Assembly: GCF_000378345.1 (NCBI RefSeq)
Contig: NZ_KB899544.1
Location: forward strand, 930,001-994,000
DNA: 64,000 nt
Source of the DNA: Hirschia maritima DSM 19733
GTDB taxonomy: Bacteria > Pseudomonadota > Alphaproteobacteria > Caulobacterales > Hyphomonadaceae
Direction: 5' to 3'
Position numbers and translations under genes: made by a program. The notes under the pieces were generated by a model. That model did not search any database, had not been told where the DNA came from, and saw nothing but the letters and a program-made list of their open reading frames with translations. Below are positions 1 through 64,000 of this stretch, piece by piece. Every line of letters starts with the position of its first letter. Position 1 is the stretch's first letter.

Positions 1-884
1 CTTCTGGGCTGAACCCCTTTCCAGACAAAAACAATTTGAGTGGATAACAAAACGCAGACCACATTTAGAAGTACCAATACCGCGGCAGCAATAGCATTTT
101 TAAGGTCACCCGCTCCGAGATACATCGCAGATGCAGCAGACGGTGGAAGTAAGGCGACAGCCACCATCACTCCCACAAGTGATGATGAAAGACCACCAGT
201 CAAAGACAGAGCCGCCGCCGCGCCTGATGCGAGCGCGAGAGCTATTACTTCTGGATTGATATTTGTGCGAGCTATCAGTTCTTCACTTTGCAGATTAATG
301 GGGAATATCATTGCCAATACGAAAACTGTTCCAAAACCGATGCAAAGGCCTGTCACCGCGGTGCGCGCAGATTGAACCATCATTTTGCCAGAGCCTAATG
401 CAGATGAGAGGCTAAATCCCAATATTGGTCCCAATAAAGGAGCAATAACCATTGCTCCGATAACAACGGCGACATTGTTTTCATTTAGGCCGATGGCTGC
501 CACAATAGCCGACAAAATAGTGAGCACTATAAAATCCGTCGTCAGTTTGCTGCCACTCATGACTTCCTCAACTAGAGTTTCACGCATGGCTTGCTTCGGA
601 GATTTTGGTTTTTCGTCTGATTTTTCCGGTTCTGGTTTCTCGTTGCGAGGGAGTGTGGCCTCTACATCAAATAGGCTGAGGCGCCATTTGTCTTTGGTTG
701 AGAACATGTTTTGGGCAGAATCCATCAATGATTGCCCTTCACCATCTTCAAGAAGAACGTGAACTGTCTCACGTTCTTTTTCAGGCTCTTCTTCTCGTGA
801 CCAATCTATTGGATCAGCTTGCTTTATCGCCACTTCAACGCGTTTTCGGTAAGAGGCAGGATAGGTGAGCTTGATGTTTTTCAT
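1..884 (-). CDS. DUF389 (TIGR00341-type) membrane protein, 3' end outside the window
   Basis: The frame is open on the minus strand from an ATG at 884 down to base 1, 294 codons with no stop, so the C-terminus lies beyond the window. A soluble N-terminal part rich in Glu/Lys (about residues 15-95) is followed by hydrophobic segments containing GAMVIAPLLGPILG, a stretch I associate with the DUF389 family of multi-spanning membrane proteins of unknown function. Further helices follow (around LCIGFGTVFVLAMIF and the Ala/Leu-rich stretches near the window edge). An AGGGG-type ribosome site precedes the ATG. Family assignment is fairly firm; substrate or role is unknown. Confidence 0.8.
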   Translation of the reverse strand, partial: MKNIKLTYPASYRKRVEVAIKQADPIDWSREEEPEKERETVHVLLEDGEGQSLMDSAQNMFSTKDKWRLSLFDVEATLPRNEKPEPEKSDEKPKSPKQAMRETLVEEVMSGSKLTTDFIVLTILSAIVAAIGLNENNVAVVIGAMVIAPLLGPILGFSLSSALGSGKMMVQSARTAVTGLCIGFGTVFVLAMIFPINLQSEELIARTNINPEVIALALASGAAAALSLTGGLSSSLVGVMVAVALLPPSAASAMYLGAGDLKNAIAAAVLVLLNVVCVLLSTQIVFVWKGVQPR

Positions 885-934
885 CTGCTACCCCTTTGTA
901 AAATGAATGTATGAAGTTCTCGAAATTTGGATTG

Positions 935-1681
935 TTAATCGATTCTAGCAGCCAATAAACTTAGCGGTAATACGACTTTCCGTATTTCATCACCCAAAGC
1001 GGCAATTGCTTGTTTCTCAATATCATCCAATGCTTTTTCGTGACCATCAATTCTAGCTTTTTTATGGGCAGACCAAGACCTGATGAAATGTGCCAATTGC
1101 GCTGGAGACCAACTTAATTCGCATGAAAAACTAGGAGTAGAAATTGAATCGAAAGGCATTTTGAGCTCTTCTTTTGAATAACCTCGCATGCAGATATAAT
1201 TCCCTTCAGACCAATACGGCTCGATAATTTCTTCAATAGGTGTGATCAGAATTTTCTGAAGATCAGGGGCCACCAGAGGCAATTGATAACACCATCCACA
1301 AAAGAACGCGTTGGGTTGGGCTACTCGCTTAACTTCGTTCCAGAATAGCGAGAAATCAAACCAATGAAGTGCTGTGGCAACCGTTATTGCATCGACTGAA
1401 TTGTCTGGTAGACCAGAGTTATGAGCTTCGCACACAGAATATGAAATTCGTTCATTTTGTTTGGCGTGAGCAATTTGGTTGGCATCAATGTCAGTTGCGT
1501 GTGTGTGCGCAAATTCTTGTGCCAATGACATCGCAGCTTGACCAGAGCCTGTTCCGACATCCCAAACGGCGTTGCGAGATGGGGATTGTTCGGCGATCCA
1601 TTCAAAAAGTGTTTTGGGATAGGATGGTCTCGCGGCGGCGTATGTTTGGGCCTGTGACCCGAAAGAAACTGCATTTTCCAT
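935..1681 (-). CDS. class I SAM-dependent methyltransferase (possible biotin-pathway partner)
   Basis: A 248-residue protein with a Rossmann-type SAM site: motif I VWDVGTGSGQ at residues 39-48, an acidic post-I region (TDIDANQIAHA) and the ALHWFD block typical of the Methyltransf_11 clan. It starts 43 bp after the bioA stop on the same strand, so the two are probably co-transcribed. That position makes a BioC-like malonyl-ACP methyl ester-forming role conceivable, but the YAAARPSYP opening resembles the Tmt1/Crg1-like branch of small-molecule methyltransferases more than BioC. Function beyond methyl transfer is open. Confidence 0.8.
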   Translation of the reverse strand: MENAVSFGSQAQTYAAARPSYPKTLFEWIAEQSPSRNAVWDVGTGSGQAAMSLAQEFAHTHATDIDANQIAHAKQNERISYSVCEAHNSGLPDNSVDAITVATALHWFDFSLFWNEVKRVAQPNAFFCGWCYQLPLVAPDLQKILITPIEEIIEPYWSEGNYICMRGYSKEELKMPFDSISTPSFSCELSWSPAQLAHFIRSWSAHKKARIDGHEKALDDIEKQAIAALGDEIRKVVLPLSLLAARID

Positions 1682-1724
1682 AAATTGAGGTTATTTCATC
1701 AGTATGGAAAATGCAATCATAGGG

Positions 1725-3011
1725 TTAGTTGGCCAAGTGCTCCACCATTTCAATAATAGCGTTAGTGAGTGTTTTGATCTCGTCCGATGTGGTTGAAAAA
1801 GAGGGTGAAAGATAGAACACATTGCCAAGTGGTCGTATAAACACTCCATTGTCGATAAAGCGTTGGCGGATTGCGGCAAGATCGAAACTTTCGACAAGCT
1901 CAACCGCTGCCACTGCGCCTCGAATGCGCACTTCTTTGATATCTTTGCGTGCTTCAAGTGGGCGAAGTTCTTTTTCAAATTGCGCTTCTATTTTTTTTAC
2001 TCGTTCAAGGGTGTTTTCTTCTTCCAACAAATCAATGCTTGCCATTGCGACAGCGCAGGCAAGTGCGTGGCCTGAAAATGTGGGGCCATGCATGAGTGCC
2101 TTATTAGGATCATCATCGTGAAAAGCTGAATAAACTTGCGTCGTAACAGTTGTAGCTGCCAAGGGTGTGACGCCCCCAGTCAGCGCTTTTCCCATTGTCA
2201 TGATGTCGGGTGTAACATCTGCAGCGTTGGCGGCGAACATGTGGCCTGTGCGGCCAAAACCTGTGAAGATTTCATCGAAAATCAAAAGAGTGTTGTGCTT
2301 GTCGCAAACCTCTCGAAGGTATTGAAGTGCTTCTGGAGGGTGCATCTGCATGCCGCCTGCACCTTGTATGAGGGGTTCTATCATCACGGCTGCAATGTCA
2401 TTGCGGCTGCCCAACACGTCATCAAGTGCATTACGGCTTTCTTCATCGGTAGGAACATCAAGAATTATCTGTTTATTCAGTGCTGGGCCAAATAATGAAT
2501 GCATGCCTTCTTCTGGGTCACAGACGGACATGGCGGCGAAAGTATCGCCATGATACCCACCATTAAATGCTACAAATTTTGTGCGCGTCTTACCTGTTGT
2601 GTTCATCCAGTACTGAACTGCAACCTTCATTGCGACTTCAACTGCAACTGAACCAGATTCAACAAAGAAAGTGCGCGAAAGGTCACCGGGAGTTATCTTG
2701 GCTAGACGAGTCGCTAATTCATATGCAGCTTTATGACCTAATCCGCCCAACATGATATGTGGCATAGTGTTTAGCTGGTTAACTAATGCATCTTTCAACT
2801 TGGGATGATTATATCCGTGTACGTTGGTCCACCAACTGCCAATTCCATCTATTAATTGTGTACCATCTTCTAGATAAATGGTTGCGTTTTCTGTATGAGA
2901 AACAGCAGCCGGTTTGGGATTGGTTTGCATTTGAGTGTAGGGAAGCCAAATGTGATCCAGACCTGTTTCAAGCCAGTCGATTTTGGATTTTTCTGAACTC
3001 ATTTGACGCAC
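1725..3011 (-). CDS. bioA: adenosylmethionine-8-amino-7-oxononanoate aminotransferase
   Basis: Class III PLP aminotransferase of 428 residues, the usual BioA length, which converts 8-amino-7-oxononanoate (KAPA) to diaminopelargonate using S-adenosylmethionine as amino donor. Visible family marks are the N-terminal HIWLPYTQM, GIGSWWTNVHGY, the PLP contacts FFVESGSVAVEVA and FNGGYHGDT, the acidic IFDEIFTGFGRTG and the Schiff-base lysine K275 in MGKALTGG. An ATG three codons downstream (3002) is an alternative start. It is divergent from bioF with only 28 bp between start codons, so the promoters must overlap coding sequence. The methyltransferase at 935-1681 follows it. Confidence 0.95.
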   Translation of the reverse strand: MRQMSSEKSKIDWLETGLDHIWLPYTQMQTNPKPAAVSHTENATIYLEDGTQLIDGIGSWWTNVHGYNHPKLKDALVNQLNTMPHIMLGGLGHKAAYELATRLAKITPGDLSRTFFVESGSVAVEVAMKVAVQYWMNTTGKTRTKFVAFNGGYHGDTFAAMSVCDPEEGMHSLFGPALNKQIILDVPTDEESRNALDDVLGSRNDIAAVMIEPLIQGAGGMQMHPPEALQYLREVCDKHNTLLIFDEIFTGFGRTGHMFAANAADVTPDIMTMGKALTGGVTPLAATTVTTQVYSAFHDDDPNKALMHGPTFSGHALACAVAMASIDLLEEENTLERVKKIEAQFEKELRPLEARKDIKEVRIRGAVAAVELVESFDLAAIRQRFIDNGVFIRPLGNVFYLSPSFSTTSDEIKTLTNAIIEMVEHLAN

Positions 3012-3039
3012 TTTCTATTACAATGAATGTCAGGCTATC

Positions 3040-4221
3040 TTGCCAACATTCCGCTTTAAACAATCGAGGCCTGTTATTTCTAGCCAAATTGATGAATTGA
3101 ATGCATTTGCGCAAGCAAAACTCGATAAATTAGCCGCAAAAGATTTAAAACGTGGGTTGGTGCCGACAACCCGCGGAGTTGGTTGTTCGGTCGTTCGCGA
3201 TGGTGAAGCTGCGATATCTTTTTGTGACAATGACTATTTAGGATTATCGCAAAACCCTCGTGTTGTCGCGGCTGCAGGAGCGGCGGCTATTCGCCACGGC
3301 GCAGGTGCAGGGGCGTCTCGTTTAGTATCTGGGGATAGCCCGCTAAATCATGAGCTTGAAAGCATGATCGCCCAAATAAAAGGTACGGAAGCATGCCGTG
3401 TTTTTGGATCTGGTTATATGGCAAATCTGGGCGCGGTGCCGTGCTTGGTAGGGGACAAAGATCTAATTGTAATGGATGAGTTATCTCATGCTTGCATGAG
3501 AGCTGCGGCTCAGCTTTCTGGCGCAGAAGTGCGTATGTTCAGACACAATGACGTAGCAGATGCGCGTGCCCAGCTGGCGAACGGTCCCGAGCATGGACGT
3601 ATTCTGTTGATGACGGAAACAGTGTTCTCCATGGATGGGGATTTAGCACCATTGCAAGAGCTTCAGGCTTTGTGCGAGAAATTTGGCGCATGGATGATGA
3701 CCGATGATGCTCACGGTTTTGGTGTGATTAAACAAGAAAACCCTGCACTTATTCAAATGGGAACATTGTCCAAAGCCGTAGGTGTTTATGGTGGCTATGT
3801 ATGTGGGCCTGCTGCTTTTGTAGAATTGATGATTAGCCGTGCAAGAACGCTAGTTTTTACAACTGGCCTGCCACCGCAAGTATTGGGGGCGGCAGTCGAG
3901 GCGGTATCGATTATAAGGGATGATACGCAACTTGCTAAAGATGTAATGTCTAAAACAACTGCATTCACAAACGCGCTTGGGTTGCCGAAACCATCGAGTA
4001 CGATCGTGCCCATTCTTTTGGGTGAAGCAAGTGTTGCATTGGACGTTCAGGCGAAATTGCTTGAAGATGGTTTTCATGTGTCTGCAATTCGTCCGCCGAC
4101 AGTTCCTGAAGGTAGTTCGCGTCTGCGTGTGGCATTCTCTGCCGCTCACGAACTTGACGATGTCTTAGCTCTGGCCGAAAGTCTAAAAAAACATCTGCCT
4201 AAAGATGTATTAGAAAAATAG
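3040..4221 (+). CDS. bioF: 8-amino-7-oxononanoate synthase (TTG start)
   Basis: Alpha-oxoamine synthase of 393 residues that condenses a pimeloyl thioester with L-alanine to give KAPA. It carries FCDNDYLGLSQNP, the glycine-rich GAGAGASRLVSGD, TDDAHGFGV and the PLP lysine K245 in GTLSKAVGVYGG. No ATG in this frame precedes the conserved region; TTG at 3040 is the best start and gives a normal-length N-terminus. It is followed after 13 bp by bioD, so bioF-bioD form an operon. The divergent bioA start is 28 bp upstream. Confidence 0.93.
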   Translation: MPTFRFKQSRPVISSQIDELNAFAQAKLDKLAAKDLKRGLVPTTRGVGCSVVRDGEAAISFCDNDYLGLSQNPRVVAAAGAAAIRHGAGAGASRLVSGDSPLNHELESMIAQIKGTEACRVFGSGYMANLGAVPCLVGDKDLIVMDELSHACMRAAAQLSGAEVRMFRHNDVADARAQLANGPEHGRILLMTETVFSMDGDLAPLQELQALCEKFGAWMMTDDAHGFGVIKQENPALIQMGTLSKAVGVYGGYVCGPAAFVELMISRARTLVFTTGLPPQVLGAAVEAVSIIRDDTQLAKDVMSKTTAFTNALGLPKPSSTIVPILLGEASVALDVQAKLLEDGFHVSAIRPPTVPEGSSRLRVAFSAAHELDDVLALAESLKKHLPKDVLEK

Positions 4222-4234
4222 ACGGGACATAAGG

Positions 4235-4852
4235 ATGAGTAGCGTATTCATCACCGCCACAGGGACGGAGATCGGGAAGACATTTGTTGCCTGCAAGCTA
4301 TTATCGCAATGGAAAGAGCAAGAGAAAAATCCTCATGCAATAAAGCCATTGATGAGTGGTTTTGGTGAAGGTGATTTGGCTAATTCTGATGCTGGCCTTT
4401 TATTGAATGCTATTGGACAAGATGCGACGCCTGAAAATGTGAACCGCATTTGTATGAAGCGATTTGAAAAATCGGTTGCACCCAATCAAGCCGCGCGGGA
4501 GCTTGGGCAATCATTGGACTATGACGACATATTGGCGTTCGTAAATTCTCGGGTTTTGCTTGCGAATGGTGCTCCAACAATCGTTGAAGGTGCGGGCGGG
4601 ATTATGTCGCCAGTTACTGATGACAAGTTACACGTTGATTTGATCTCGGATTTAGCCATGCCGGCCATTTTAGTTACGGCAAATTATTTGGGTTCTATTA
4701 GTCATACACTTACAGCTTTAGATGTTATGGAGCGAAGAGGTATTCCCGTTGAGCGCGTAATCGTAACACGTCCGACACTGGAGCATGGAGAGCCACAGGC
4801 ATTCATAGATGAGATGTCACGTTGGAGTAATGTATGGTTTGAAAGCACCTAG
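4235..4852 (+). CDS. bioD: dethiobiotin synthetase
   Basis: A 205-residue ATP-dependent carboxylase that closes the ureido ring of diaminopelargonate. The P-loop is at residues 9-16 (TGTEIGKT), with a Lys of the KPLMSG segment and VEGAGGIMSPV further on, all standard BioD features. ATAAGG immediately precedes the ATG. It is the second gene of the bioF-bioD operon. bioB is not in the window, so the last step of the pathway must be encoded elsewhere. Confidence 0.93.
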   Translation: MSSVFITATGTEIGKTFVACKLLSQWKEQEKNPHAIKPLMSGFGEGDLANSDAGLLLNAIGQDATPENVNRICMKRFEKSVAPNQAARELGQSLDYDDILAFVNSRVLLANGAPTIVEGAGGIMSPVTDDKLHVDLISDLAMPAILVTANYLGSISHTLTALDVMERRGIPVERVIVTRPTLEHGEPQAFIDEMSRWSNVWFEST

Positions 4853-4925
4853 TTTCAAGGTCCGTTTTCGGCGAGACGATATCCTGAAGCTGGATAAAGT
4901 TCACCTCAAATAGAAGGTTGTACTT

Positions 4926-5396
4926 ATGACATTTCAGGTATCAGGATTGCCAGTGAGTTCTTATCAGGAACTTTTTGATTTGGATGATGTAGCTTTAGCG
5001 AAAATTCAAGCTGAGCGCCGAATTGCTACTGCCTTTCCAGGAGCTCCATGTCGAATTAGTTTGGAAGATGCGCAAGTGGGAGAGGAATTGATTCTTGTAA
5101 ACCACGCGCATTTGCCGGAAACCTCTCCTTATCAGTCACGTCATGCGATTTATGTCCGTAAAGGCGTTGATCAAGCTGATTTGAAAGTGGATGAAATTCC
5201 TGACTTCTTTAAACATAGAGATATTTCTGTCAGAGCGTTTGATGCCAATCACATAATGGTCGATGCGTGTGTTGTTCCCAAAAATGGAGATGTTAAGTCG
5301 GTGGTAGATGCATTTTTTGAAAATGAAAAAGTAGATTATATTCATTTTCATTTCGCAGCGCCTGGATGCTTTGCAGCGAAGGCAATTCGAAATTAA
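4926..5396 (+). CDS. DUF1203 family protein
   Basis: A 156-residue soluble protein with the features I recall for DUF1203: a conserved PCRISLEDAQVGEELILVNH block near residues 40-60, an SPYQSRHAIYVRKG block, and a C-terminal HFHFAAPGCFAAKAI. No signal peptide or membrane segment is visible. It lies 73 bp after bioD and could be read through from it. Its stop overlaps the end of the convergent phosphatase gene by four bases. Biochemical function is unknown. Confidence 0.75.
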   Translation: MTFQVSGLPVSSYQELFDLDDVALAKIQAERRIATAFPGAPCRISLEDAQVGEELILVNHAHLPETSPYQSRHAIYVRKGVDQADLKVDEIPDFFKHRDISVRAFDANHIMVDACVVPKNGDVKSVVDAFFENEKVDYIHFHFAAPGCFAAKAIRN

Positions 5397-5842
5397 TTGC
5401 TGTTATCGAACATGGTTTGTGCAAGTTCCAAGCGATTTTCACCAACTTGCTCAGCCGTGACAGCGCGTACATTCGCTAATTCAAGGCGCGCCTTTTGATC
5501 AGTGAGACCGCGTTTTCTGAGCAAAAGATATACTATGAAGCCTGTGCGGTGAATGCCAGCTGAGCAATGCACATATACTTTGTCTTTTTCTGATAGTTTC
5601 TGTAGAAGAAGGTAATCAAAAAAGTCATTAATATTAATAGTTTGTAGGATTTCTGGTTTGCCGCCTTCAATAGGGAAATGTAACCAGCTTGCTCCAATCT
5701 CTTTTGCGATTTTTGCAATGTTTTTGGGTTGTTCATTGTCACCAAGCAGGGTGAGAATATGTGTTGTTCCCATTTCTTTGATGGCATCTTTAGATTTCTT
5801 GCCTGGGCGGGGACCTATCAAAATCTGGAAGTTCTTGAGCAT
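5393..5842 (-). CDS. dual-specificity / tyrosine phosphatase-like protein
   Basis: A 149-residue single-domain protein with the Cys-X5-Arg signature: C93 and R99 in VHCSAGIHRTG, followed by a hydrophobic helix and an arginine-rich tail. This is the active-site loop of cysteine-dependent phosphatases of the DSP/CDKN3 type. The usual general-acid Asp is not obvious; HFPIEGG at residues 55-61 occupies that area and could supply a Glu. No export signal. It converges with the DUF1203 gene, the stops overlapping by four bases. The substrate cannot be inferred. Confidence 0.8.
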   Translation of the reverse strand: MLKNFQILIGPRPGKKSKDAIKEMGTTHILTLLGDNEQPKNIAKIAKEIGASWLHFPIEGGKPEILQTININDFFDYLLLQKLSEKDKVYVHCSAGIHRTGFIVYLLLRKRGLTDQKARLELANVRAVTAEQVGENRLELAQTMFDNSN

Positions 5843-5860
5843 ATAGAGAAATTAGCCTGA

Positions 5861-6151
5861 TTATTTGTGAAACTCCACAAAAAATCGAACTCGTCCCGTC
5901 ATTCTTACGAAATGAGTCAGTTGAGGTTCGATAATTATATGTTCGCCTTCAGATATAGTATATTCAAATTGTTTCGATTGCGCTTCAGATGCAGGCACAA
6001 CATAATCCAAAGCGCCTTCTAAAACATGCAGTTTACCCCACACATTGGCTTTGGTGTTGTGTTCGTTGATCAGTTTGTTGGGGACGGTTTCTTCGGTGAA
6101 AACATCTGTTTTGGCGTATGGTTTTACGTAATCGGGTAATATCGGTTTCAT
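5861..6151 (-). CDS. DUF1971 small cupin-like protein (TehB N-terminal-like)
   Basis: A 96-residue protein with the layout of DUF1971, a small cupin-like domain also found at the N-terminus of some tellurite-resistance TehB proteins: a Pro-rich start (LPDYVKPYAKTDVFTEETVP), WGKLHVLEGALDYVV and a C-terminal EGEHIIIEPQLTHFVRM with FVEF. The gene begins 11 bp after the truncated haemoglobin gene stops on the same strand, so the two are very probably one transcript. Such pairs suggest a shared role in oxidative or nitrosative stress, which is inference here. Confidence 0.75.
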   Translation of the reverse strand: MKPILPDYVKPYAKTDVFTEETVPNKLINEHNTKANVWGKLHVLEGALDYVVPASEAQSKQFEYTISEGEHIIIEPQLTHFVRMTGRVRFFVEFHK

Positions 6152-6162
6152 GTTGAATACTT

Positions 6163-6621
6163 TTATTGAGAAGAAATGGGGCCGGGAATTTTATCTAAGC
6201 CGAACATGGCTAGTTGCAGGCTTTTGGCGATGCGTTCAGCGCGTTCGTAAAAGTACAACACGGCACCGGGGCTCGGTGCTGTTTCTTCTAAGGTCTTTTT
6301 GAAGAGGCCTAGCCATTCTTCAAAATGTGGTGGGCGTACTTCAGTTAATTGCATATGTGCTGGAACAGGGCGTCCGGAATATGTTCCGCTGTTCAGGGCA
6401 ACGGAGGACCAAAATGCCTTAAGCTTGATGAGGTGTTCATCCCATTCATCCCCAATCTTTTCATTGAAAATAGGCCCAAGTGTTTCATGCTGTCGTATTG
6501 ATGCATAAAACGTATCGACGAGCAACGAGATGTAGGCGTCGTCAATGCCCATGGCAGCAGCGTTGGCTTTTATTTCAGCGCGCCTCTCGTCTGCTGTTCT
6601 TTGAATGCGTGTCATTTGCAT
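6163..6621 (-). CDS. group III truncated haemoglobin
   Basis: A 152-residue globin with no signal peptide. The LVDTFYASIRQHETLGPIF segment, the W-containing DEWDEHLIKLKAFWSSV helix and PVPAHMQL followed by HFEEWLGLF match group III truncated globins; H89 is the candidate proximal haem ligand. Two ATGs lie at the start (6621 and 6615). It is first in a two-gene unit with the DUF1971 gene. Truncated globins of this group are associated with O2/NO chemistry; the precise role is unknown. Confidence 0.87.
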   Translation of the reverse strand: MQMTRIQRTADERRAEIKANAAAMGIDDAYISLLVDTFYASIRQHETLGPIFNEKIGDEWDEHLIKLKAFWSSVALNSGTYSGRPVPAHMQLTEVRPPHFEEWLGLFKKTLEETAPSPGAVLYFYERAERIAKSLQLAMFGLDKIPGPISSQ

Positions 6622-6711
6622 AAACTCCTAATTTGGCAATCAAGTTAGCAAACTTCACAAGATCATCCCACGTGACGATTTGGCCGTGGGACGATCTGTC
6701 ACTTTCTATGA

Positions 6712-7287
6712 CTAAGCTGAAAGCTTCGTTGTAACCGTTATGAGTTCTTGAATGACGCTGGTGAACAATGGAAGTTGGTTATCTTCTTTCAGGCGGCCAG
6801 TTTCATCAAAAGCTTGAAAGCCGTGTCCTATTGCGGCTTGTGTTGGAACAACATGAACTCCAAGGTTTCCAAGATACATGCGAAGAGGAACTAATACACG
6901 CATGCCCCCCAAAGCACCTGGAGAGGTTCCTGCTATAGCAGCGATTTTGCCTTTGAACGGCACCCATTTTGGTTCGGCTTCCGGGCTGGGGCGCGTGATC
7001 CAATCCAGCGTATTTTTTAAAAGTGGAGAGTAAGCGCTGTTATACTCTGGAGAAGCGATAAAAAAGCCATCATGATCATTGAAGAGCTGTTTTAGCTTTT
7101 GAGCATTTTCGGGCATGCCGTTTTCCGCTTCAAAATCTTCACAAAAAATAGGAAGCGGATAGTCTTTAAGGTCGATGAATGTGGCATCTGCGCCCAGTTC
7201 ATTGGCAAGGACGCTGCCAAACTTTGCTAGTTTTTTATTGCAAGATTCTTTGCGTGCGCTTCCCGCGAGAAAAAGTAATTTGGCCAT
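6712..7287 (-). CDS. NADPH-dependent FMN reductase family protein
   Basis: A flavodoxin-fold protein of 191 residues from the ATG at 7287, which follows a GAAAGAGAAA ribosome site; a longer frame to 7350 adds 21 unlikely residues. The FMN-phosphate loop GSARKESCNKKL is at residues 9-20, and SPEYNSAYSPLLKNTLDW is the family's second FMN-binding motif. Such proteins reduce quinones, chromate or azo compounds with NAD(P)H. It stands alone, with 90 bp to the haemoglobin gene downstream. Substrate unknown. Confidence 0.85.
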   Translation of the reverse strand: MAKLLFLAGSARKESCNKKLAKFGSVLANELGADATFIDLKDYPLPIFCEDFEAENGMPENAQKLKQLFNDHDGFFIASPEYNSAYSPLLKNTLDWITRPSPEAEPKWVPFKGKIAAIAGTSPGALGGMRVLVPLRMYLGNLGVHVVPTQAAIGHGFQAFDETGRLKEDNQLPLFTSVIQELITVTTKLSA

Positions 7288-7665
7288 GGCGTGAGTTTCT
7301 CTTTCAATTTGGCAGGAAGACGACTTCCTAGTGTATTTAGAATGTTTCAATTTTAATATGATGAGCTTTTTCTAGCAATCAACTGGCAATTTCGAAGTTT
7401 TGAAATTTGTTTCATTTGAACGCGGTAATTCGTTCAATTTGGTGCAATCTACATGGAGAAAGTGTGAATGTGCTGATCAATTGAGTGTGCTTAAATTGTC
7501 ACTCTAGTGCAATGAATACAGCTAAAAAGAATAGATAACTAGGCAAAATCAATGAATATGTGATGTGAACTGCTTTGTGAATGATAAGTTAGTTTACGGT
7601 TCAGGTTGGCGTGATAGGTGTCTGCGCCGCTTTTTTGTTTTAGAGCGGATGTTAGGATTTTTATT
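7288..7665. other. 378-bp AT-rich intergenic region
   Basis: The region separates the divergent FMN reductase and DUF481 genes and must contain both promoters. I see no credible coding frame. Close to the DUF481 gene there is a short CCGCT/AGCGG pair around a T-rich loop (about 7626-7651) that would lie in its leader. No other clear repeat was found. Confidence 0.5.
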
Positions 7666-8406
7666 ATGAAAAACGTTTTATTTTCAGCTGCTTTAGTGGC
7701 TAGCGTATCTGGAGTGGCTCAAGCTGAAGAAGCCAAATCTGGTTGGACGGGTGAAGGTCAACTCAGTGCTGGGCAAACTTCTGGTAACACAGACACTCGC
7801 GATATCGGCTTGGGGATCAAGCTAACCAACACAGTCGGGAAATGGGCTGTCGGCGGTGATCTATCAGCTGACTATGGCGAAATTGATGGGGAAGAATCCA
7901 AAAATCGTATTTTCGGTGCGCTCAATGTAGACCGCGCGTTTAATGACCGTTTGTTTGCGTTCGGAAAAGTATCGCATGAACGCGACGAGTTTACAGGATT
8001 TGATTCTCGTTCATTCTTAGGTGCAGGCCTTGGATATCACGTTTTGACTGGCGACAGTACTACTTGGACAGTTCGTGGTGGCCCTGGTGTGAAATATGAT
8101 GAAGTTAAGCCAATAATCGAAAATGGTATTGTTACAGCTGAAGCTGATAGCGTGACTTCATTTTCTGTTCTTGCTGGTTCAGATTTTTCACACGCATTCA
8201 ATGACAGTGTAACTCTCTCAAATACGACGGGTGTTTTGTATGCTGAGGAATCTACTCAGATTTCCAACGTGTTGGCTGTAACATCTAAATTTAGCGATGC
8301 TTTGTCGGGCCGTGCTTCTTATGAAGTTCGCCACGACACAAACCCTCCTGCAGGATTTGAGGAAACTGACACTGCGACGCGTCTATCGCTCGTGTACGGT
8401 TTCTAG
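7666..8406 (+). CDS. DUF481 family outer-membrane protein
   Basis: A 246-residue protein from the ATG at 7666 (TTAGGA upstream); an in-frame TTG at 7618 would put residues before the signal peptide. The signal peptide MKNVLFSAALVASVSGVAQA is followed by alternating polar and hydrophobic strands with many Gly, Asp and aromatic residues and a C-terminal Phe (LSLVYGF), the pattern of a small beta-barrel. SAGQTSGNTDTRDIGLGI is typical of the DUF481/YdiY family. A strong terminator follows at 8435. Function unknown, probably structural or salt/stress-related. Confidence 0.85.
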   Translation: MKNVLFSAALVASVSGVAQAEEAKSGWTGEGQLSAGQTSGNTDTRDIGLGIKLTNTVGKWAVGGDLSADYGEIDGEESKNRIFGALNVDRAFNDRLFAFGKVSHERDEFTGFDSRSFLGAGLGYHVLTGDSTTWTVRGGPGVKYDEVKPIIENGIVTAEADSVTSFSVLAGSDFSHAFNDSVTLSNTTGVLYAEESTQISNVLAVTSKFSDALSGRASYEVRHDTNPPAGFEETDTATRLSLVYGF

Positions 8407-8434
8407 TTTCCAACTGATTGAAATACAATTGGTG

Positions 8435-8465
8435 AGCGCAGTATCTTAGGGTGCTGCGCTTTTTT
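8435..8465 (+). terminator. rho-independent terminator after the DUF481 gene
   Basis: A 7-bp stem AGCGCAG/CTGCGCT (8435-8441 with 8454-8460) and a 12-base loop are followed directly by a run of T. It lies 29 bp after the DUF481 stop. Confidence 0.85.
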
Positions 8466-8505
8466 ATTATTGTATTATTTAATTTATTTGTTAAATAGCT
8501 AAATT

Positions 8506-8814
8506 ATGAAAAGTACAAACATAATCCTCCTCAAAGCGCTGAGCAATGAAAGTCGACTTCAGATTTTGGAGTGGCTGAAAGACCCGGAAGAACATTTTGA
8601 GCCACAAGTCGATGGGGACTTGGTGTTGGATGGAGTGTGCAGTGGGCGCATAGCCGACAAATTAGAAGTCAGTGCGCCCGCTTTGTCTGCGCACATGAAA
8701 TTGCTTGTCGACGCCGGGCTTGTTCGAGGCAAAAAGATTAAGGGTTGGGTGTTTTACAAGCGCCAAGAGGTGGAGATCTCTCGTTCGATGGCTGATCTTT
8801 CTCAAACCGTCTAA
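8506..8814 (+). CDS. ArsR-family winged-helix transcriptional regulator
   Basis: A 102-residue protein with an N-terminal LLKALSNESRLQILEWL helix and a winged helix-turn-helix (SGRIADKLEVSAPALSAHMKLLVDAGLV, residues about 46-73), the standard ArsR arrangement. A Cys is present in DGVCSGRIA but no clear metal-binding CXC motif, so metal sensing is not supported. The PLP decarboxylase gene starts 11 bp downstream, making a two-gene operon; autoregulation of this unit is the simplest hypothesis. No clear ribosome site precedes the ATG. Confidence 0.88.
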   Translation: MKSTNIILLKALSNESRLQILEWLKDPEEHFEPQVDGDLVLDGVCSGRIADKLEVSAPALSAHMKLLVDAGLVRGKKIKGWVFYKRQEVEISRSMADLSQTV

Positions 8815-8825
8815 AGGGCTGCGCT

Positions 8826-10175
8826 ATGAATAAAACCGAAGAAATCAGTTTGATAAGTGAAGCAGACGAAAGTGCTAGAAACTATCTGAAATCTATTGAA
8901 GATAGGCGCGTATTTCCTGACCAAGCGGCGCTTTTAAATTTGGATCAACTAGGAGGTAAACTATCCAATGACGGTGCTGATTCATTCGAGACTTTGAATT
9001 TGCTGGCAAGTGTTGGAGAAGCAGCAACTGTCACTTCAAATGGGCCCAATTATTATGGCTTTGTGATAGGGGCGACTCTGCCAGTTGCAGCAGCGGCAGA
9101 CAGGTTGGCAGCTGCTTGGGATCAATGTGCATCTAGTCATGTTAACTCACCTGCGATGGCGAAAATAGAGAAGGTAGCCGGAGAATGGTTACTTGATGTA
9201 TTAGGGCTACCTATTGAATCAGGAGTTGGTTTTGGCACAAGCGCTACCGCGTGTGGAATGTCATGCCTGGCAACCGCTCGCGCTGGTCTTTTACAAGCTC
9301 AAGGATGGGATGTAGCCGAGCAAGGGTTAGCGGGTGCGCCGGTCATTCGTGTCGTAGTGCCAGAAACAGTGCATGTCACAGTGAAAAAAGCATTGAAATT
9401 GCTGGGCTTTGGAATGTCCAATGTGGAATATGCCACTGTTGATGATCAGGGGCGTGTTGTTCCAGAAAAATTGCCTCCAATAGATGCTCAAACCATTTTG
9501 TGCCTTCAAGCTGGTGAGGTTAACACGGGGGAATTTGATAGATTTGATCAAATTATACCGGCAGCCAAACGGGCGGGTGCATGGGTCCATGTTGATGGCG
9601 CGTTTGGATTGTGGGCACGGGCATCGCGACAAAAACGGAGTTTGACCGAAGGGGTTGAATTAGCTGACAGTTGGACAACAGATGGGCACAAGTGGTTGAA
9701 CACTCCCTATGAAAGTGCTGTCGCTATCTGTCGGAACAAGTCGTTATTGGCCAAAACATTGAATGCAGATGCTGTTTATTCAACGGCTGAAGATGACGCG
9801 CAGAAAAATATCACTTTGGAATTTTCACGCAAAGCAAAGGGATTGGGGTTTTGGGCTGTTTTGCGAACACTCGGGCGTGATGGCGTTGAAAAACTGGTAG
9901 ATCAATACTGTGATCACGCAATGGAAATTGCAGCTGGTGTAAAAGAGCTGGGTATAACGGTTCATAATCGCGTCGTTCTAAATCAGGTTTTATGTAGTTT
10001 AGAAACAGATGAGAAAACCCGCGAATTTCTTGATGCAGTTCAAAGGAGTGGCGAGGTTTGGTTTGGGCCAAGTGTTTGGAAGGGGCGACCAGTATTTCGC
10101 ATAAGTGTGTCATCATGGCGGACGCAATCGTACCACGTTAGAAAACTGTTATCGGTTATCGACCGACATCTTTAA
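8826..10175 (+). CDS. PLP-dependent group II amino-acid decarboxylase family protein
   Basis: A 449-residue enzyme of the glutamate/aromatic amino-acid decarboxylase superfamily. The Schiff-base lysine is K289 in TDGHKWLNTPYES, and the PLP-ring-contacting Asp is D257 in HVDGAFGLWA. The N-terminal half has the NGPNYYGFVIGATLP and SSHVNSPAMAKIEKVAGEWLLD stretches seen in this group. The gene follows the ArsR gene by 11 bp. It ends one base before the stop of the convergent SRPBCC gene. Substrate cannot be read from sequence; related proteins are often annotated as aspartate aminotransferase family. Confidence 0.87.
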   Translation: MNKTEEISLISEADESARNYLKSIEDRRVFPDQAALLNLDQLGGKLSNDGADSFETLNLLASVGEAATVTSNGPNYYGFVIGATLPVAAAADRLAAAWDQCASSHVNSPAMAKIEKVAGEWLLDVLGLPIESGVGFGTSATACGMSCLATARAGLLQAQGWDVAEQGLAGAPVIRVVVPETVHVTVKKALKLLGFGMSNVEYATVDDQGRVVPEKLPPIDAQTILCLQAGEVNTGEFDRFDQIIPAAKRAGAWVHVDGAFGLWARASRQKRSLTEGVELADSWTTDGHKWLNTPYESAVAICRNKSLLAKTLNADAVYSTAEDDAQKNITLEFSRKAKGLGFWAVLRTLGRDGVEKLVDQYCDHAMEIAAGVKELGITVHNRVVLNQVLCSLETDEKTREFLDAVQRSGEVWFGPSVWKGRPVFRISVSSWRTQSYHVRKLLSVIDRHL

Positions 10176-10176
10176 T

Positions 10177-10707
10177 TCAATGTTTATTGCTCGTTTGGGT
10201 AAGGCGCTTGATCGCTTCTGTTTTTACGAAATCCACGGCTGGAGCCAATTCGTTTAGCTTTGCATCTTCGTTTCCATATGCAGTTTCATGGAATACGACC
10301 TTGGAACCTGTGCCATTGGGCATAATGGAAATAGACCATGTAACGGTCACATCAAGATCTTTTAAAGGGCCAAAAGGGGCATCCAAAATCAAACTTTTAT
10401 TGGGTTCAAATGAAGTGATGGTTCCGTGCAGGACTTCTCCTGCTTCCCATTTTTCAAGCCACTTCCCGCCAACTTCCAATGTCAGAGACAGGTTTTGAGA
10501 TGAGGATGAGTATGTGTGATCTGGGTGCCACCATGTTTCAGGATGAATAAGTCTATCCCATAACTCTTCAGGTGAGAGCGAAGTTTCTGCTTCTTGTTTT
10601 AAAGTGTATTCTGATGGAGATGAAGACAGGACCTCAGCCTGAACAGGCGTGCTAATCAAGGTAGAAAAAACGAGGAAAGCACCAAGTTTCGTTTTATTGA
10701 AATACAT
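10177..10707 (-). CDS. exported SRPBCC (START/Bet v1-like) domain protein
   Basis: From the ATG at 10707, preceded by AGAGGA, the protein has 176 residues; an ATG at 10725 is also in frame. A signal peptide (about residues 1-25, ending ISTPVQA) is followed by an SRPBCC domain: TLKQEAETSLSPEELWDRL, then GGKWLEKWEAGEVLHG, and a C-terminal helix DFVKTEAIKRLTQ. These domains bind hydrophobic ligands in a deep cavity. Periplasmic location is predicted. It starts 19 bp after the unrecognised gene at 10727-11470 ends, so both may be one transcript. Confidence 0.8.
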   Translation of the reverse strand: MYFNKTKLGAFLVFSTLISTPVQAEVLSSSPSEYTLKQEAETSLSPEELWDRLIHPETWWHPDHTYSSSSQNLSLTLEVGGKWLEKWEAGEVLHGTITSFEPNKSLILDAPFGPLKDLDVTVTWSISIMPNGTGSKVVFHETAYGNEDAKLNELAPAVDFVKTEAIKRLTQTSNKH

Positions 10708-10726
10708 AGTGTTTTCCTCTTTCATG

Positions 10727-11470
10727 CTAAGCGTTTGAAAGCTTGGCTTGTTTCAGTTCCTTTTTAGACAATTGGCGTTTGGTTTTTACTTTAAAGCCAT
10801 CTTGCCTACGCCAATTGTGAGTTTGCAAGGATGTGTATAGTTCATCAAGCCCTATTTCATATCCACTTTCACTAATTGGACGACCAGAAAGCTCGATTTC
10901 GTACCAAATTTCTTCAAGTCGAACTCGCCATTTAAATCCATCGAGATGAATTATAAATGGGTGTTTTTGATTGAAAGCCTTTCTGCGTTCATTTTTATAA
11001 AAATCCCGACGAAATGTGACACCAAATTTGCGGCAGGCTTCGCGTGTTTCTTTGATCGTGCCATCACTGGGATCAACATAAAGCTCGGCAAACCAGTTTT
11101 TTAATTCAACCAATCCACCCCACTTGGTGTTGCTATAGAGCATGCCTCTAGGTGAGATTTTGACTTTGATATATATGAAATCTTCCACATGCTCGCGCAC
11201 ATGCATTTTAACTGTGCTACCAGTATCTAGATGTTCACATATTTCGCTGAACACATCATTCCATTTGCGTCCTTTTTGCTTGTGTAGATAGCGCTTTAGT
11301 GGCGCAAGGTTTTCATTGAGATGCTTGGTATAGCTTGCCTCGAGCATCATACGGTGCCCGGTCACGCGTTGGCGATCGGGACATTTATCATACCGTGTTT
11401 TTGAGCGCGGCGCATGACGGCTGGCCCAACGTGGTCGGTTGATGATGACTTTAAACATATCCTCACGCAT
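10727..11470 (-). CDS. unrecognised 247-residue basic protein
   Basis: I do not recognise a named function. The ATG at 11470 has GGAGG at good spacing; a frame to 11512 is longer but lacks such a site. The protein opens with MREDMFKVIINRPRW and an Arg-rich stretch, then has SLN-like NENLAPLKRYLHKQKGRKW and DVFSEI motifs that I recall from uncharacterised proteins of very diverse bacteria, then a WxxLYVDP-like region (WFAELYVDPSDG), two RRDFYKNERRKAF-type basic blocks and a Lys/Gln/Leu-rich tail. No signal or membrane segment. The basic character hints at nucleic-acid contact. It precedes the SRPBCC gene by 19 bp. Confidence 0.7.
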   Translation of the reverse strand: MREDMFKVIINRPRWASRHAPRSKTRYDKCPDRQRVTGHRMMLEASYTKHLNENLAPLKRYLHKQKGRKWNDVFSEICEHLDTGSTVKMHVREHVEDFIYIKVKISPRGMLYSNTKWGGLVELKNWFAELYVDPSDGTIKETREACRKFGVTFRRDFYKNERRKAFNQKHPFIIHLDGFKWRVRLEEIWYEIELSGRPISESGYEIGLDELYTSLQTHNWRRQDGFKVKTKRQLSKKELKQAKLSNA

Positions 11471-11798
11471 CACAGCCTCCAACTTGGGAGGTGTGGCCAA
11501 GGATTGGTTCAATGAATAAGTGTGAATTTAGATGCGGGAATGCATCTGCGTTGGAATTGCCCATAAGGGATAAACCCGTTTTTTGAGAAGAATTTTAGCT
11601 ATGATTTTAAGGGCGATCGTCTGCATCATTTTCTCCTTTGGTCTGGGGTTAGCAATTCAATATAGTCTATCTCACGCCATTATGGCTTTTTCTTGGTTGA
11701 GATATCGAGATTATTGGTAGGACCAATATTGAGTAATGGTTCAAATTGGTTGACAATAAGGTTAGCTCGATTAGCGTTGTGAGCTGGGAGTATTAACG
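11471..11798. other. 328-bp divergent intergenic region with one possible small ORF
   Basis: The region lies between the divergent starts of the unrecognised gene and the alginate lyase. It holds a possible 39-codon membrane-peptide gene (listed separately). I see no strong inverted repeat or terminator in it. Confidence 0.45.
11601..11720 (+). CDS. possible small membrane peptide (39 residues)
   Basis: An ATG at 11601 opens a 39-codon frame ending at TAG 11718-11720. The product has a hydrophobic N-terminal half (MILRAIVCIIFSFGLGLAI) that could span the membrane once and a polar, aromatic end (FSWLRYRDYW). A weak GAGAAGA lies 11-17 bases upstream. Nothing else supports translation, and no homologue comes to mind, so this is tentative. 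Confidence 0.3.
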   Translation: MILRAIVCIIFSFGLGLAIQYSLSHAIMAFSWLRYRDYW

Positions 11799-12698
11799 AT
11801 GATCGAGAAAATATATAAGAGCTTGGCAATTGTTTGTGTCACTAGTGTTATTGCCTTGCCTGTGCATGCAGAAAAGCAGAAGCCGCCCTTTGAGTTGAGT
11901 GATTGGTATTTAGGATTGCCTATCGATGAAAATGGCGATGGCAAGTCTGATAATATCAGTGAAAAACAATTGGCTGCCGGTTGGACCGATGATCGTTTTT
12001 TCTACTATTCTGAAGATGGGGGTGTTGTCTTTAGAGCGCCGGTCAGAGGTGCCCTTACATCGTCGAATACTAAATATGTCCGCACAGAGTTGCGAGAAAT
12101 GTTGCGCCGTGGAAATACAAAACATTCCACACAAGGCGTGGGTAAGAATAATTGGGTTTTATCTACAGCTCCGAAAAAAACACGCAAAAAAGCAGGTGGT
12201 GTGGATGGAGAACTTACGGCCACGCTTGCGGTAAATCATGTGACAACAACGGGTGAACCTCATGAAATCGGGCGTGTGATTATTGGTCAAATTCATGGCG
12301 AAGATGATGAGCCCGTGAGAATTTATTATAGAAAATTGCCCGGCAATGAGCGTGGTTCGCTGTATTTTGCGCATGAGCCTAGAGGTGAGGAAGATGTATA
12401 TTACGGCTTGCTAGGCAGCCGCGAGGATGATGCGCCCGACCCTACAAACGGGATCGGACTGGGGGAGAAGTTTTCCTATAAAATTGTAGCTTTCGGACAT
12501 GCGCTTGAGGTGACCATTTCTCAAGATGGAAAAGTTATCGGTCGTAATCGCGTGGATATGAGTGAGAGCGGTTATGATGATAAGAATGAATATCTGTATT
12601 TCAAAGCCGGTGTTTATAATCAGAACAGAACTGGCGAAGCGGACGACTATGTCCAAGCAACATTCTATGAGCTCAAAAATTTGCACGTAAAACCTTGA
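11799..12698 (+). CDS. PL7 family alginate lyase
   Basis: A 299-residue secreted protein with a signal peptide ending LPVHA (residue 24). The three PL7 catalytic or substrate motifs are visible: RTELR at residues 95-99, QIH at 164-166 and YFKAGVYNQ at 267-275. PL7 enzymes cleave alginate, the brown-algal and bacterial polyuronate, by beta-elimination using the His and Tyr of these motifs. GGGAG precedes the ATG. No other alginate-degradation gene is nearby; a LuxR-type regulator follows 92 bp downstream. Confidence 0.92.
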   Translation: MIEKIYKSLAIVCVTSVIALPVHAEKQKPPFELSDWYLGLPIDENGDGKSDNISEKQLAAGWTDDRFFYYSEDGGVVFRAPVRGALTSSNTKYVRTELREMLRRGNTKHSTQGVGKNNWVLSTAPKKTRKKAGGVDGELTATLAVNHVTTTGEPHEIGRVIIGQIHGEDDEPVRIYYRKLPGNERGSLYFAHEPRGEEDVYYGLLGSREDDAPDPTNGIGLGEKFSYKIVAFGHALEVTISQDGKVIGRNRVDMSESGYDDKNEYLYFKAGVYNQNRTGEADDYVQATFYELKNLHVKP

Positions 12699-12790
12699 TT
12701 CCGCAAAATAAGTCATTTGCGTACTATTGATTGAAATTAGATAAGGCCTCATTGATTTTCATCGGTGAATATCTGAGTTGAGGTGCCGTT

Positions 12791-13504
12791 ATGTCTATAG
12801 AATTAAAAGCTTTCGATTTTATCGAGGATGTAGAAAATTCAATAGACGAAGAAAGCTTGGCCAAAACGATTCAAATGGGATTTGAAGAATTCGGTTTTGA
12901 ATCAGTCGTTGCTTTGAAACTTCCAGGTCCTAATGAGACTATGGAAGATAACATGTATATAAACTCAAGAAATAGTGAGTTTGCTACCGTGTATTTCGAG
13001 CAGGACATGACAGGTTTTGATCCTGTTGTTGAGCAGTGTGCAAACAGTTTTAGTGCTTTTACATGGTCTTCTGCTTATAATGTAAGTGATATTAAAGGGG
13101 CTGAAAAAGTTCATTCTTTGGCCCAAGATTATAAGATGAAAGACGGAATTGCTATTCCAGTGCCTGTTTTGGGAAGCTTTGGTGTATTGAGTGCTTCAAC
13201 AACTCAATCGGATATATTGCCAACGCAATTCCACGCTGCCTCCCTTTTGGGGATGGCCGGGATGACTAAACTTCTGACATTTGAGAGGCAAAAGAAACAG
13301 CGAAGCGTTAAATTGTCTCCTCGAGAAAAAGAAATTTTGCAATGGGTTGCTGTTGGTAAAACAGATCGCGAGATTGCAGAAATAATGAGTTTGTCTCCGA
13401 ATACCATTCGTAACCACGTTGAAAACATCAAAGTTCGTATAAATGCACCAAATAGAACTGCTGCCGCGGTGAAAGCACTGGTGGATGGTTTAATTCATCT
13501 TTGA
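12791..13504 (+). CDS. LuxR-type regulator with autoinducer-binding-like domain (no luxI nearby)
   Basis: A 237-residue regulator. The N-terminal half matches an autoinducer-binding domain: Y68, the F-D77-P78 motif and W92 fall where AHL receptors have their ligand contacts. The C-terminal LuxR helix-turn-helix runs from about 174 (LSPREKEILQWVAVGKTDREIA) to 232 and keeps the Glu, Leu and Gly landmarks. No acyl-homoserine-lactone synthase lies in the window, so this is an orphan (solo) receptor. Adjacent PL7 and dinB genes are possible but unproven targets. Confidence 0.85.
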   Translation: MSIELKAFDFIEDVENSIDEESLAKTIQMGFEEFGFESVVALKLPGPNETMEDNMYINSRNSEFATVYFEQDMTGFDPVVEQCANSFSAFTWSSAYNVSDIKGAEKVHSLAQDYKMKDGIAIPVPVLGSFGVLSASTTQSDILPTQFHAASLLGMAGMTKLLTFERQKKQRSVKLSPREKEILQWVAVGKTDREIAEIMSLSPNTIRNHVENIKVRINAPNRTAAAVKALVDGLIHL

Positions 13505-13630
13505 TGAGATTAGTAGTTTTCTACTATATCGATTTTTCCATCATATTTGTAATGTGATTGTGTCCTGGGATTGTGGGGGACGAGGCAATTGTTTTTTTGG
13601 TGACTGCACAGATGTGTCAGTACCGTTTGA

Positions 13631-13658
13631 TTGTCTAATTGCACTTGTTTTTAGACAA
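13631..13658. promoter_or_regulatory. inverted repeat upstream of dinB
   Basis: TTGTCTAA (13631-13638) and TTAGACAA (13651-13658) form perfect 8-base arms around a 12-base spacer, giving centres about two helical turns apart. The site is 50-80 bp before the dinB start and could be a dimer-binding operator. No regulator is assigned. Confidence 0.45.
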
Positions 13659-13676
13659 GTATATCGTTTGGCCTCT

Positions 13677-13694
13677 CATAGAAACGTTTCTATG
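13677..13694. promoter_or_regulatory. perfect 18-bp palindrome just before dinB
   Basis: CATAGAAACGTTTCTATG reads identically on both strands and ends 15 bases before the GTG start, just ahead of the GAGGAG ribosome site. It could be an operator or an RNA hairpin covering the ribosome-binding region. It does not match the alphaproteobacterial LexA pattern GTTC-N7-GTTC. Confidence 0.55.
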
Positions 13695-13709
13695 TAAGAG
13701 GAGTTTTCG

Positions 13710-14792
13710 GTGGATAAGGCGCAAGTCCGAAAAATCATACATGTTGATATGGACGCTTTTTTTGCGTCGGTTGAGCAACGAGATAATCCGAACTTGCAGG
13801 GCAAACCAGTTGCTGTTGGGGGGAGTGAAGCCAGAGGCGTTGTTGCGGCTGCTAGTTATGAAGCTCGCAAATTTGGTGTTCGTTCGGCAATGCCGTCAGT
13901 GACGGCAAAGAGAAAATGTCCCGAACTGATCTTTGTGCCTCATAGGTTTGATGTCTACAAACAGGTCTCCGCGCATATTCGTGAAATATTTTCACGACAT
14001 ACTGATTTGATAGAGCCATTATCCCTAGATGAGGCTTACTTGGATGTAACAGAAAATAAGCTAAAAATTGATTCCGCAACCGAGATAGCGAGTATAATTC
14101 GGCAAGCTATCTGGGAAGAGACAAATCTCACTGCATCCGCTGGCGTGTCATACAATAAATTTATAGCCAAACTTGCATCAGATCAGAACAAACCCAATGG
14201 GCAATGTGTAATCGCTCCTCATCAAGGGCCCAGCTTTGTTGCGAGCCTGCCGGTGCGTCGTTTTCATGGAGTGGGGCCGGTCACAGCAAAAAAAATGGAG
14301 CGGTTAGGCATTTATACTGGGGCTGATTTACGAAAAGCTGAATTAGCTTGGTTGAAAAAGAATTTTGGATCTAACGCTGAGTACTTTTATGGAGCTTCGC
14401 GTGGAATAGATAATCGTCAGGTTAAACCAGATAGAATTCGAAAATCTGTGGGAGTGGAACGAACCTATTCTGAAGATTTAGTTGGAGATGATGCCATCCA
14501 TGATGCAATAGAGAAAATTATCACCATGTTATGGGAACGAATCGATCGAACCCAATCCATCGGATACACTCTAGTTTTAAAAGTTAAGTACTCTGATTTT
14601 AAACAAATCACGCGCTCACACACTCACCCCCAAGCAATAGGAGGTGAAGATGCCATTCGAAGAGCAAGTAAATTATTGCTCAAAATGCTTCCGCAGCCAC
14701 CAAAGCCAATACGACTCTTAGGTTTGACATTGGCTGGGTTAGAAGAGAGGGAAGAAGAAACCGGCAGCGGGCAATTAAGTTTGCCTTTTTGA
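13710..14792 (+). CDS. dinB: DNA polymerase IV (Y-family)
   Basis: A 360-residue translesion polymerase starting at GTG 13710 with GAGGAG upstream. Catalytic acids are in HVDMDAFFASVE (D13, with D15) and SLDEAYLDV (D107, E108); SYEARKFGVRSAMP is the finger motif. A helix-hairpin-helix region (PVRRFHGVGPVTAKKM) follows, and the C-terminus ends QLSLPF, a beta-clamp-binding peptide. It acts in error-prone bypass of damaged template. Two palindromic sites lie upstream, but no LexA box was seen. Confidence 0.95.
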   Translation: MDKAQVRKIIHVDMDAFFASVEQRDNPNLQGKPVAVGGSEARGVVAAASYEARKFGVRSAMPSVTAKRKCPELIFVPHRFDVYKQVSAHIREIFSRHTDLIEPLSLDEAYLDVTENKLKIDSATEIASIIRQAIWEETNLTASAGVSYNKFIAKLASDQNKPNGQCVIAPHQGPSFVASLPVRRFHGVGPVTAKKMERLGIYTGADLRKAELAWLKKNFGSNAEYFYGASRGIDNRQVKPDRIRKSVGVERTYSEDLVGDDAIHDAIEKIITMLWERIDRTQSIGYTLVLKVKYSDFKQITRSHTHPQAIGGEDAIRRASKLLLKMLPQPPKPIRLLGLTLAGLEEREEETGSGQLSLPF

Positions 14793-14795
14793 GTT

Positions 14796-15017
14796 TTATT
14801 TCTTTTTGCGTTCTTCTTCTTTCATTTTTTTCCAGTCTTTTTTCATCTGTTCTTCTTCAGATGTTGTGACTTTATCCACGGCAGCCCCTGCGACTTTGAA
14901 GGGAGCTTTGACGGTGCCTTCTACGACGTTGCCAGCGACTCCAATAGCAGTTGATACACACCCTGTTGAGGTGATGAAGCCCGCGCAGACAAAGACTGTA
15001 GCTAAAGATCGTTTCAT
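14796..15017 (-). CDS. small lipoprotein with charged tail
   Basis: A 73-residue protein from the ATG at 15017 (GGGAG eight bases upstream). The signal sequence ends at a lipobox STGC, giving a mature lipoprotein that starts with Cys. The mature part has a small-residue-rich stretch (STAIGVAGNVVEGTVKAPFKVAGAAV) and a highly charged Lys/Glu C-terminus (EEEQMKKDWKKMKEEERKKK). It resembles small envelope lipoproteins called NF033894-like only by general shape. It converges with dinB, with 3 bp between stops. Function unknown. Confidence 0.75.
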   Translation of the reverse strand: MKRSLATVFVCAGFITSTGCVSTAIGVAGNVVEGTVKAPFKVAGAAVDKVTTSEEEQMKKDWKKMKEEERKKK

Positions 15018-15278
15018 GCAAATTGCTCCCAATTGGATAATATGGAGACTAAATCATGTTGTGGTTAACAGCAATAAAATGGCTGAAATTGAATTGCTAT
15101 GAGTGTTCAGTTCATTGAGGCAGAGGGTGATCAATCACATTCTTCTTAGCTCGATAATTTAGCGACACCCCTGACGGTAATATTGAAAATAGGTTAGACT
15201 GTTTCAATTCACATCACATTTCTTGTGAATACTGACGAATTAATTCCCTTTACGAGTCAGGCTTGAAAGGAAGTCTAA

Positions 15279-15827
15279 ATGTCGAAATCTCCAAAAACAT
15301 CAAAGATGGGTGGTTATATAGATGAAACACTGGATTTTAAGCCGATTAATATAGCGGTGTTGAGTGTAACTTCTGTTGCATCAATCGAAGAAGATGTTTC
15401 TGGTAGTGCTTTGGCAGATGGAGTTGAAGTTTCGGGGCATGTGCTAGCAGATCGAAAAATTATCGATGAGAACCAGACAATTATTGAACATATAGTCGGT
15501 AGTTGGATCAATGACCCTGGAATTGATGCGATTATTGTTTCTGGTGGAACTGGACCCACTCAAAAAGATATCACGCTAAATGCGGTTCGTCCTTTGTTGG
15601 AAACTGAACTAGAGGGGTTTAACTCTGTTTGGCATTCAATCGGGCTGAAAAAATTTGGATTATCTACCGCGCTATCTCGGGTTTGTTTAGGCGTCGCAAA
15701 TTCATCAATTGTGTTCTCAATTCCCGGGGGAGAACAGGCGTGTATTATGGGGTGGAACGATGTTGTGTCATCAATGTTGGATTCACGCTACCGCCCCGCC
15801 AATTTGATCGATTTGATATCAAAATAG
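15279..15827 (+). CDS. moaB: MoaB/Mog-family molybdopterin biosynthesis protein
   Basis: A 182-residue MoCF-domain protein. VSGGTGPTQKDIT at residues 88-100 is the nucleotide/molybdopterin-binding loop of the MoaB/MogA family, which adenylylates molybdopterin, and SIPGGEQACIMGW is the usual C-terminal motif. Two positions are off the common pattern: Lys replaces Arg before the Asp of the loop, and the N-terminal SDT(R)-type segment reads SVTSVASIEEDVSG. No other molybdenum-cofactor gene is close, so it may be active or diverged. AAAGGAAG precedes the ATG. Confidence 0.8.
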   Translation: MSKSPKTSKMGGYIDETLDFKPINIAVLSVTSVASIEEDVSGSALADGVEVSGHVLADRKIIDENQTIIEHIVGSWINDPGIDAIIVSGGTGPTQKDITLNAVRPLLETELEGFNSVWHSIGLKKFGLSTALSRVCLGVANSSIVFSIPGGEQACIMGWNDVVSSMLDSRYRPANLIDLISK

Positions 15828-16349
15828 TCCGATTAAATGAGTTCTATTAAACTCAACTCGTCTCAATTGAAGTGTTTTTCTAAATTAAAACGGTGAAAAT
15901 CCTTCTAAAACCGAATGTTTCTGATTTTTAACAGTAACGATCATTTTGAGTAGGTGATCGATCAATGGTTTGTTTCTAGATCTATTTGTTTTCATCACCG
16001 AGTGAGTGGGGCCTTATAAAGTATGGTTTGACTACATGTCTTGTAGAATAGGGGGTTTTAGGTTCTGTTCTTCCTTGGATACTCGCTTGTATTGCGTCCT
16101 ACGGTTGAAGTTGAATTTTATGAAACTGTACAATTCGCCTCAATAGATATGTGTTGAAATTTGTTGCTTATAGGACGCGATTTTCAAAAAAAGAGGGATA
16201 AGAGCCGCTAACATGCAGTAAGAAGTGTCGCTTTTCAGTAAAAAAGAGTGTATCGGGGTTAACGGAATGCGGGGCGACCGCGTTCTTGATTCTTGAATTT
16301 GCATTGCCTAATGCGAATTCTAACGTACCTCAGCTTATAGGGGATGGGT
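15828..16349. other. 522-bp intergenic region upstream of the OmpA-like gene
   Basis: No coding frame is convincing. Visible elements are a 10-bp palindrome TGATCGATCA (15955-15964) and a widely spaced inverted repeat GCGTCCTA (16094-16101) / TAGGACGC (16171-16178). The length suggests a long leader or several promoters for the abundant outer-membrane protein gene that follows. Confidence 0.5.
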
Positions 16350-17519
16350 ATGAAAAAGGCACTATTTTGCGCCACTGCGGCCGCCGCATGTATGTCGGCA
16401 CCATTTGTGGCTCACGCACAAGAAGATGATGGCTGGTATGGCCGTGTAGGTGTTGGAATGATTGCAGACGGGACCTTTGACCCTGATGCTCCTTCAACTA
16501 GCTCTACAGGTCAACTGGGTGGAGATGCGAGTTCGGATTCCGATGCAGTCCTTTTGGGTGCGATCGGTTATGAATTTGCTAACGGCTTTCGCTTGGAAGG
16601 CGCTCTAGATCACCGCAACACAAAGCTATCCGTAAGCGACTATTTTATTGGTACGCAATCAGGATTGGGTCCAGAAGGTAATGGTTCTCTTCGTGGAACA
16701 ACTTTGATGCTTAATGCATTAAAAGAGTTCAACAGCGAAGGAGATGTACACCCATACATTGGTATTGGTGCAGGTGTTGCTACATTAAGCGCTCGTGCGT
16801 CTAACTTGTATAATGCGACTAGCGGAAATGCAGTGAACGGTCTAGATGACTCGGACACAGGATTTGCTGGAAACATTCTTGCAGGTATAAACATGGATCT
16901 GACAGATCGTTTGTCATTTGATGTTGGATACAAATTCCTAGCAACTGATGAATTTGAATTTGCTGGAAAAGACGCAACATATGAAGGTGAATACCAAGAA
17001 CACTCAGTTATGGCTGGGTTGAACTTCTTGTTTGGTGCGCCAGCGGCTCCACCTCCGCCACCACCACCACCACCTCCGCCTCCACCACCTCCGCCTCCAC
17101 CACCTCCTCCTCCTCCTCCACCTCCACCTCCGGAGACTTTGGTTGAGACGGCTCCAGTAATTAACTGTGCTGCTCAGTCGCAAGACTTTGCTGTTTACTT
17201 TGAGTGGGATAGTTCAGTTCTTACTGGTCCAGCTCAAGAAGTTGTGAACAGTGCTACGCGCCGTGCTCTAGAGAACGGTTGTGCGGTATCAGTGGCAACA
17301 ATTGATGGTTACACAGATACTTCAGGTAACAGAGCATATAACGCACGTCTGTCTGCACGTCGTGCGGCAGTTGTTCGTGATGCACTTGTTGCACGCGGAG
17401 TTGATGCATCTTTGGTTTCTACAGATGCTAAAGGTGAAGAAGGCTTAGCTAAAGCAACAGCTGATGGCGTTCGCGAGCCTCTAAACCGTCGCGCTCAAAT
17501 CGTGCTTACGGTTCGCTAG
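16350..17519 (+). CDS. OmpA-family outer-membrane protein with poly-proline linker
   Basis: A 389-residue protein from the ATG at 16350 (GGGGATGGGT upstream; an ATG at 16344 is also possible). A signal peptide ending AHA is followed by an N-terminal eight-strand-type beta-barrel (YGRVGVGMIADG through LNFLFGAP). Residues 234-261 are 28 consecutive prolines. The C-terminal OmpA domain (about 270-389) contains YFEWDSS, TIDGYTDTSGNRAYNARLSARRA and NRRAQIVL, which bind peptidoglycan. Such proteins tie the outer membrane to the cell wall. A strong terminator follows. Confidence 0.93.
   Translation: MKKALFCATAAAACMSAPFVAHAQEDDGWYGRVGVGMIADGTFDPDAPSTSSTGQLGGDASSDSDAVLLGAIGYEFANGFRLEGALDHRNTKLSVSDYFIGTQSGLGPEGNGSLRGTTLMLNALKEFNSEGDVHPYIGIGAGVATLSARASNLYNATSGNAVNGLDDSDTGFAGNILAGINMDLTDRLSFDVGYKFLATDEFEFAGKDATYEGEYQEHSVMAGLNFLFGAPAAPPPPPPPPPPPPPPPPPPPPPPPPPPPPETLVETAPVINCAAQSQDFAVYFEWDSSVLTGPAQEVVNSATRRALENGCAVSVATIDGYTDTSGNRAYNARLSARRAAVVRDALVARGVDASLVSTDAKGEEGLAKATADGVREPLNRRAQIVLTVR
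17049..17132 (+). repeat. 84-bp CCN repeat encoding 28 prolines
   Basis: Twenty-eight consecutive proline codons, CCA, CCT or CCG in irregular order and no CCC. The repeat forms the linker between the barrel and the peptidoglycan-binding domain of the OmpA-like protein. Codon mixing limits replication slippage but the length is still likely to vary between strains. Confidence 0.95.
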
Positions 17520-17543
17520 GTTTAGCAAACTAATCTAATAATT

Positions 17544-17578
17544 GGCCCGGAAACTGTTTTGTTTTCGGGCCTTTTTTT
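17544..17578 (+). terminator. rho-independent terminator after the OmpA-like gene
   Basis: GGCCCG (17544-17549) pairs with CGGGCC (17566-17571), extended inward by A/T pairs, and is followed by seven T. It begins 25 bp after the stop codon. Confidence 0.9.
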
Positions 17579-17685
17579 ATTGAACTATTTTAAAATCAAA
17601 AAAATTGAATATGTGGAATATCTTAAGGTGTTCATATTCTTGAAAATTGATATGCTGATTCCAACTTAAAATTTTGGATTGCCCA

Positions 17686-18846
17686 ATGGCAAGAAATCAC
17701 AAAGCTCCACGAAAGCCTTCAAAGGGTTCTGGAGCTAAAAAAAGGTCTGCGACTTTTGCTGCGTTGGACCTTGGTACGAATAATTGTAGGCTGCTAGTTG
17801 CAGAACGCACGGGAGATGGATTCCGGGTGCTGGATAGTTTTTCCCGAGTCGTGCGATTGGGGGAAGGTTTAGCCAATACTGGAAAGCTATCTGACGCCGC
17901 TATGGATCGAGCTGTCGCTGCGCTGAAAGATTGTAAAACAAAGCTCAAAAAATACAATAATTGTCAGGTTAGATGCATCACGACGCAAGCCTGTCGGGCA
18001 GCGAGTAATGGTCCCGCTTTTTTGCAGCGTGTGAAGCGTGCAACTGGAATTAAGCTTGAAACGATCAGCCCAAAAGAAGAGGCGAAACTTGCGCTCTTGG
18101 GGTCTCTTGATTTGGTGGATGAGACTAAGGATTTTACTCTTGTTGTTGACATTGGAGGTGGGTCAACAGAGCTGAGCTGGGTTGATGCTAGGGCAGCCAA
18201 ACGAAGAGGAGTTTCTGGTTGTGCTCAGCGGCCTCCTATTCTGGGGTGGGCGTCTTTCCCTGTGGGGGTGGTCACTTTATCAGAGATGTTTCCTGAAAAA
18301 AGTCCCGAAGAAGATCCAGATTGGTACGATGATCTAGTTCAGTACGTTATGGAATTGCTGAATGAGAATGACGCAGCTAAGCGGTTTGGGCCTTTGTTCA
18401 AAGCTGGGCGTGGTCAGATGTTGGGAACCTCGGGAACCGTCACTAGTTTGGCAGCTGTGCATTTGGGGTTACCTAAGTACACACGTGCTGCGGTTGATGG
18501 AAAATGGGTTTCTCAAGAAGGGATGGAAGCAGCAAGGGATAAGTTGCGATATGCTTCTCGGGAAAAACGAGCAACGGAGCCATGTATTGGGCCCGATAGA
18601 GCTGAACTTGTACTCGCAGGGTGTGCTATTTTAGATGCGGTTTGGCAGATTTGGCCTTCAGAGCGGTTGAGAGCAGCTGACCGAGGTTTGAGGGAAGGTG
18701 TTTTGCTATCTTTGATACATGGCAAAAAACCGAGTAAGAAGAAACGCAAGCGTGGAAATGGAAAACCTAAGCCTACTGAAGGTGAGAAAGTTGAAAACAA
18801 GGCTGCACAAGAAATACAAGCGCCAATACCTGAAACCACCAAATAA
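17686..18846 (+). CDS. Ppx/GppA phosphatase family protein
   Basis: A 386-residue protein from the ATG at 17686 (a TTG at 17674 is possible). It has the ASKHA-fold motifs of exopolyphosphatase/guanosine pentaphosphatase: AALDLGTNNCRLLVAE near residues 25-40, a VVDIGGGSTELSW phosphate loop, and GTSGTVTSLAAVHLGL. The C-terminus carries a Lys/Arg-rich tail (KKPSKKKRKRGNGKPKP) not part of the core fold. The family removes phosphate from polyphosphate or pppGpp; which one applies is unclear. rlmE follows after 38 bp. Confidence 0.88.
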   Translation: MARNHKAPRKPSKGSGAKKRSATFAALDLGTNNCRLLVAERTGDGFRVLDSFSRVVRLGEGLANTGKLSDAAMDRAVAALKDCKTKLKKYNNCQVRCITTQACRAASNGPAFLQRVKRATGIKLETISPKEEAKLALLGSLDLVDETKDFTLVVDIGGGSTELSWVDARAAKRRGVSGCAQRPPILGWASFPVGVVTLSEMFPEKSPEEDPDWYDDLVQYVMELLNENDAAKRFGPLFKAGRGQMLGTSGTVTSLAAVHLGLPKYTRAAVDGKWVSQEGMEAARDKLRYASREKRATEPCIGPDRAELVLAGCAILDAVWQIWPSERLRAADRGLREGVLLSLIHGKKPSKKKRKRGNGKPKPTEGEKVENKAAQEIQAPIPETTK

Positions 18847-18884
18847 ATGAAATGAACGGATAAAGTTCTTTTTTAGAGATTTTG

Positions 18885-19637
18885 ATGACTGACAAGAAAA
18901 CAGAACGTTCGAAAACTGAAGACGGTAAACGTCGATGGAAAGGCCCAAGTGCGGCTGATGCCGAACGCGCGCGTGAGAAAACGTTTAATACTAAAAAGAA
19001 AATCAAAAAGGGTGGCATCACCAAAAAGTCGTCAAGAGCTTGGATTGAGCGTCAATTGAACGATCCATATGTGCGGCGGGCTCAAGAGGCTGGGTGGCGC
19101 GCTCGAGCTGCGTACAAATTGCTGGATCTGGATGAAAAATTTGGCCTCCTTAAAAACACTCAACGTGTTGTTGATCTTGGATGTGCGCCGGGCAGCTGGA
19201 CTCAAGTTTTGATGCAGCGAGGAGCTCACTATGTTGTAGGGATCGACTTGTTACCGGTTGAACCAATTGCAGGTGCGCACCTTATCGAGGGTGATGTAAA
19301 TGATCCCGAAGCGATGAAGGAAATGATGTCGGCGCTGCAAGGCAAACCGACTTTGGTTTTGTCAGACATGGCGGCGGCGACAACTGGTCATAAGCAAACA
19401 GACCACATTCGAACGGTACAACTTGCTGAAATGGCCGTACAGTTTGCTATCAACAACTTGGAAATTGGTGGAAATTTTTGCACTAAGGTTTTCCAAGGGG
19501 GAGCACAAGGTGACCTCAAAGCCTTGATGGACGAAAATTTTGCTGATGTCCGGTATTGGAAGCCGCCTTCATCTCGTGCAGGTAGTCCTGAGATGTTTGC
19601 GGTTGCGTTGGGTTTCAAGCAAACCAAAAAACGTTAA
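18885..19637 (+). CDS. rlmE: 23S rRNA (uridine-2'-O)-methyltransferase
   Basis: A 250-residue RrmJ/FtsJ-type enzyme that methylates U2552 of 23S rRNA in the A-loop. The K-D-K-E catalytic set is K78 (RARAAYKL), D161 (VLSDMAA), K201 (FCTKVFQGG) and E236 (SPEMFAVA); the SAM site is DLGCAPGSWTQVL. The first ~45 residues are a Lys/Arg-rich extension absent from the 209-residue E. coli enzyme. It lies 38 bp after the Ppx/GppA gene and is probably co-transcribed with it. Confidence 0.93.
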   Translation: MTDKKTERSKTEDGKRRWKGPSAADAERAREKTFNTKKKIKKGGITKKSSRAWIERQLNDPYVRRAQEAGWRARAAYKLLDLDEKFGLLKNTQRVVDLGCAPGSWTQVLMQRGAHYVVGIDLLPVEPIAGAHLIEGDVNDPEAMKEMMSALQGKPTLVLSDMAAATTGHKQTDHIRTVQLAEMAVQFAINNLEIGGNFCTKVFQGGAQGDLKALMDENFADVRYWKPPSSRAGSPEMFAVALGFKQTKKR

Positions 19638-19751
19638 TTCGCGTCAGAATTGAAAGATGGTCCTTTTCTCAACACATGGGTAAAAAGGCGAAAAGAAATG
19701 CCCTCATTTTCAATTTGGGGGCTTCACATATGTGGTAAGCTCCATTATTAG

Positions 19752-21239
<1,488 letters not shown>

Positions 21240-21265
21240 CGTTTTTGAAATTGAAAATAGCATTG

Positions 21266-21296
21266 AGGCCGAAGATATTATCTTCGGCCTTTTTTG
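21266..21296 (+). terminator. rho-independent terminator after guaB
   Basis: AGGCCGAAGA (21266-21275) and TCTTCGGCCT (21281-21290) form a perfect 10-bp stem with a 5-base loop, followed by a T run. Confidence 0.93.
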
Positions 21297-21432
21297 TTTG
21301 CGGGGTAATCATTTCAATAGTAACTTGCAAAACGATACCTGCTGAAATAACTTGTTTTAATAGATTCAATTGCCAGGCCAGATAGGCGTCAAATGGCGAT
21401 GGATAAAAAGCAAAGAAATATCGGGGAAGAGA

Positions 21433-22665
21433 ATGTCTAAATCAGTATATATATTAGGTGGTGCACAAACGGACTTTTCGTTTAATTGGACACGAAATGA
21501 TCGTAGCCTTTTCGATATTTTTTCTTCTGTAGTTCAAAGCGGGCTCGAAAACACCAAATTGGCACCCAAAGATATTCAAGTGAGTCATGTTGGAAATTTC
21601 GTTGCAGAACTTTTTGCGGGTCAGGGGATGTTGGGGGGATTTTTCGGTCATGTTCATCCTGACTTTTCGGGAATGCCTGCATCCAGACACGAGGGAGCCT
21701 GTGCATCTGGCTCATTGGCGGCCTTGGCTGCAATGGCTGATATAGAAAGCGGTCGTTATGATTTAGCCTGCGTCGCCGGTGTTGAGCTAATGAGAAATGT
21801 GTCGGGTGATATTGCAGCTGATCATTTGGGGGCTGCGTGCTGGCGAGGTGAAGAAGCAACTTCAGCACAATATGTTTGGCCGCATATGTTTTCAAATCTC
21901 GCTGCAGTCTATGACCAACGTTACGGATTGAAATACGAGCATTTGATGGGAATCTCGAAAATCAATTTTGAAAATGGTGCGCGAAATCCAAATGCGCAGA
22001 CCCGAAAATGGAAGTTCACAGATAGTAGTTTTACCGCTGATGCTGAAGCCAACCCGATCATTGAGGGGTGGATGCGACGTCAGGATTGCGGTCAAGTGAC
22101 GGATGGTGCAGCAGTCGTTTTTCTTGCATCTGAAGAACGAGCAGTTGAATACGCGAAAGCACGAGGCCTTACGTTGGAGGATCTACCGCGTATCAAAGGT
22201 TGGGGACACACAACTGCCCCCATGTTGTTTGAAACCAAGATGAAAGAAAGCGAAAACCAAGAGTATGTTTTTCCTTGGGTACGAAAGGCGATTACGGATG
22301 CTTATTCACGAGCAGGAATTGTGGGCCCCGAGCAACTTGACGCAATAGAAACACATGATTGTTTTTCTGTGACGGAATACATGGCGATTGAGCACTTTGG
22401 CATCACCGCTCCAGGTGAGGCTTGGAAGGCAATTGAAGATGGCAGAATAGCATTTGACGGCAAAATCCCAGTTAACCCATCTGGAGGATTAATTGGGTTG
22501 GGACATCCAGTCGGTGCGACGGGTGTACGTATGCTGTTGGACTCATACAAGCAAACAACTGGTACCGCTGGTGATTACCAAGTTGAAGGTGCCAAGACAG
22601 TCGCCACTTATAATGTTGGAGGGTCAGGCACGACAAATTGTTCATTCGTGGTGGGAGTGGATTAG
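21433..22665 (+). CDS. thiolase-superfamily acetyl-CoA acetyltransferase (SCP-x type)
   Basis: A 410-residue protein from the ATG at 21433, which follows GGGGAAGAG. Nucleophilic C90 is in HEGACASGSLAAL, and the C-terminal GGLIGLGHPVGATG carries the catalytic His. The second Cys region is replaced by NVGGSGTTNCSFVVG, as in the SCP-x/lipid-transfer branch rather than biosynthetic acetoacetyl-CoA thiolases. It probably cleaves or condenses acyl-CoAs. It stands alone between guaB's terminator and an unknown gene; no beta-oxidation partner is adjacent. Confidence 0.88.
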   Translation: MSKSVYILGGAQTDFSFNWTRNDRSLFDIFSSVVQSGLENTKLAPKDIQVSHVGNFVAELFAGQGMLGGFFGHVHPDFSGMPASRHEGACASGSLAALAAMADIESGRYDLACVAGVELMRNVSGDIAADHLGAACWRGEEATSAQYVWPHMFSNLAAVYDQRYGLKYEHLMGISKINFENGARNPNAQTRKWKFTDSSFTADAEANPIIEGWMRRQDCGQVTDGAAVVFLASEERAVEYAKARGLTLEDLPRIKGWGHTTAPMLFETKMKESENQEYVFPWVRKAITDAYSRAGIVGPEQLDAIETHDCFSVTEYMAIEHFGITAPGEAWKAIEDGRIAFDGKIPVNPSGGLIGLGHPVGATGVRMLLDSYKQTTGTAGDYQVEGAKTVATYNVGGSGTTNCSFVVGVD

Positions 22666-22910
22666 CTTTTAATCTTGAATTTAGACGAAGATACCGCGCA
22701 AAAAATGGTATGTACCAGTCAAATCGTTGATCAAAATCCTGATGATGTAGGTCGTCGAGGTGCTTAAATTTGTGGCGTAGTTGCAAAAAAAATAAGCAGA
22801 AGGCGGATTTTGAAAATTGGTCGAGAAAATCGGGTGCAATTTCATATCTGAATACTTCATGCTACGACAAAATACAAAACGTAATGTGATGGAATATTGG
22901 GATCGTTAAA

Positions 22911-24011
22911 ATGGCTGTTCGTATTGTTTGTGCAAGAGCGGATAAAGCCGCTGCAAATTCATTGGCCCGATATCTCAAAAAACAAAATGTCCCGGCGAAC
23001 ATAGGATATGCATCAGGTGCAGGACAGTTTGCAAATAGCGCAAATCAAATCGTATTGTGGTCGACGCATCTTTCACCTTATCAGAAGCGTATAAAGGACC
23101 TTCCGGATTCAACACTGGTTTTGTTGGATAATGCGATAATACCGCCTGAATTGTCAGGTTTAGATTTTGTGAATGCCAAGGGAATTGGAAGTCGCGAGAG
23201 CAAGTCTTGGCGTGCCGTGTCTCAGCTTGTGCGCCGTGACGTTAAAAATGTTTATGCTGGATTGGCAATTGATGAGAGCGCTTTACCCACAGCGTCGAAT
23301 GATGAACTAGATGTTCAGCTGCAAAGCGAAACTCTTCCTGACGTGGAGAGTGTTGAAACTGAACTTCCCAATGTTTTGGATGAATTGCCTGAGTTAGAAC
23401 CTTCGTTCCCTGAACCTGAAGACTTAGATATTCCAAAAGTAAAAGAGCTTATAGAAACTTCAGATCTTTCAGAATTACCTGAAGATACAGTTGAGGAAGT
23501 TCAGCTCGCGGAGAACATAGAAGAGCAGAGTTTATCAGATACCGCTGAGCTTAAGGCGCAGAAAAATGAAATTCCCGATGATTTGCCAGAAGCTGAAGAG
23601 TTAGAAGTTGAAGGAATAGTTCCAGACGAAATTCCGCTTGAAGAAGTTGAGGTGTTGGAAGAAGCTCGACTGGAAGAGGTGGTTGAAGATTTAAGTGCGA
23701 TCGAAGAGCCGCAGTTAAATCAACAGGTTGAAGAAGTAGAACTGGCGACAGAAAATATAGAAATTCCGAACGTTGAGGTTGAGGCGGATGAAGCTAAGAT
23801 TGCTGAAGATGTCCTAGAAGACGTTCCTGAATTTAGTGAATTGAACGCTGCTCAACCAACGACAATAAAAATACCAAAGCAGAAAACGTTTATAACACCA
23901 ATTGTGTTTTTAGTGGTGTTGCTGTTGGGGCTTGGAGCAGCTGTAGGCGTGTTGCATCCTGAAAGTCCATATTATGGGATGTTATCTGCTTCTAACAACA
24001 CATCCGAATAA
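22911..24011 (+). CDS. unknown acidic membrane-anchored protein with TIR-like N-terminus
   Basis: A 366-residue protein I cannot assign. Residues 1-115 form a compact alpha/beta-looking domain (VRIVCARADKAAANSLARYL, then IVLWSTHLSPYQ) that is reminiscent of a TIR or flavodoxin-like fold but lacks a convincing TIR catalytic Glu. About 200 residues of very acidic, Leu/Val/Pro-rich sequence follow, with irregular repeats such as LPEDTVEEV and IEIPNVEVEADE. One transmembrane helix (ITPIVFLVVLLLGLGAAVGVL, about 332-352) and a short tail end it. No signal peptide, so a C-terminal anchor with the bulk in the cytoplasm is predicted. Confidence 0.65.
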   Translation: MAVRIVCARADKAAANSLARYLKKQNVPANIGYASGAGQFANSANQIVLWSTHLSPYQKRIKDLPDSTLVLLDNAIIPPELSGLDFVNAKGIGSRESKSWRAVSQLVRRDVKNVYAGLAIDESALPTASNDELDVQLQSETLPDVESVETELPNVLDELPELEPSFPEPEDLDIPKVKELIETSDLSELPEDTVEEVQLAENIEEQSLSDTAELKAQKNEIPDDLPEAEELEVEGIVPDEIPLEEVEVLEEARLEEVVEDLSAIEEPQLNQQVEEVELATENIEIPNVEVEADEAKIAEDVLEDVPEFSELNAAQPTTIKIPKQKTFITPIVFLVVLLLGLGAAVGVLHPESPYYGMLSASNNTSE

Positions 24012-24079
24012 GATCTTTAATTCTCAATCAAATTCTTTAAAGCTGTTAGCGAAGAAACTCGTATAACAGGTGTTAACCC

Positions 24080-24616
24080 ATGCGCGATGGTATTCCCGAA
24101 AAATCCATATCAGAAGCCAATGCAGATGAAGTCCTTCGTAGGTTTGGCGAGGTTAGTTTTCGTGCGCAAGTATTTGAACAAACATTAGAAAACACTGTTT
24201 GGGGGATGCTGAAAGCCAAAGGAGAATCAAGCCGGGAAAGGCGTGACGAGCTGGAAGGTCAATCATTGGGAATGATCTATCGGCGAGTGGAAAAAATATT
24301 TCGAGATCAAGATCCTGTTTGGGCTGACAATATCAAAGCCTTTATTCGTTGTAGAAATTATCTGGCGCACACATTCTTTGTTGATGCATCGGAAATACAC
24401 AATAGCGAGGAAATTCGTCTCTACGCATTGCATTATCTTGATGAATTTGAGAAAGCATGCGCCACAGCTTCTTTCCACCTGTATCTGCTCACTGATGCTC
24501 TTGGGATTATGCATGCGGGTCGGTTCACAGGAAGCATTGAGACGCGCTTAGCTAATTCACAAGGTGTGACGCGGGATACAATTGTGAAATTTAAAAGGTT
24601 TAAACCAAATGCGTGA
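24080..24616 (+). CDS. HEPN-like protein of unknown function
   Basis: A 178-residue, mainly helical protein. The segment IRCRNYLAHTFF contains R92 and H97 spaced as R-X4-H, the signature of HEPN-domain RNases and toxins, placed on a predicted helix after VWADNIKAF. An acidic N-terminal helix and a basic end (IVKFKRFKPNA) flank it. The stop overlaps the rsmB-like start by 8 bp, so the two are translationally linked. No nucleotidyltransferase or other antitoxin partner is next to it, so a standard toxin-antitoxin pair is not supported. Confidence 0.6.
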   Translation: MRDGIPEKSISEANADEVLRRFGEVSFRAQVFEQTLENTVWGMLKAKGESSRERRDELEGQSLGMIYRRVEKIFRDQDPVWADNIKAFIRCRNYLAHTFFVDASEIHNSEEIRLYALHYLDEFEKACATASFHLYLLTDALGIMHAGRFTGSIETRLANSQGVTRDTIVKFKRFKPNA

Positions 24617-25916
24617 CGGCGGAAAAATCGACGCGGCTATAAAAGTACTCACTGACGTTTTAACACGTCACCAACCTGTAAAATCAGCGGCAAAAGATTG
24701 GGGTAAGCGGGCGCGTTATGCGGGCTCTAAAGATCGCGCATGGGTGTCAGGTTTGGTACTAGATTCTTTACGCAATAAGCTAAGCCTTGCGCATGCAATG
24801 GGCTCAGATGAGCCGCGCGCATTGGTATTGGGTGCGCTTACCCACGTTTGGAACTGGGATATTGGCCGTGTGGATGAGGCCTTTGATCAAGAGCATGCGC
24901 CTTCAGCTTTGACGCTCGATGAGCGTGAACGTCTTGTGATGGCACCAGACCCTGTGGCTCCTGCGCATGTGCGCGGTGACTACCCAGAATGGATGGCGGG
25001 TCTAATGGAACGCACCTTCGGCGAAGAGTCTGTGATTGAAGCGCAGGCAATGGCTGTAAGAGCGCCCGTCGACTTGCGTATTAATACACTGAAAGCCGAG
25101 CCGGAGAAGGCTGAAAAAGCGCTTCGTTCGGTCAAGGCAGAACCTATTCCTTCGTTGAAAAATGGTTTTCGTATTCCTGCCCCTGACCCATCTGTGCGCG
25201 CCAATTCTGTAGAGAGTATTCCGGCTTATTCCAAGGGGTGGGTCGAAGTTCAGGATGCGGGTAGCCAAATGGCTGCAGCTGGAGCTAATGCGCAGCCTGG
25301 GGAGCAAGTGCTAGACTATTGTGCTGGTGGCGGCGGTAAGTCACTCGCTATGGCTGCAACGATGGAAAATAAAGGGCAAATCTACGCCTATGATATCGAA
25401 GGGCGTCGTCTCTCCGCGATGATACCTCGATTGAAGCGTGCGGGCGCGAGAAATGTACAATTGCGCCATCCACAAGAGGATTTGGGGTTGAATGATCTCG
25501 AATTGAACATGGATCTTGTTGTAATTGATGCGCCATGTTCAGGAGTAGGAACATGGAGACGGCGTCCAGATGCGAAATGGCGGTTAAAGGAGAATTCACT
25601 TAACCTTCGTCGCAGGCAACAAGCTGAAATCCTTCACAAGGCATGTAATTTCGTGAAGCCGGGTGGACGTTTACTCTACATTACATGTTCCTTCTTGATG
25701 GAAGAGAATGAGGATCAGGTCGCTGCATTTCTCGCCGACCGCAGCGACTTTACTCAAGAGGACGTCGTTGAAAGCGCTATACGATCTGGACAACTGACAG
25801 AAGAAGGTGAAGCCATTCTAGCGCGAAATAAACGTCTAGGAGGTTCTGTTCGTTTGACGCCCCGTTCAGCTGGAACGGATGGCTTCTTCATGGCGTTGAT
25901 GCGCCGAGAAAGCTGA
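24609..25916 (+). CDS. RsmB/NOP-family rRNA (cytosine-C5)-methyltransferase
   Basis: A 435-residue enzyme with an N-terminal NusB-like helical part and a C-terminal Rossmann domain. SAM-binding CAGGGGKSLAM, and the two cysteine motifs DAPCSGVGTWRRRPD and YITCSFLMEENEDQ mark RNA m5C methyltransferases; the second Cys is the nucleophile. RsmB modifies C967 of 16S rRNA in E. coli; the exact target here is inferred. It overlaps the HEPN-like gene by 8 bp. A weak hairpin follows the stop. Confidence 0.9.
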   Translation: MRDGGKIDAAIKVLTDVLTRHQPVKSAAKDWGKRARYAGSKDRAWVSGLVLDSLRNKLSLAHAMGSDEPRALVLGALTHVWNWDIGRVDEAFDQEHAPSALTLDERERLVMAPDPVAPAHVRGDYPEWMAGLMERTFGEESVIEAQAMAVRAPVDLRINTLKAEPEKAEKALRSVKAEPIPSLKNGFRIPAPDPSVRANSVESIPAYSKGWVEVQDAGSQMAAAGANAQPGEQVLDYCAGGGGKSLAMAATMENKGQIYAYDIEGRRLSAMIPRLKRAGARNVQLRHPQEDLGLNDLELNMDLVVIDAPCSGVGTWRRRPDAKWRLKENSLNLRRRQQAEILHKACNFVKPGGRLLYITCSFLMEENEDQVAAFLADRSDFTQEDVVESAIRSGQLTEEGEAILARNKRLGGSVRLTPRSAGTDGFFMALMRRES

Positions 25917-25934
25917 TATTGGAATGAGAAGATA

Positions 25935-25966
25935 ATCCGTATTCGTTAGTACGGATCATGTTATTT
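25935..25966 (+). terminator. possible weak terminator hairpin after the RsmB-type gene
   Basis: ATCCGTA (25935-25941) pairs with TACGGAT (25950-25956) around an 8-base loop; the following TGTTATTT is only a poor U-tract, so this may instead be a mRNA-stabilising hairpin. Confidence 0.4.
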
Positions 25967-26081
25967 ACTTGGCTATTCCTCAAATACATGAGGGGATGGA
26001 GGAATTCAGACTATTCGAAAATAGAAAATTGGTGCATTCTGTATCTCGTGTGTTTGAAGTGAATCATGGGACGTGAGCCAA

Positions 26082-26552
26082 ATGTCTGATATTCCTCCAA
26101 TAGAAGCCCCTTTGCCGGAAACCATTAAATTGAGAAATGGTTGGATTTATAGTCTATTGATGACTGGGCTTTGCATTCTTCTTGTATTGGTTTCGATTTG
26201 GTATGTAGCCTCCGGGCACGGTTTATTACCAGTTATAGCCATTTTAGTATGCATCCCCGGCATATGGATGGGGTATGAGCACGTGAAGACCGGCGGCTCC
26301 TATGTTTATTTGGAGCCTCATCAATTTACCCGTGGTGTGTATGGCGTAGTTCACACTTGGTCGTGGAAAGATGTATCCAGTTTTCGTGCGGATACATATA
26401 AAGGTGAATCGGGTGTGTGGTGCCGTCAAGATGATGGCGATACAGGTGATGATATCTTGATTGAAGCGGGTGCAAGAAACCCCGAGGCATTAGCCGACCT
26501 ATTAAATCGTTTTAGGCAGCGGGCCATTGGAGAACGTTTTACTTCGTTATAG
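26082..26552 (+). CDS. two-helix membrane protein of unknown function
   Basis: A 156-residue protein from ATG 26082; a GTG at 26073 with GGGACG just upstream is an equally possible start. Two transmembrane helices (WIYSLLMTGLCILLVLVSIW and LLPVIAILVCIPGIWMGY) are followed by a soluble domain with VYLEPHQFTRGVYGVVHTWSWKDV and an ILIEAGARNPEALADLLNRFR end, the look of STM3941-like or PH-domain-type bacterial membrane proteins. The threonine-dehydratase-type gene follows after 36 bp. No function known. Confidence 0.65.
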   Translation: MSDIPPIEAPLPETIKLRNGWIYSLLMTGLCILLVLVSIWYVASGHGLLPVIAILVCIPGIWMGYEHVKTGGSYVYLEPHQFTRGVYGVVHTWSWKDVSSFRADTYKGESGVWCRQDDGDTGDDILIEAGARNPEALADLLNRFRQRAIGERFTSL

Positions 26553-26588
26553 CCTTTAAAGAGATAAATTGTTGCGCGGGGTGGTTTT

Positions 26589-27527
26589 ATGATTTCGGAA
26601 AAAGATGTTTATGAGGCCTCGGAACGAATATCTCCTTTTGTGAAATCGACCCCAATTCTTCAATCTGAAAAATTGAATTCGTTGTTTGAAGCTGATGTGT
26701 ATTTCAAATGCGAAAATTTTCAGCACATAGGTGCGTTTAAGGCCCGTGGTGCACACAACGCTGTGTTTGCAATGTCAGATGAAGAAGCCTCCAAAGGTGT
26801 TGCTACGCACTCATCAGGCAATCATGCGGCGGCTTTGTCTTTAGCTGCAAAAAATAGAGGGATTTCTGCACGAATTGTGATGCCAAACAATTCCAATAAA
26901 ATGAAAATTTCTCAAGTAGAAGAGTTGGGTGGCTTAATTGAGTATTGTGAGCCAACAACGAAGGCTAGAGAAGAAGCGGCGGCTAAAGTTCAGAAAGAAA
27001 CAGGCGCTAAAATAGTGCATCCATATAATGATCCTTTGGTAATTGCTGGGCAGGCTACTGTCGCATTAGAGTTGTTAAATGAGATGCCAGATTTAGATGC
27101 TATAGTCGCACCTGTAGGCGGTGGAGGCTTAATGGCAGGAACTGCGCTTATTACCAAAGCTACAAAACCTAATGTTTATACCTGCGGTGTTGAACCTGAA
27201 GAGGTAAATGACGCCGCACGTTCGTTGGCTAGTGGTGAATTAGTTGGAAACACGACGCTTAATTCAATAGCTGATGGTTTGCGTGGGAATTTGGGTCCCA
27301 ACCCTTTTGAAATACTGCAAAAATATCTGGATAAACTGATAGAGGTTTCTGAAAAAGATATCGTGGCGTCCATGCGACTGATCTGGTCAGAATTGAAAAT
27401 TGTGATTGAACCTAGCAGTGCCGTAGCAATTGCATCGCTATTGTTTCACAGACAAGAAATAAAAGGCGAGAAGATTGGCGTTATTATCACAGGTGGTAAC
27501 GTAGACTTGGATGATTTGCCGTGGTGA
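26589..27527 (+). CDS. threonine/serine dehydratase-type PLP enzyme
   Basis: A 312-residue fold-type II PLP enzyme. K51 in FKARGAHNAVF forms the Schiff base, SSGNHAAALSLAA is the carboxylate-binding loop, and APVGGGGLMAG binds the cofactor phosphate. It lacks the C-terminal ACT regulatory domain of biosynthetic IlvA, so it is a short catabolic threonine ammonia-lyase or a serine racemase/dehydratase. GGGGTGG precedes the ATG. It converges with the aspartyl hydroxylase-like gene 7 bp away. Confidence 0.87.
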   Translation: MISEKDVYEASERISPFVKSTPILQSEKLNSLFEADVYFKCENFQHIGAFKARGAHNAVFAMSDEEASKGVATHSSGNHAAALSLAAKNRGISARIVMPNNSNKMKISQVEELGGLIEYCEPTTKAREEAAAKVQKETGAKIVHPYNDPLVIAGQATVALELLNEMPDLDAIVAPVGGGGLMAGTALITKATKPNVYTCGVEPEEVNDAARSLASGELVGNTTLNSIADGLRGNLGPNPFEILQKYLDKLIEVSEKDIVASMRLIWSELKIVIEPSSAVAIASLLFHRQEIKGEKIGVIITGGNVDLDDLPW

Positions 27528-27534
27528 ATTTCAG

Positions 27535-28698
27535 TTAGCTTTTTGCCGCATTTATAGCCAAGAAAGTTTGTTGAATTAGAGCTTTCTCATTTTCAGTTAA
27601 TTCGGGGTGCCAGATTTCAAAGAGTAATACGACGCGAGTTTCTTGACTGTTATTCCACGCTTCATGTTCAATGCTATCATCGAAAATAATTACTTTTCCT
27701 TCTTCCCAGTTGATATGTTCATTTCCCACGCGTATGCCGCAATTTGGGGGGACTATTAAAGGCAAGTGACAAATTAGACGAGTATTCAACATTCCGTGGT
27801 GCGGAGGTATATGGGTTCCTGGTTTCAAGACTGAAAATAAAATTGAAGGGGTTTGATTTTCTAGAAAATCCAACGGCAGAGAGCTTAGCGCAGAAACCGT
27901 TTGAGGACATTTTTCGGCCATGTCTTCTTGGAGTTTTCCATTTTTCCAGAGGTAACAAGCGCTCCAGTCTGAATTGTTTATGAGTTTGTTGTCTCGTAAA
28001 ATTAGATCCTTGTCATCGGCTTGTACATAAGGGGCAAGGTTGTTTTGATCTTGTATAAGGGAGAGAAGTTCTTTTTTTATATTTGCGGTTTGATCTTCTA
28101 ATTCCTTGACCCAATCAAACTCATCTCGCGAATATACAGCTTTTTGAGCGAGGCCGGGAAAGAAAAAGCGTGTTGGTTGCTGAAAGTAAGGTTTAGCTTT
28201 TCCCAGTAATATTTCTATCGATTCTGCGAATCTTTTGCTTTGAGAGAGAGTTTCTTTTTTTGAAGGTAGAAAACGAAGTAGGTTTTGTTCGTGCTTTTGA
28301 GCTTGTGACTCAATTAATTCAAATGCTTTTGAAAAATTGGGTCGAATATCAGCAGGGATTTCATCTGGTGATGGAGCGACAGAAATCGCGCTTTTGTAAA
28401 AACGAACTGCTTCATCTAAATCTTGCTGTAGTTCCAAGAGTTCGCCTTTGGCCAGCAATGCTCTCATGTGTTTTGGCGCGGCGCTTAACGCAGTTTCTAC
28501 AGCCTTCAAAGCGTTTTGAATGTCATTGAGGTTGCGGTGGCAATGACTTAATACAACATAAGAATCGGGGTGTATGAATCCCTTCTGAATTGCTAACTCT
28601 AAATGGTTGCGAGCATCAGTGTAATTGCCACTTCTGAATAGTTGGAAACCAGTTTGTGCAATTTGTTGGGCCGAAGCATTGGGGCGGATTGAATTCAT
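27535..28698 (-). CDS. TPR plus aspartyl/asparaginyl beta-hydroxylase-like protein
   Basis: A 387-residue protein from ATG 28698 (a GTG at 28704 is also in frame). The N-terminal third has tetratricopeptide-like repeats (AQTGFQLFRSGNYTDARNHL, NLNDIQNALKAVETALSAAP, LLELQQDLDEAVRFYKSAI). The C-terminal domain carries IPPHHGMLNTRLICHLPL and a HEAWNNSQETRVVLLFEIWHPEL segment, the iron-binding and 2-oxoglutarate-binding signature of Asp/Asn beta-hydroxylases. No signal peptide. The target protein is unknown. Its start is 95 bp from the divergent guaA start. Confidence 0.85.
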   Translation of the reverse strand: MNSIRPNASAQQIAQTGFQLFRSGNYTDARNHLELAIQKGFIHPDSYVVLSHCHRNLNDIQNALKAVETALSAAPKHMRALLAKGELLELQQDLDEAVRFYKSAISVAPSPDEIPADIRPNFSKAFELIESQAQKHEQNLLRFLPSKKETLSQSKRFAESIEILLGKAKPYFQQPTRFFFPGLAQKAVYSRDEFDWVKELEDQTANIKKELLSLIQDQNNLAPYVQADDKDLILRDNKLINNSDWSACYLWKNGKLQEDMAEKCPQTVSALSSLPLDFLENQTPSILFSVLKPGTHIPPHHGMLNTRLICHLPLIVPPNCGIRVGNEHINWEEGKVIIFDDSIEHEAWNNSQETRVVLLFEIWHPELTENEKALIQQTFLAINAAKS

Positions 28699-28793
28699 GA
28701 TCACATGTTGTCTTGGCTGTTTTTCTATTTAAACTTACTTTGAAACGCTTTGATAGACTGTGCAAACTTAAAAACATCGGTTATGTGCTTGCC

Positions 28794-30368
28794 ATGACTG
28801 ATTTACAAGATTCCCACCATGAAAAAGCGTTGATCATCGACTTTGGTAGTCAGGTGACTCAACTTATTGCGCGCCGCCTTCGTGAAAACGGTGTTTACTG
28901 TGAAATTCATCCTTATCAAAATGTGACGGATGAAAGCCTGAAAGCCTATGATCCTAAGGCGATTATTTTTTCAGGTGGGCCGGATTCAGTCATGCGGGAA
29001 GGGTCTCCAAGGCCTCCTAAGGCAGCCTATGAGTTGGGTGTGCCAATTCTTGGGATCTGTTATGGACAGCAAGTGATGATGCATGATCTTGGGGGGCGTG
29101 TAGAAGCTGGAGAGCATGCAACAGCAGAATTTGGGCGCGCTTTCGTAACGCCTGCGGAATCAAAGCTGGGCATGTTGGATGGATGGTTTGCTGACGGCGA
29201 TGAGCAAGTTTGGATGTCGCACGGTGATCATGTGGCTGAGATTGCTCCAGGGTTTGAAGTTTACGGGACATCACCGGGCGCGCCATTTGCGATTACAGCG
29301 GATTTAGAGCGTAATTTCTTTGCGGTTCAGTTCCATCCTGAAGTTCACCACACCCCCAAAGGTGGCGAGCTATATAAGAATTTCTTGAAGCTTGCTGGCT
29401 TTAAAGGCGATTGGACGATGGGTGCATATCGTGAAGAGGCGATTGCACGGATCCGCGAGCAAGTTGGTGATAAGAACGTTATTTGTGGATTGTCTGGTGG
29501 GGTTGATAGCTCTGTCACGGCAATTTTGCTGCACCAAGCGATAGGTGATCAGCTAACATGTGTATTTGTAGATCACGGTTTGCTTCGTAAAGATGAAGCA
29601 AAAGAAGTCGTCGCGATGTTCCGAGACAATTACAATATTAAACTCATTCACGCCGATGAGAGTGAGTTGTTCCTCGGTGAGTTGGATGGTCAATCTGATC
29701 CAGAAACCAAACGAAAGATAATTGGTAAGCTCTTTATTGATGTGTTCCAGAAGCACGCAGACACAATAGAAGGCGCAGAGTTTCTTGCGCAAGGGACTTT
29801 GTATCCTGATGTGATTGAGTCAGTTAGTTTTTCTGGTGGTCCGTCAGTCACTATTAAATCACACCATAATGTTGGTGGTCTGCCAGAAAAAATGGGTTTG
29901 AAGCTAGTTGAACCGCTTCGTGAGCTTTTCAAAGATGAAGTGCGTGCGCTGGGACGTGAGCTTGGCTTGCCTGATAGCTTTATTGGGCGTCACCCTTTCC
30001 CTGGGCCTGGGCTTGCAATCCGTTGTCCAGGTGAAATCACACGCGAAAAATTAGAAATTCTTCGTGAGGCTGATGCTGTCTATATCGACCAAATTCGTAA
30101 GCATGGCCTTTATGACGAGATTTGGCAGGCCTATGTCGCTATCCTACCTGTGAAGACGGTTGGCGTTATGGGTGATGGGCGTACTTATGATTATGCTTGT
30201 GCTATGCGGGCAGTGACATCTGTAGATGGCATGACAGCGGATTATTTCCCATTTTCACACGAGTTCCTCGGTGAAACAGCCACTCGTATAATCAACGAGG
30301 TCAAAGGGATTAACCGCGTCACATACGACATTACCTCAAAGCCACCCGGCACGATTGAATGGGAATAA
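28794..30368 (+). CDS. guaA: GMP synthase (glutamine-hydrolysing)
   Basis: A 524-residue two-domain enzyme that aminates XMP to GMP with ATP and glutamine ammonia. The class I glutaminase has C89 in GICYGQQVM and the FHPEVHHT His/Glu pair; the ATP-pyrophosphatase P-loop SGGVDSS starts at about residue 234; the dimerisation domain ends KPPGTIEWE. Start ATG 28794 gives the normal N-terminus; the frame upstream to 28713 adds 27 non-family residues. guaB is at 19773. Confidence 0.97.
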
Positions 30369-30622
30369 TAGGCTGATTTTATAGTCTTTCTATTAAGCGA
30401 AAATTTTGAACGTGTGGGCAAGAGTGGTGGCGATTCAGCGTTGGAGCGATTTTGAAGGCTACTATTTATTTTTAGTGAGACGTTGTGTTGTCATCTGTGG
30501 AATTATCGGTTCCAAGTAAGACCACACCGCACTTTCCAAAGCTGCATATTGGGGCAATAAGCAGTTCAGAAACTGATATTCGCCTATATGTTTCTAGATT
30601 TATTCTCTGGGACGTTCATTCA

Positions 30623-31246
30623 ATGCTTATTGAGCCTCTTATATTTCTTCGCGCACTCGATTTGGTTGGCGTATTCGTCTTTGCCTTGAGTGGTGGAATT
30701 CCTGCCGTGCGCAAGAATATGGACGTTTTCGGTGTGTTAGTGGTTGCGTTTTTTCCTGCAGTTGGCGGCGGGACGATACGAGACTTGCTTCTTGATCAGC
30801 CTGTTTTCTGGCTAACTGATCCAATGAGTTTATTGTTTGCCCTTTTGGGTGGGATTTGTGCGTTAACAGCTCCGAATTTTTGGTCTCGATTGAAAACAGT
30901 CGTTTGGTTAGACGCTATTGGGTTGTCGCTATTCTCAATGGTTGGGGCCTATAAAGCGTATTCATTGGGGCATGCTGCGTTTGTTGCTCCCATTATGGGG
31001 GCGATTACAGCCACAGGCGGTGGTGTTGTGCGCGATTTGTTGTGTGGGCGGGAAGTGATGCTCTTGAAGGAGGACATCTACGCGACAGCTTCCTTAATAG
31101 GAGGTGCAGTGTTTATTGGGTGTGTGATTATGGGGATGGATCTTGTTTTATGCTTGATCGTTGGTGCCTCGATCGTCTTCGTGATTAGGGCGTGTGCAAT
31201 CAGGTTTGAATTGAACCTTCCAAGGCCATTTAACAAAGATCACTGA
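30623..31246 (+). CDS. TRIC/UPF0126 family cation channel-like membrane protein
   Basis: A 207-residue protein from ATG 30623; a longer frame to 30485 adds 46 improbable residues. Two internally similar halves each carry a glycine-rich RD motif (GGGTIRDLLLDQPVFW and GGGVVRDLLCGREVML) and three hydrophobic helices, the hallmark of trimeric intracellular cation channel-type bacterial proteins (YicG family). Predicted inner-membrane potassium-type channel. Alone, 254 bp after guaA, and no terminator between them is obvious. Confidence 0.87.
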   Translation: MLIEPLIFLRALDLVGVFVFALSGGIPAVRKNMDVFGVLVVAFFPAVGGGTIRDLLLDQPVFWLTDPMSLLFALLGGICALTAPNFWSRLKTVVWLDAIGLSLFSMVGAYKAYSLGHAAFVAPIMGAITATGGGVVRDLLCGREVMLLKEDIYATASLIGGAVFIGCVIMGMDLVLCLIVGASIVFVIRACAIRFELNLPRPFNKDH

Positions 31247-31286
31247 TATCTCAGAGAAGGTGTAGCAGCGGTAGTGGAAAATTTGC

Positions 31287-32294
31287 CTAATTCTCTATTT
31301 GCCGAATGCTCTCTCTAGGAATTAATTGAGTTGAAAAAGTCGCAATTGTATTGTGCTGGTCAGTGCGCTCGATTTGTTGAGTGAGTATTTTCATGGCAGT
31401 GCGCCCCAGATCAATAGATGGTTGTTGAATGGTTGTGAGTGGCGGGTCACAATATTGCGCTAGTTCGATATCATCAAACCCTGCAACGGATATGTCATGG
31501 GGAATTTTGATGTTTTTCTGTTTTAGGCCGTGAATCAATCCAAATGCCATTTCGTCATTCATGCAAATAATCGCTGTAGGGCGTTTGGGTGAGGAGGCCA
31601 CTTCATGCGAAATGAGGGCACCGGAATGTGAACTGAAATCTCCTTGGTACTGAATGAGCGAATGAGATTGCTCGGGTGAGTCATCAAGGCATGATAGAAT
31701 GCCTTCTAAACGTTCTTGGGTCAGAGGGCTTTCTTGGGGGCCTAATACCACACCAAGCCTTTTGTGGCCTTTCTCCAGAATGTGTTCGGTAAGATCTTTC
31801 ATCGCTTGATAATTGTCGATTTTAACTATCGGACTGCTTGTTTCCCCAAGACACTCACATGCATTTACCCAAGGCGGAGGCGCTTTTTCGTTTTGCAATT
31901 TGATTTCACTGAAAGGGTTTCTGGCGCTAAGTTGAATGATACCGTCGGCTTGGCGTCTGAGGACCATATTGGCGTAATCTCTTTCCAGTTTAATTTGATT
32001 ATGTGTCTCCCCAAGAAGCACTGAATATCCACACGTATTTGCGTAGTTCTGAATCCCTTTAATCACATTAGAAAAGAACGGGTTTGATATGTTTGGAACC
32101 AATACAATCACCCGTCTCGTTTGCGAGGTGCGAAGGTCTCTTGCTGTAGAATTGGGGGTGAAATTAAGCTCAAGAATGGCCTTTTCAACGCTTTTGCGAG
32201 TGTCTTCTGACACTTTGTTAGGGGAGTTGATGGTTCTTGATACTGTTGCAACCGAAACTCCGGCATGGCGCGCTACGTCTTTGATGCTCGACAT
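31287..32294 (-). CDS. LacI-family transcriptional regulator of the adjacent sugar operon
   Basis: A 335-residue regulator. The DNA-binding helix-turn-helix and hinge (SSIKDVARHAGVSVATVSRTINSPNKVSEDTRK, residues 1-34) is followed by a periplasmic-binding-protein-like sugar-sensing domain (RRVIVLVPNISNPFF to QYCDPPLTTIQQPS). It is divergent from the sugar operon, and a perfect palindrome of LacI-operator type lies between them. Repression of the operon, relieved by a 3-keto or parent sugar, is the likely role; it may also repress itself. Confidence 0.95.
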   Translation of the reverse strand: MSSIKDVARHAGVSVATVSRTINSPNKVSEDTRKSVEKAILELNFTPNSTARDLRTSQTRRVIVLVPNISNPFFSNVIKGIQNYANTCGYSVLLGETHNQIKLERDYANMVLRRQADGIIQLSARNPFSEIKLQNEKAPPPWVNACECLGETSSPIVKIDNYQAMKDLTEHILEKGHKRLGVVLGPQESPLTQERLEGILSCLDDSPEQSHSLIQYQGDFSSHSGALISHEVASSPKRPTAIICMNDEMAFGLIHGLKQKNIKIPHDISVAGFDDIELAQYCDPPLTTIQQPSIDLGRTAMKILTQQIERTDQHNTIATFSTQLIPRESIRQIEN

Positions 32295-32429
32295 TGAATA
32301 GGCCTGTTCTTTTATTAGCGTTCCGTGCGGTCGAAAATTCTAATGAGGAATCTCTTTGCTTTGTTGCTGAAGATATTGGGTTTCCCTGAAAGGGCAAATT
32401 CCAACTTAAAGAAATTCAAATATTTTAAC

Positions 32430-32458
32430 TTGCGCTGAAAAATGTAATCGATTACATT
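32430..32458 (+). promoter_or_regulatory. possible promoter with LacI-type operator
   Basis: The perfect 18-bp palindrome AATGTAATCGATTACATT (32441-32458) has the central CG and TGTAA/TTACA arms of LacI-family operators. A possible -35 TTGCGC (32430-32435) and -10 TACATT (32453-32458) are separated by 17 bp, so a bound repressor would cover the -10 and spacer. The promoter boxes are weak matches; the operator is strong. The first gene starts 44 bp downstream. Confidence 0.75.
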
Positions 32459-32502
32459 ACTCAAAATTAAGCTAGTGAATCTGGCTGGGGAGAGGTCTGT
32501 CG

Positions 32503-33639
32503 ATGACAAAAAAAATCCGCGTCGGAATGATTGGTGGAGGCCCAGGGGCTTTTATTGGAGCGATTCACCGTCGCGCGATGTGGCTAGACAATAGATTTGA
32601 AATTGTAGCCGGTGCGTTTAGTCGAGATGCGGAAAAATCCAGACAGATGGCAGCTGAGCTTGGTGTCGACGCTGATCGCGCACACACTTCAGCGGACAAA
32701 CTAATGGAAGCGGAAAAGTTACTTCCCGTGGAAGATCGAATTCAATGCATTAGCGTTGTGACGCCGAATGCCTATCACTATGAAGCATGTGCTCTAGCGG
32801 TTGAGAATGGGTTTCACATTGTTTGCGACAAGCCTCCAACAAGGACGTTGGAAGAAACAATAGCACTAAAAGAGTTGTTAGCTGGAAGTCCATCTTTATA
32901 TGCGCTTACGTTTACATACCTTGGGTATCCTATGGTACATGAAGCGCGTTCTCGAGTACTGAATGGAGATATTGGAAAGATACGAAAAGTGTTTGTTCAA
33001 TATCCTCAGGGGTGGTTGTCAACGCCCCTGGAAAAAGAAGAAGTCAAGCAAGCAAGTTGGAGAACTGATCCCGCGCTTTCGGGCCCGGCTGGATGTTTAG
33101 GCGACATCGGCACGCACGCTTTTTCATTGGCGGAATTTATTTCTGGAAAAAAAGTAAACTCTGTTTGCGCGGATATACGCAGTTTTGTTGATGGGCGCCT
33201 TGTCGATGATGATGTGTCAGTGCTGATGGGCATGTCAGACGATGTTTCGGGAGTATTGCTAGCTAGTCAGATCATGGCTGGTGAAGAAAATGCGCTGACA
33301 ATCAAGGTCTATGGTGAAACAGGTGGATTTCAATGGTCACATTCTGATCCCAACACGCTCATTCACATGGATCTAAATGGTCCCACACAAATTCTACGAG
33401 CTGGACAAGATAACGGGTATTTGTCCGCGCAAACTCAGCAATTGTTGAGAACACCTTCAGGCCACCCTGAAGGCTTTATAGAAGCGTTTTCAAATATTTA
33501 TGGTCAAATGGCTGATGCAATAGTTGGAAATGGTGAATTAGGAGAAGGTGTTGGAATTGAAGCTGGAGAGCGGGTGATGCGCTTTGTTGATGCAGTTCTC
33601 ACGAACGCAATTAGCTCTGAAAAATGGACTGAAATGTAG
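32503..33639 (+). CDS. Gfo/Idh/MocA family sugar oxidoreductase
   Basis: A 378-residue NAD(P)-binding oxidoreductase. The Rossmann motif GMIGGGPGAFIGAIHRRAM is at residues 8-26 and the catalytic CDKPPTRTLEE (a D variant of the EKP motif) follows at about 110. The C-terminal beta-sheet domain has GCLGDIGTHAFSLAE. No signal peptide, so cytoplasmic. First gene of the seven-gene operon, 10 bp before the next. In 3-keto-sugar pathways such enzymes reduce the imported 3-keto sugar or oxidise the sugar at C3; direction here is inferred. Confidence 0.92.
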   Translation: MTKKIRVGMIGGGPGAFIGAIHRRAMWLDNRFEIVAGAFSRDAEKSRQMAAELGVDADRAHTSADKLMEAEKLLPVEDRIQCISVVTPNAYHYEACALAVENGFHIVCDKPPTRTLEETIALKELLAGSPSLYALTFTYLGYPMVHEARSRVLNGDIGKIRKVFVQYPQGWLSTPLEKEEVKQASWRTDPALSGPAGCLGDIGTHAFSLAEFISGKKVNSVCADIRSFVDGRLVDDDVSVLMGMSDDVSGVLLASQIMAGEENALTIKVYGETGGFQWSHSDPNTLIHMDLNGPTQILRAGQDNGYLSAQTQQLLRTPSGHPEGFIEAFSNIYGQMADAIVGNGELGEGVGIEAGERVMRFVDAVLTNAISSEKWTEM

Positions 33640-33649
33640 GGATTGAGAA

Positions 33650-34702
33650 ATGCAGAAAATCAAAGGCCCAGCCATTTTTTTGGCGCAATTTTTTGACGAC
33701 AAGGAACCCTACAATTCACTGGAAGCTTTGGTGAAATGGGTGTCGGAATTGGGATACAAAGGTATCCAAATACCGACATGGGATAGCAAGTACTTTGACC
33801 TTGAAACGGCTGCTAACAGTGAAGCCTACTGTGCTGATATCAAAGGTATGTGTGCATCATATGGTGTGGAGGTAACTGAGTTATCTACTCATCTGCAAGG
33901 ACAATTGCTTGCAGTGCATCCAGCGTATGCAGATCTTTTTGCAGGGTTCGCCCCAGATGCCATCATGGGAGATGTTAAAGCTTATTCTGAATGGGCTGAG
34001 AGCCAATTGAGAATGGCTGCTAAAGCAAGTCAAAAGCTAGGGTTAAAGGCGCACGCTAGTTTTTCTGGTGCTTTGATGTGGCATACCGTTTACCCATGGC
34101 CGCAACGCCCGCAGGGGCTTGTCGAAGATGGGTTTAAGGAACTGGCTCGCCGGTGGAGACCAATTCTAGATGCATTTGATGAAGCGGGTGTTGATGTTTG
34201 TTACGAGCTTCACCCTGGCGAAGATTTGCATGATGGCGTGACGTTTGAAAGGTTTCTACATGCTGTGGATGGGCACTCGCGTGCGAACATATTGTATGAT
34301 CCAAGTCACTTTGTTTTACAGCAATTAGACTATCTTCAATTTATAGATATCTATCATGAACGTATAAAAATGTTCCATGTTAAGGACGCCGAATTTATTC
34401 CAAATGGACGAGCAGGCGTCTACGGTGGATATCAAGATTGGGCGGATCGTCCGGGTCGTTTTAGATCTCTGGGTGATGGGCAAGTAAACTTCAAAGATAT
34501 TTTCACTCGGCTGACCAAACACAATTTCGACGGTTGGGCAGTATTGGAATGGGAGTGCTGTTTTAAGCACCCAGAAGATGGCGCGCGTGAAGGGGCTCCC
34601 TTCATTGCTGATCATATTATTCGTCCGGCTGATAAGGCATTCGATGACTTTGCGGGTGGAGAAGCGGACGCAAAACTCAATCAAAGAGTATTAGGACTTT
34701 AA
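33650..34702 (+). CDS. sugar phosphate isomerase/epimerase family (TIM barrel)
   Basis: A 350-residue xylose-isomerase-like TIM-barrel protein without a signal peptide. Metal-ligand type residues are in CYELHPGEDLHDG, DPSHFVLQQLDY, FHVKDAEF and VLEWECCFKHP. The second gene of the operon, 10 bp after the oxidoreductase. Family members isomerise or epimerise sugars or act on keto-sugars through a divalent metal. In this context it may handle the imported 3-keto sugar; the exact reaction is not readable. Confidence 0.9.
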   Translation: MQKIKGPAIFLAQFFDDKEPYNSLEALVKWVSELGYKGIQIPTWDSKYFDLETAANSEAYCADIKGMCASYGVEVTELSTHLQGQLLAVHPAYADLFAGFAPDAIMGDVKAYSEWAESQLRMAAKASQKLGLKAHASFSGALMWHTVYPWPQRPQGLVEDGFKELARRWRPILDAFDEAGVDVCYELHPGEDLHDGVTFERFLHAVDGHSRANILYDPSHFVLQQLDYLQFIDIYHERIKMFHVKDAEFIPNGRAGVYGGYQDWADRPGRFRSLGDGQVNFKDIFTRLTKHNFDGWAVLEWECCFKHPEDGAREGAPFIADHIIRPADKAFDDFAGGEADAKLNQRVLGL

Positions 34703-34743
34703 ACAAGGGCATTAGACCCTGTAGCTCCGATGGGGAGAGGAAT

Positions 34744-35970
34744 ATGAACGCGAATAGATTATTTTTGATGTCGTGTTTGGCATTGACTGTAACGTCCATG
34801 ACTTTTGCAATTCGGGCCGGAATTTTAGGTCAGTTGGGTGCAGATTTTGGATTAAATGATGCCCAATTGGGAATGGTTGCGGCCATGGCCTTTTTTGGGT
34901 TCCCCGTGGCAATGATTTTCGGCGGTCTGATATACAATTCTGTCGGACCTAAAAATCTGATGATCGTAGCCTTTGTAGGGCATCTACTTGGATTATTGCT
35001 CACGATTTGGGCCAATGGTTTTTGGACGTTAATGATCTCAACGTTTTGCATCGGGTTCGCAAATGGCGCGGTTGAAGCTGCTTGTAATCCCATGATTGCA
35101 GACATGTATCACAAGAACAAAACAACCATGCTGAACCGCTTTCATGTATGGTTCCCAGGTGGGATCGTGATAGGGGCGCTGATTTCAAAATTCCTTGGGG
35201 ATGCAGGTATCAGTTGGCAAATTCAGATTGCGACTATGATACCAATTACAATTGCGTACGGCCTGATGGTCTTCAAAGAAAGTTTTCCAGAAACGCAACA
35301 CACTGAAAGCAATACTCTTGAAAACATAAAGGCCATGATGGCTCCATTGTTTTTGGTGATGTTAGTACTCATGACGGTCACAGCAACAACAGAATTAGCT
35401 ACTGGACAATGGATTGAAAAAATTCTTGCGGGCTCCGGTGCATCGGGGTTGTTAGTGCTGGCTCTCACTGCTGGATTAATGGCGATTGGTCGATACTTTG
35501 CTGGGCCAGTGGTTCACAGATTTAATCCAATTGGTGTGTTATTGGGATCGTCAGTATTGGCCACAATAGGCATTTATCTGTTCAGTCAATTTACTGGGCC
35601 TATGGTTTATATCGCAGCAATCGTTTTTGCACTTGGAGTTACATATTTCTGGCCAACAATGCTTGGTTTTGTAAGCGAATATCTTCCGAGAACTGGGGCG
35701 TTTGGATTGTCCATTGTCGGCGGTGCGGGCATGTTTGGTGTTAGCCTTTGGAACCCAGTTATTGGGAGCAAAATGGATCAGGCACGTGATAGCGCTATAG
35801 CCTCAGGTGCAACTGGAGCTGAAGCCGATATTCTTGCAGGGCAAGAAGCACTGAGCTTTCTAAATATCTTTCCCGTGTTTTTGATTGTTGCATTTTTGAT
35901 TTTGTTTTTGCTCAAAATTAAGCGCCCAGAAGAATTGGGTGGCGCGACTAATCAGCAAGCAGACCTATAG
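34744..35970 (+). CDS. MFS transporter (sugar operon)
   Basis: A 408-residue protein with about 12 hydrophobic helices. N-terminal half: GQLGADFGLNDAQLGMVAAM, the loop GGLIYNSVGPKNL typical of the facilitator superfamily, and a cytoplasmic loop with FKESFPETQ. GGGGAGAGGA precedes the ATG. Located between the cytoplasmic isomerase and the exported DUF1080 protein, so it presumably imports the oligosaccharide, the sugar or a 3-keto derivative. Substrate is inferred from neighbours only. Confidence 0.93.
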   Translation: MNANRLFLMSCLALTVTSMTFAIRAGILGQLGADFGLNDAQLGMVAAMAFFGFPVAMIFGGLIYNSVGPKNLMIVAFVGHLLGLLLTIWANGFWTLMISTFCIGFANGAVEAACNPMIADMYHKNKTTMLNRFHVWFPGGIVIGALISKFLGDAGISWQIQIATMIPITIAYGLMVFKESFPETQHTESNTLENIKAMMAPLFLVMLVLMTVTATTELATGQWIEKILAGSGASGLLVLALTAGLMAIGRYFAGPVVHRFNPIGVLLGSSVLATIGIYLFSQFTGPMVYIAAIVFALGVTYFWPTMLGFVSEYLPRTGAFGLSIVGGAGMFGVSLWNPVIGSKMDQARDSAIASGATGAEADILAGQEALSFLNIFPVFLIVAFLILFLLKIKRPEELGGATNQQADL

Positions 35971-35984
35971 AGAAAGACGAAGGC

Positions 35985-36815
35985 ATGCGTACTTTTCGAT
36001 ATATCTCGATGTCTATCTGTATCAGTGCTTTAGCGCTGGGAACGACAGGATGCGTTTACTCTGCAGACGATGAAGTCGTTGGTAAAAAAGTAGACCCTGC
36101 ATCAGAATGGGAAGCAATCTTCAATGGAAAAAATTTGGATGGTTGGACAGTAAATCTAGCAGGGCAATCAGTCGGCACAGACCCATACAACACGTTCAGT
36201 GTGAGGGATAACAAGATTGTAGTTTCCTATGAAGATTATGATGCGTTTGATGGGCAATTTGGACATCTCTTTTTTGACACGGAGTTATCTCATTACAAAT
36301 TGAGATTGGAGTATCGGTTTGTTGGTGAGCCAATGAAGGATGCTCCTGTCTGGGCGAAGTTCAATAGCGGCGTAATGCTTCATTCCCAGCCTCCAAGTTC
36401 GATGAAAAATGACCAAGGCTTTCCTGCATCCATCGAAGCTCAGTTCTTAGCTTTGTCCAATGCAGCTGAAGATCGAACTACCGCAAATTTTTGTACGCCA
36501 GGAACGAAAGTAAGTTTTGAAGGCGTTGTGAATGAAAACCACTGCATCAACTCAAATACACCTGCGTTACCTGTTGGGGATTGGGTGGAATTTGAGGCTC
36601 ATGTCAAAGGGAGTGAGTTCATTACACTTTCAATAAACGGCCAACAAGCGATGAAAGTGACTGAATTGATGTGGAATCCCGAGGAAGAATTTGGAGGCGG
36701 ATACGCTGCTCCAGGAAATGTCGCTTCTTCCGGATTTATCGCATTGCAGGCTGAAAGCCAGCCAATTGAATTTCGAAACATACAAATAAAAGATCTTTCA
36801 ATGATCACTCAATAG
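35985..36815 (+). CDS. DUF1080 lipoprotein (3-keto-disaccharide hydrolase-like)
   Basis: A 276-residue lipoprotein: the signal sequence ends in lipobox TTGC (Cys 23). The mature part opens EWEAIFNGKNLDGWTVN, the DUF1080 signature, and folds as a concanavalin-like sandwich with FNSGVMLHSQPPS and IEFRNIQIKDLS. DUF1080 proteins include hydrolases that split 3-keto-glycosides after oxidation at C3. Extracytoplasmic location and position in the operon suit that role. 14 bp separate it from the transporter. Confidence 0.9.
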   Translation: MRTFRYISMSICISALALGTTGCVYSADDEVVGKKVDPASEWEAIFNGKNLDGWTVNLAGQSVGTDPYNTFSVRDNKIVVSYEDYDAFDGQFGHLFFDTELSHYKLRLEYRFVGEPMKDAPVWAKFNSGVMLHSQPPSSMKNDQGFPASIEAQFLALSNAAEDRTTANFCTPGTKVSFEGVVNENHCINSNTPALPVGDWVEFEAHVKGSEFITLSINGQQAMKVTELMWNPEEEFGGGYAAPGNVASSGFIALQAESQPIEFRNIQIKDLSMITQ

Positions 36816-36827
36816 AGGAAACGACTA

Positions 36828-37715
36828 ATGAAACGTAGAGACTTTCTTTTAGGATCCGGCGCATTCGTTTCGCTAGCGGCGTGTCAACAATCCGGTGGAG
36901 GTGTTGTTAAACAGGCGGCAACCGCTTCTGCTTTCGAGCCGTGGACTAACAGGGCGGGTATTCAGCTTTATACATGTCGGCATTGGATCGAAGAGCACGG
37001 GGTCGCAGATACTCTTAAGCGTATTGCGAAAATTGGTATCAAAGAAATTGAGATGGCTGGGTTTAAGGGGCTATCTGTAGCTGAATGGAAGACAATTTTA
37101 GACGGCGAAGGGCTGACAACGCCTTCAGCCCACTACCAACTTCATGATCTTCTCAAACCTGAATTTAGAGAAGAGGTTTTTGAAAGTGCTGAAAAACTAG
37201 GTCAGTCTTATGTGACAATTCCTTGGTTGAATGAAGAAGATCGTGAATCTTTGGATGACTATAAAAAAGTAGCTGAACACCTCAACACTATTGGTGCTGC
37301 CTGTTCTGAAGCTGGATACAAATTAGCCTATCACAACCACGAATTTGAATTTGATGAGTTTGATGGAAAAGTTGCCTACGATCTAATGCTGGAAGAAACA
37401 GATTCTTCCATCGTTGATTTTGAAATGGATTTGGCTTGGGTTGTTGCGGCTGGTAAAGATGTTGTTGAGTACATCGATCGATACTCGGGGCGATTTAGTC
37501 AATTTCACGTAAAAGATATTACCGCAGACAAGAAATTGTGCGCTGTCGGATTGGGTGTTGTACCTTTCGAAGAGATCTTCAAAAAAGCAGAAATGGCTGG
37601 ATTGCAGCACGCTTATTATGAGCATGACCACCCGGTGGAGCTCTGGGCTGAAATGCAGTCGAGTTTTGAACACATGAAAAAGTTGGGTTCAAAAATTCCA
37701 ACATTGAAATCTTAA
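36828..37715 (+). CDS. exported sugar isomerase/epimerase family protein
   Basis: A 295-residue xylose-isomerase-like TIM-barrel protein with an N-terminal RR motif (MKRRDFLLGSGAFVSLAAC) that combines a twin-arginine-type signal with a lipobox-like AAC. The mature domain has HNHEFEFDEFDGKVAYD and QFHVKDITADK, metal-site type residues. It differs from the cytoplasmic family member at 33650 and is predicted to act outside the cytoplasm on the oxidised sugar. Next gene 9 bp downstream. Confidence 0.88.
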   Translation: MKRRDFLLGSGAFVSLAACQQSGGGVVKQAATASAFEPWTNRAGIQLYTCRHWIEEHGVADTLKRIAKIGIKEIEMAGFKGLSVAEWKTILDGEGLTTPSAHYQLHDLLKPEFREEVFESAEKLGQSYVTIPWLNEEDRESLDDYKKVAEHLNTIGAACSEAGYKLAYHNHEFEFDEFDGKVAYDLMLEETDSSIVDFEMDLAWVVAAGKDVVEYIDRYSGRFSQFHVKDITADKKLCAVGLGVVPFEEIFKKAEMAGLQHAYYEHDHPVELWAEMQSSFEHMKKLGSKIPTLKS

Positions 37716-37724
37716 GAGGGGCAG

Positions 37725-38273
37725 ATGAGCATAGATCGCCGAAAGTTCCTTGTTGCCGCCATAGTGGCAGTCGGTGGAGCAACAGCTTTATCATCTTGTA
37801 GCGAACCTGAAGCTATTATTATTCCAACGGACGATGTTGAGAGTGGGCTTAGATTCTATACCGAAGACGAATACAAACTACTAAACAGGTTTGCCGATAT
37901 CTTGATACCGGAAACGAGTTCTGTTGGAGCTATTCGTGCGGGGGTGCCATCCTACATGGACGGATTGATGGCAGATTGGGCCAGTGATGCGACCCGTCTG
38001 CGTCACCGTGCGTTTCTGTCGGAATTAAGTAATCAGTTACAGGGATTGGCAAAGCGTGATTTCCTGAAAGTGTCTCAGGAAAATGCTCTGCAGACCATCA
38101 AAGACTTTGACGAACTAGCTTTTGCAGAGCCGAAAAACTTCTCAGACTATATAGGTTTTAAGGATCTTCTCGCGACTGTTTATAGCACCACTGAATTGGG
38201 AGCTGAAGCAACTGGGTGGTCATATGCACCTCCTGGGTATTGGGATCCAAATGTTCCAAAAGATTATTCATAG
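37725..38273 (+). CDS. gluconate 2-dehydrogenase subunit 3 family protein
   Basis: A 182-residue protein with a twin-arginine signal (IDRRKFLVAAIVAVGGAT, residues 3-20) and a lipobox-like LSSC. The mature part (YTEDEYKLLNRFADILIPE at the start, WSYAPPGYWDPN near the end) matches the small Tat-borne subunit that pairs with GMC dehydrogenases such as gluconate or glucoside 3-dehydrogenase. It probably carries the signal-less GMC subunit across the membrane in a hitchhiker fashion. It lies 14 bp before that gene. Confidence 0.9.
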   Translation: MSIDRRKFLVAAIVAVGGATALSSCSEPEAIIIPTDDVESGLRFYTEDEYKLLNRFADILIPETSSVGAIRAGVPSYMDGLMADWASDATRLRHRAFLSELSNQLQGLAKRDFLKVSQENALQTIKDFDELAFAEPKNFSDYIGFKDLLATVYSTTELGAEATGWSYAPPGYWDPNVPKDYS

Positions 38274-38287
38274 CGCGGGAGTGAAGC

Positions 38288-39988
38288 ATGGCAGATTTTG
38301 ATGCAATTGTTGTGGGCTCGGGCATGAGTGGTGGCTGGGCAGCGAAAGAACTAAGTGAACGTGGTTTAAAAGTATTGGTCATCGAACGAGGAAATGAGAT
38401 TGTTCCCGAACGTGACTACAAAGACCTTACACCGCCTTGGGAGCGTCCAAACTTAAACAGAGTTCCCGAAGATGAGGCTGAGAAAGACTATGCAATTCAG
38501 TCAAAGGGGGCGACCTATGCTTTTGGTGAAATCACCAAACAATATTGGGTGAAAGATTCTGATCATCCCTATGAGAACGCCGAGGGAGCAGACTTTGAAT
38601 GGTTGCGAGGGTACCACACCGCAGGTCGTTCCATTATGTGGTCCCGCCTATCTTGGAGGCTAGGACCGAATGACTTTGAAGCAAATGCCAAAGACGGGCA
38701 TGGTGTAGATTGGCCGGTTCGATATGAGGACATTGCCCCATGGTATGAACACGCCGAAAAGTTTGCGGGGGTTGTGGGGCAAAAAGAAGGTATTCCTCAC
38801 CTACCTGATGGAGTTTTTCAGCCGCCATTTGAAATGACGCCTGCTGAAAAACACTTGCGAGAAAAAGTGCAGGAAGCGTTTCCAACTAGAAATGTTATCC
38901 ATGGGCGAGCAGCGCATTTAACAGATCCTACTGATGAACAATTAGAGCTGGGTAGAGGTCAGTGTCAGGTTCGAAATCAGTGTCATGAAGGATGTAGTTT
39001 TAAAGCCTATTTCTCTTCACTACATGCGACATTACCGGCCGCTGAACGGACGGGTAATTGCACAATCGTACATGATAAAATCGTGCATTCAGTTGAATAC
39101 GATGAAGAGACTAAGCGGGTTACGGCAGTAAATACGATCGATCAAAATACCAATGAGAAGAAACGGTTTACCGCTAAGATCATATTCTTGAATGCTTCAA
39201 CGGTCGGTTCAACGATGATATTGTTGCAGTCAAAATCAGATGCATTCCCAACTGGGTTGGCGAACAGATCCGATCAGGTTGGCCGAAACCTAATGGATCA
39301 TGTTTCCGGTGCCTATGCCAGTGGAACTTTGGATATGTTTCACGATGTAAAGACATATGGAAGACGACCAACAGGGATTTATGTTCCTCCTTTTGCTAAT
39401 ACGACTGAGTTCGATAAGCCGCATCTGAGAGGATATGGATATCAAGGATATTCAACTCCTGTGATTGACCGTAGAGCGGCTTTGAAGGGGATTGGACAAG
39501 AATTTAAAGATCGTAACAAAGATAAGCCAACCCCTTGGAATGTCGGGCTTTATGCATTTGGAGAAGTGCTTCCTTATCCAGATAATCGCGTCACTCAACA
39601 TCCAACCAAAAAAGATAAATGGGGGCTTCCTCTTGCTCAATTCCATGGTGGCATGCGTGAAAACGAGATAGCCATCTTAAAGGAAGCTCGCAAAGAAGCG
39701 ATCAAGATGTTGGAGGTTGCTGGTTGTAAGGATATTGTTGCTCCAGAGATAGATCCAACCCGTTTGGGCAACCGAATACATGAGATGGGTACTGCGCGTA
39801 TGGGGCGCGACCCAAGTACTTCGGTTTTAAATGGCTGGAATCAGGCTCATGACATAGACAATCTGTTTATAACGGATGGATCGTTTATGACGTCATCTGC
39901 AGCCCAAAATCCATCTTTAACTTACATGGCGTTTTCAGCGAGAGCTGCCAATTACGCAGCTGATTTATTTGAGCAAGGAAAGCTGTAA
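38288..39988 (+). CDS. GMC family FAD oxidoreductase (catalytic subunit)
   Basis: A 566-residue flavoprotein of the glucose-methanol-choline family. The FAD-binding motif VGSGMSGGWAAKELSERGL is at residues 9-27, followed by VIERG. The C-terminus has IHEMGTARMGRDP and FITDGSFMTSSAAQNPSLTYMA, containing the catalytic His/Asn pair. No signal peptide of its own. With the subunit-3 protein it forms a gluconate-2-dehydrogenase/glucoside-3-dehydrogenase type pair that oxidises a sugar in the periplasm. The usual cytochrome c subunit is absent from the operon. Confidence 0.93.
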   Translation: MADFDAIVVGSGMSGGWAAKELSERGLKVLVIERGNEIVPERDYKDLTPPWERPNLNRVPEDEAEKDYAIQSKGATYAFGEITKQYWVKDSDHPYENAEGADFEWLRGYHTAGRSIMWSRLSWRLGPNDFEANAKDGHGVDWPVRYEDIAPWYEHAEKFAGVVGQKEGIPHLPDGVFQPPFEMTPAEKHLREKVQEAFPTRNVIHGRAAHLTDPTDEQLELGRGQCQVRNQCHEGCSFKAYFSSLHATLPAAERTGNCTIVHDKIVHSVEYDEETKRVTAVNTIDQNTNEKKRFTAKIIFLNASTVGSTMILLQSKSDAFPTGLANRSDQVGRNLMDHVSGAYASGTLDMFHDVKTYGRRPTGIYVPPFANTTEFDKPHLRGYGYQGYSTPVIDRRAALKGIGQEFKDRNKDKPTPWNVGLYAFGEVLPYPDNRVTQHPTKKDKWGLPLAQFHGGMRENEIAILKEARKEAIKMLEVAGCKDIVAPEIDPTRLGNRIHEMGTARMGRDPSTSVLNGWNQAHDIDNLFITDGSFMTSSAAQNPSLTYMAFSARAANYAADLFEQGKL

Positions 39989-40055
39989 AGTGAATTGACT
40001 GCTCCGCATAATTGAAATCAAAAAGCATTCAAATGCGGGGCAGAGAGTGAAAATT

Positions 40056-40086
40056 GCTGAGCCTCCTCCATATTGGGAAGCTCAGC
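40056..40086. terminator. hairpin in the convergent GMC-parE gap
   Basis: GCTGAGC (40056-40062) pairs with GCTCAGC (40080-40086). On the minus strand AATTTT follows, a weak U-tract after parE; on the plus strand no T run follows. It may serve both converging transcripts weakly. Confidence 0.5.
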
Positions 40087-40099
40087 TTGGATTTGTGGA

Positions 40100-42061
40100 T
40101 TAAACGTCCAACTCTTCAACAAATTCAGCATTATCTTGGATGAATTTGAAGCGGTGCTCTGCTTTTTTGCCCATAAGTGTTTCCACAAGCTCGCCAGGTC
40201 CTTCAAGGCCGTCAGGCAGCGCAATGCGAGCCATAGAACGTTTTTTGGGATCCATTGTCGTTTCTTTTAGTTGAGCTGGCATCATCTCACCAAGACCCTT
40301 AAAGCGAGATACTTCAACATTTTTGCCTTTAAACATTGTACGCAAAAGCTCGTCTTTGTGTTCGTCATCTCGTGCGTATGCTGACTTTGCACCTGCTGCT
40401 AACTTGTACAGTGGCGGCATAGCCATAAATAAACGACCAGAAGTGATCAATTCGGGCATTTGTTTATAAAAGAAGGTGATCAAGAGGGCGGCGATGTGGG
40501 CACCATCCACATCCGCATCGGTCATGATAACGACACGCTGATAACGCAAATCCTCGATGTTGAACTTCCGACCAATGCCTGTTCCAAGCGCGGTAGAGAG
40601 GTCGTTCAGTTCTTGATTGGCACGCAACTTATCAGCACCCGCGGAAGCTACGTTCAAGATTTTACCACGTAGAGGTAAAATAGCTTGTGTTTTACGGTCG
40701 CGGGCTTGTTTTGCAGAACCACCCGCTGAGTCACCCTCAACGATGAAGATTTCAGTGTCTTCACTGGAATTGCTGGAACAATCGGCAAGTTTGCCGGGCA
40801 AGCGCAATTTACGCGTTGCAGATTGTCTGGAAACTTCTTTTTCCTTACGGCGGCGCATACGCAGGTCGGATTGCTCAATCGCCCACTCCAGAAGTTTGGT
40901 CGCTTCTTTAGGTGACGTTGTTAGCCAGTGATCAAAGCGGTCACGTAGTGCGCCTTCAGCAACGCGAAGCCCTTCAGGAGAAGAAAGTTTATCTTTCGTC
41001 TGCCCTACAAATTCAGGTTCGCGGATGAAGACTGACAAAAGCGCACCAGCTGACCCCAAAATGTCATCAGCTGTAATTTGAGAAGCCTTTTTTACGCTCG
41101 TTAGTTCGCCATAGGCGCGTAAACCTTTGGTGATGGCAGCGCGCATTCCTGCTTCGTGCGTACCTCCATCTCGGGTTGGTACAGTGTTACAGTAAGAGCG
41201 CGTGATACCATCTTCTTCGCCAAAACCATTTGCAGACCAACAAATTGCCCATTCACAAGCAGCTCCATTGTCCATATCCACGCGACCAGCGAATATATCC
41301 GCCGTGACCATGATTTTGCCTTCGGACATTTCTTTAAGCATGTCCGCCAGACCATTGGGGTAGTGAAGGACTGCCTCTGCCGGTGTTTTGTCATTTTCCT
41401 TTAGGAGCTCAGGGTCGCATTTCCAATGAATTTGCGCACCTTGATGGAGGTAAGCTTTGGCTTTTGCCATTTGGAAAAGGCGGGCGGGCTTAAATTGGAT
41501 TTTGGTTCCAAAAATTTCATAGTCAGGTTTGAAGCTTACAACCGTCCCGCGACGATTAGGAGCATTCCCAATCTGTTTGACTGGACCCATCGAGTGCCCG
41601 CGTTCAAACGCTTGAAAGTGTAATTTTTTATCGCGTGCTACTTCAACTTCAAGACGTTCGGAAAGAGCATTTACGACGGATATACCAACCCCGTGAAGAC
41701 CACCTGCGGTCTGATAAGCTTTATTTGAAAATTTACCACCCGAGTGAAGAGTCGTCATAATCACTTCAAGAGCGGACTTTCCGGGGAATTTGGGGTGAGG
41801 GTCTACAGGTATACCGCGACCATCATCTCGAATGCTTAAAAAACCATCGGCGCGTAAGTGAACGTCGATTCGTGACGCATGGCCCGCGACTGCTTCATCC
41901 ATTGAGTTATCGAGGATTTCTGCAAACAGGTGGTGAAATGCGCGTTCGTCGGTCCCCCCGATATACATACCGGGGCGTTTGCGGACTGGTTCTAATCCCT
42001 CAAGAACTTCAATATCCTTGGCTGAATATTCTTGCTGAACTGCTTGTCCTTTGGCTGCCAT
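40100..42061 (-). CDS. parE: DNA topoisomerase IV subunit B
   Basis: A 653-residue GHKL ATPase/TOPRIM protein. The N-terminal ATPase has VRKRPGMYIGGTDERAFHHL and ILDNSMDEA, and the transducer and TOPRIM follow, with IVEGDSAGGSAKQARDR and PLRGKILNV and DADVDGAHIAALL carrying the metal acids. The length and lack of the GyrB-specific insert favour ParE over GyrB. It decatenates daughter chromosomes together with ParC, which is not in the window. Confidence 0.93.
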   Translation of the reverse strand: MAAKGQAVQQEYSAKDIEVLEGLEPVRKRPGMYIGGTDERAFHHLFAEILDNSMDEAVAGHASRIDVHLRADGFLSIRDDGRGIPVDPHPKFPGKSALEVIMTTLHSGGKFSNKAYQTAGGLHGVGISVVNALSERLEVEVARDKKLHFQAFERGHSMGPVKQIGNAPNRRGTVVSFKPDYEIFGTKIQFKPARLFQMAKAKAYLHQGAQIHWKCDPELLKENDKTPAEAVLHYPNGLADMLKEMSEGKIMVTADIFAGRVDMDNGAACEWAICWSANGFGEEDGITRSYCNTVPTRDGGTHEAGMRAAITKGLRAYGELTSVKKASQITADDILGSAGALLSVFIREPEFVGQTKDKLSSPEGLRVAEGALRDRFDHWLTTSPKEATKLLEWAIEQSDLRMRRRKEKEVSRQSATRKLRLPGKLADCSSNSSEDTEIFIVEGDSAGGSAKQARDRKTQAILPLRGKILNVASAGADKLRANQELNDLSTALGTGIGRKFNIEDLRYQRVVIMTDADVDGAHIAALLITFFYKQMPELITSGRLFMAMPPLYKLAAGAKSAYARDDEHKDELLRTMFKGKNVEVSRFKGLGEMMPAQLKETTMDPKKRSMARIALPDGLEGPGELVETLMGKKAEHRFKFIQDNAEFVEELDV

Positions 42062-42195
42062 TGCTATTCCTGTCTACGCGAGTTTGGTCTTATTTTGATT
42101 TGCGAACATGGCCGCATTTGCATCATGCGGAAAGATGGTTAATGAAATTTATTAGCTGTTTCGCTGAGAAAAATCCGTTTCCTACAAATGAACAG

Positions 42196-42804
42196 TTAGA
42201 AAAACCATTTTCTTTTTAGATCTTTCTGGCAGCTTCTTACTTGCTTTTCATATCGGTCTGCATTGCGATGAACTTTATTAGCGACATCGATGAGCCACTT
42301 TTTCTTTTTCCAAGTTCCACGAATATAACCGCCAGCCCCATCATGATAAGCTAAATAATGAGCTTTGTAATTGTATTGACCGATACCTGTGCGTTTTCCA
42401 GTACGCGCTACATACCAGCCTATAAAGTCCGTGGCATCGTCAAAGTCATCGCGTTCAGCGCCATTGTTTCCGGTAGATCTTTTGTATTCATCCCAAGTGC
42501 CATCTAGCGCTTGTGCGTAACCATAGGCTGTTGAGGGGCGTTTACCAGGCAATAATCCTAGCACACGACGTTTGCCGCGCTCGGGTTTTGCGTCATGTGT
42601 AAATGAACTTTCCTGGCGAATAATCGCGAGTTGTAATCCTATCGGTGCACCCCACTTTTTGGCGGTTGCACGTGTCGCTCGGTACCAAGATTTGTTTTCT
42701 TTTAGGAAGACGCAGGCATTGTCTTGTTGCTTGGGAGGAGAAGATGCACAAGCTCCCAAAAAGAGTGTGCTAGTAAGGAGAAGTGAACAAGTAAGCTTTT
42801 TCAT
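42196..42804 (-). CDS. lytic transglycosylase-like lipoprotein
   Basis: A 202-residue protein from ATG 42804. The lipobox LGAC gives a lipid-anchored protein. The SLT-like domain shows the catalytic glutamate in IIRQESSFTHDAK and the STAYGYAQALDGTW motif, followed by YNYKAHYLAYHDGAGGYIRG. It cleaves peptidoglycan glycan strands non-hydrolytically. It lies on the same strand as parE, 134 bp upstream of it, and could be partly co-transcribed. A long basic C-terminus (QKDLKRKWFF) is noted. Confidence 0.85.
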   Translation of the reverse strand: MKKLTCSLLLTSTLFLGACASSPPKQQDNACVFLKENKSWYRATRATAKKWGAPIGLQLAIIRQESSFTHDAKPERGKRRVLGLLPGKRPSTAYGYAQALDGTWDEYKRSTGNNGAERDDFDDATDFIGWYVARTGKRTGIGQYNYKAHYLAYHDGAGGYIRGTWKKKKWLIDVANKVHRNADRYEKQVRSCQKDLKRKWFF

Positions 42805-42885
42805 ATCAACCATTTTCTTCGTTAATGCCCAATGATGCAAGTTACAGATTTAAAAAGTGTGATTGCGTTTAGGTCTCCATTGAAA

Positions 42886-42920
42886 ACAAAAAACGCCGAA
42901 GCAGCTAAGCTTCGGCGTTT
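42886..42920 (-). terminator. rho-independent terminator after glnA
   Basis: AAACGCCGAAGC (42891-42902) and GCTTCGGCGTTT (42909-42920) form a perfect 12-bp stem. Read on the minus strand, TTTTGTTTTC follows, 35 bp after the glnA stop. Confidence 0.93.
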
Positions 42921-42955
42921 AAAGTAATCTCTAAGTTCTAACGAACTCTAAGCGA

Positions 42956-44359
42956 TTAGCACTTGTAGTACATGTCGAACTCAACCGGGTGTGGGTGAAG
43001 TTCAAGGTTCATCACTTCTTCCATTTTTAGCTCGATGTATGCATCGATTTGGTCGTCATCGAATACGCCACCAGCTTTTAGGAAGTCACGGTCTTTGTCT
43101 AAAGCTTCTAGAGCTTCACGAAGAGAGCCACAAACTTGTGGAATTGCAGCTGCTTCTTCAGCAGGTAGGTCGTAAAGGTCTTTATCCAAAGCGTCACCTG
43201 GGTGAATTTTGTTTTGGATACCGTCAAGACCAGCCATTAGAAGGGCTGCGAATGTTAGATATGGGTTACCGGCTGGGTCAGGGAAACGTGTTTCGATACG
43301 TTTCGCTTTTGGCCCTGAACCGTAAGGAATACGGATAGAAGCAGAACGGTTACGTGCAGAGTAAGCAAGCATAACTGGAGCTTCATAACCTGGTACAAGA
43401 CGCTTGTATGAGTTTGTTGAAGCGTTTGTGATCGCGTTCAATGCCTTAGCGTGCTTGATGATACCACCAATGTAGTAAAGACATGTTTCTGAAAGATCAG
43501 CATATCCGTCACCTGCGAAAGTTGGCGCGCCATCTTTCCAGATTGATTGGTGAACGTGCATACCCGTACCGTTGTCTTGGAACATTGGCTTAGGCATGAA
43601 TGTCGCTGTTTTACCGTAAGAAGCTGCAACATTGTGCACAACATATTTATATTGCTGTACGCGGTCAGCCATTTCGATCAATGTGCCGAAAACCATTCCA
43701 AGCTCGTGTTGAGCAGGCGCAACTTCGTGGTGTTGCTTTTCTGGCTTCATGCCTAGCTCACCCATTACGGAAAGCATTTCAGAACGCATGTCCTGACATG
43801 AATCTACTGGAGGTACTGGGAAGTAACCACCTTTAGGACCTGGGCGGTGACCCATGTTACCTGTTTCGTATTCGCGGTTTGTGTTTGCAGGAAGCTCAGT
43901 TGAGTCAAAAGAGTAACCGGTGTTGTGTGGGGCTGTTGACCACTTTACATCGTCAAAAACGAAGAATTCTGGTTCTGGGCCAAAGTATGCTGTGTCACCG
44001 ATACCTGTAGACTTCAAGTAAGCTTCAGCTTTCTTAGCAGTCATGCGTGGGTCACGGTTATAAGCTGTCATAGTGCCTGGGTTCAGGATATCACAGTTAA
44101 TAACCATTGTTGTTTGTTGGAAGAATGGGTCGATGTGGGCTGTAGAAGCGTCAGGCATCAAAACCATGTCTGATTCGTTGATTGCTTTCCATCCAGAGAT
44201 AGATGAACCATCGAACATTGTACCATCTTCGAATAGGCTCTCATCAACTGCATCTGCAGTGAATGTCACGTGCTGCCATTTACCGCGAACATCAGTGAAA
44301 CGTAGATCTACGAATTGAACATCTTTTTCTTTGATTAATTTTAATACACTTTCGGACAC
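42956..44359 (-). CDS. glnA: glutamine synthetase type I
   Basis: A 467-residue enzyme starting at GTG 44359 with GAGGAG upstream. It converts glutamate and ammonia to glutamine. FFDGSSI-like [29 protein letters not shown] and RIPYGS are the family marks. [10 protein letters not shown] near the C-terminus contains the tyrosine that is adenylylated in proteobacterial GSI-beta enzymes. It follows glnB on the same strand with 84 bp between, the usual glnBA order, so PII signalling and this enzyme are co-regulated. Confidence 0.96.
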
Positions 44360-44443
44360 GGGGTCACTCCTCTTTTTGTGTAAGCTTTTGTTTGTGTGAC
44401 CGCATCATGTCTGTGGGTCTTCGAATTCTAATAGTGGTTGGAA

Positions 44444-44788
<345 letters not shown>

Positions 44789-44929
44789 TCACACCTTAAT
44801 TGATCCCGTAGGTCTCTATTGAACCTTAATTTCTGTGGGGACTAGTCCGTGGAGATGTATGCGCGAACTTGCTGTTGTTGAGTAGTGAAATCTATACGTT
44901 TTTGTGTGTCTTGATGGTGGTGCTTAATT

Positions 44930-44961
44930 TTTGTGCGTTGGTGGTCATTATTTGTGCGTTG
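44930..44961. repeat. two direct repeats two helical turns apart between glnB and nnr
   Basis: TTTGTGCGTTG occurs at 44930-44940 and 44951-44961, 21 bp start to start, so both face the same side of the helix. They lie in the divergent glnB/nnr control region and could be paired activator sites. A weaker relative TTTGTGTGT is at 44901. Confidence 0.45.
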
Positions 44962-45066
44962 ACGCGGTGTGGTTGTGAATGAAGTTGGTTGGCATCAATA
45001 TTGGATGGAAATTAAATCAATCAGACCGTCCCTGTGTGTGAACGGTGATTTAAAAAGGGTCGTGAA

Positions 45067-46599
45067 ATGCGTGTTTTAAGCGTAAAACAGATGTATATGG
45101 CTGATCAGCGTATGATTGATCTTGGTGTATCTGGTGCGAGCCTAATGGATGCCGCTGGGAGAGCGTGTGCCGATATGGTGCACAAAACTTGGCCAGAAGG
45201 GCGTGTTATTATCCTTTGCGGACCAGGGAATAATGGCGGTGACGGTTTTGTTGCCTATCGCTATTTAGAGCAATTTGATCGGGACGTGCACTTATATTTG
45301 GCAGGCGAAGTTGATCAATTGACTGGTGATGCAGAGGGGGCTGCTGAGTTGGTTTTAGATGAAATAAGGCCGATCTCGGAATTAAGAAACGAAAACACAG
45401 GCGAATTCACCTTCCATCGTGAAGATATAGTTGTTGATGCCATGTTTGGGGCGGGGCTTTCTCGATCATTAGATGGTGAGATTTCTGAACTTGTACGTTC
45501 AATCAATACCTCAAATGTATGTGTGTTGAGTGTGGATATTCCTACCGGATTGTCAGGAGACAGCGCGGAAATCAATGGTGACGCTATTAGAAGCGATGTC
45601 ACGGTGACGTTCGAGGCGCTAAAGCCGGTCCATTTGATGGAGCCCGCTGCTAGCTTATGTGGTCAGATTAAGGTTATTGATATTGGGATCACTGATGAAG
45701 TTTTGATGGAAGTGGGGGAGGAAGTCTTTCTGAATAGGCCGAAAGAATGGGCCGACGAAATGCCTTGGCCTAATCGTACCAGTCATAAACATCAACGAGG
45801 GAGAGTGGGAGTCGTTGCTGGTCCCGCCGGTTCAACTGGAGCTGCAAGATTAGCTGCTAGAGCTGGATTGAGGATGGGGGCGGGCGTAGTCACAATATTG
45901 GGTGAACCTTCAGCGATTCCCGAAATGGCTGCTGATATGCAAGCTGTGATGACTAAATCATATACTGACGTCGATGAATTATTCTTGCTTGGCCGAAATA
46001 TGAGCAGTTTGGTCGTTGGTCCTGCGGCGGGAGTGAATGAGTTAACGCGCTTCAAAGTGGTAACATTGCTGCAAAGCGGTCTTCCAATGGTGTTGGATGC
46101 GGATGCATTGACGGTGTTTGCCAATGATCCATCGTATTTCTTTAGTTTGTTGCACGAAAATTGTGTTCTTACACCGCATGTTGGTGAGTTTGAGCGTATA
46201 TTTCCCGATCTTCTTGCAAGCGCTGACAATAAGATAAGTGCAGCAAGAGCTGCCGCCCAAAGAGCAGGGTGCGTTATTGTATTGAAAGGTGCAGATACAG
46301 TCATTGCAACACCCGACGGGCGAGCGCGGGTAAATGTTCACGGATCCTCATTTTTATCAACGGCGGGATCTGGAGATGTGCTTGCGGGTATGATTGCTGG
46401 GTGGATGGCCCAAGGAATGAGCGCTTATGATTCTGCGTCTGCCTCGGTGTGGTTACATGGTGAGGCTTCGCTATCTGGTGGCGCGGGGCTAATCTCAGAA
46501 GACCTGATGGTATATTTTCCAAAGATACTCACAAGGTTTTATGAGGAAAAAGGACCAAAAAATGCACTTTGGGAAAGAAAAATTGATTTTAGCTCTTGA
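45067..46599 (+). CDS. nnr: bifunctional NAD(P)H-hydrate epimerase / ADP-dependent dehydratase
   Basis: A 510-residue repair enzyme. The N-terminal YjeF epimerase domain has CGPGNNGGDGFVAYRYL at about residues 55-71, converting R- to S-hydrates of NAD(P)H. The C-terminal ribokinase-fold dehydratase has HKHQRGRVGVVAG, VLDADALTVF, TPHVGEFERIF and TAGSGDVLAGMIAG, which uses ADP to regenerate NAD(P)H. It is divergent from glnB and ends 44 bp before tRNA-Leu. Confidence 0.93.
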   Translation: MRVLSVKQMYMADQRMIDLGVSGASLMDAAGRACADMVHKTWPEGRVIILCGPGNNGGDGFVAYRYLEQFDRDVHLYLAGEVDQLTGDAEGAAELVLDEIRPISELRNENTGEFTFHREDIVVDAMFGAGLSRSLDGEISELVRSINTSNVCVLSVDIPTGLSGDSAEINGDAIRSDVTVTFEALKPVHLMEPAASLCGQIKVIDIGITDEVLMEVGEEVFLNRPKEWADEMPWPNRTSHKHQRGRVGVVAGPAGSTGAARLAARAGLRMGAGVVTILGEPSAIPEMAADMQAVMTKSYTDVDELFLLGRNMSSLVVGPAAGVNELTRFKVVTLLQSGLPMVLDADALTVFANDPSYFFSLLHENCVLTPHVGEFERIFPDLLASADNKISAARAAAQRAGCVIVLKGADTVIATPDGRARVNVHGSSFLSTAGSGDVLAGMIAGWMAQGMSAYDSASASVWLHGEASLSGGAGLISEDLMVYFPKILTRFYEEKGPKNALWERKIDFSS

Positions 46600-46633
46600 A
46601 CTATAGGGTAAACTTTGTGTAGAGACGCTTCTC

Positions 46634-46734
46634 CTCTGGTTCGGCGGGTATGGCGGAATTGGTAGACGCACTGGTTTTAGGTACCAGCGCTTATGGCGTG
46701 GGGGTTCGAGTCCCTCTACCCGCACCAACCAGAG
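46634..46734. promoter_or_regulatory. leader-trailer inverted repeat around tRNA-Leu
   Basis: CTCTGGTT (46634-46641) and AACCAGAG (46727-46734) are complementary over 8 bases and directly flank the mature tRNA, the last one sharing its final A. In the precursor they could extend the acceptor stem. Confidence 0.4.
46644..46727 (+). tRNA. tRNA-Leu (anticodon TAG)
   Basis: The 7-bp acceptor stem GCGGGTA/TACCCGC, the D-arm region GGCGGAATTGGTAGACGC, anticodon stem CTGGT/ACCAG around the loop TTTAGGT (anticodon TAG), a long variable arm (CGCTTATGGCG) and the T-loop GGTTCGAGTCC are present. The 3' CCA is encoded. It is 44 bp after nnr. Confidence 0.97.
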
Positions 46735-47066
46735 ATGATGTTAGCTTTCGCTACAAAAAATCTTCCAATAAATAGGTTGCCGAATGCATTGATTGTGAGC
46801 CAATCAAGTTAGAAGATACCTGCGCGATTGAACGAAAATTTTCTTTGAAATAAGTGATATAGATGGGGTTAGATCGCTTAATCTGGATAATCGGCTCAAT
46901 TCATCTCGATTCTACGATGGACAGCGGCTCTTCGGTGTGACATACCACCCGCCAAACTTGCGCGGCGCTAGCTTTTAAACTAGCTCAGGCAGCCGCCTTT
47001 TATGTCATAACACTCCCGAGCTGCCTGCGTGTGCAATTGGGGCAAACAGAATTTGAGGAATCTGTG
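46728..47066. other. 339-bp intergenic region before tig with two inverted repeats
   Basis: GCTAG/CTAGC (46967-46971 with 46980-46984) and CAGGCAGC/GCTGCCTG (46986-46993 with 47020-47027) lie within 100 bp of the tig start and would form hairpins in its leader. No coding frame is convincing. They have no T run and so are not terminators; regulatory or mRNA-stability roles are possible. Confidence 0.5.
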
Positions 47067-48407
47067 ATGAACGTCACTGAGACCAAGTCCGAAGGACTGA
47101 CTCGCGAATATAATGTAGTTGTCTCTAAAGACAGCTTGGCGGAAAAGCTTGAAGCTAAAATTACTCAGCTTCGCCCGCAAATGAACTTAAAAGGATTCCG
47201 TCCTGGTAAAGTTCCTGTGTCTCACATTCGCAAGACTTACGGAAAGTCCATTCTTGGTGACATCATTCAAGAAGAAGTGAATTCTACTTCTCAGAAAACT
47301 CTGGAAGACAAAGAAATCCGTCCTGCGGCTCAGCCCACAATTGAAGTGACTTGTGATCAAGAGCAATTGATCGAAGGTAACGCTGACCTGGAATACTCTA
47401 TGAAAGTAGAAGTAATGCCAGAATTCGAGCCTGCTGATGTGACCGGAATTGAGCTTGAGCGTCTTGTTGTGGAAGTGACAGACGAAGAAGTTGATGAGGC
47501 TTTGAGTAAGCTGGCTGAATCAAACAAGCAGTATGAAGCACGTGGAAAAACAGCAAAAGCACGCGAAGGCGATGCGGTTGTGATTGACTTTGCTGGTTCT
47601 ATCGATGGTGAAGCCTTTGATGGTGGTACAGCTGAAGGTCAAACAATTGTTCTAGGTGAAGGTCGTTTCATCCCGGGATTTGAAGACCAATTGATTGGTG
47701 CAAAAACGAATCAAGAAGTTGAAGTTAAAGTTACATTCCCTGAGGATTACCCAGCAGAAAACCTAGCAGGTAAAGATGCTGTGTTTGAGACTAAAGTGAA
47801 CGAAGTTCGTGCTCCTAAAGAAGCAACGATTGATGATGAGTTCGCTAAAGGATTGGGCATTGAAGATCTTGCTACTCTTAAAGACTTGCTTTCAAAAAAC
47901 ATCGAGCAAGAACTTGCTGGTGGATCACGTCAACGTTTGAAGCGTGTTCTTCTAGATGCACTTGATGAGCGTCATGACTTTGAGCTTCCTCCTGGCATGG
48001 TTGAAGCTGAATTTGATCAAATCTGGAAACAGTTTGAGCAAGAAAAAGAAGCTGGCCGTTTGGATGACGAAGACAAAGAGAAGAGTGAAGACGATCTTAA
48101 GGTGGAATACCGTAAGATTGCTGAGCGTCGTGTGCGTTTGGGTCTCGTCCTTGCTGAAATCGGCCGCATCAACAAAGTTGAAATCAAGCAAGAAGAAGTT
48201 TCACGTGCATTGAACCAGGAAGCTGCACGTTTCCCTGGTCAAGAGCAGCAAGTTGTTGAGTTCTACTCTAAGAACCCTGCTGCAATGGCTCAGCTGCGTG
48301 CACCACTATTTGAAGAGAAGGTGGTGGACTACATTATCGAACGCGCGGAAGTGACTGACAAAACAGTGACACGTGAAGAGTTAGAAAAAGCTCTTGAAGA
48401 AGAATAA
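47067..48407 (+). CDS. tig: trigger factor
   Basis: A 446-residue ribosome-associated chaperone from ATG 47067 (GAGGAATC upstream). The N-terminal ribosome-binding part has the GFRPGKVP signature at about residues 40-50; the FKBP-type peptidyl-prolyl isomerase domain has GDAVVIDFAGSIDGEAFDGG; and the C-terminal acidic helical arms are present. Product folds nascent chains at the exit tunnel. It heads the classic tig-clpP-clpX-lon proteostasis block. Confidence 0.96.
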   Translation: MNVTETKSEGLTREYNVVVSKDSLAEKLEAKITQLRPQMNLKGFRPGKVPVSHIRKTYGKSILGDIIQEEVNSTSQKTLEDKEIRPAAQPTIEVTCDQEQLIEGNADLEYSMKVEVMPEFEPADVTGIELERLVVEVTDEEVDEALSKLAESNKQYEARGKTAKAREGDAVVIDFAGSIDGEAFDGGTAEGQTIVLGEGRFIPGFEDQLIGAKTNQEVEVKVTFPEDYPAENLAGKDAVFETKVNEVRAPKEATIDDEFAKGLGIEDLATLKDLLSKNIEQELAGGSRQRLKRVLLDALDERHDFELPPGMVEAEFDQIWKQFEQEKEAGRLDDEDKEKSEDDLKVEYRKIAERRVRLGLVLAEIGRINKVEIKQEEVSRALNQEAARFPGQEQQVVEFYSKNPAAMAQLRAPLFEEKVVDYIIERAEVTDKTVTREELEKALEEE

Positions 48408-48431
48408 GGAACTTTTTGTTCTTTGAATTTT

Positions 48432-48466
48432 AAAAGGCTATCGACTGAAGTTGATAGCCTTTTTCA
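48432..48466 (+). terminator. rho-independent terminator after tig
   Basis: AAAAGGCTATC (48432-48442) and GATAGCCTTTT (48453-48463) form an 11-bp stem around a 10-base loop and are followed by a T run, 25 bp after the tig stop. Confidence 0.9.
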
Positions 48467-48485
48467 TTTGTAGAATTTACTTGAT

Positions 48486-48615
48486 TTGCTCACTAAGAAT
48501 TAGGACTTTTCTGTATAAGTGAGCAATCATGTGCAATTTTTAAGGTAATGATTGCCTTATGCACGGAGAAATTAATATTTGAGGGCTTGCGCGAAGTCGC
48601 TTGAGATCAAATATT
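48486..48615. promoter_or_regulatory. cluster of overlapping inverted repeats upstream of clpP
   Basis: Four arm pairs lie here: TTGCTCACT/AGTGAGCAA (48486-48494, 48518-48526); GCAATCAT/ATGATTGC (48523-48530, 48548-48555), which shares bases with the first; TAAGG/CCTTA (48541-48545, 48555-48559) with GTGCA/TGCAC outside it; and AATATTTGA/TCAAATATT (48574-48582, 48607-48615). The alternative pairings look mutually exclusive. They end 62 bp before clpP. Confidence 0.55.
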
Positions 48616-48676
48616 GAAGCCTGAATGTTACGAGTCGTATCAATCGATATGACGATAGCCAAAAGACTGCGAGATT

Positions 48677-49297
48677 ATGCACGATCCAATTGAGACCGCG
48701 ATGAACCTAGTGCCGATGGTGGTGGAACAAAGTAGCCGTGGTGAGCGCGCCTACGATATTTTTTCACGCCTTCTTAAAGAGCGTATCATTTTTGTGACTG
48801 GTCCTATTGAAGATGGCATGGCGACTTTGATCACTGCTCAATTGCTTTTCCTTGAGTCTGAAAACCCTAAAAAAGAAATTTCGATGTATATCAACTCGCC
48901 GGGCGGTGTTGTCTCATCAGGTTTGGCTATCTACGACACGATGCAATACATTAGTGCACCTGTGTCTACAGCGTGTATTGGTATGGCAGCTAGCATGGGC
49001 TCATTGCTTCTTGCTGCTGGAGAGAATGGAATGCGCTTTGCTACGCCAAATGCGCGTATCATGGTTCACCAACCATCTGGCGGATATCGCGGTGTAGCTT
49101 CTGACATCGAGCGTCACGCTGATGAGATCCAAGGTATCAAAAAGAATTTGAACAATATCTATGTGAAGCACACTGGTCAGAAGTATGATGCGATTGAGAA
49201 AAAGCTAGACCGTGATAGCTTCATGACATCTTCTGAGGCAGTGGATTTTGGTATTATCGATCGTGTGTTCGAGAAGCGTGCCGGTCCGGAAGAATAG
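48677..49297 (+). CDS. clpP: ATP-dependent Clp protease proteolytic subunit
   Basis: A 206-residue serine peptidase that forms a tetradecameric chamber. The nucleophile S106 is in GMAASMGS, the catalytic His H131 in MVHQPSGG, and the third residue lies in [14 protein letters not shown] and GLAIYDTM are standard family marks. It degrades proteins unfolded by ClpX, encoded 202 bp downstream. A leader rich in inverted repeats precedes it. Confidence 0.97.
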
Positions 49298-49499
49298 TTT
49301 TTCAAGGCGTTTGTATTTTTAAAACGTCATAATTTAGCTTTGAATCTCGGTTTTTGTGTTAATCGATTAGTCAAAGCTTTAGTGTATACTCTCGTAAATC
49401 GGGAGAAACCTCTCGGAAACGATTGGTGAGCTAAAATAGCGTATTGGGTCGCAAAAGGTGAGATAGGCCTCGCCGGCGGCCCCACAAGTTGAGGTGTCT

Positions 49500-50771
49500 A
49501 TGACCAAGAACGCATCAGGTGGCGATAGTAAGAGCACATTGTATTGCTCCTTCTGTGGTAAGAGCCAACACGAAGTTAAAAAGCTGATCGCGGGGCCAAC
49601 CGTTTTCATCTGTGACGAATGTGTCGAACTTTGTATGGATATCATCCGCGAAGAAAACAAGACGACGCTTGTTAAGTCTTCTGAAGGTGTACCAACACCT
49701 CAAGAGATTTGCGATGTTCTTGATGATTATGTTATCGGACAGGGCCAAGCTAAGCGAGTTCTGGCGGTTGCAGTTCATAACCACTATAAACGTTTGAGCC
49801 ATGCTTCTAAGAACGGTAGCGATGTAGAGCTGGCGAAGTCTAACATTCTACTCGTGGGTCCAACGGGGTGTGGTAAGACGTTACTAGCGCAAACACTTGC
49901 TCGTATTATTGATGTGCCGTTTACAATGGCAGATGCAACAACACTTACCGAAGCAGGTTATGTAGGTGAAGATGTTGAAAACATTATCCTGAAACTCCTT
50001 CAAGCATCTGATTACAATGTAGAACGTGCTCAGCGCGGTATTGTTTACATCGATGAGATCGATAAGATTTCTCGCAAGTCTGATAATCCATCTATTACAC
50101 GAGATGTATCAGGTGAAGGTGTACAGCAGGCTCTCTTGAAGATCATGGAGGGAACAGTAGCTTCTGTGCCTCCACAAGGTGGACGTAAGCACCCTCAACA
50201 AGAATTCCTACAGGTGGATACAACAAACATGTTGTTCATTTGTGGTGGTGCTTTTGCTGGCCTAGATAAAGTGATTTCTGATCGTGGCCAAGGTTCTTCG
50301 ATTGGTTTTGGTGCTCAAGTATCAGACCCTGATGAGCGCCGTGTGGGTGCTGTTCTTCAAGATTGTGAACCGGAAGACCTAGTGAAATTTGGTTTGATCC
50401 CTGAATTTATTGGTCGTCTACCAGTTATCGCGACTCTAGAAGATCTAGATGCTGAATCATTGGTTGAGATTCTTACTCAGCCGAAGAACGCGCTGTTGAA
50501 GCAGTACCAGCGCCTATTCGACATGGAGAGTGTAGAGCTTACATTCTCAGAAGATGCGCTTATGGCTGTTGCAAATAAAGCTATTGAACGCCGTACAGGT
50601 GCACGTGGTCTACGTTCAATTTTGGAAGGTATTCTACTCGACACAATGTTTGAATTGCCAAATCTTCGTGGAATCGAAGAAGTGGTGGTGAATGCTGAAG
50701 TTGTTGAAGGGCGTGCAAAGCCGCTTTATGTACATGGCGAGAATGCTGCAGAAACGGGCGAAGCCTCTTAA
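49500..50771 (+). CDS. clpX: ATP-dependent Clp protease ATPase subunit ClpX
   Basis: A 423-residue AAA+ unfoldase from ATG 49500, six bases after GAGG; a GTG at 49494 is the less likely start. The N-terminal C4 zinc finger has C16, C19, C38 and C41; Walker A is GPTGCGKT (120-127); Walker B is VYIDEIDK. It recognises substrates and feeds them to ClpP. In alphaproteobacteria such as Caulobacter this pair also controls cell-cycle proteins, which is family knowledge, not visible here. Confidence 0.97.
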
Positions 50772-50822
50772 TTGAGTTAATTCGTGATAAATATGCAGTA
50801 AAAACTGTATTTAAGTGATTTT

Positions 50823-50860
50823 ATGCGTCCGTCATGGGTTGAAGCCTGTGGCGGACGCAT
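50823..50860. promoter_or_regulatory. strong hairpin between clpX and lon
   Basis: ATGCGTCCG (50823-50831) pairs perfectly with CGGACGCAT (50852-50860), and the interior CATGGG/CCTGTG can pair too with G-U wobbles, giving a stem longer than 15 bp. No T run follows, so it may attenuate or protect mRNA rather than be a typical intrinsic terminator. Confidence 0.55.
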
Positions 50861-50975
50861 CCACATTTAAGGCATGGAATGATTATCCGTTTGCGGAGAA
50901 ACATTCAGCCTAAGAAATATAAGATCAAGATGTGTCATGCCGATATTGGGTGATAATGTCTTGCAGGAGAAGTAA

Positions 50976-53387
50976 ATGTCTGAACGCAAATCCCTCCCAG
51001 TCCTCCCACTGCGTGATATTGTTGTGTTTCCTCAAATGGTGGCTCCACTATTTGTTGGACGCGATAAGTCTGTGCGTGCGCTTGAGGAGGTGGGAAGCGA
51101 AGGCGGTGAGATACTCTTAGTAGCTCAAAAAGATGCTGGAACAGATGATCCTGTTGCTGAGGACCTATTTGAAACAGGTGCGATCGCAACCATTTTACAA
51201 TTGTTGAAATTGCCTGATGGCACGGTGAAAGTCTTGGTTGAAGGAAAGCAACGTGCGAAATTGCGCGAGCTTGTTGATCAAGGGGATTATTATACAGCCA
51301 ATATTGAGACAATCGAAGAGCCTCTTGAGGAAGAAGAAGGCGAAGCGTCAGCTCTCATGAGAACTGTTGTTGAGCAGTTTGAAGGTTATGTAAAACTAAA
51401 CCGTAAGATTCCGCCTGACACTGTCGGCAATGTATCGCAAATCACTGACCCAGGACGTTTGGCTGATGCTGTGTCCGCGCAATTGTCTATCAAGATCACA
51501 GAAAAACAAGAATTACTCGAACTTGCGAGCGTTTCTGAGCGCCTTGAGAAAGTCTATTCGCTTATGGAAGGCGAGATCGGAATGCTTCAAATGGAGCGCA
51601 AGATCCGTAACCGCGTAAAGCGTCAGATGGAGAAAACTCAACGCGAGTATTATTTGAATGAGCAAATGAAAGCCATTCAACGTGAGTTGGGCGATCAGAA
51701 TGAAGAAAAAGACGAATTAGCTGAATTAGAAGAAAAGCTAAATGCTCTTGATCTTCCCGAAGAGGTGCAGACGAAAGCGAATGCTGAGCTTAAGAAGCTT
51801 CGTCAGATGAGCCCTATGTCTGCTGAATCAACAGTGGTTCGCAATTATCTGGATTGGGTTCTGGCGTTGCCCTGGGGAGAACGTAAGGAAATCAATACAG
51901 AACAAAGCGTTGCTGAAGAAATCCTTGAGGGTGATCACTATGGTCTAGACAAGGTCAAAGAGCGTATTCTTGAGTATTTAGCGGTCCAATCACGTACGAA
52001 AAAATTGCGCGGTCCTATATTGTGTCTAGTTGGTCCTCCCGGTGTTGGTAAAACATCGCTTGGGCATTCAATTGCTAAAGCGACTGGCCGCGACTTTGTG
52101 CGCGTATCACTAGGTGGTGTGCGGGATGAAGCAGAAATACGTGGGCACAGACGTACATATATCGGATCAATGCCCGGGCGTATTATCCAATCATTGAAGA
52201 AAGCAAAAACGGGGAATCCGTTATTCCTTTTGGATGAGATTGATAAGCTTGGGCAAGACTATCGCGGTGACCCATCTGCGGCGTTGTTGGAAGTGCTTGA
52301 TCCAGCTCAAAACGGTACGTTTAACGACCATTACCTTGAGGTTGATTACGATCTTTCGGACATCATGTTTGTAACCACTGCAAACTCTCTGAACATGCCG
52401 CAGCCATTGTTGGACCGTATGGAGATCATTCGCATTGCTGGTTACACAGAGGATGAGAAACTTGAGATTTCTAAACGTCACCTCATTCCAAAGATTGTAA
52501 AAGATCATGGTCTGAAGGATGGTGAGTGGAGTGTAACTGATGGTGCGCTTCGCGATCTTGTTCGCTACTACACACGTGAAGCAGGTGTGCGTAATTTAGA
52601 GCGTGAAATCTCTCGTCTAGCACGTAAAGCTGTTCGTGAAATTGTGCAGGGCGTATCTTTGTCTGTCACTGTTACTCAAGATAATCTGGCGCATTATGCG
52701 GGTATCCGGAAGCATCGTTTTGGCCTCACAGAAATGGATGATCAAGTGGGTGCCGTAACTGGACTTGCTTGGACCGAGGTCGGTGGCGACCTTCTTTCCA
52801 TCGAGGCTGTTCAGATGCCGGGACCTGGTAAAGTCACAGTTACAGGAAATCTGCGCGATGTAATGAAAGAGTCGATTTCAGCGGCAAACTCTCTAGTAAA
52901 AGCGCGCGCGGCATCATTTGGAATTAGTCCGAAGGTGTTCAACAACACCGATATTCACGTTCACGTGCCTGAAGGGGCGACTCCGAAAGATGGTCCCTCA
53001 GCTGGTATTGCCATGACAACGGCTATCGTATCTCTACTGACTAATAATCCTGTATCTCGTGATGTGGCGATGACTGGAGAGATTACATTGCGTGGCCGTG
53101 TCTTGCCGATTGGTGGACTTAAGGAAAAACTTTTGGCTGCTCTTCGCGGTGGCGTAAAAACAGTATTGATTCCGCAAGAGAATGAAAAGGACCTTGATGA
53201 CATTCCGGAAAATGTCAAAGAAGGTTTGGAGATCATTCCTGTGTCGTCAATTGATCAAGTTTTGGCGCGTGCTCTGACTCGTCCAATTGCTGCAATTGAT
53301 TGGACTGAAGAAGATGATGCTCAACTTCGGGCTGGCTTTGGACGTACACCGCCTACGGATGGCTCCAACATCCCGCCAGCGCATTAA
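50976..53387 (+). CDS. lon: Lon protease
   Basis: An 803-residue AAA+ serine protease with a LonB-type N-terminal substrate domain, a long coiled-coil region, Walker A GPPGVGKTS (from residue 353) and the Ser-Lys dyad: S675 in PKDGPSAGIAM and K718 in GGLKEKLLAA. It degrades misfolded and regulatory proteins. GCAGGAGAAG precedes the ATG. Completes the tig-clpP-clpX-lon cluster; hupB, a common next gene, is not here, tRNA-Val follows instead. Confidence 0.97.
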   Translation: MSERKSLPVLPLRDIVVFPQMVAPLFVGRDKSVRALEEVGSEGGEILLVAQKDAGTDDPVAEDLFETGAIATILQLLKLPDGTVKVLVEGKQRAKLRELVDQGDYYTANIETIEEPLEEEEGEASALMRTVVEQFEGYVKLNRKIPPDTVGNVSQITDPGRLADAVSAQLSIKITEKQELLELASVSERLEKVYSLMEGEIGMLQMERKIRNRVKRQMEKTQREYYLNEQMKAIQRELGDQNEEKDELAELEEKLNALDLPEEVQTKANAELKKLRQMSPMSAESTVVRNYLDWVLALPWGERKEINTEQSVAEEILEGDHYGLDKVKERILEYLAVQSRTKKLRGPILCLVGPPGVGKTSLGHSIAKATGRDFVRVSLGGVRDEAEIRGHRRTYIGSMPGRIIQSLKKAKTGNPLFLLDEIDKLGQDYRGDPSAALLEVLDPAQNGTFNDHYLEVDYDLSDIMFVTTANSLNMPQPLLDRMEIIRIAGYTEDEKLEISKRHLIPKIVKDHGLKDGEWSVTDGALRDLVRYYTREAGVRNLEREISRLARKAVREIVQGVSLSVTVTQDNLAHYAGIRKHRFGLTEMDDQVGAVTGLAWTEVGGDLLSIEAVQMPGPGKVTVTGNLRDVMKESISAANSLVKARAASFGISPKVFNNTDIHVHVPEGATPKDGPSAGIAMTTAIVSLLTNNPVSRDVAMTGEITLRGRVLPIGGLKEKLLAALRGGVKTVLIPQENEKDLDDIPENVKEGLEIIPVSSIDQVLARALTRPIAAIDWTEEDDAQLRAGFGRTPPTDGSNIPPAH

Positions 53388-53428
53388 ACGGCAATATTTT
53401 CTACCGTTTTAGGTAGGTAAATTTAAGG

Positions 53429-53466
53429 AAAACCTCCGTCAGAATTTGATGGAGGTTTTTTTATGA
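53429..53466 (+). terminator. rho-independent terminator after lon
   Basis: AAAACCTCCGTCA and TGATGGAGGTTTT (53429-53441, 53447-53459) form a stem with one G-U pair, then a T run, 41 bp after the lon stop. Confidence 0.93.
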
Positions 53467-53543
53467 GATTTATTCGTTTTTTTTGAAATTAACCGTTGCA
53501 GTCTTTGGAAAACATGTATATTTCATGGCTCCTCAGATGGAGA

Positions 53544-53619
53544 GGGCGGTTAGCTCAGTTGGTAGAGCATTTCGTTTACACCGAAAGGGTCAGCGGTTCG
53601 AGACCGTTACCGCCCACCA
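53544..53619 (+). tRNA. tRNA-Val (anticodon TAC)
   Basis: A 76-base cloverleaf: acceptor GGGCGGT/ACCGCCC, D-arm TTAGCTCAGTTGGTAGAGC, anticodon arm TTTCG/CGAAA around TTTACAC (anticodon TAC), T-loop GGTTCGAGACC, and encoded CCA. The precursor flanks CAGATGG (53534-53540) and CCATTTG (53617-53623) can also pair. Confidence 0.97.
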
Positions 53620-53794
53620 TTTGAAATCAATAGACCTAGTTCTGTTGAATTATAATTATTCTTCACGAAAATTAGTATCACAAATTCATCCTGAAATTTT
53701 TGTCCTGAATGTCAAAATTTGACTTTGGATGGTTTGCCATAATCGATGGACGTTTGGGATCGACATATTATCTTTCCCTAAGCTTGAGTGGAGT

Positions 53795-54985
53795 TTATTT
53801 GGGATACAGTAAGTTAATTGTGTTGCTGTCAAAGTTCTCAACGTTTGAAATTCCAATGAATCGAGCAATACGATTCAATTCGGCATTTAATCTTTGTGTT
53901 CGTGATTTTGACCATTTGAGATTGCTCTCAGACCAAAGATTTAGGATTCTCAGAGCATTGGATTTGCGGTCTGCCTTGATTTCAATTCTGCCAATAAATC
54001 TATCGCCCTCAAGCAATGGATAAACATAATATCCCCATTGCCGCTTTTTCGCGGGAACAAACATTTCAATCGTGTAGTCAAACCCAAACAGGTATTTGAG
54101 GCGCTTTCTGTCACGAATGGCTGGATCAAAAGGATTGATAATTCGAAGCCTGTTGTTGGTCGATGATAGATTTTCTATACGTGTTTCAATGTCGATTGGA
54201 GCGTATACATCGCGCCATATCCCATCTTTGCCTTCAACAGAAACAGGCATGAGAGAAGAGCTAGATTTTGCGCTCCATTTTTTCACTTCAGACAAATCGA
54301 CAGCATCCCAAAAGCGCTGAATTTCTCCTTCTGAAGCGAAAGCCAATCGATCTAGTGCATTGCGGCATAACCAAGCTATTTGTTCTTTGTCTGCAACGGT
54401 TTGGCTAATGAAATGATGAGGAATTACACTCTTCGCCAAACCATAGAATTTCGTGAAATTCTCTCGATGCGAGGTGGTCAACTCTCCAGAGTACCATAGA
54501 TAATCCAAGGCTAATTTGTGCGGCGGTCTAGACCACATCTTCTTTTGACCGGTAATCTTGGTATCAAACGCCTTTGTGCTCAGTGGTCCTTCGGATTGAA
54601 TTCGCTTCTTTAGTTCATTCATGTTCGGCAATGCTTCATGCCAACCCCATCGCCGAGTTTGCTTTTCCAATCTTTCAAATTGCCGGGTCCAAAATGGATA
54701 AAACTCCATCGGGATCACTGACGCATCATGCGTGAAATGTTCAAAAACCTTTCTTTCATCGCGCAATAGTTTGTCGAGCATTGGTTCGCGGTAATTTTGA
54801 TTTCGGCTCCACAAAATATGGTGGTGTGCACGAGCAACAACTTGAATTGTATCAAGTTGTACAAACCCCAAACGTTTGATGATTAGGTTTAGATCTAATT
54901 CTCCGGTCGGGGAGCCGCTTAGACCTTGCGCGTCTAACCACAGCCTACGCGCAGTTTGGTTTTCAATTTTGAATGCATTTGAAAT
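53795..54985 (-). CDS. YcaQ/HTH_42 winged-helix family protein, start codon uncertain (ATT or TTG)
   Basis: Winged-helix protein of the DNA-crosslink-repair glycosylase YcaQ/AlkX family. The family region ARRLWLDAQGLSGSPTGE and RLGFVQLDTIQVVARAHHHI continues in frame upstream of the first usual start, TTG 54871, and no ATG or GTG precedes it; a stop is at 55002-55004 (reverse). An ATT at 54985, 9 bases after AAGGA, would supply the missing N-terminus (ISNAFKIENQ...), giving 396 residues; the TTG would truncate the conserved start. Coordinates use the ATT. Alternatively the gene is damaged. The C-terminal half includes an Arg/Lys-rich DNA-binding portion and ends just short of tRNA-Val. Confidence 0.65.
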   Translation of the reverse strand: MSNAFKIENQTARRLWLDAQGLSGSPTGELDLNLIIKRLGFVQLDTIQVVARAHHHILWSRNQNYREPMLDKLLRDERKVFEHFTHDASVIPMEFYPFWTRQFERLEKQTRRWGWHEALPNMNELKKRIQSEGPLSTKAFDTKITGQKKMWSRPPHKLALDYLWYSGELTTSHRENFTKFYGLAKSVIPHHFISQTVADKEQIAWLCRNALDRLAFASEGEIQRFWDAVDLSEVKKWSAKSSSSLMPVSVEGKDGIWRDVYAPIDIETRIENLSSTNNRLRIINPFDPAIRDRKRLKYLFGFDYTIEMFVPAKKRQWGYYVYPLLEGDRFIGRIEIKADRKSNALRILNLWSESNLKWSKSRTQRLNAELNRIARFIGISNVENFDSNTINLLYPK

Positions 54986-55188
54986 TAGCGTAATTCCTTG
55001 ATTAGAGTTTTATGTATGACGGTCAGTATAGTTGAATGTGATTGTATGCGGCGCAATCATAAATTTGAAATTGTATCTGTAAGCATAATGCTCAAGGTAT
55101 CAAAAAAAAAGACCGTTCCATCAAGTGAAAACCATTCAGAATATGCAAGCTTCGATTGAAAGAAAACTTGATAATTGAGAGCGAAAAA

Positions 55189-56586
55189 ATGAGTACGTTT
55201 GGTGCATTGGTAAACGGTAAAATTGTCGCGACTGATAAAAAACATCCTGTCATAAATCCTTCGACAGAAGAGGTAATTGCTGATTTTTATGTGGCCAACG
55301 AAGAGGCGCTCAATATTGCGGTGAAAGCCGCAAACATTGCTCAAAGTCAATGGTGCAACACGGACTATGATACCAGAAAGAAGTTGCTTTTAGAAATTGC
55401 TGAAATTGTATCAAATAACAAAAATGAACTCGCAAAATTGCTTACGATGGAGCAGGGAAAACCGTTTGTTGAAGCCGTTGGCGAAATCGATATGTCGATC
55501 GCAGCATTGCATCATTACTCGGAGCAACGGTTAGACTCTGAGAGCCTCGTAGAAACTGATAATTTGAAAGTTGAAAAACACTATACACCCTATGGGGTTG
55601 TCGCTGGAATTATCCCGTGGAATTTTCCTTTTGCAATAGCTATTAGTAAGCTCGCTCCAGCATTAATTACTGGAAATTCGGTCATCCTTAAACCAGCGCC
55701 AACGACTCCATTGTCTACCATGCGTTTGGGAGCATTGATCGCTCAGATAGTACCGCCAGGATTGGTACAAATATTGGGAGATGACGGCAGTGTGGGAGAA
55801 AAACTGGTGTCGCACCCCGATGTCCACAAAATATCGTTTACTGGTTCTACACCCACTGGAAAAAAAGTGATGCGTTCAGCAGCGTCACATCTGAAACGAC
55901 TCAATCTGGAATTAGGAGGCAATGATCCGGCGATTGTTTTGGCAGATGCGGATGTTGCTGTTTCAGCGGCAACTATTGCTACAATTGCTTTTCTAAATTC
56001 TGGGCAGGTGTGTACCGCGATCAAGCGCGTATATGTGCATAATGATGTTTACGATGAATTTTGCGATACGGTGGTTGGTGTTGTTAACCAGTTTGTTCAA
56101 GGGGATGGACTAGATCCAGCAAGCACACATGGTCCGGTACAGAACCTAAGCCAATATGAAAAACTCGTTAGTCTTTTAACCGACGCAAAGCAGTCGGGGC
56201 GCGTATTGTTAGGCGGAGAAGTTCCAAATCAAAACGGGTATTTTATTTCACCCACTGTGATTGCGGATTTAGATGATAGTTCGCCACTCGTGAGTGAAGA
56301 ACAATTTGGCCCAATATTACCAATTCTTCGTTTTGATGATGAAGATGAAGTCATTCAACGTGCGAATAGTTCTGCATATGGCCTTACAGCATCAATATGG
56401 TCCTCAGACATTGAGCTCGCTCGTCAAATTGCCCGTCAAATAGATGCCGGAACTGTTTGGATAAACAAGCATCTGGACTTGAACTTTGATTACCCAATGA
56501 GTCCGTGCAAGGAATCTGGAATTGGTGTGGAACTAGGCGACGAAGGCCTTAAGCAGTTTGCGCAATTGCATGTGGTCAATGGCTAG
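55189..56586 (+). CDS. NAD(P)-dependent aldehyde dehydrogenase
   Basis: A 465-residue ALDH from ATG 55189 (GAGAG at good spacing; an earlier TTG frame adds 11 residues). IIPWNFPFAIAISKLAPAL is the cofactor-binding region, E241 in LELGGND and nucleophile C275 in SGQVCTAIKR are the catalytic pair. It oxidises an aldehyde to the acid; the closest subgroups appear to be gamma-aminobutyraldehyde/betaine-like or short ALDHs. It is the first gene before the DUF2817 protein, which starts 47 bp later. Confidence 0.92.
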   Translation: MSTFGALVNGKIVATDKKHPVINPSTEEVIADFYVANEEALNIAVKAANIAQSQWCNTDYDTRKKLLLEIAEIVSNNKNELAKLLTMEQGKPFVEAVGEIDMSIAALHHYSEQRLDSESLVETDNLKVEKHYTPYGVVAGIIPWNFPFAIAISKLAPALITGNSVILKPAPTTPLSTMRLGALIAQIVPPGLVQILGDDGSVGEKLVSHPDVHKISFTGSTPTGKKVMRSAASHLKRLNLELGGNDPAIVLADADVAVSAATIATIAFLNSGQVCTAIKRVYVHNDVYDEFCDTVVGVVNQFVQGDGLDPASTHGPVQNLSQYEKLVSLLTDAKQSGRVLLGGEVPNQNGYFISPTVIADLDDSSPLVSEEQFGPILPILRFDDEDEVIQRANSSAYGLTASIWSSDIELARQIARQIDAGTVWINKHLDLNFDYPMSPCKESGIGVELGDEGLKQFAQLHVVNG

Positions 56587-56633
56587 CCAATTTTTGTGGC
56601 ATTGGCGTTTTAAATAAAACTAGGAATAAAATT

Positions 56634-57713
56634 GTGTTTGCTAGCACCTATTTGCAAGCAAGGGACGCTTTTCTTAAGGCTGTTTCCATTGCTGATGCAC
56701 GTTTAGAAACTATCGCATTTCCAAACGGAAGTACAAAAAACGGCGACGATTTATTTGTGGATATAGCTTCCATTGGCTCCAAGAGCGCACCAAATGTGAT
56801 CCTTTGTATTTCGGGAACACACGGGGTGGAAGGTTTTGCAGGTTCAGCCTGCCAAATTGATATACTAGAGCGTCTGATCGATGAAGATTTTGGATCGGAT
56901 TTGAAGCTAGTATTGATCCACTCAATAAATCCGTTTGGGTTTGCCAATGGTAGGCGAGTCAATGAAGACAACATTGATCTAAATAGGAATTTTATAGATT
57001 TTTCGCAGCCTTTGCCGGACAATGATAGGGCAATTCAAGCCGCAGCTAACTTGATGCCTATAAATGGTACATTAGAAGCATATCATAAAACTGAGAAATA
57101 CATTCAACTCTTGCTGGATACCAATAAAATTTATCAGGTCGCGAGTGATTTACAGCCTGGTCAATTTCAGGATGAAGCGGGTTTATTCTATGGTGGACGT
57201 GAGCCATCGTGGTCCCACGAAACTTTTCGCAAATTGTGCTCCAAATATCTGTCGGATGCAAAGAATATAGTTGCGATAGATTATCATACAGGATTGGGAG
57301 AGACGGGCGTTGGAGAACTTATATTTGTAAGTCCTCATCAAAGGGAAGTCACGAAAAAGATTGAGTCTATCTTTACAGGGCCACTAAGTATTGCAGGGGC
57401 TGAAGATTCGGTTTCGTCTGAAGTAACCGGCCCACTTATCAGCTCCATTGCAGATGAGGTTCCTCAATCAGATGTGTTAGCTGCGGCGCTTGAGTTTGGA
57501 ACGTGCCCGCTTCAGGATGTTGTTTGGGCTTTAGTTATCGAAAACTGGGCAACAAGGTATTTTTCAGAAGGGCACCCTCTTTTGATTGATGCTCGAGCGC
57601 AGTTAAAGAAAGCCTTTTACTGTGAAGGAAATGAGCACTGGCAGCGAGCCATCATTGGGCGGTCAGAACAAGTTTTTGAGGAAGCCAAGAATTATCTGAT
57701 GAACAACACCTAA
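56634..57713 (+). CDS. DUF2817 (M14-like) metallopeptidase-like protein
   Basis: A 359-residue protein starting at GTG 56634 with AGGA upstream. The zinc-site pattern GTHGVEGFAGSACQ (His and Glu) and DYHTGLGETGVGEL (His) match DUF2817, a family of the M14 carboxypeptidase superfamily; RRVNEDNIDLNRNF carries a substrate-binding Arg-Asn pattern. No signal peptide is visible. It ends overlapping the AraC gene end by 4 bp and follows the ALDH by 47 bp. Substrate unknown. Confidence 0.82.
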   Translation: MFASTYLQARDAFLKAVSIADARLETIAFPNGSTKNGDDLFVDIASIGSKSAPNVILCISGTHGVEGFAGSACQIDILERLIDEDFGSDLKLVLIHSINPFGFANGRRVNEDNIDLNRNFIDFSQPLPDNDRAIQAAANLMPINGTLEAYHKTEKYIQLLLDTNKIYQVASDLQPGQFQDEAGLFYGGREPSWSHETFRKLCSKYLSDAKNIVAIDYHTGLGETGVGELIFVSPHQREVTKKIESIFTGPLSIAGAEDSVSSEVTGPLISSIADEVPQSDVLAAALEFGTCPLQDVVWALVIENWATRYFSEGHPLLIDARAQLKKAFYCEGNEHWQRAIIGRSEQVFEEAKNYLMNNT

Positions 57714-58768
57714 TTGTTTGCGATATTTGGCTTACTTGAAATGAGTTTGCAGTCTTTAGGTCTGATCCCAAACTTTCTTATGAAGGCGCGTGTAAAAGAG
57801 GACACTTCTGAGTACCCTACTTTGTAGGCGGTCTCATTCACTGATAATCCTGTTTCGCTTAGCAATTCACGTGCGATAACTAACCTATGATCGCGCCAAT
57901 AAGCTTGAACTGATGTTCCATACACATAACGGAATCCGAGGATCAACTTAGTTCGGTTTATACCTATCTGTTTTGCTAATTCGGCTAAAGAAATGGTGTT
58001 TTCCAAGTCGTTGGTAATGATTTTCTCTGCTTCTTTGATTCTGTCAAAATCTTTTTCGGATAGTTTCAGGGGGGGGGATTCTTGATTTGATTCAAGCTCT
58101 ATCATTTTTTGATAAGCGGATGATAGCAGCTCCAAAAATTTGGCCAGCATATATGTAAGGCGGGGCCCGTTATGAAACGTACACGAAGTGATGTCATTTA
58201 CAGCAAGTGCCATGTTGGCATCCAACGGTAAGGCGCAATGAAAAACACCGGAGTTTTGATTGTCTGATAACCATTTAAAGTTGTCAGGAATATCTTTGGA
58301 GGAGATGTTAAGCAACGATGCAAATGCTTTGGGTTTGAGCCATAAACAGGCTACTCGCCAACTCTCCGTTTCATAGGCTACACGATCTATTTCGGAATTG
58401 GCTGGATATCGTGTGATTGTGCACGACCTGTCAGAAGTTTCAAATTTTTCTTGCCCGGTGATAACTTCATGTCCATCGCCACCCAATCGAAATTGAATGT
58501 GCAACCAATCTTCTTCCCCAATCAATTGTCGATGACGTGCAACGGCTGGAAGTGGAGCGGGAATAGCTGAACTTGCTAGCATGAAGCAATCACTGCTGAA
58601 TCTTACGAGATCCTGGGTATAACGAATACCATCTTCTTCGGTTGTAATGAGAAAGCCTTGGTCATCATCATAATACATGCCTTTGGGATAAGGCTCAGCA
58701 CCGTAGACCTGTTTTGCGAGGCTTCTGTTAAAAAGATCGTTATAATCAATTCCTTGCGCTGTACTCAT
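57710..58768 (-). CDS. AraC-family transcriptional regulator
   Basis: A 352-residue regulator from ATG 58768, preceded by GGTGG; ATG 58774 and TTG 58813 are in frame. The C-terminal 100 residues contain two helix-turn-helices (ISLAELAKQIGINRTKLILGFRYVYG and NETAYKVGYSEVSSFTRAFIRKFG). The N-terminal 220 residues lack a recognisable sensor but have an AraC-binding-like beta-rich look. It converges with the DUF2817 gene by a 4-bp overlap. It may regulate the ALDH operon or the PQQ dehydrogenase. Confidence 0.9.
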   Translation of the reverse strand: MSTAQGIDYNDLFNRSLAKQVYGAEPYPKGMYYDDDQGFLITTEEDGIRYTQDLVRFSSDCFMLASSAIPAPLPAVARHRQLIGEEDWLHIQFRLGGDGHEVITGQEKFETSDRSCTITRYPANSEIDRVAYETESWRVACLWLKPKAFASLLNISSKDIPDNFKWLSDNQNSGVFHCALPLDANMALAVNDITSCTFHNGPRLTYMLAKFLELLSSAYQKMIELESNQESPPLKLSEKDFDRIKEAEKIITNDLENTISLAELAKQIGINRTKLILGFRYVYGTSVQAYWRDHRLVIARELLSETGLSVNETAYKVGYSEVSSFTRAFIRKFGIRPKDCKLISSKPNIANN

Positions 58769-59209
58769 GCTCATCCACCATGTGGTTGTTCTGCTAAGAG
58801 AGGGTAAAATCAAATTTGGCTAGTGTCTAGTTTTGTTGTGATTGCTTCCTATTGTGGCTAAAAAAGGTGCTTCCGGACCTAAGCCCGGAAGCAGTTTAAT
58901 CGAGGCCTATAAAGGGGAGGCTTCGTCAACAGAATGGGTAGGCTGAATCTCTAGCAAATGGGCAAAACTTGGGGTCCGAAGTTTTGAATTGTTAAAAGCC
59001 AGAATGAATGCCTCCTCCCTAGGTCAAGACAATTAGAGCTTTGATAGCGTGATTAGAATTGCATCCAGAAGCAGTATTGTCCCGATCATCTCGGTCCAAT
59101 TTTTTGTCTTTTCGGTTGTGCGGCGCAATGGCACGCATTTAACACCTTCAATGACTGTTGAGACGAATGTAGAATGCCAAACCTATGGTGAAGCGATAGT
59201 TATAGCTCT
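58769..59209. other. 441-bp region between the AraC and PhoD genes
   Basis: Contains a minus-strand terminator (58862-58892), leaving over 300 bases downstream of the PhoD gene that would be transcribed but not translated. A 49-codon minus-strand stretch without a normal start (about 59036-59188, ending ILITLSKL) has a hydrophobic end and may be a decayed gene fragment. No RNA gene is recognised. Confidence 0.45.
58860..58892 (-). terminator. minus-strand terminator downstream of the PhoD gene
   Basis: GCTTCCGG (58869-58876) and CCGGAAGC (58885-58892) form a perfect 8-bp stem with an 8-base loop; on the minus strand it is followed by ACC and TTTTTT. It sits 317 bp after the PhoD stop and 94 bp before the AraC start. 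Confidence 0.85.
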
Positions 59210-60742
59210 TTAACTAGAGCTAATATTGTACTGCATTTCTGTCGTGCTGTGTGAATGAGGATCTTTCGGATTGTGCACGGTTCGAAACGAAGTGATTGCT
59301 CGCTTCTTTGAAACTTCGCATCTGATGTAACCTCGTTGATCTTCGCCAATATAATCAACATGTGGGTTTTGATTTTTTGCATTCTGCACAACGGGCAACC
59401 AAGGGCACAATGAAGAGATTGAAGTCGCTGCGAAATTGTGAGCGACTCTTGCCGTCTTAGAATTCGTTGGATCTTTGTGAATTCCCATAGCAGCAGCGCA
59501 GTGCCAATCACCACTCATAACTATGGATTCGCTTGTGGAATGGTCAAAAGCATTTATTAGTTTTTGCCTCTGAACTGGGTACCCGTCCCATTGATCCATA
59601 TTGAATCGGTCGCCTTCTTCTGAACCATAATTGAATGGCGCAAACCAAGATTGCTGGGCGATGATATTGAATGGAGATTCTGATCGTTTAATCCGCTCTA
59701 GCAGCCAATTTTCTTGAGTTTTTCCTGTCATGGTCAGATTCGGGTCATGCATTTCCTCGCATGCTTCCTCTGATGGGAAGCCTTGCCCGCATGGCGGTTG
59801 GGAGCGGTATTGCCGAGTGTCGAGCATACTGACTGAAGCTGGTCCCATTTCAAACTCATCATAAAGTGGGAGGTCAGCATTCACTCCATTTAATAGTACC
59901 GGTCGCTCTATTGGCATGTGCTCATAAAACGCTTGCAGTGCAGCTCTTTTTCGAATTGCAAATTCCAGAGGCGTTTGTTTTTTGGGGTCTTCGGGAAATT
60001 CTCCCGCCCAATTATTATCAACTTCATGATCGTCGAGTGAGACAATCCATGGCGCTGCCGCATGGGCTGCTTGCAATTGCGGATCGCCTTTATACAAAGC
60101 ATGTCGATTGCGGTACTGATAAAGAGTAGCTGCCTCGGGACCATCATGTTGCCGGACAATTTCGTACGCCACAGTGCTATTTTTGAGCTTTAATTGGTGT
60201 TTGCCTAAAGCATGTTTGGCACCTTCATAGATGTAATCTCCCAAATGAATAATAGCGTCTGGATTCCACTGTACCAAGTCTTTATAGGCAGCATAGAAAT
60301 TAGTTTCGTAGTGCTGGCAGTTTGCAAATGCTAATTTTACGGAATCCGCATTTGGGTCAGTTGTTCGCGTACGGCCTATAGGGCTGTCATCTTCTCCGAA
60401 GTAGAATTGGTACCAATATTCTCGTCCAGGCTCGAGGCCTTTGGCTGTTACGTGAATTGAATGAGCTTTGGATTCATCTGTTCGCACTAGGCCATCCAAA
60501 ATGGTATTCCTCATAGCGCTATCCGAACACACTCTATATCTTACTTCTACTGCGCCTTCTGGCATGCCGCCGCCAATTGAGGGATCTGGAGCAAGGCGTG
60601 TCCACAACACAACGCTACTTGAGCGCGGACAACCTGAAGCAACGCCCAGAGTGAAGTGGTAATTAGTGCTAATTCCCGCTGAAGCGAGAGGTACCCAAAG
60701 TGGAGCACTTAAAGCTGTAAAAAATCGTCTCCTGCTAAACAT
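59210..60742 (-). CDS. phoD: PhoD-type alkaline phosphatase
   Basis: A 510-residue secreted metallophosphatase. The signal carries RRRFFTAL (twin-arginine type) ending ASAG; the mature part opens with the GVASGCPRSSSVVLWTRLAP signature of PhoD, then an Asp/His metal set in LGDYIYEGA, DDHEVDNNW and VMSGDWHCAAAMG. It releases phosphate from organic esters in the periplasm using Ca/Fe. Upstream there are tandem repeats at 60806-60833 that are not a standard Pho box. Divergent from the PQQ dehydrogenase. Confidence 0.92.
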   Translation of the reverse strand: MFSRRRFFTALSAPLWVPLASAGISTNYHFTLGVASGCPRSSSVVLWTRLAPDPSIGGGMPEGAVEVRYRVCSDSAMRNTILDGLVRTDESKAHSIHVTAKGLEPGREYWYQFYFGEDDSPIGRTRTTDPNADSVKLAFANCQHYETNFYAAYKDLVQWNPDAIIHLGDYIYEGAKHALGKHQLKLKNSTVAYEIVRQHDGPEAATLYQYRNRHALYKGDPQLQAAHAAAPWIVSLDDHEVDNNWAGEFPEDPKKQTPLEFAIRKRAALQAFYEHMPIERPVLLNGVNADLPLYDEFEMGPASVSMLDTRQYRSQPPCGQGFPSEEACEEMHDPNLTMTGKTQENWLLERIKRSESPFNIIAQQSWFAPFNYGSEEGDRFNMDQWDGYPVQRQKLINAFDHSTSESIVMSGDWHCAAAMGIHKDPTNSKTARVAHNFAATSISSLCPWLPVVQNAKNQNPHVDYIGEDQRGYIRCEVSKKRAITSFRTVHNPKDPHSHSTTEMQYNISSS

Positions 60743-61376
60743 GATTATCTCTCTAAATCAGCCAGTGTTCCATTATCACAATTCATTCCGCCGAGTGATA
60801 TTGCCCAACCATATTTGTAACAACCATGTTTGTTGGTAAGAAAAAATTGCCCGTGAGGTAGTAAAACTAGTCTCCAAGCTCTCACGGCGCTACCGATATA
60901 ATTGGGTAAATTCCATTAAAAACTTAGCTGTTTTACATTAAATGATTACGGAAATAATGGAGAAGTAGTATTTGCTGGGGCTTGAAACTAGAGCGGTGTG
61001 AAGAAGTACTTCTTTCGTGCGCTGCTCAATTCAACGTAGTTTTGTTGTGCTAAATAATTAGTTATAAAAACAATAGCATATTATTGTTTCTGTGACGTTT
61101 AGACAAATACATTATCGTTGAAAAAATCTATTTGGTAGGAATTGAAGTGACGAAGGATTATCGATTTCCACAAGACTAAATGGAAGCATTGAGCAAGCCG
61201 AATTAAATGTGGCAATCTTCTTTTCCCATGTCGCAGGTTTTTTCGATTTTTGGAAGAATTGGGGTGTAATTTTGCAAATTGGCGATCATTTACAACGGTC
61301 CATTCACGTATACTTTGACATCAAACAACAGTCACCACAGCGATAAGCATCGCGTTTTGAATGTCAGAGGAATTAG
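60743..61376. promoter_or_regulatory. 634-bp divergent control region of phoD and the PQQ dehydrogenase
   Basis: No coding frame is convincing. Three elements stand out: near-identical direct repeats CAACCATATTTGT (60806-60818) and CAACCATGTTTGT (60821-60833), period 15; the perfect palindrome AAGAAGTACTTCTT (61002-61015); and AAACAATA/TATTGTTT (61068-61089, 6-base spacer). The last two probably serve the dehydrogenase side, the repeats phoD. Confidence 0.55.
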
Positions 61377-63662
61377 ATGATCAGTACAGTTTTAGCCACC
61401 CGTTCTTCGACTAAGCAGTCGCGAATTAGGACAGTATTGTTAGCTAGTTCAGCCTTCTTATTGGCATCTTGTACCGGAGAAAATATTTCCACTCCTGAAG
61501 CATCTGAATCTAGCGCGAATAAACTAGCTTTCTCGCAAGCTGGTGCCATTACGAATGAAAGATTGAAGGGTGCCCATTCGGAGCCAGAACAATGGTTGAC
61601 TGGTGGTCGCGACTATCAACAATCCTATTATTCTCCTCTTGATAAAATCAATGAAGGCAATATCGATCAACTCGGTGTCGCTTGGACTTATGATATTGAT
61701 TCAGAAGATGGTTTTGAAGCAACGCCAATAGTTGTCGATGGTATGATGTACGCTAGTGGCCCTCGTGGATCGGTGTATGTTTTGAATGCAGAAACTGGTG
61801 AGGAAATTTGGACATTTCTCCCAGAAATAGATCCCCAAATTTATCGCAAGGTTTGTTGTGGCGTGGTCAATCGCGGTCTAACCGTTTGGAAGGGCAATGT
61901 GTATGTAGCATCTTTGGATGGTTACCTTTATGCGCTTGATGCCAAATCAGGAGATATTGTTTGGAAAAGCGATACAATTGTTGACCGTGAAAGAGGTTAC
62001 TCCGTTACAGGTTCACCTTATATGGCCGGTGATTTGGTTATAATCGGAAATAGCGGAGCAGAGCTCGACGCGAGAGGTTATGTAACCGCATACGACTATA
62101 AAACTGGTGAAGAGGCCTGGAGATTTTATACAGTACCGGGCAATCCTTCAAATGGGTTTGAGCATCCTGAATTGGAAATGGCAGCAAAAACTTGGGATGA
62201 AAACAGTCTTTGGGAAGCTGGTTTGGGGGGCACCGTTTGGGATGGTATGGCTTATGATCCTGAGCTGGATCTACTGTATGTTGGGACAGGAAATTCAGCA
62301 CCTTATCCCAGAAAATTGAGGAGTCCTTCAGGCGGAGACAATTTGTTTCTTGCGTCCATTCTGGCAATAAACCCCAAAACTGGAAAACTTGTTTGGCACT
62401 ATCAATCTACACCTGGTGAGAATTGGGATTATACAGCTACTCAGAAAATGATATTGGCCGACATGGTGATAGAAGGTGAAAACCGGAAAGTTATCATGCA
62501 AGCTCCCAAGAATGGTTTTTTCTATGTGATAGATAGAGAAACGGGTGAATTGATCTCTGCAGACCCTTATGTTCAAGTCAATTGGGCTAGTCATGTCGAC
62601 CTCGAAACAGGTCGTCCCGTTGAAACTGGGCAAGGGGAGTATTTCGAAGAACCTAAACTTGTTTTCCCGGGGCCTGCAGGGGGGCACAATTGGCAACCAA
62701 TGGCTTATAATCCAGGCACTGGGTTGGTGTATATTCCGGCCATGGAAGCCCCAGCGATTTTTTCGATGGTTGATGCTCCGTATTCATACCAAAAAGGGCA
62801 ACCTCATTTTGCCGCCAAATACATTTTCCCTGTACCGGGTCCATGGGGGTTCGGGTCGGAAATAGCATCAGATTTGCCACCATTTTCTGAACTATCCGAG
62901 GGCCAGCCTGACCCTACTGTGAAGGGGATATTGAAAGCTTGGGACCCTGTGCAAAAGAAGGTTGTTTGGGAAGTTGATACTTCTGCGCGTTGGACAGGAC
63001 AATTGTTTTCTGTGTGGAATGGTGGTGGAGTTATGACCACTGGAGGAGACCTTGTGTTTCAGGGGCGTGGTACCGGTGAATTGGCGATTTTAGATGCCAA
63101 ATCGGGACGTGAACTTCATGAAGTCAATATAGGCACAAGCATGATGGCAGCTCCGATGAGCTATCAATTGGGAGACAAACAATACGTCGCTATAATGGCT
63201 GGGCTAGGCGGGGCGCTTGGAAAACAACATTTGCCAGGTACCGCTGCGTATGAATTTGGAAACAAAGGTCGAATTGTTGCATTGGAGCTTGGTGGAGGGG
63301 AAGTGCCCATGCGAAAAGCAAAAATTCATTCCCAATCTAATACCTTGATGCCACCAGTTTCTCGGCGTGGGGATGCGCAAACTATCGAAATGGGAGAAGG
63401 CCTTTTTGATAGAACTTGTCGAATTTGTCATGCCAATGCAGGTGCGGCACCAGACCTGACTAAAATGGATCTCGTCGCTCATGAGACGTTTCTAGACATC
63501 GTTCTGAAGGGAGCACGAGCAGATAAAGGGATGGGATCGTATGAGGGGGTAATTGATCAGAATGAAGCAGAAGCTATTCACACATTCCTCATTGATAAAG
63601 CATGGCAAAACTACGAAAGCGAGGTAGATCAACCTGCCCCACATCAACCGGACGCAGAATGA
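61377..63662 (+). CDS. PQQ-dependent quinohaemoprotein alcohol dehydrogenase (lipoprotein)
   Basis: A 761-residue methanol/ethanol-family enzyme. The signal ends LASC, a lipobox, so it is predicted to be membrane-anchored. An eight-bladed PQQ propeller (residues about 50-620) contains the vicinal C160-C161 pair in KVCCGVVNRG, which forms the rare disulfide ring over PQQ, and many W-docking-type motifs. A C-terminal cytochrome c domain has C681, C684 and H685 (CRICH). It oxidises primary or secondary alcohols and passes electrons to the chain. GAGGAATTAG precedes the ATG. Substrate open. Confidence 0.95.
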   Translation: MISTVLATRSSTKQSRIRTVLLASSAFLLASCTGENISTPEASESSANKLAFSQAGAITNERLKGAHSEPEQWLTGGRDYQQSYYSPLDKINEGNIDQLGVAWTYDIDSEDGFEATPIVVDGMMYASGPRGSVYVLNAETGEEIWTFLPEIDPQIYRKVCCGVVNRGLTVWKGNVYVASLDGYLYALDAKSGDIVWKSDTIVDRERGYSVTGSPYMAGDLVIIGNSGAELDARGYVTAYDYKTGEEAWRFYTVPGNPSNGFEHPELEMAAKTWDENSLWEAGLGGTVWDGMAYDPELDLLYVGTGNSAPYPRKLRSPSGGDNLFLASILAINPKTGKLVWHYQSTPGENWDYTATQKMILADMVIEGENRKVIMQAPKNGFFYVIDRETGELISADPYVQVNWASHVDLETGRPVETGQGEYFEEPKLVFPGPAGGHNWQPMAYNPGTGLVYIPAMEAPAIFSMVDAPYSYQKGQPHFAAKYIFPVPGPWGFGSEIASDLPPFSELSEGQPDPTVKGILKAWDPVQKKVVWEVDTSARWTGQLFSVWNGGGVMTTGGDLVFQGRGTGELAILDAKSGRELHEVNIGTSMMAAPMSYQLGDKQYVAIMAGLGGALGKQHLPGTAAYEFGNKGRIVALELGGGEVPMRKAKIHSQSNTLMPPVSRRGDAQTIEMGEGLFDRTCRICHANAGAAPDLTKMDLVAHETFLDIVLKGARADKGMGSYEGVIDQNEAEAIHTFLIDKAWQNYESEVDQPAPHQPDAE

Positions 63663-63690
63663 TCCATAAAAGTAGAGATCAATTTATCAA

Positions 63691-63730
63691 AAAAGCCTCT
63701 GACTTTCGAAAAGTCAGAGGCTTTTTATTT
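63691..63730. terminator. bidirectional terminator after the PQQ dehydrogenase
   Basis: AAAAGCCTCTGACTTT (63691-63706) and AAAGTCAGAGGCTTTT (63710-63725) form a perfect 16-bp stem with a 3-base loop, with a T run on the plus strand and A/T on the other, so it can end both converging transcripts. Confidence 0.95.
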
Positions 63731-63750
63731 AGGAATAACTGTCTAAGATG

Positions 63751-64000
63751 CTATTTTTGTTGTTCTAATTGTTCAAGCAAATTGGTGAGATCTCTAACCA
63801 ACCATTCAGGACGGAATTGGTGGGCAGAATGTGGGGCACCAGGATATTCGATGACTGAAATAAGTTCTGGGTGCAGCTGACGAAGTTTTTCATTTTGATC
63901 TGACAAGTGAATGTGATCACCAATTGGATCAATCACAATCATTGGCACGTGCAGATTGCGGAAAGTAATCAACGGATGCACACGTCTCCAAGACTGATGC
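63751..64000 (-). CDS. alpha/beta hydrolase, C-terminal part (gene continues past the window)
   Basis: Only the end is present; the frame stays open to base 64000. The 80-odd residues visible contain VPMIVIDPIGDHIHLSDQNE, the late strand and loop carrying the usual acid residue of the catalytic triad, and a candidate His in EYPGAPHSAHQF, followed by a C-terminal helix WLVRDLTNLLEQLEQQ. This pattern fits an alpha/beta hydrolase. It is convergent with the PQQ dehydrogenase gene across a strong terminator. Substrate unknown. Confidence 0.65.
   Translation of the reverse strand, partial: HQSWRRVHPLITFRNLHVPMIVIDPIGDHIHLSDQNEKLRQLHPELISVIEYPGAPHSAHQFRPEWLVRDLTNLLEQLEQQK

Follow-up and report, generated by a model that had tools for sequence, protein, structure and literature searches.

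A basic protein encoded in Hirschia maritima DSM 19733 belongs, judged by sequence, to a conserved family without a name in the libraries, and we put the probability that this family serves RNA repair or protection and the upkeep of the translation machinery at roughly 55%. Its relatives often stand beside RNA-repair genes in bacteria or beside tRNA genes in viruses, so the family probably sustains protein synthesis after RNA damage. The H. maritima gene lies in the 64,000-nucleotide stretch of contig NZ_KB899544.1 that was analyzed here (positions 930,001 to 994,000; the window), whose own numbering is used throughout (Table 1).

The open reading frame (ORF) of the initial annotation exists on the minus strand, and since its stop codon ends at 10727, the coordinates given there are correct. 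Mechanical ORF calling opens the frame upstream at TTG 11512; we prefer the ATG at 11470, because it is preceded by a GGAGG motif and because the N termini of the relatives begin at this point (MREDMFKV). The protein, of which the genome holds a single copy (one match), has a pI of 9.9 with 51 lysine and arginine versus 32 aspartate and glutamate residues. Its basic character extends to the family, in which the median pI is 10.0 and 120 of 126 aligned rows exceed a pI of 9. The elements first pointed out, MFKVIINRPR, NENLAPLKRYLHKQ, and a lysine-rich tail, were all found in the translation and are conserved rather than a product of chance: a family ORF is present at E ≤ 1e-3 in 154 of 155 loci, including the six rows from which the profile was built and which match by construction. 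The exception, Mycobacteriophage SWU1 (E = 5e-3), was missed when the first profile of the family was run and was dropped as a member. An Rfam search of positions 9800 to 12700 gave nothing at gathering score, a promoter scan found fewer sites than in shuffled sequences, and a terminator scan found 6 sites versus a mean of 2.0 in shuffles.

Table 1. Features of the window and bacterial loci with the full gene order
Feature	Position	Strand	Basis or members
Basic family protein gene, full length, 247 amino acids	10727..11470	-	ORF and translation
Ribosome-binding site GGAGG ahead of ATG 11470	11476..11480	-	By eye
Conserved N-terminal region, residues 1-141	11048..11470	-	Conservation, model, short members
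C-terminal domain, residues 138-247	10730..11059	-	Models (whole chain, domain alone), conservation
SRPBCC-like exported protein gene	10177..10725	-	ORF; Pfam PF10604 below cut-off
Family gene-RtcB-PrfH loci			L007, L015, L016, L017, L019, L021-L027, L033, L037, L043, L046

The profile search suggested by the initial annotation returned no named family. The window protein had no match in Pfam, NCBIfam, PHROGs, or PADLOC and a single chance-level row among PDB sequences (E = 0.57), and nothing convincing was found in these same libraries for 128 family members. At E ≤ 0.01, hmmscan of the 128 members yielded SPOR as the sole Pfam family, in one member (E = 0.0011). Seven PHROGs were matched, by one or two of the 128 members apiece (best E = 5.5e-4). 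Membership of a named family was rejected on the outcome of these single-protein and family-wide searches. A known family, such as one of transposon-associated or phage proteins, had been raised as the competing possibility; no phage library holds the family convincingly, but viral contigs carry it frequently. Searches detected relatives in 134 genome contigs (the best 80 were retained) and in 68 viral contigs, some of them near-identical. The family spans Pseudomonadota, Planctomycetota, and viruses, in line with the proposed undescribed family of distant phyla. The available text of the open-licence PMC literature consulted here gave no name for the family.

In bacteria, the gene is repeatedly linked to that of the RNA ligase RtcB. 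The set of 85 bacterial loci rests on the best 80 of the 134 genome relatives, and some of its members are related to each other, L002 and L075 apparently being one contig. When neighbors up to six rough gene calls away in either direction were clustered, RtcB formed the largest cluster (31 loci), followed by release factors (15) and RtcA (4), again among the best 80 of 134. Counting as adjoining any RtcB gene within 450 bp on the same strand, 32 of the 85 loci from the best 80 of 134 relatives have one, 22 downstream and 10 upstream of the family gene, and 53 have none, with some contigs ending early. If each genome carries one or two copies of RtcB, chance should yield well under one adjacency of this kind. 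ORF starts were set mechanically, and overlaps between the family gene and RtcB are therefore rough. An RtcB profile recovered 42 ORFs, distributed over 40 of 154 loci, and every one of them is encoded on the same strand as the family gene.

In 16 of the 85 bacterial loci (best 80 of 134 relatives), the family gene is followed first by RtcB and then by PrfH, the latter being recognized by a profile of our own. This arrangement is found in sphingomonads, Erythrobacter, Hellea, and Zavarzinia. In L033, both partners exceed the NCBIfam cut-offs (RtcB, TIGR03073; PrfH, TIGR03072); PrfH of G794 is likewise above the TIGR03072 cut-off, and RtcA of L070 is named by TIGR03399. Two kinds of RtcB are present, one over the TIGR03073 cut-off and the others below it. 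On a tree of 93 rows and 146 columns, built by a quick method, with many forks open and with gains and losses merged, adjacency to RtcB requires 11 changes, at least 6 of them being forced by well-supported branches. In the neighborhood analysis suggested at the outset, the informative neighbors, RtcB, PrfH, RtcA, and tRNA genes, were seen only in the relatives.

At the level of whole genomes, RtcB was detected in 35 of 50 family carriers (one match being a 37-position fragment), or in 31 of 46 after leaving out four with RtcB in the locus, versus 89 of 398 genomes in the phylum sample (Fisher p = 1.5e-9, a value that is too small because taxonomy differs between the sets and the rows share ancestry). 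Against such a link, two of the four strong family carriers in the even 398-genome sample have RtcB, which proves nothing by itself. Seen from RtcB, only about 3 of the 89 RtcB-bearing sample genomes have a family member (G032, G154, and, weakly, G130). Three true PrfH loci were found in 240 alphaproteobacterial genomes; all three include RtcB, but only one, apparently the same contig as L037, has the family gene. The family therefore behaves as an accessory of sporadic occurrence.

The window gene itself is an orphan of a mostly RtcB-linked clade, its partners gone. It falls inside a set of 19 rows (SH-aLRT, 99), 15 of which are RtcB-adjacent, and its closest row, with 65% identity over 141 columns and a pairing support of 83, is L014, where RtcB and RtcA lie upstream on the strand of the family gene. 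The window genome, which is 99.7% complete, gave no match at all to RtcB and two to PrfH (TIGR03072), both under the cut-off and presumably RF1 and RF2. Similarly, RtcB was not found in five of six Henriciella-type genomes (L008, L009, L011, L012, and L013), an absence that is soft because these are metagenome bins; the sixth, L010, has one. Values of dN/dS were 0.14 to 0.17 among L008, L009, L012, and L013, 0.11 to 0.16 in pairs with L010, and 0.06 to 0.23 in four other pairs; purifying selection therefore maintains the copies in genomes where RtcB went undetected.

The viral set comprises 60 loci (the 68 contigs plus Myxococcus phage Mx1, with nine near-duplicates dropped). tRNA or transfer-messenger RNA (tmRNA) genes lie inside the locus (within about 8 kb) in 38 of these, and in 21 of 60 they lie within 500 bp of the family gene, whereas genes picked at random from these loci gave 13.0 on average (p = 0.003). 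Single loci have glutaminyl-tRNA synthetase (GlnRS; L113) or EF-Ts (L141) near the family gene, a release factor that is closest to RF1 and under the RF1 cut-off (L140), or peptide deformylase two rough gene calls after the family gene (L098). RtcB was detected in 4 of 47 viral records, one a fragment, and RNA ligase PF09414 in 15 of 47 above the cut-off and 18 at E ≤ 0.001, both raw counts with no baseline. The hypothetical Mx1 protein WNM70250.1 is a family member (25% identity over 91% of the query), and the same 17-kb stretch of this phage holds a macro-domain gene and an NMNAT gene.

These surroundings also bear on another explanation, namely that the family is a general translation factor that binds tRNA or ribosomes and perhaps handles tRNA, outside RNA repair, with RtcB operons and phage tRNA arrays merely gathering translation-support genes. 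The frequent position of viral copies in tRNA arrays, the individual cases of GlnRS, EF-Ts, deformylase, or a release factor nearby, the low number of viral records with RtcB, and the purifying selection on copies in genomes without a detected RtcB would all fit. The bacterial link is more specific than such gathering suggests, however, with RtcB forming the largest neighbor cluster ahead of release factors, sharing the strand of the family gene in every case, and having its adjacency gained or lost several times. We therefore regard a general translation factor as a serious candidate that is clearly less probable than a role in RNA repair or protection.

Several further observations were made in the viral loci. 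tmRNA genes are present in L099, L121, L128, and L131, and L109 (11634-11707) and L126 (13917-14069) contain tRNA genes with a CTA anticodon, which ARAGORN calls tRNA-Pyl and which are perhaps amber suppressors. In L098, an ADP-ribosyltransferase of the polyvalent-protein type (PF18760; 4279-4950) lies ahead of the family gene. In L141 (7854-12807) and L152 (8001-12110), von Willebrand A proteins and RtcB are found within a few kilobases of it, an arrangement that we take to be reminiscent of Rsr-RtcB repair operons. A small protein encoded after the family gene in L100 (8647-9018) shows by eye two HxT motifs resembling those of a 2H phosphoesterase; it had no Pfam match, and the assignment is a lead rather than a claim.

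Structure prediction, also suggested by the initial annotation, gave a confident model without a solved look-alike. AlphaFold2 with 126 rows reached a mean pLDDT of 86.6 and a pTM of 0.73, with lower confidence for a basic arm at about residues 11 to 50. The N-terminal region opens with MRxDMxKVIVERPR, followed by the less confident basic stretch, a helical hairpin, and beta strands ending in YVDPxxGxL. Three residues, W70, V73, and E76, are invariant across the 126 aligned rows, and near-invariant positions include M1, R2, D4, R14, K49, P57, R68, S75, H90, H94, and G137. At the very N terminus, mostly MRxDM, conservation was 1.00 for M1, 0.98 for R2, and 1.00 for D4 (rounded; rows with a letter there). 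The hairpin bears the three invariant residues together with H90 and H94, and by helix register E76, H90, and H94 are predicted to lie on one of its faces. The C-terminal alpha/beta domain consists of a strand, two helices, three strands, a helix, a strand, and a helix, with a basic tail containing KRQLSKKEL, and reached a pLDDT of 88 and a pTM of 0.63 when folded alone. Short members keep the N-terminal region without this domain, and 17 of 22 short members are RtcB-adjacent versus 15 of 63 long ones (best 80 of 134 genome relatives; kinship ignored).

Foldseek found no solved structure at E ≤ 0.001 for the whole model or the C-terminal domain, and with VIA-align the best Z scores against solved structures were only 3.4 and 3.5, respectively, the latter to PC4. 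A viral model library returned one uncharacterized phage protein (E = 6.6e-5), perhaps itself a family member. The predicted fold would thus be without a solved look-alike among the structures searched, from which a new fold does not follow. The order of strands and helices in the C-terminal domain struck us as reminiscent of the RelE-like fold; a RelE-like domain is nevertheless unsupported, the search with the domain folded alone having given PC4 as its best match.

The conserved glutamate and histidines, placed on one hairpin face by the predicted helix register, could alternatively be the active site of a nuclease, possibly an RNase that regulates growth; it would generate or trim RNA ends, and RtcB would reverse its cut. 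Weak fold matches between the C-terminal part and toxin-antitoxin, RelE-RelB, and BrnT chains point in the same direction (Z = 2.1 to 2.9; root mean square deviation, 3.4 to 4.4; 44 to 56 residues), but these Z scores are at noise level according to the note of the tool. Moreover, no nuclease or toxin match was obtained in Pfam or PADLOC for the 128 members, and intact copies are under purifying selection where no RtcB was found, all of which makes a nuclease improbable.

Carriers of the family are scattered. A search with the single protein found 4 of 398 Pseudomonadota genomes, and the profile found 6 of 398, including two weak matches; both counts include the genome from which the window comes. 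Of 199 Planctomycetota genomes, 5 carry the family, one weakly and one as the center of the draw. One copy resides on a Novosphingobium plasmid. Chloroflexota were not counted as a host phylum, as the copy in an Anaerolineae bin (L049, 7503-8273) is nearly identical to that of the alphaproteobacterial L032 and is perhaps a binning error or a very recent transfer. A passenger gene moved between hosts by phages and plasmids, whose neighbors would mean little, could account for this sporadic occurrence and for the phage and plasmid copies, but is very hard to reconcile with the tight spacing and strand concordance with RtcB, recurrent on the tree, and with purifying selection.

The immediate neighbor in the window, to which the initial annotation drew attention, is a local one. 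The SRPBCC-like gene directly follows the family gene on the same strand, its true start likely being 10707, behind a GAGGA motif seen by eye. The genes are neighbors as described, but the neighbor is not informative, and its match to Pfam Polyketide_cyc2 (PF10604) is weak, at 19.9 bits with a cut-off of 27.4. Homologues occur in 10 other loci (L035, L042, L053, L063, L067, L068, L072, L073, L076, and L079), in all 10 on the minus strand with the family gene on the plus strand, and 0.8 to 3.3 kb downstream of it in the seven loci measured. The SRPBCC gene was accordingly rejected as a functional partner, and we read the pattern as the regional gene order of one alphaproteobacterial lineage. 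Among the SRPBCC loci, only the window has both genes co-oriented and adjacent. The divergent gene upstream, at 11799 to 12698, may, from its sequence, encode an alginate lyase of the PL7 type.

RtcB-PrfH gives bacteria a way of dealing with ribosomes that have been cleaved in the decoding center, and how RtcB finds its target is, to our knowledge, an open question. The loci in which the family gene precedes RtcB and PrfH (16 bacterial loci from the best 80 of 134 relatives) resemble the RtcB2-PrfH operon as far as it is presented in the available text of PMC9223846 and PMC1586002. They differ in that the published operon has two genes, as described by Baranov and colleagues in the accessible part of PMC1586002; the window genome, for its part, lacks both partners. 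According to the available text of PMC9223846, the operon guards E. coli ATCC25922 in vivo against colicin E3, which cuts 16S rRNA, the wild type still shows extensive cleavage under colicin E3, and an earlier study cited there re-ligated cut 16S rRNA in vitro. Among the accessory genes of RFH-RtcB systems, Burroughs and Aravind list, in the portion of PMC6514570 available to us, a homologue-less protein with highly charged helices, and accessory domains are drawn there as "RFR" unknown domains. These unnamed RFR domains may include the family described here; it differs from the homologue-less protein of the available text in having many homologues, also in phages and in genomes without a detected RtcB. 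Archease, the activator of RtcB, is a small protein partner of this ligase (PMC10944509, in its accessible part). No match to the Pfam model of archease was obtained for the 128 members at E ≤ 0.01, and none of the structural matches listed by Foldseek and VIA-align is an archease, a list that is compatible with an archease fold all the same.

Taking the evidence together, we read the family as accessory to RtcB(-PrfH) repair, its basic proteins binding RNA or ribosomes and being able to act without RtcB. The finer steps of such a role are considerably less certain than the role itself. The N-terminal part, with its basic arm and the hairpin face formed by E76, H90, and H94, would bind broken structured RNA of the translation machinery. 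The target of PrfH-linked versions would be 16S rRNA of the decoding center, and that of phage versions cleaved tRNA. Once bound, the protein may hold or present the broken ends to RtcB, or shield them from decay. The C-terminal domain, often missing with RtcB next door, may add binding surface or affinity where RtcB is absent. The window copy would have been kept for the share of the work that is independent of RtcB, for example, binding and protecting damaged ribosomes or tRNA.

More tentatively, the family may represent undescribed RNA-repair adaptors, or stand-alone protectors or processors of RNA ends, whose fold is unsolved. Together with RtcB and PrfH, bacteria would use them to restore ribosomes cut by ribotoxins, large phages would sustain translation against host RNases from their tRNA arrays, and some lineages, including that of the window, would keep a self-sufficient RNA protection after the loss of RtcB. 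This wide picture is a good deal less likely than a role in RNA repair or protection as such.

If a role in RNA repair or protection is correct, it would assign a function to a family that is unnamed in the libraries searched, and the third conserved gene before RtcB-PrfH would be a candidate for target recognition or end protection. The copies that lie among the tRNA genes of phages would connect this protein with the protection of translation by phages, and orphan copies such as that of H. maritima offer a means of separating the activity of the family protein itself from that of RtcB.
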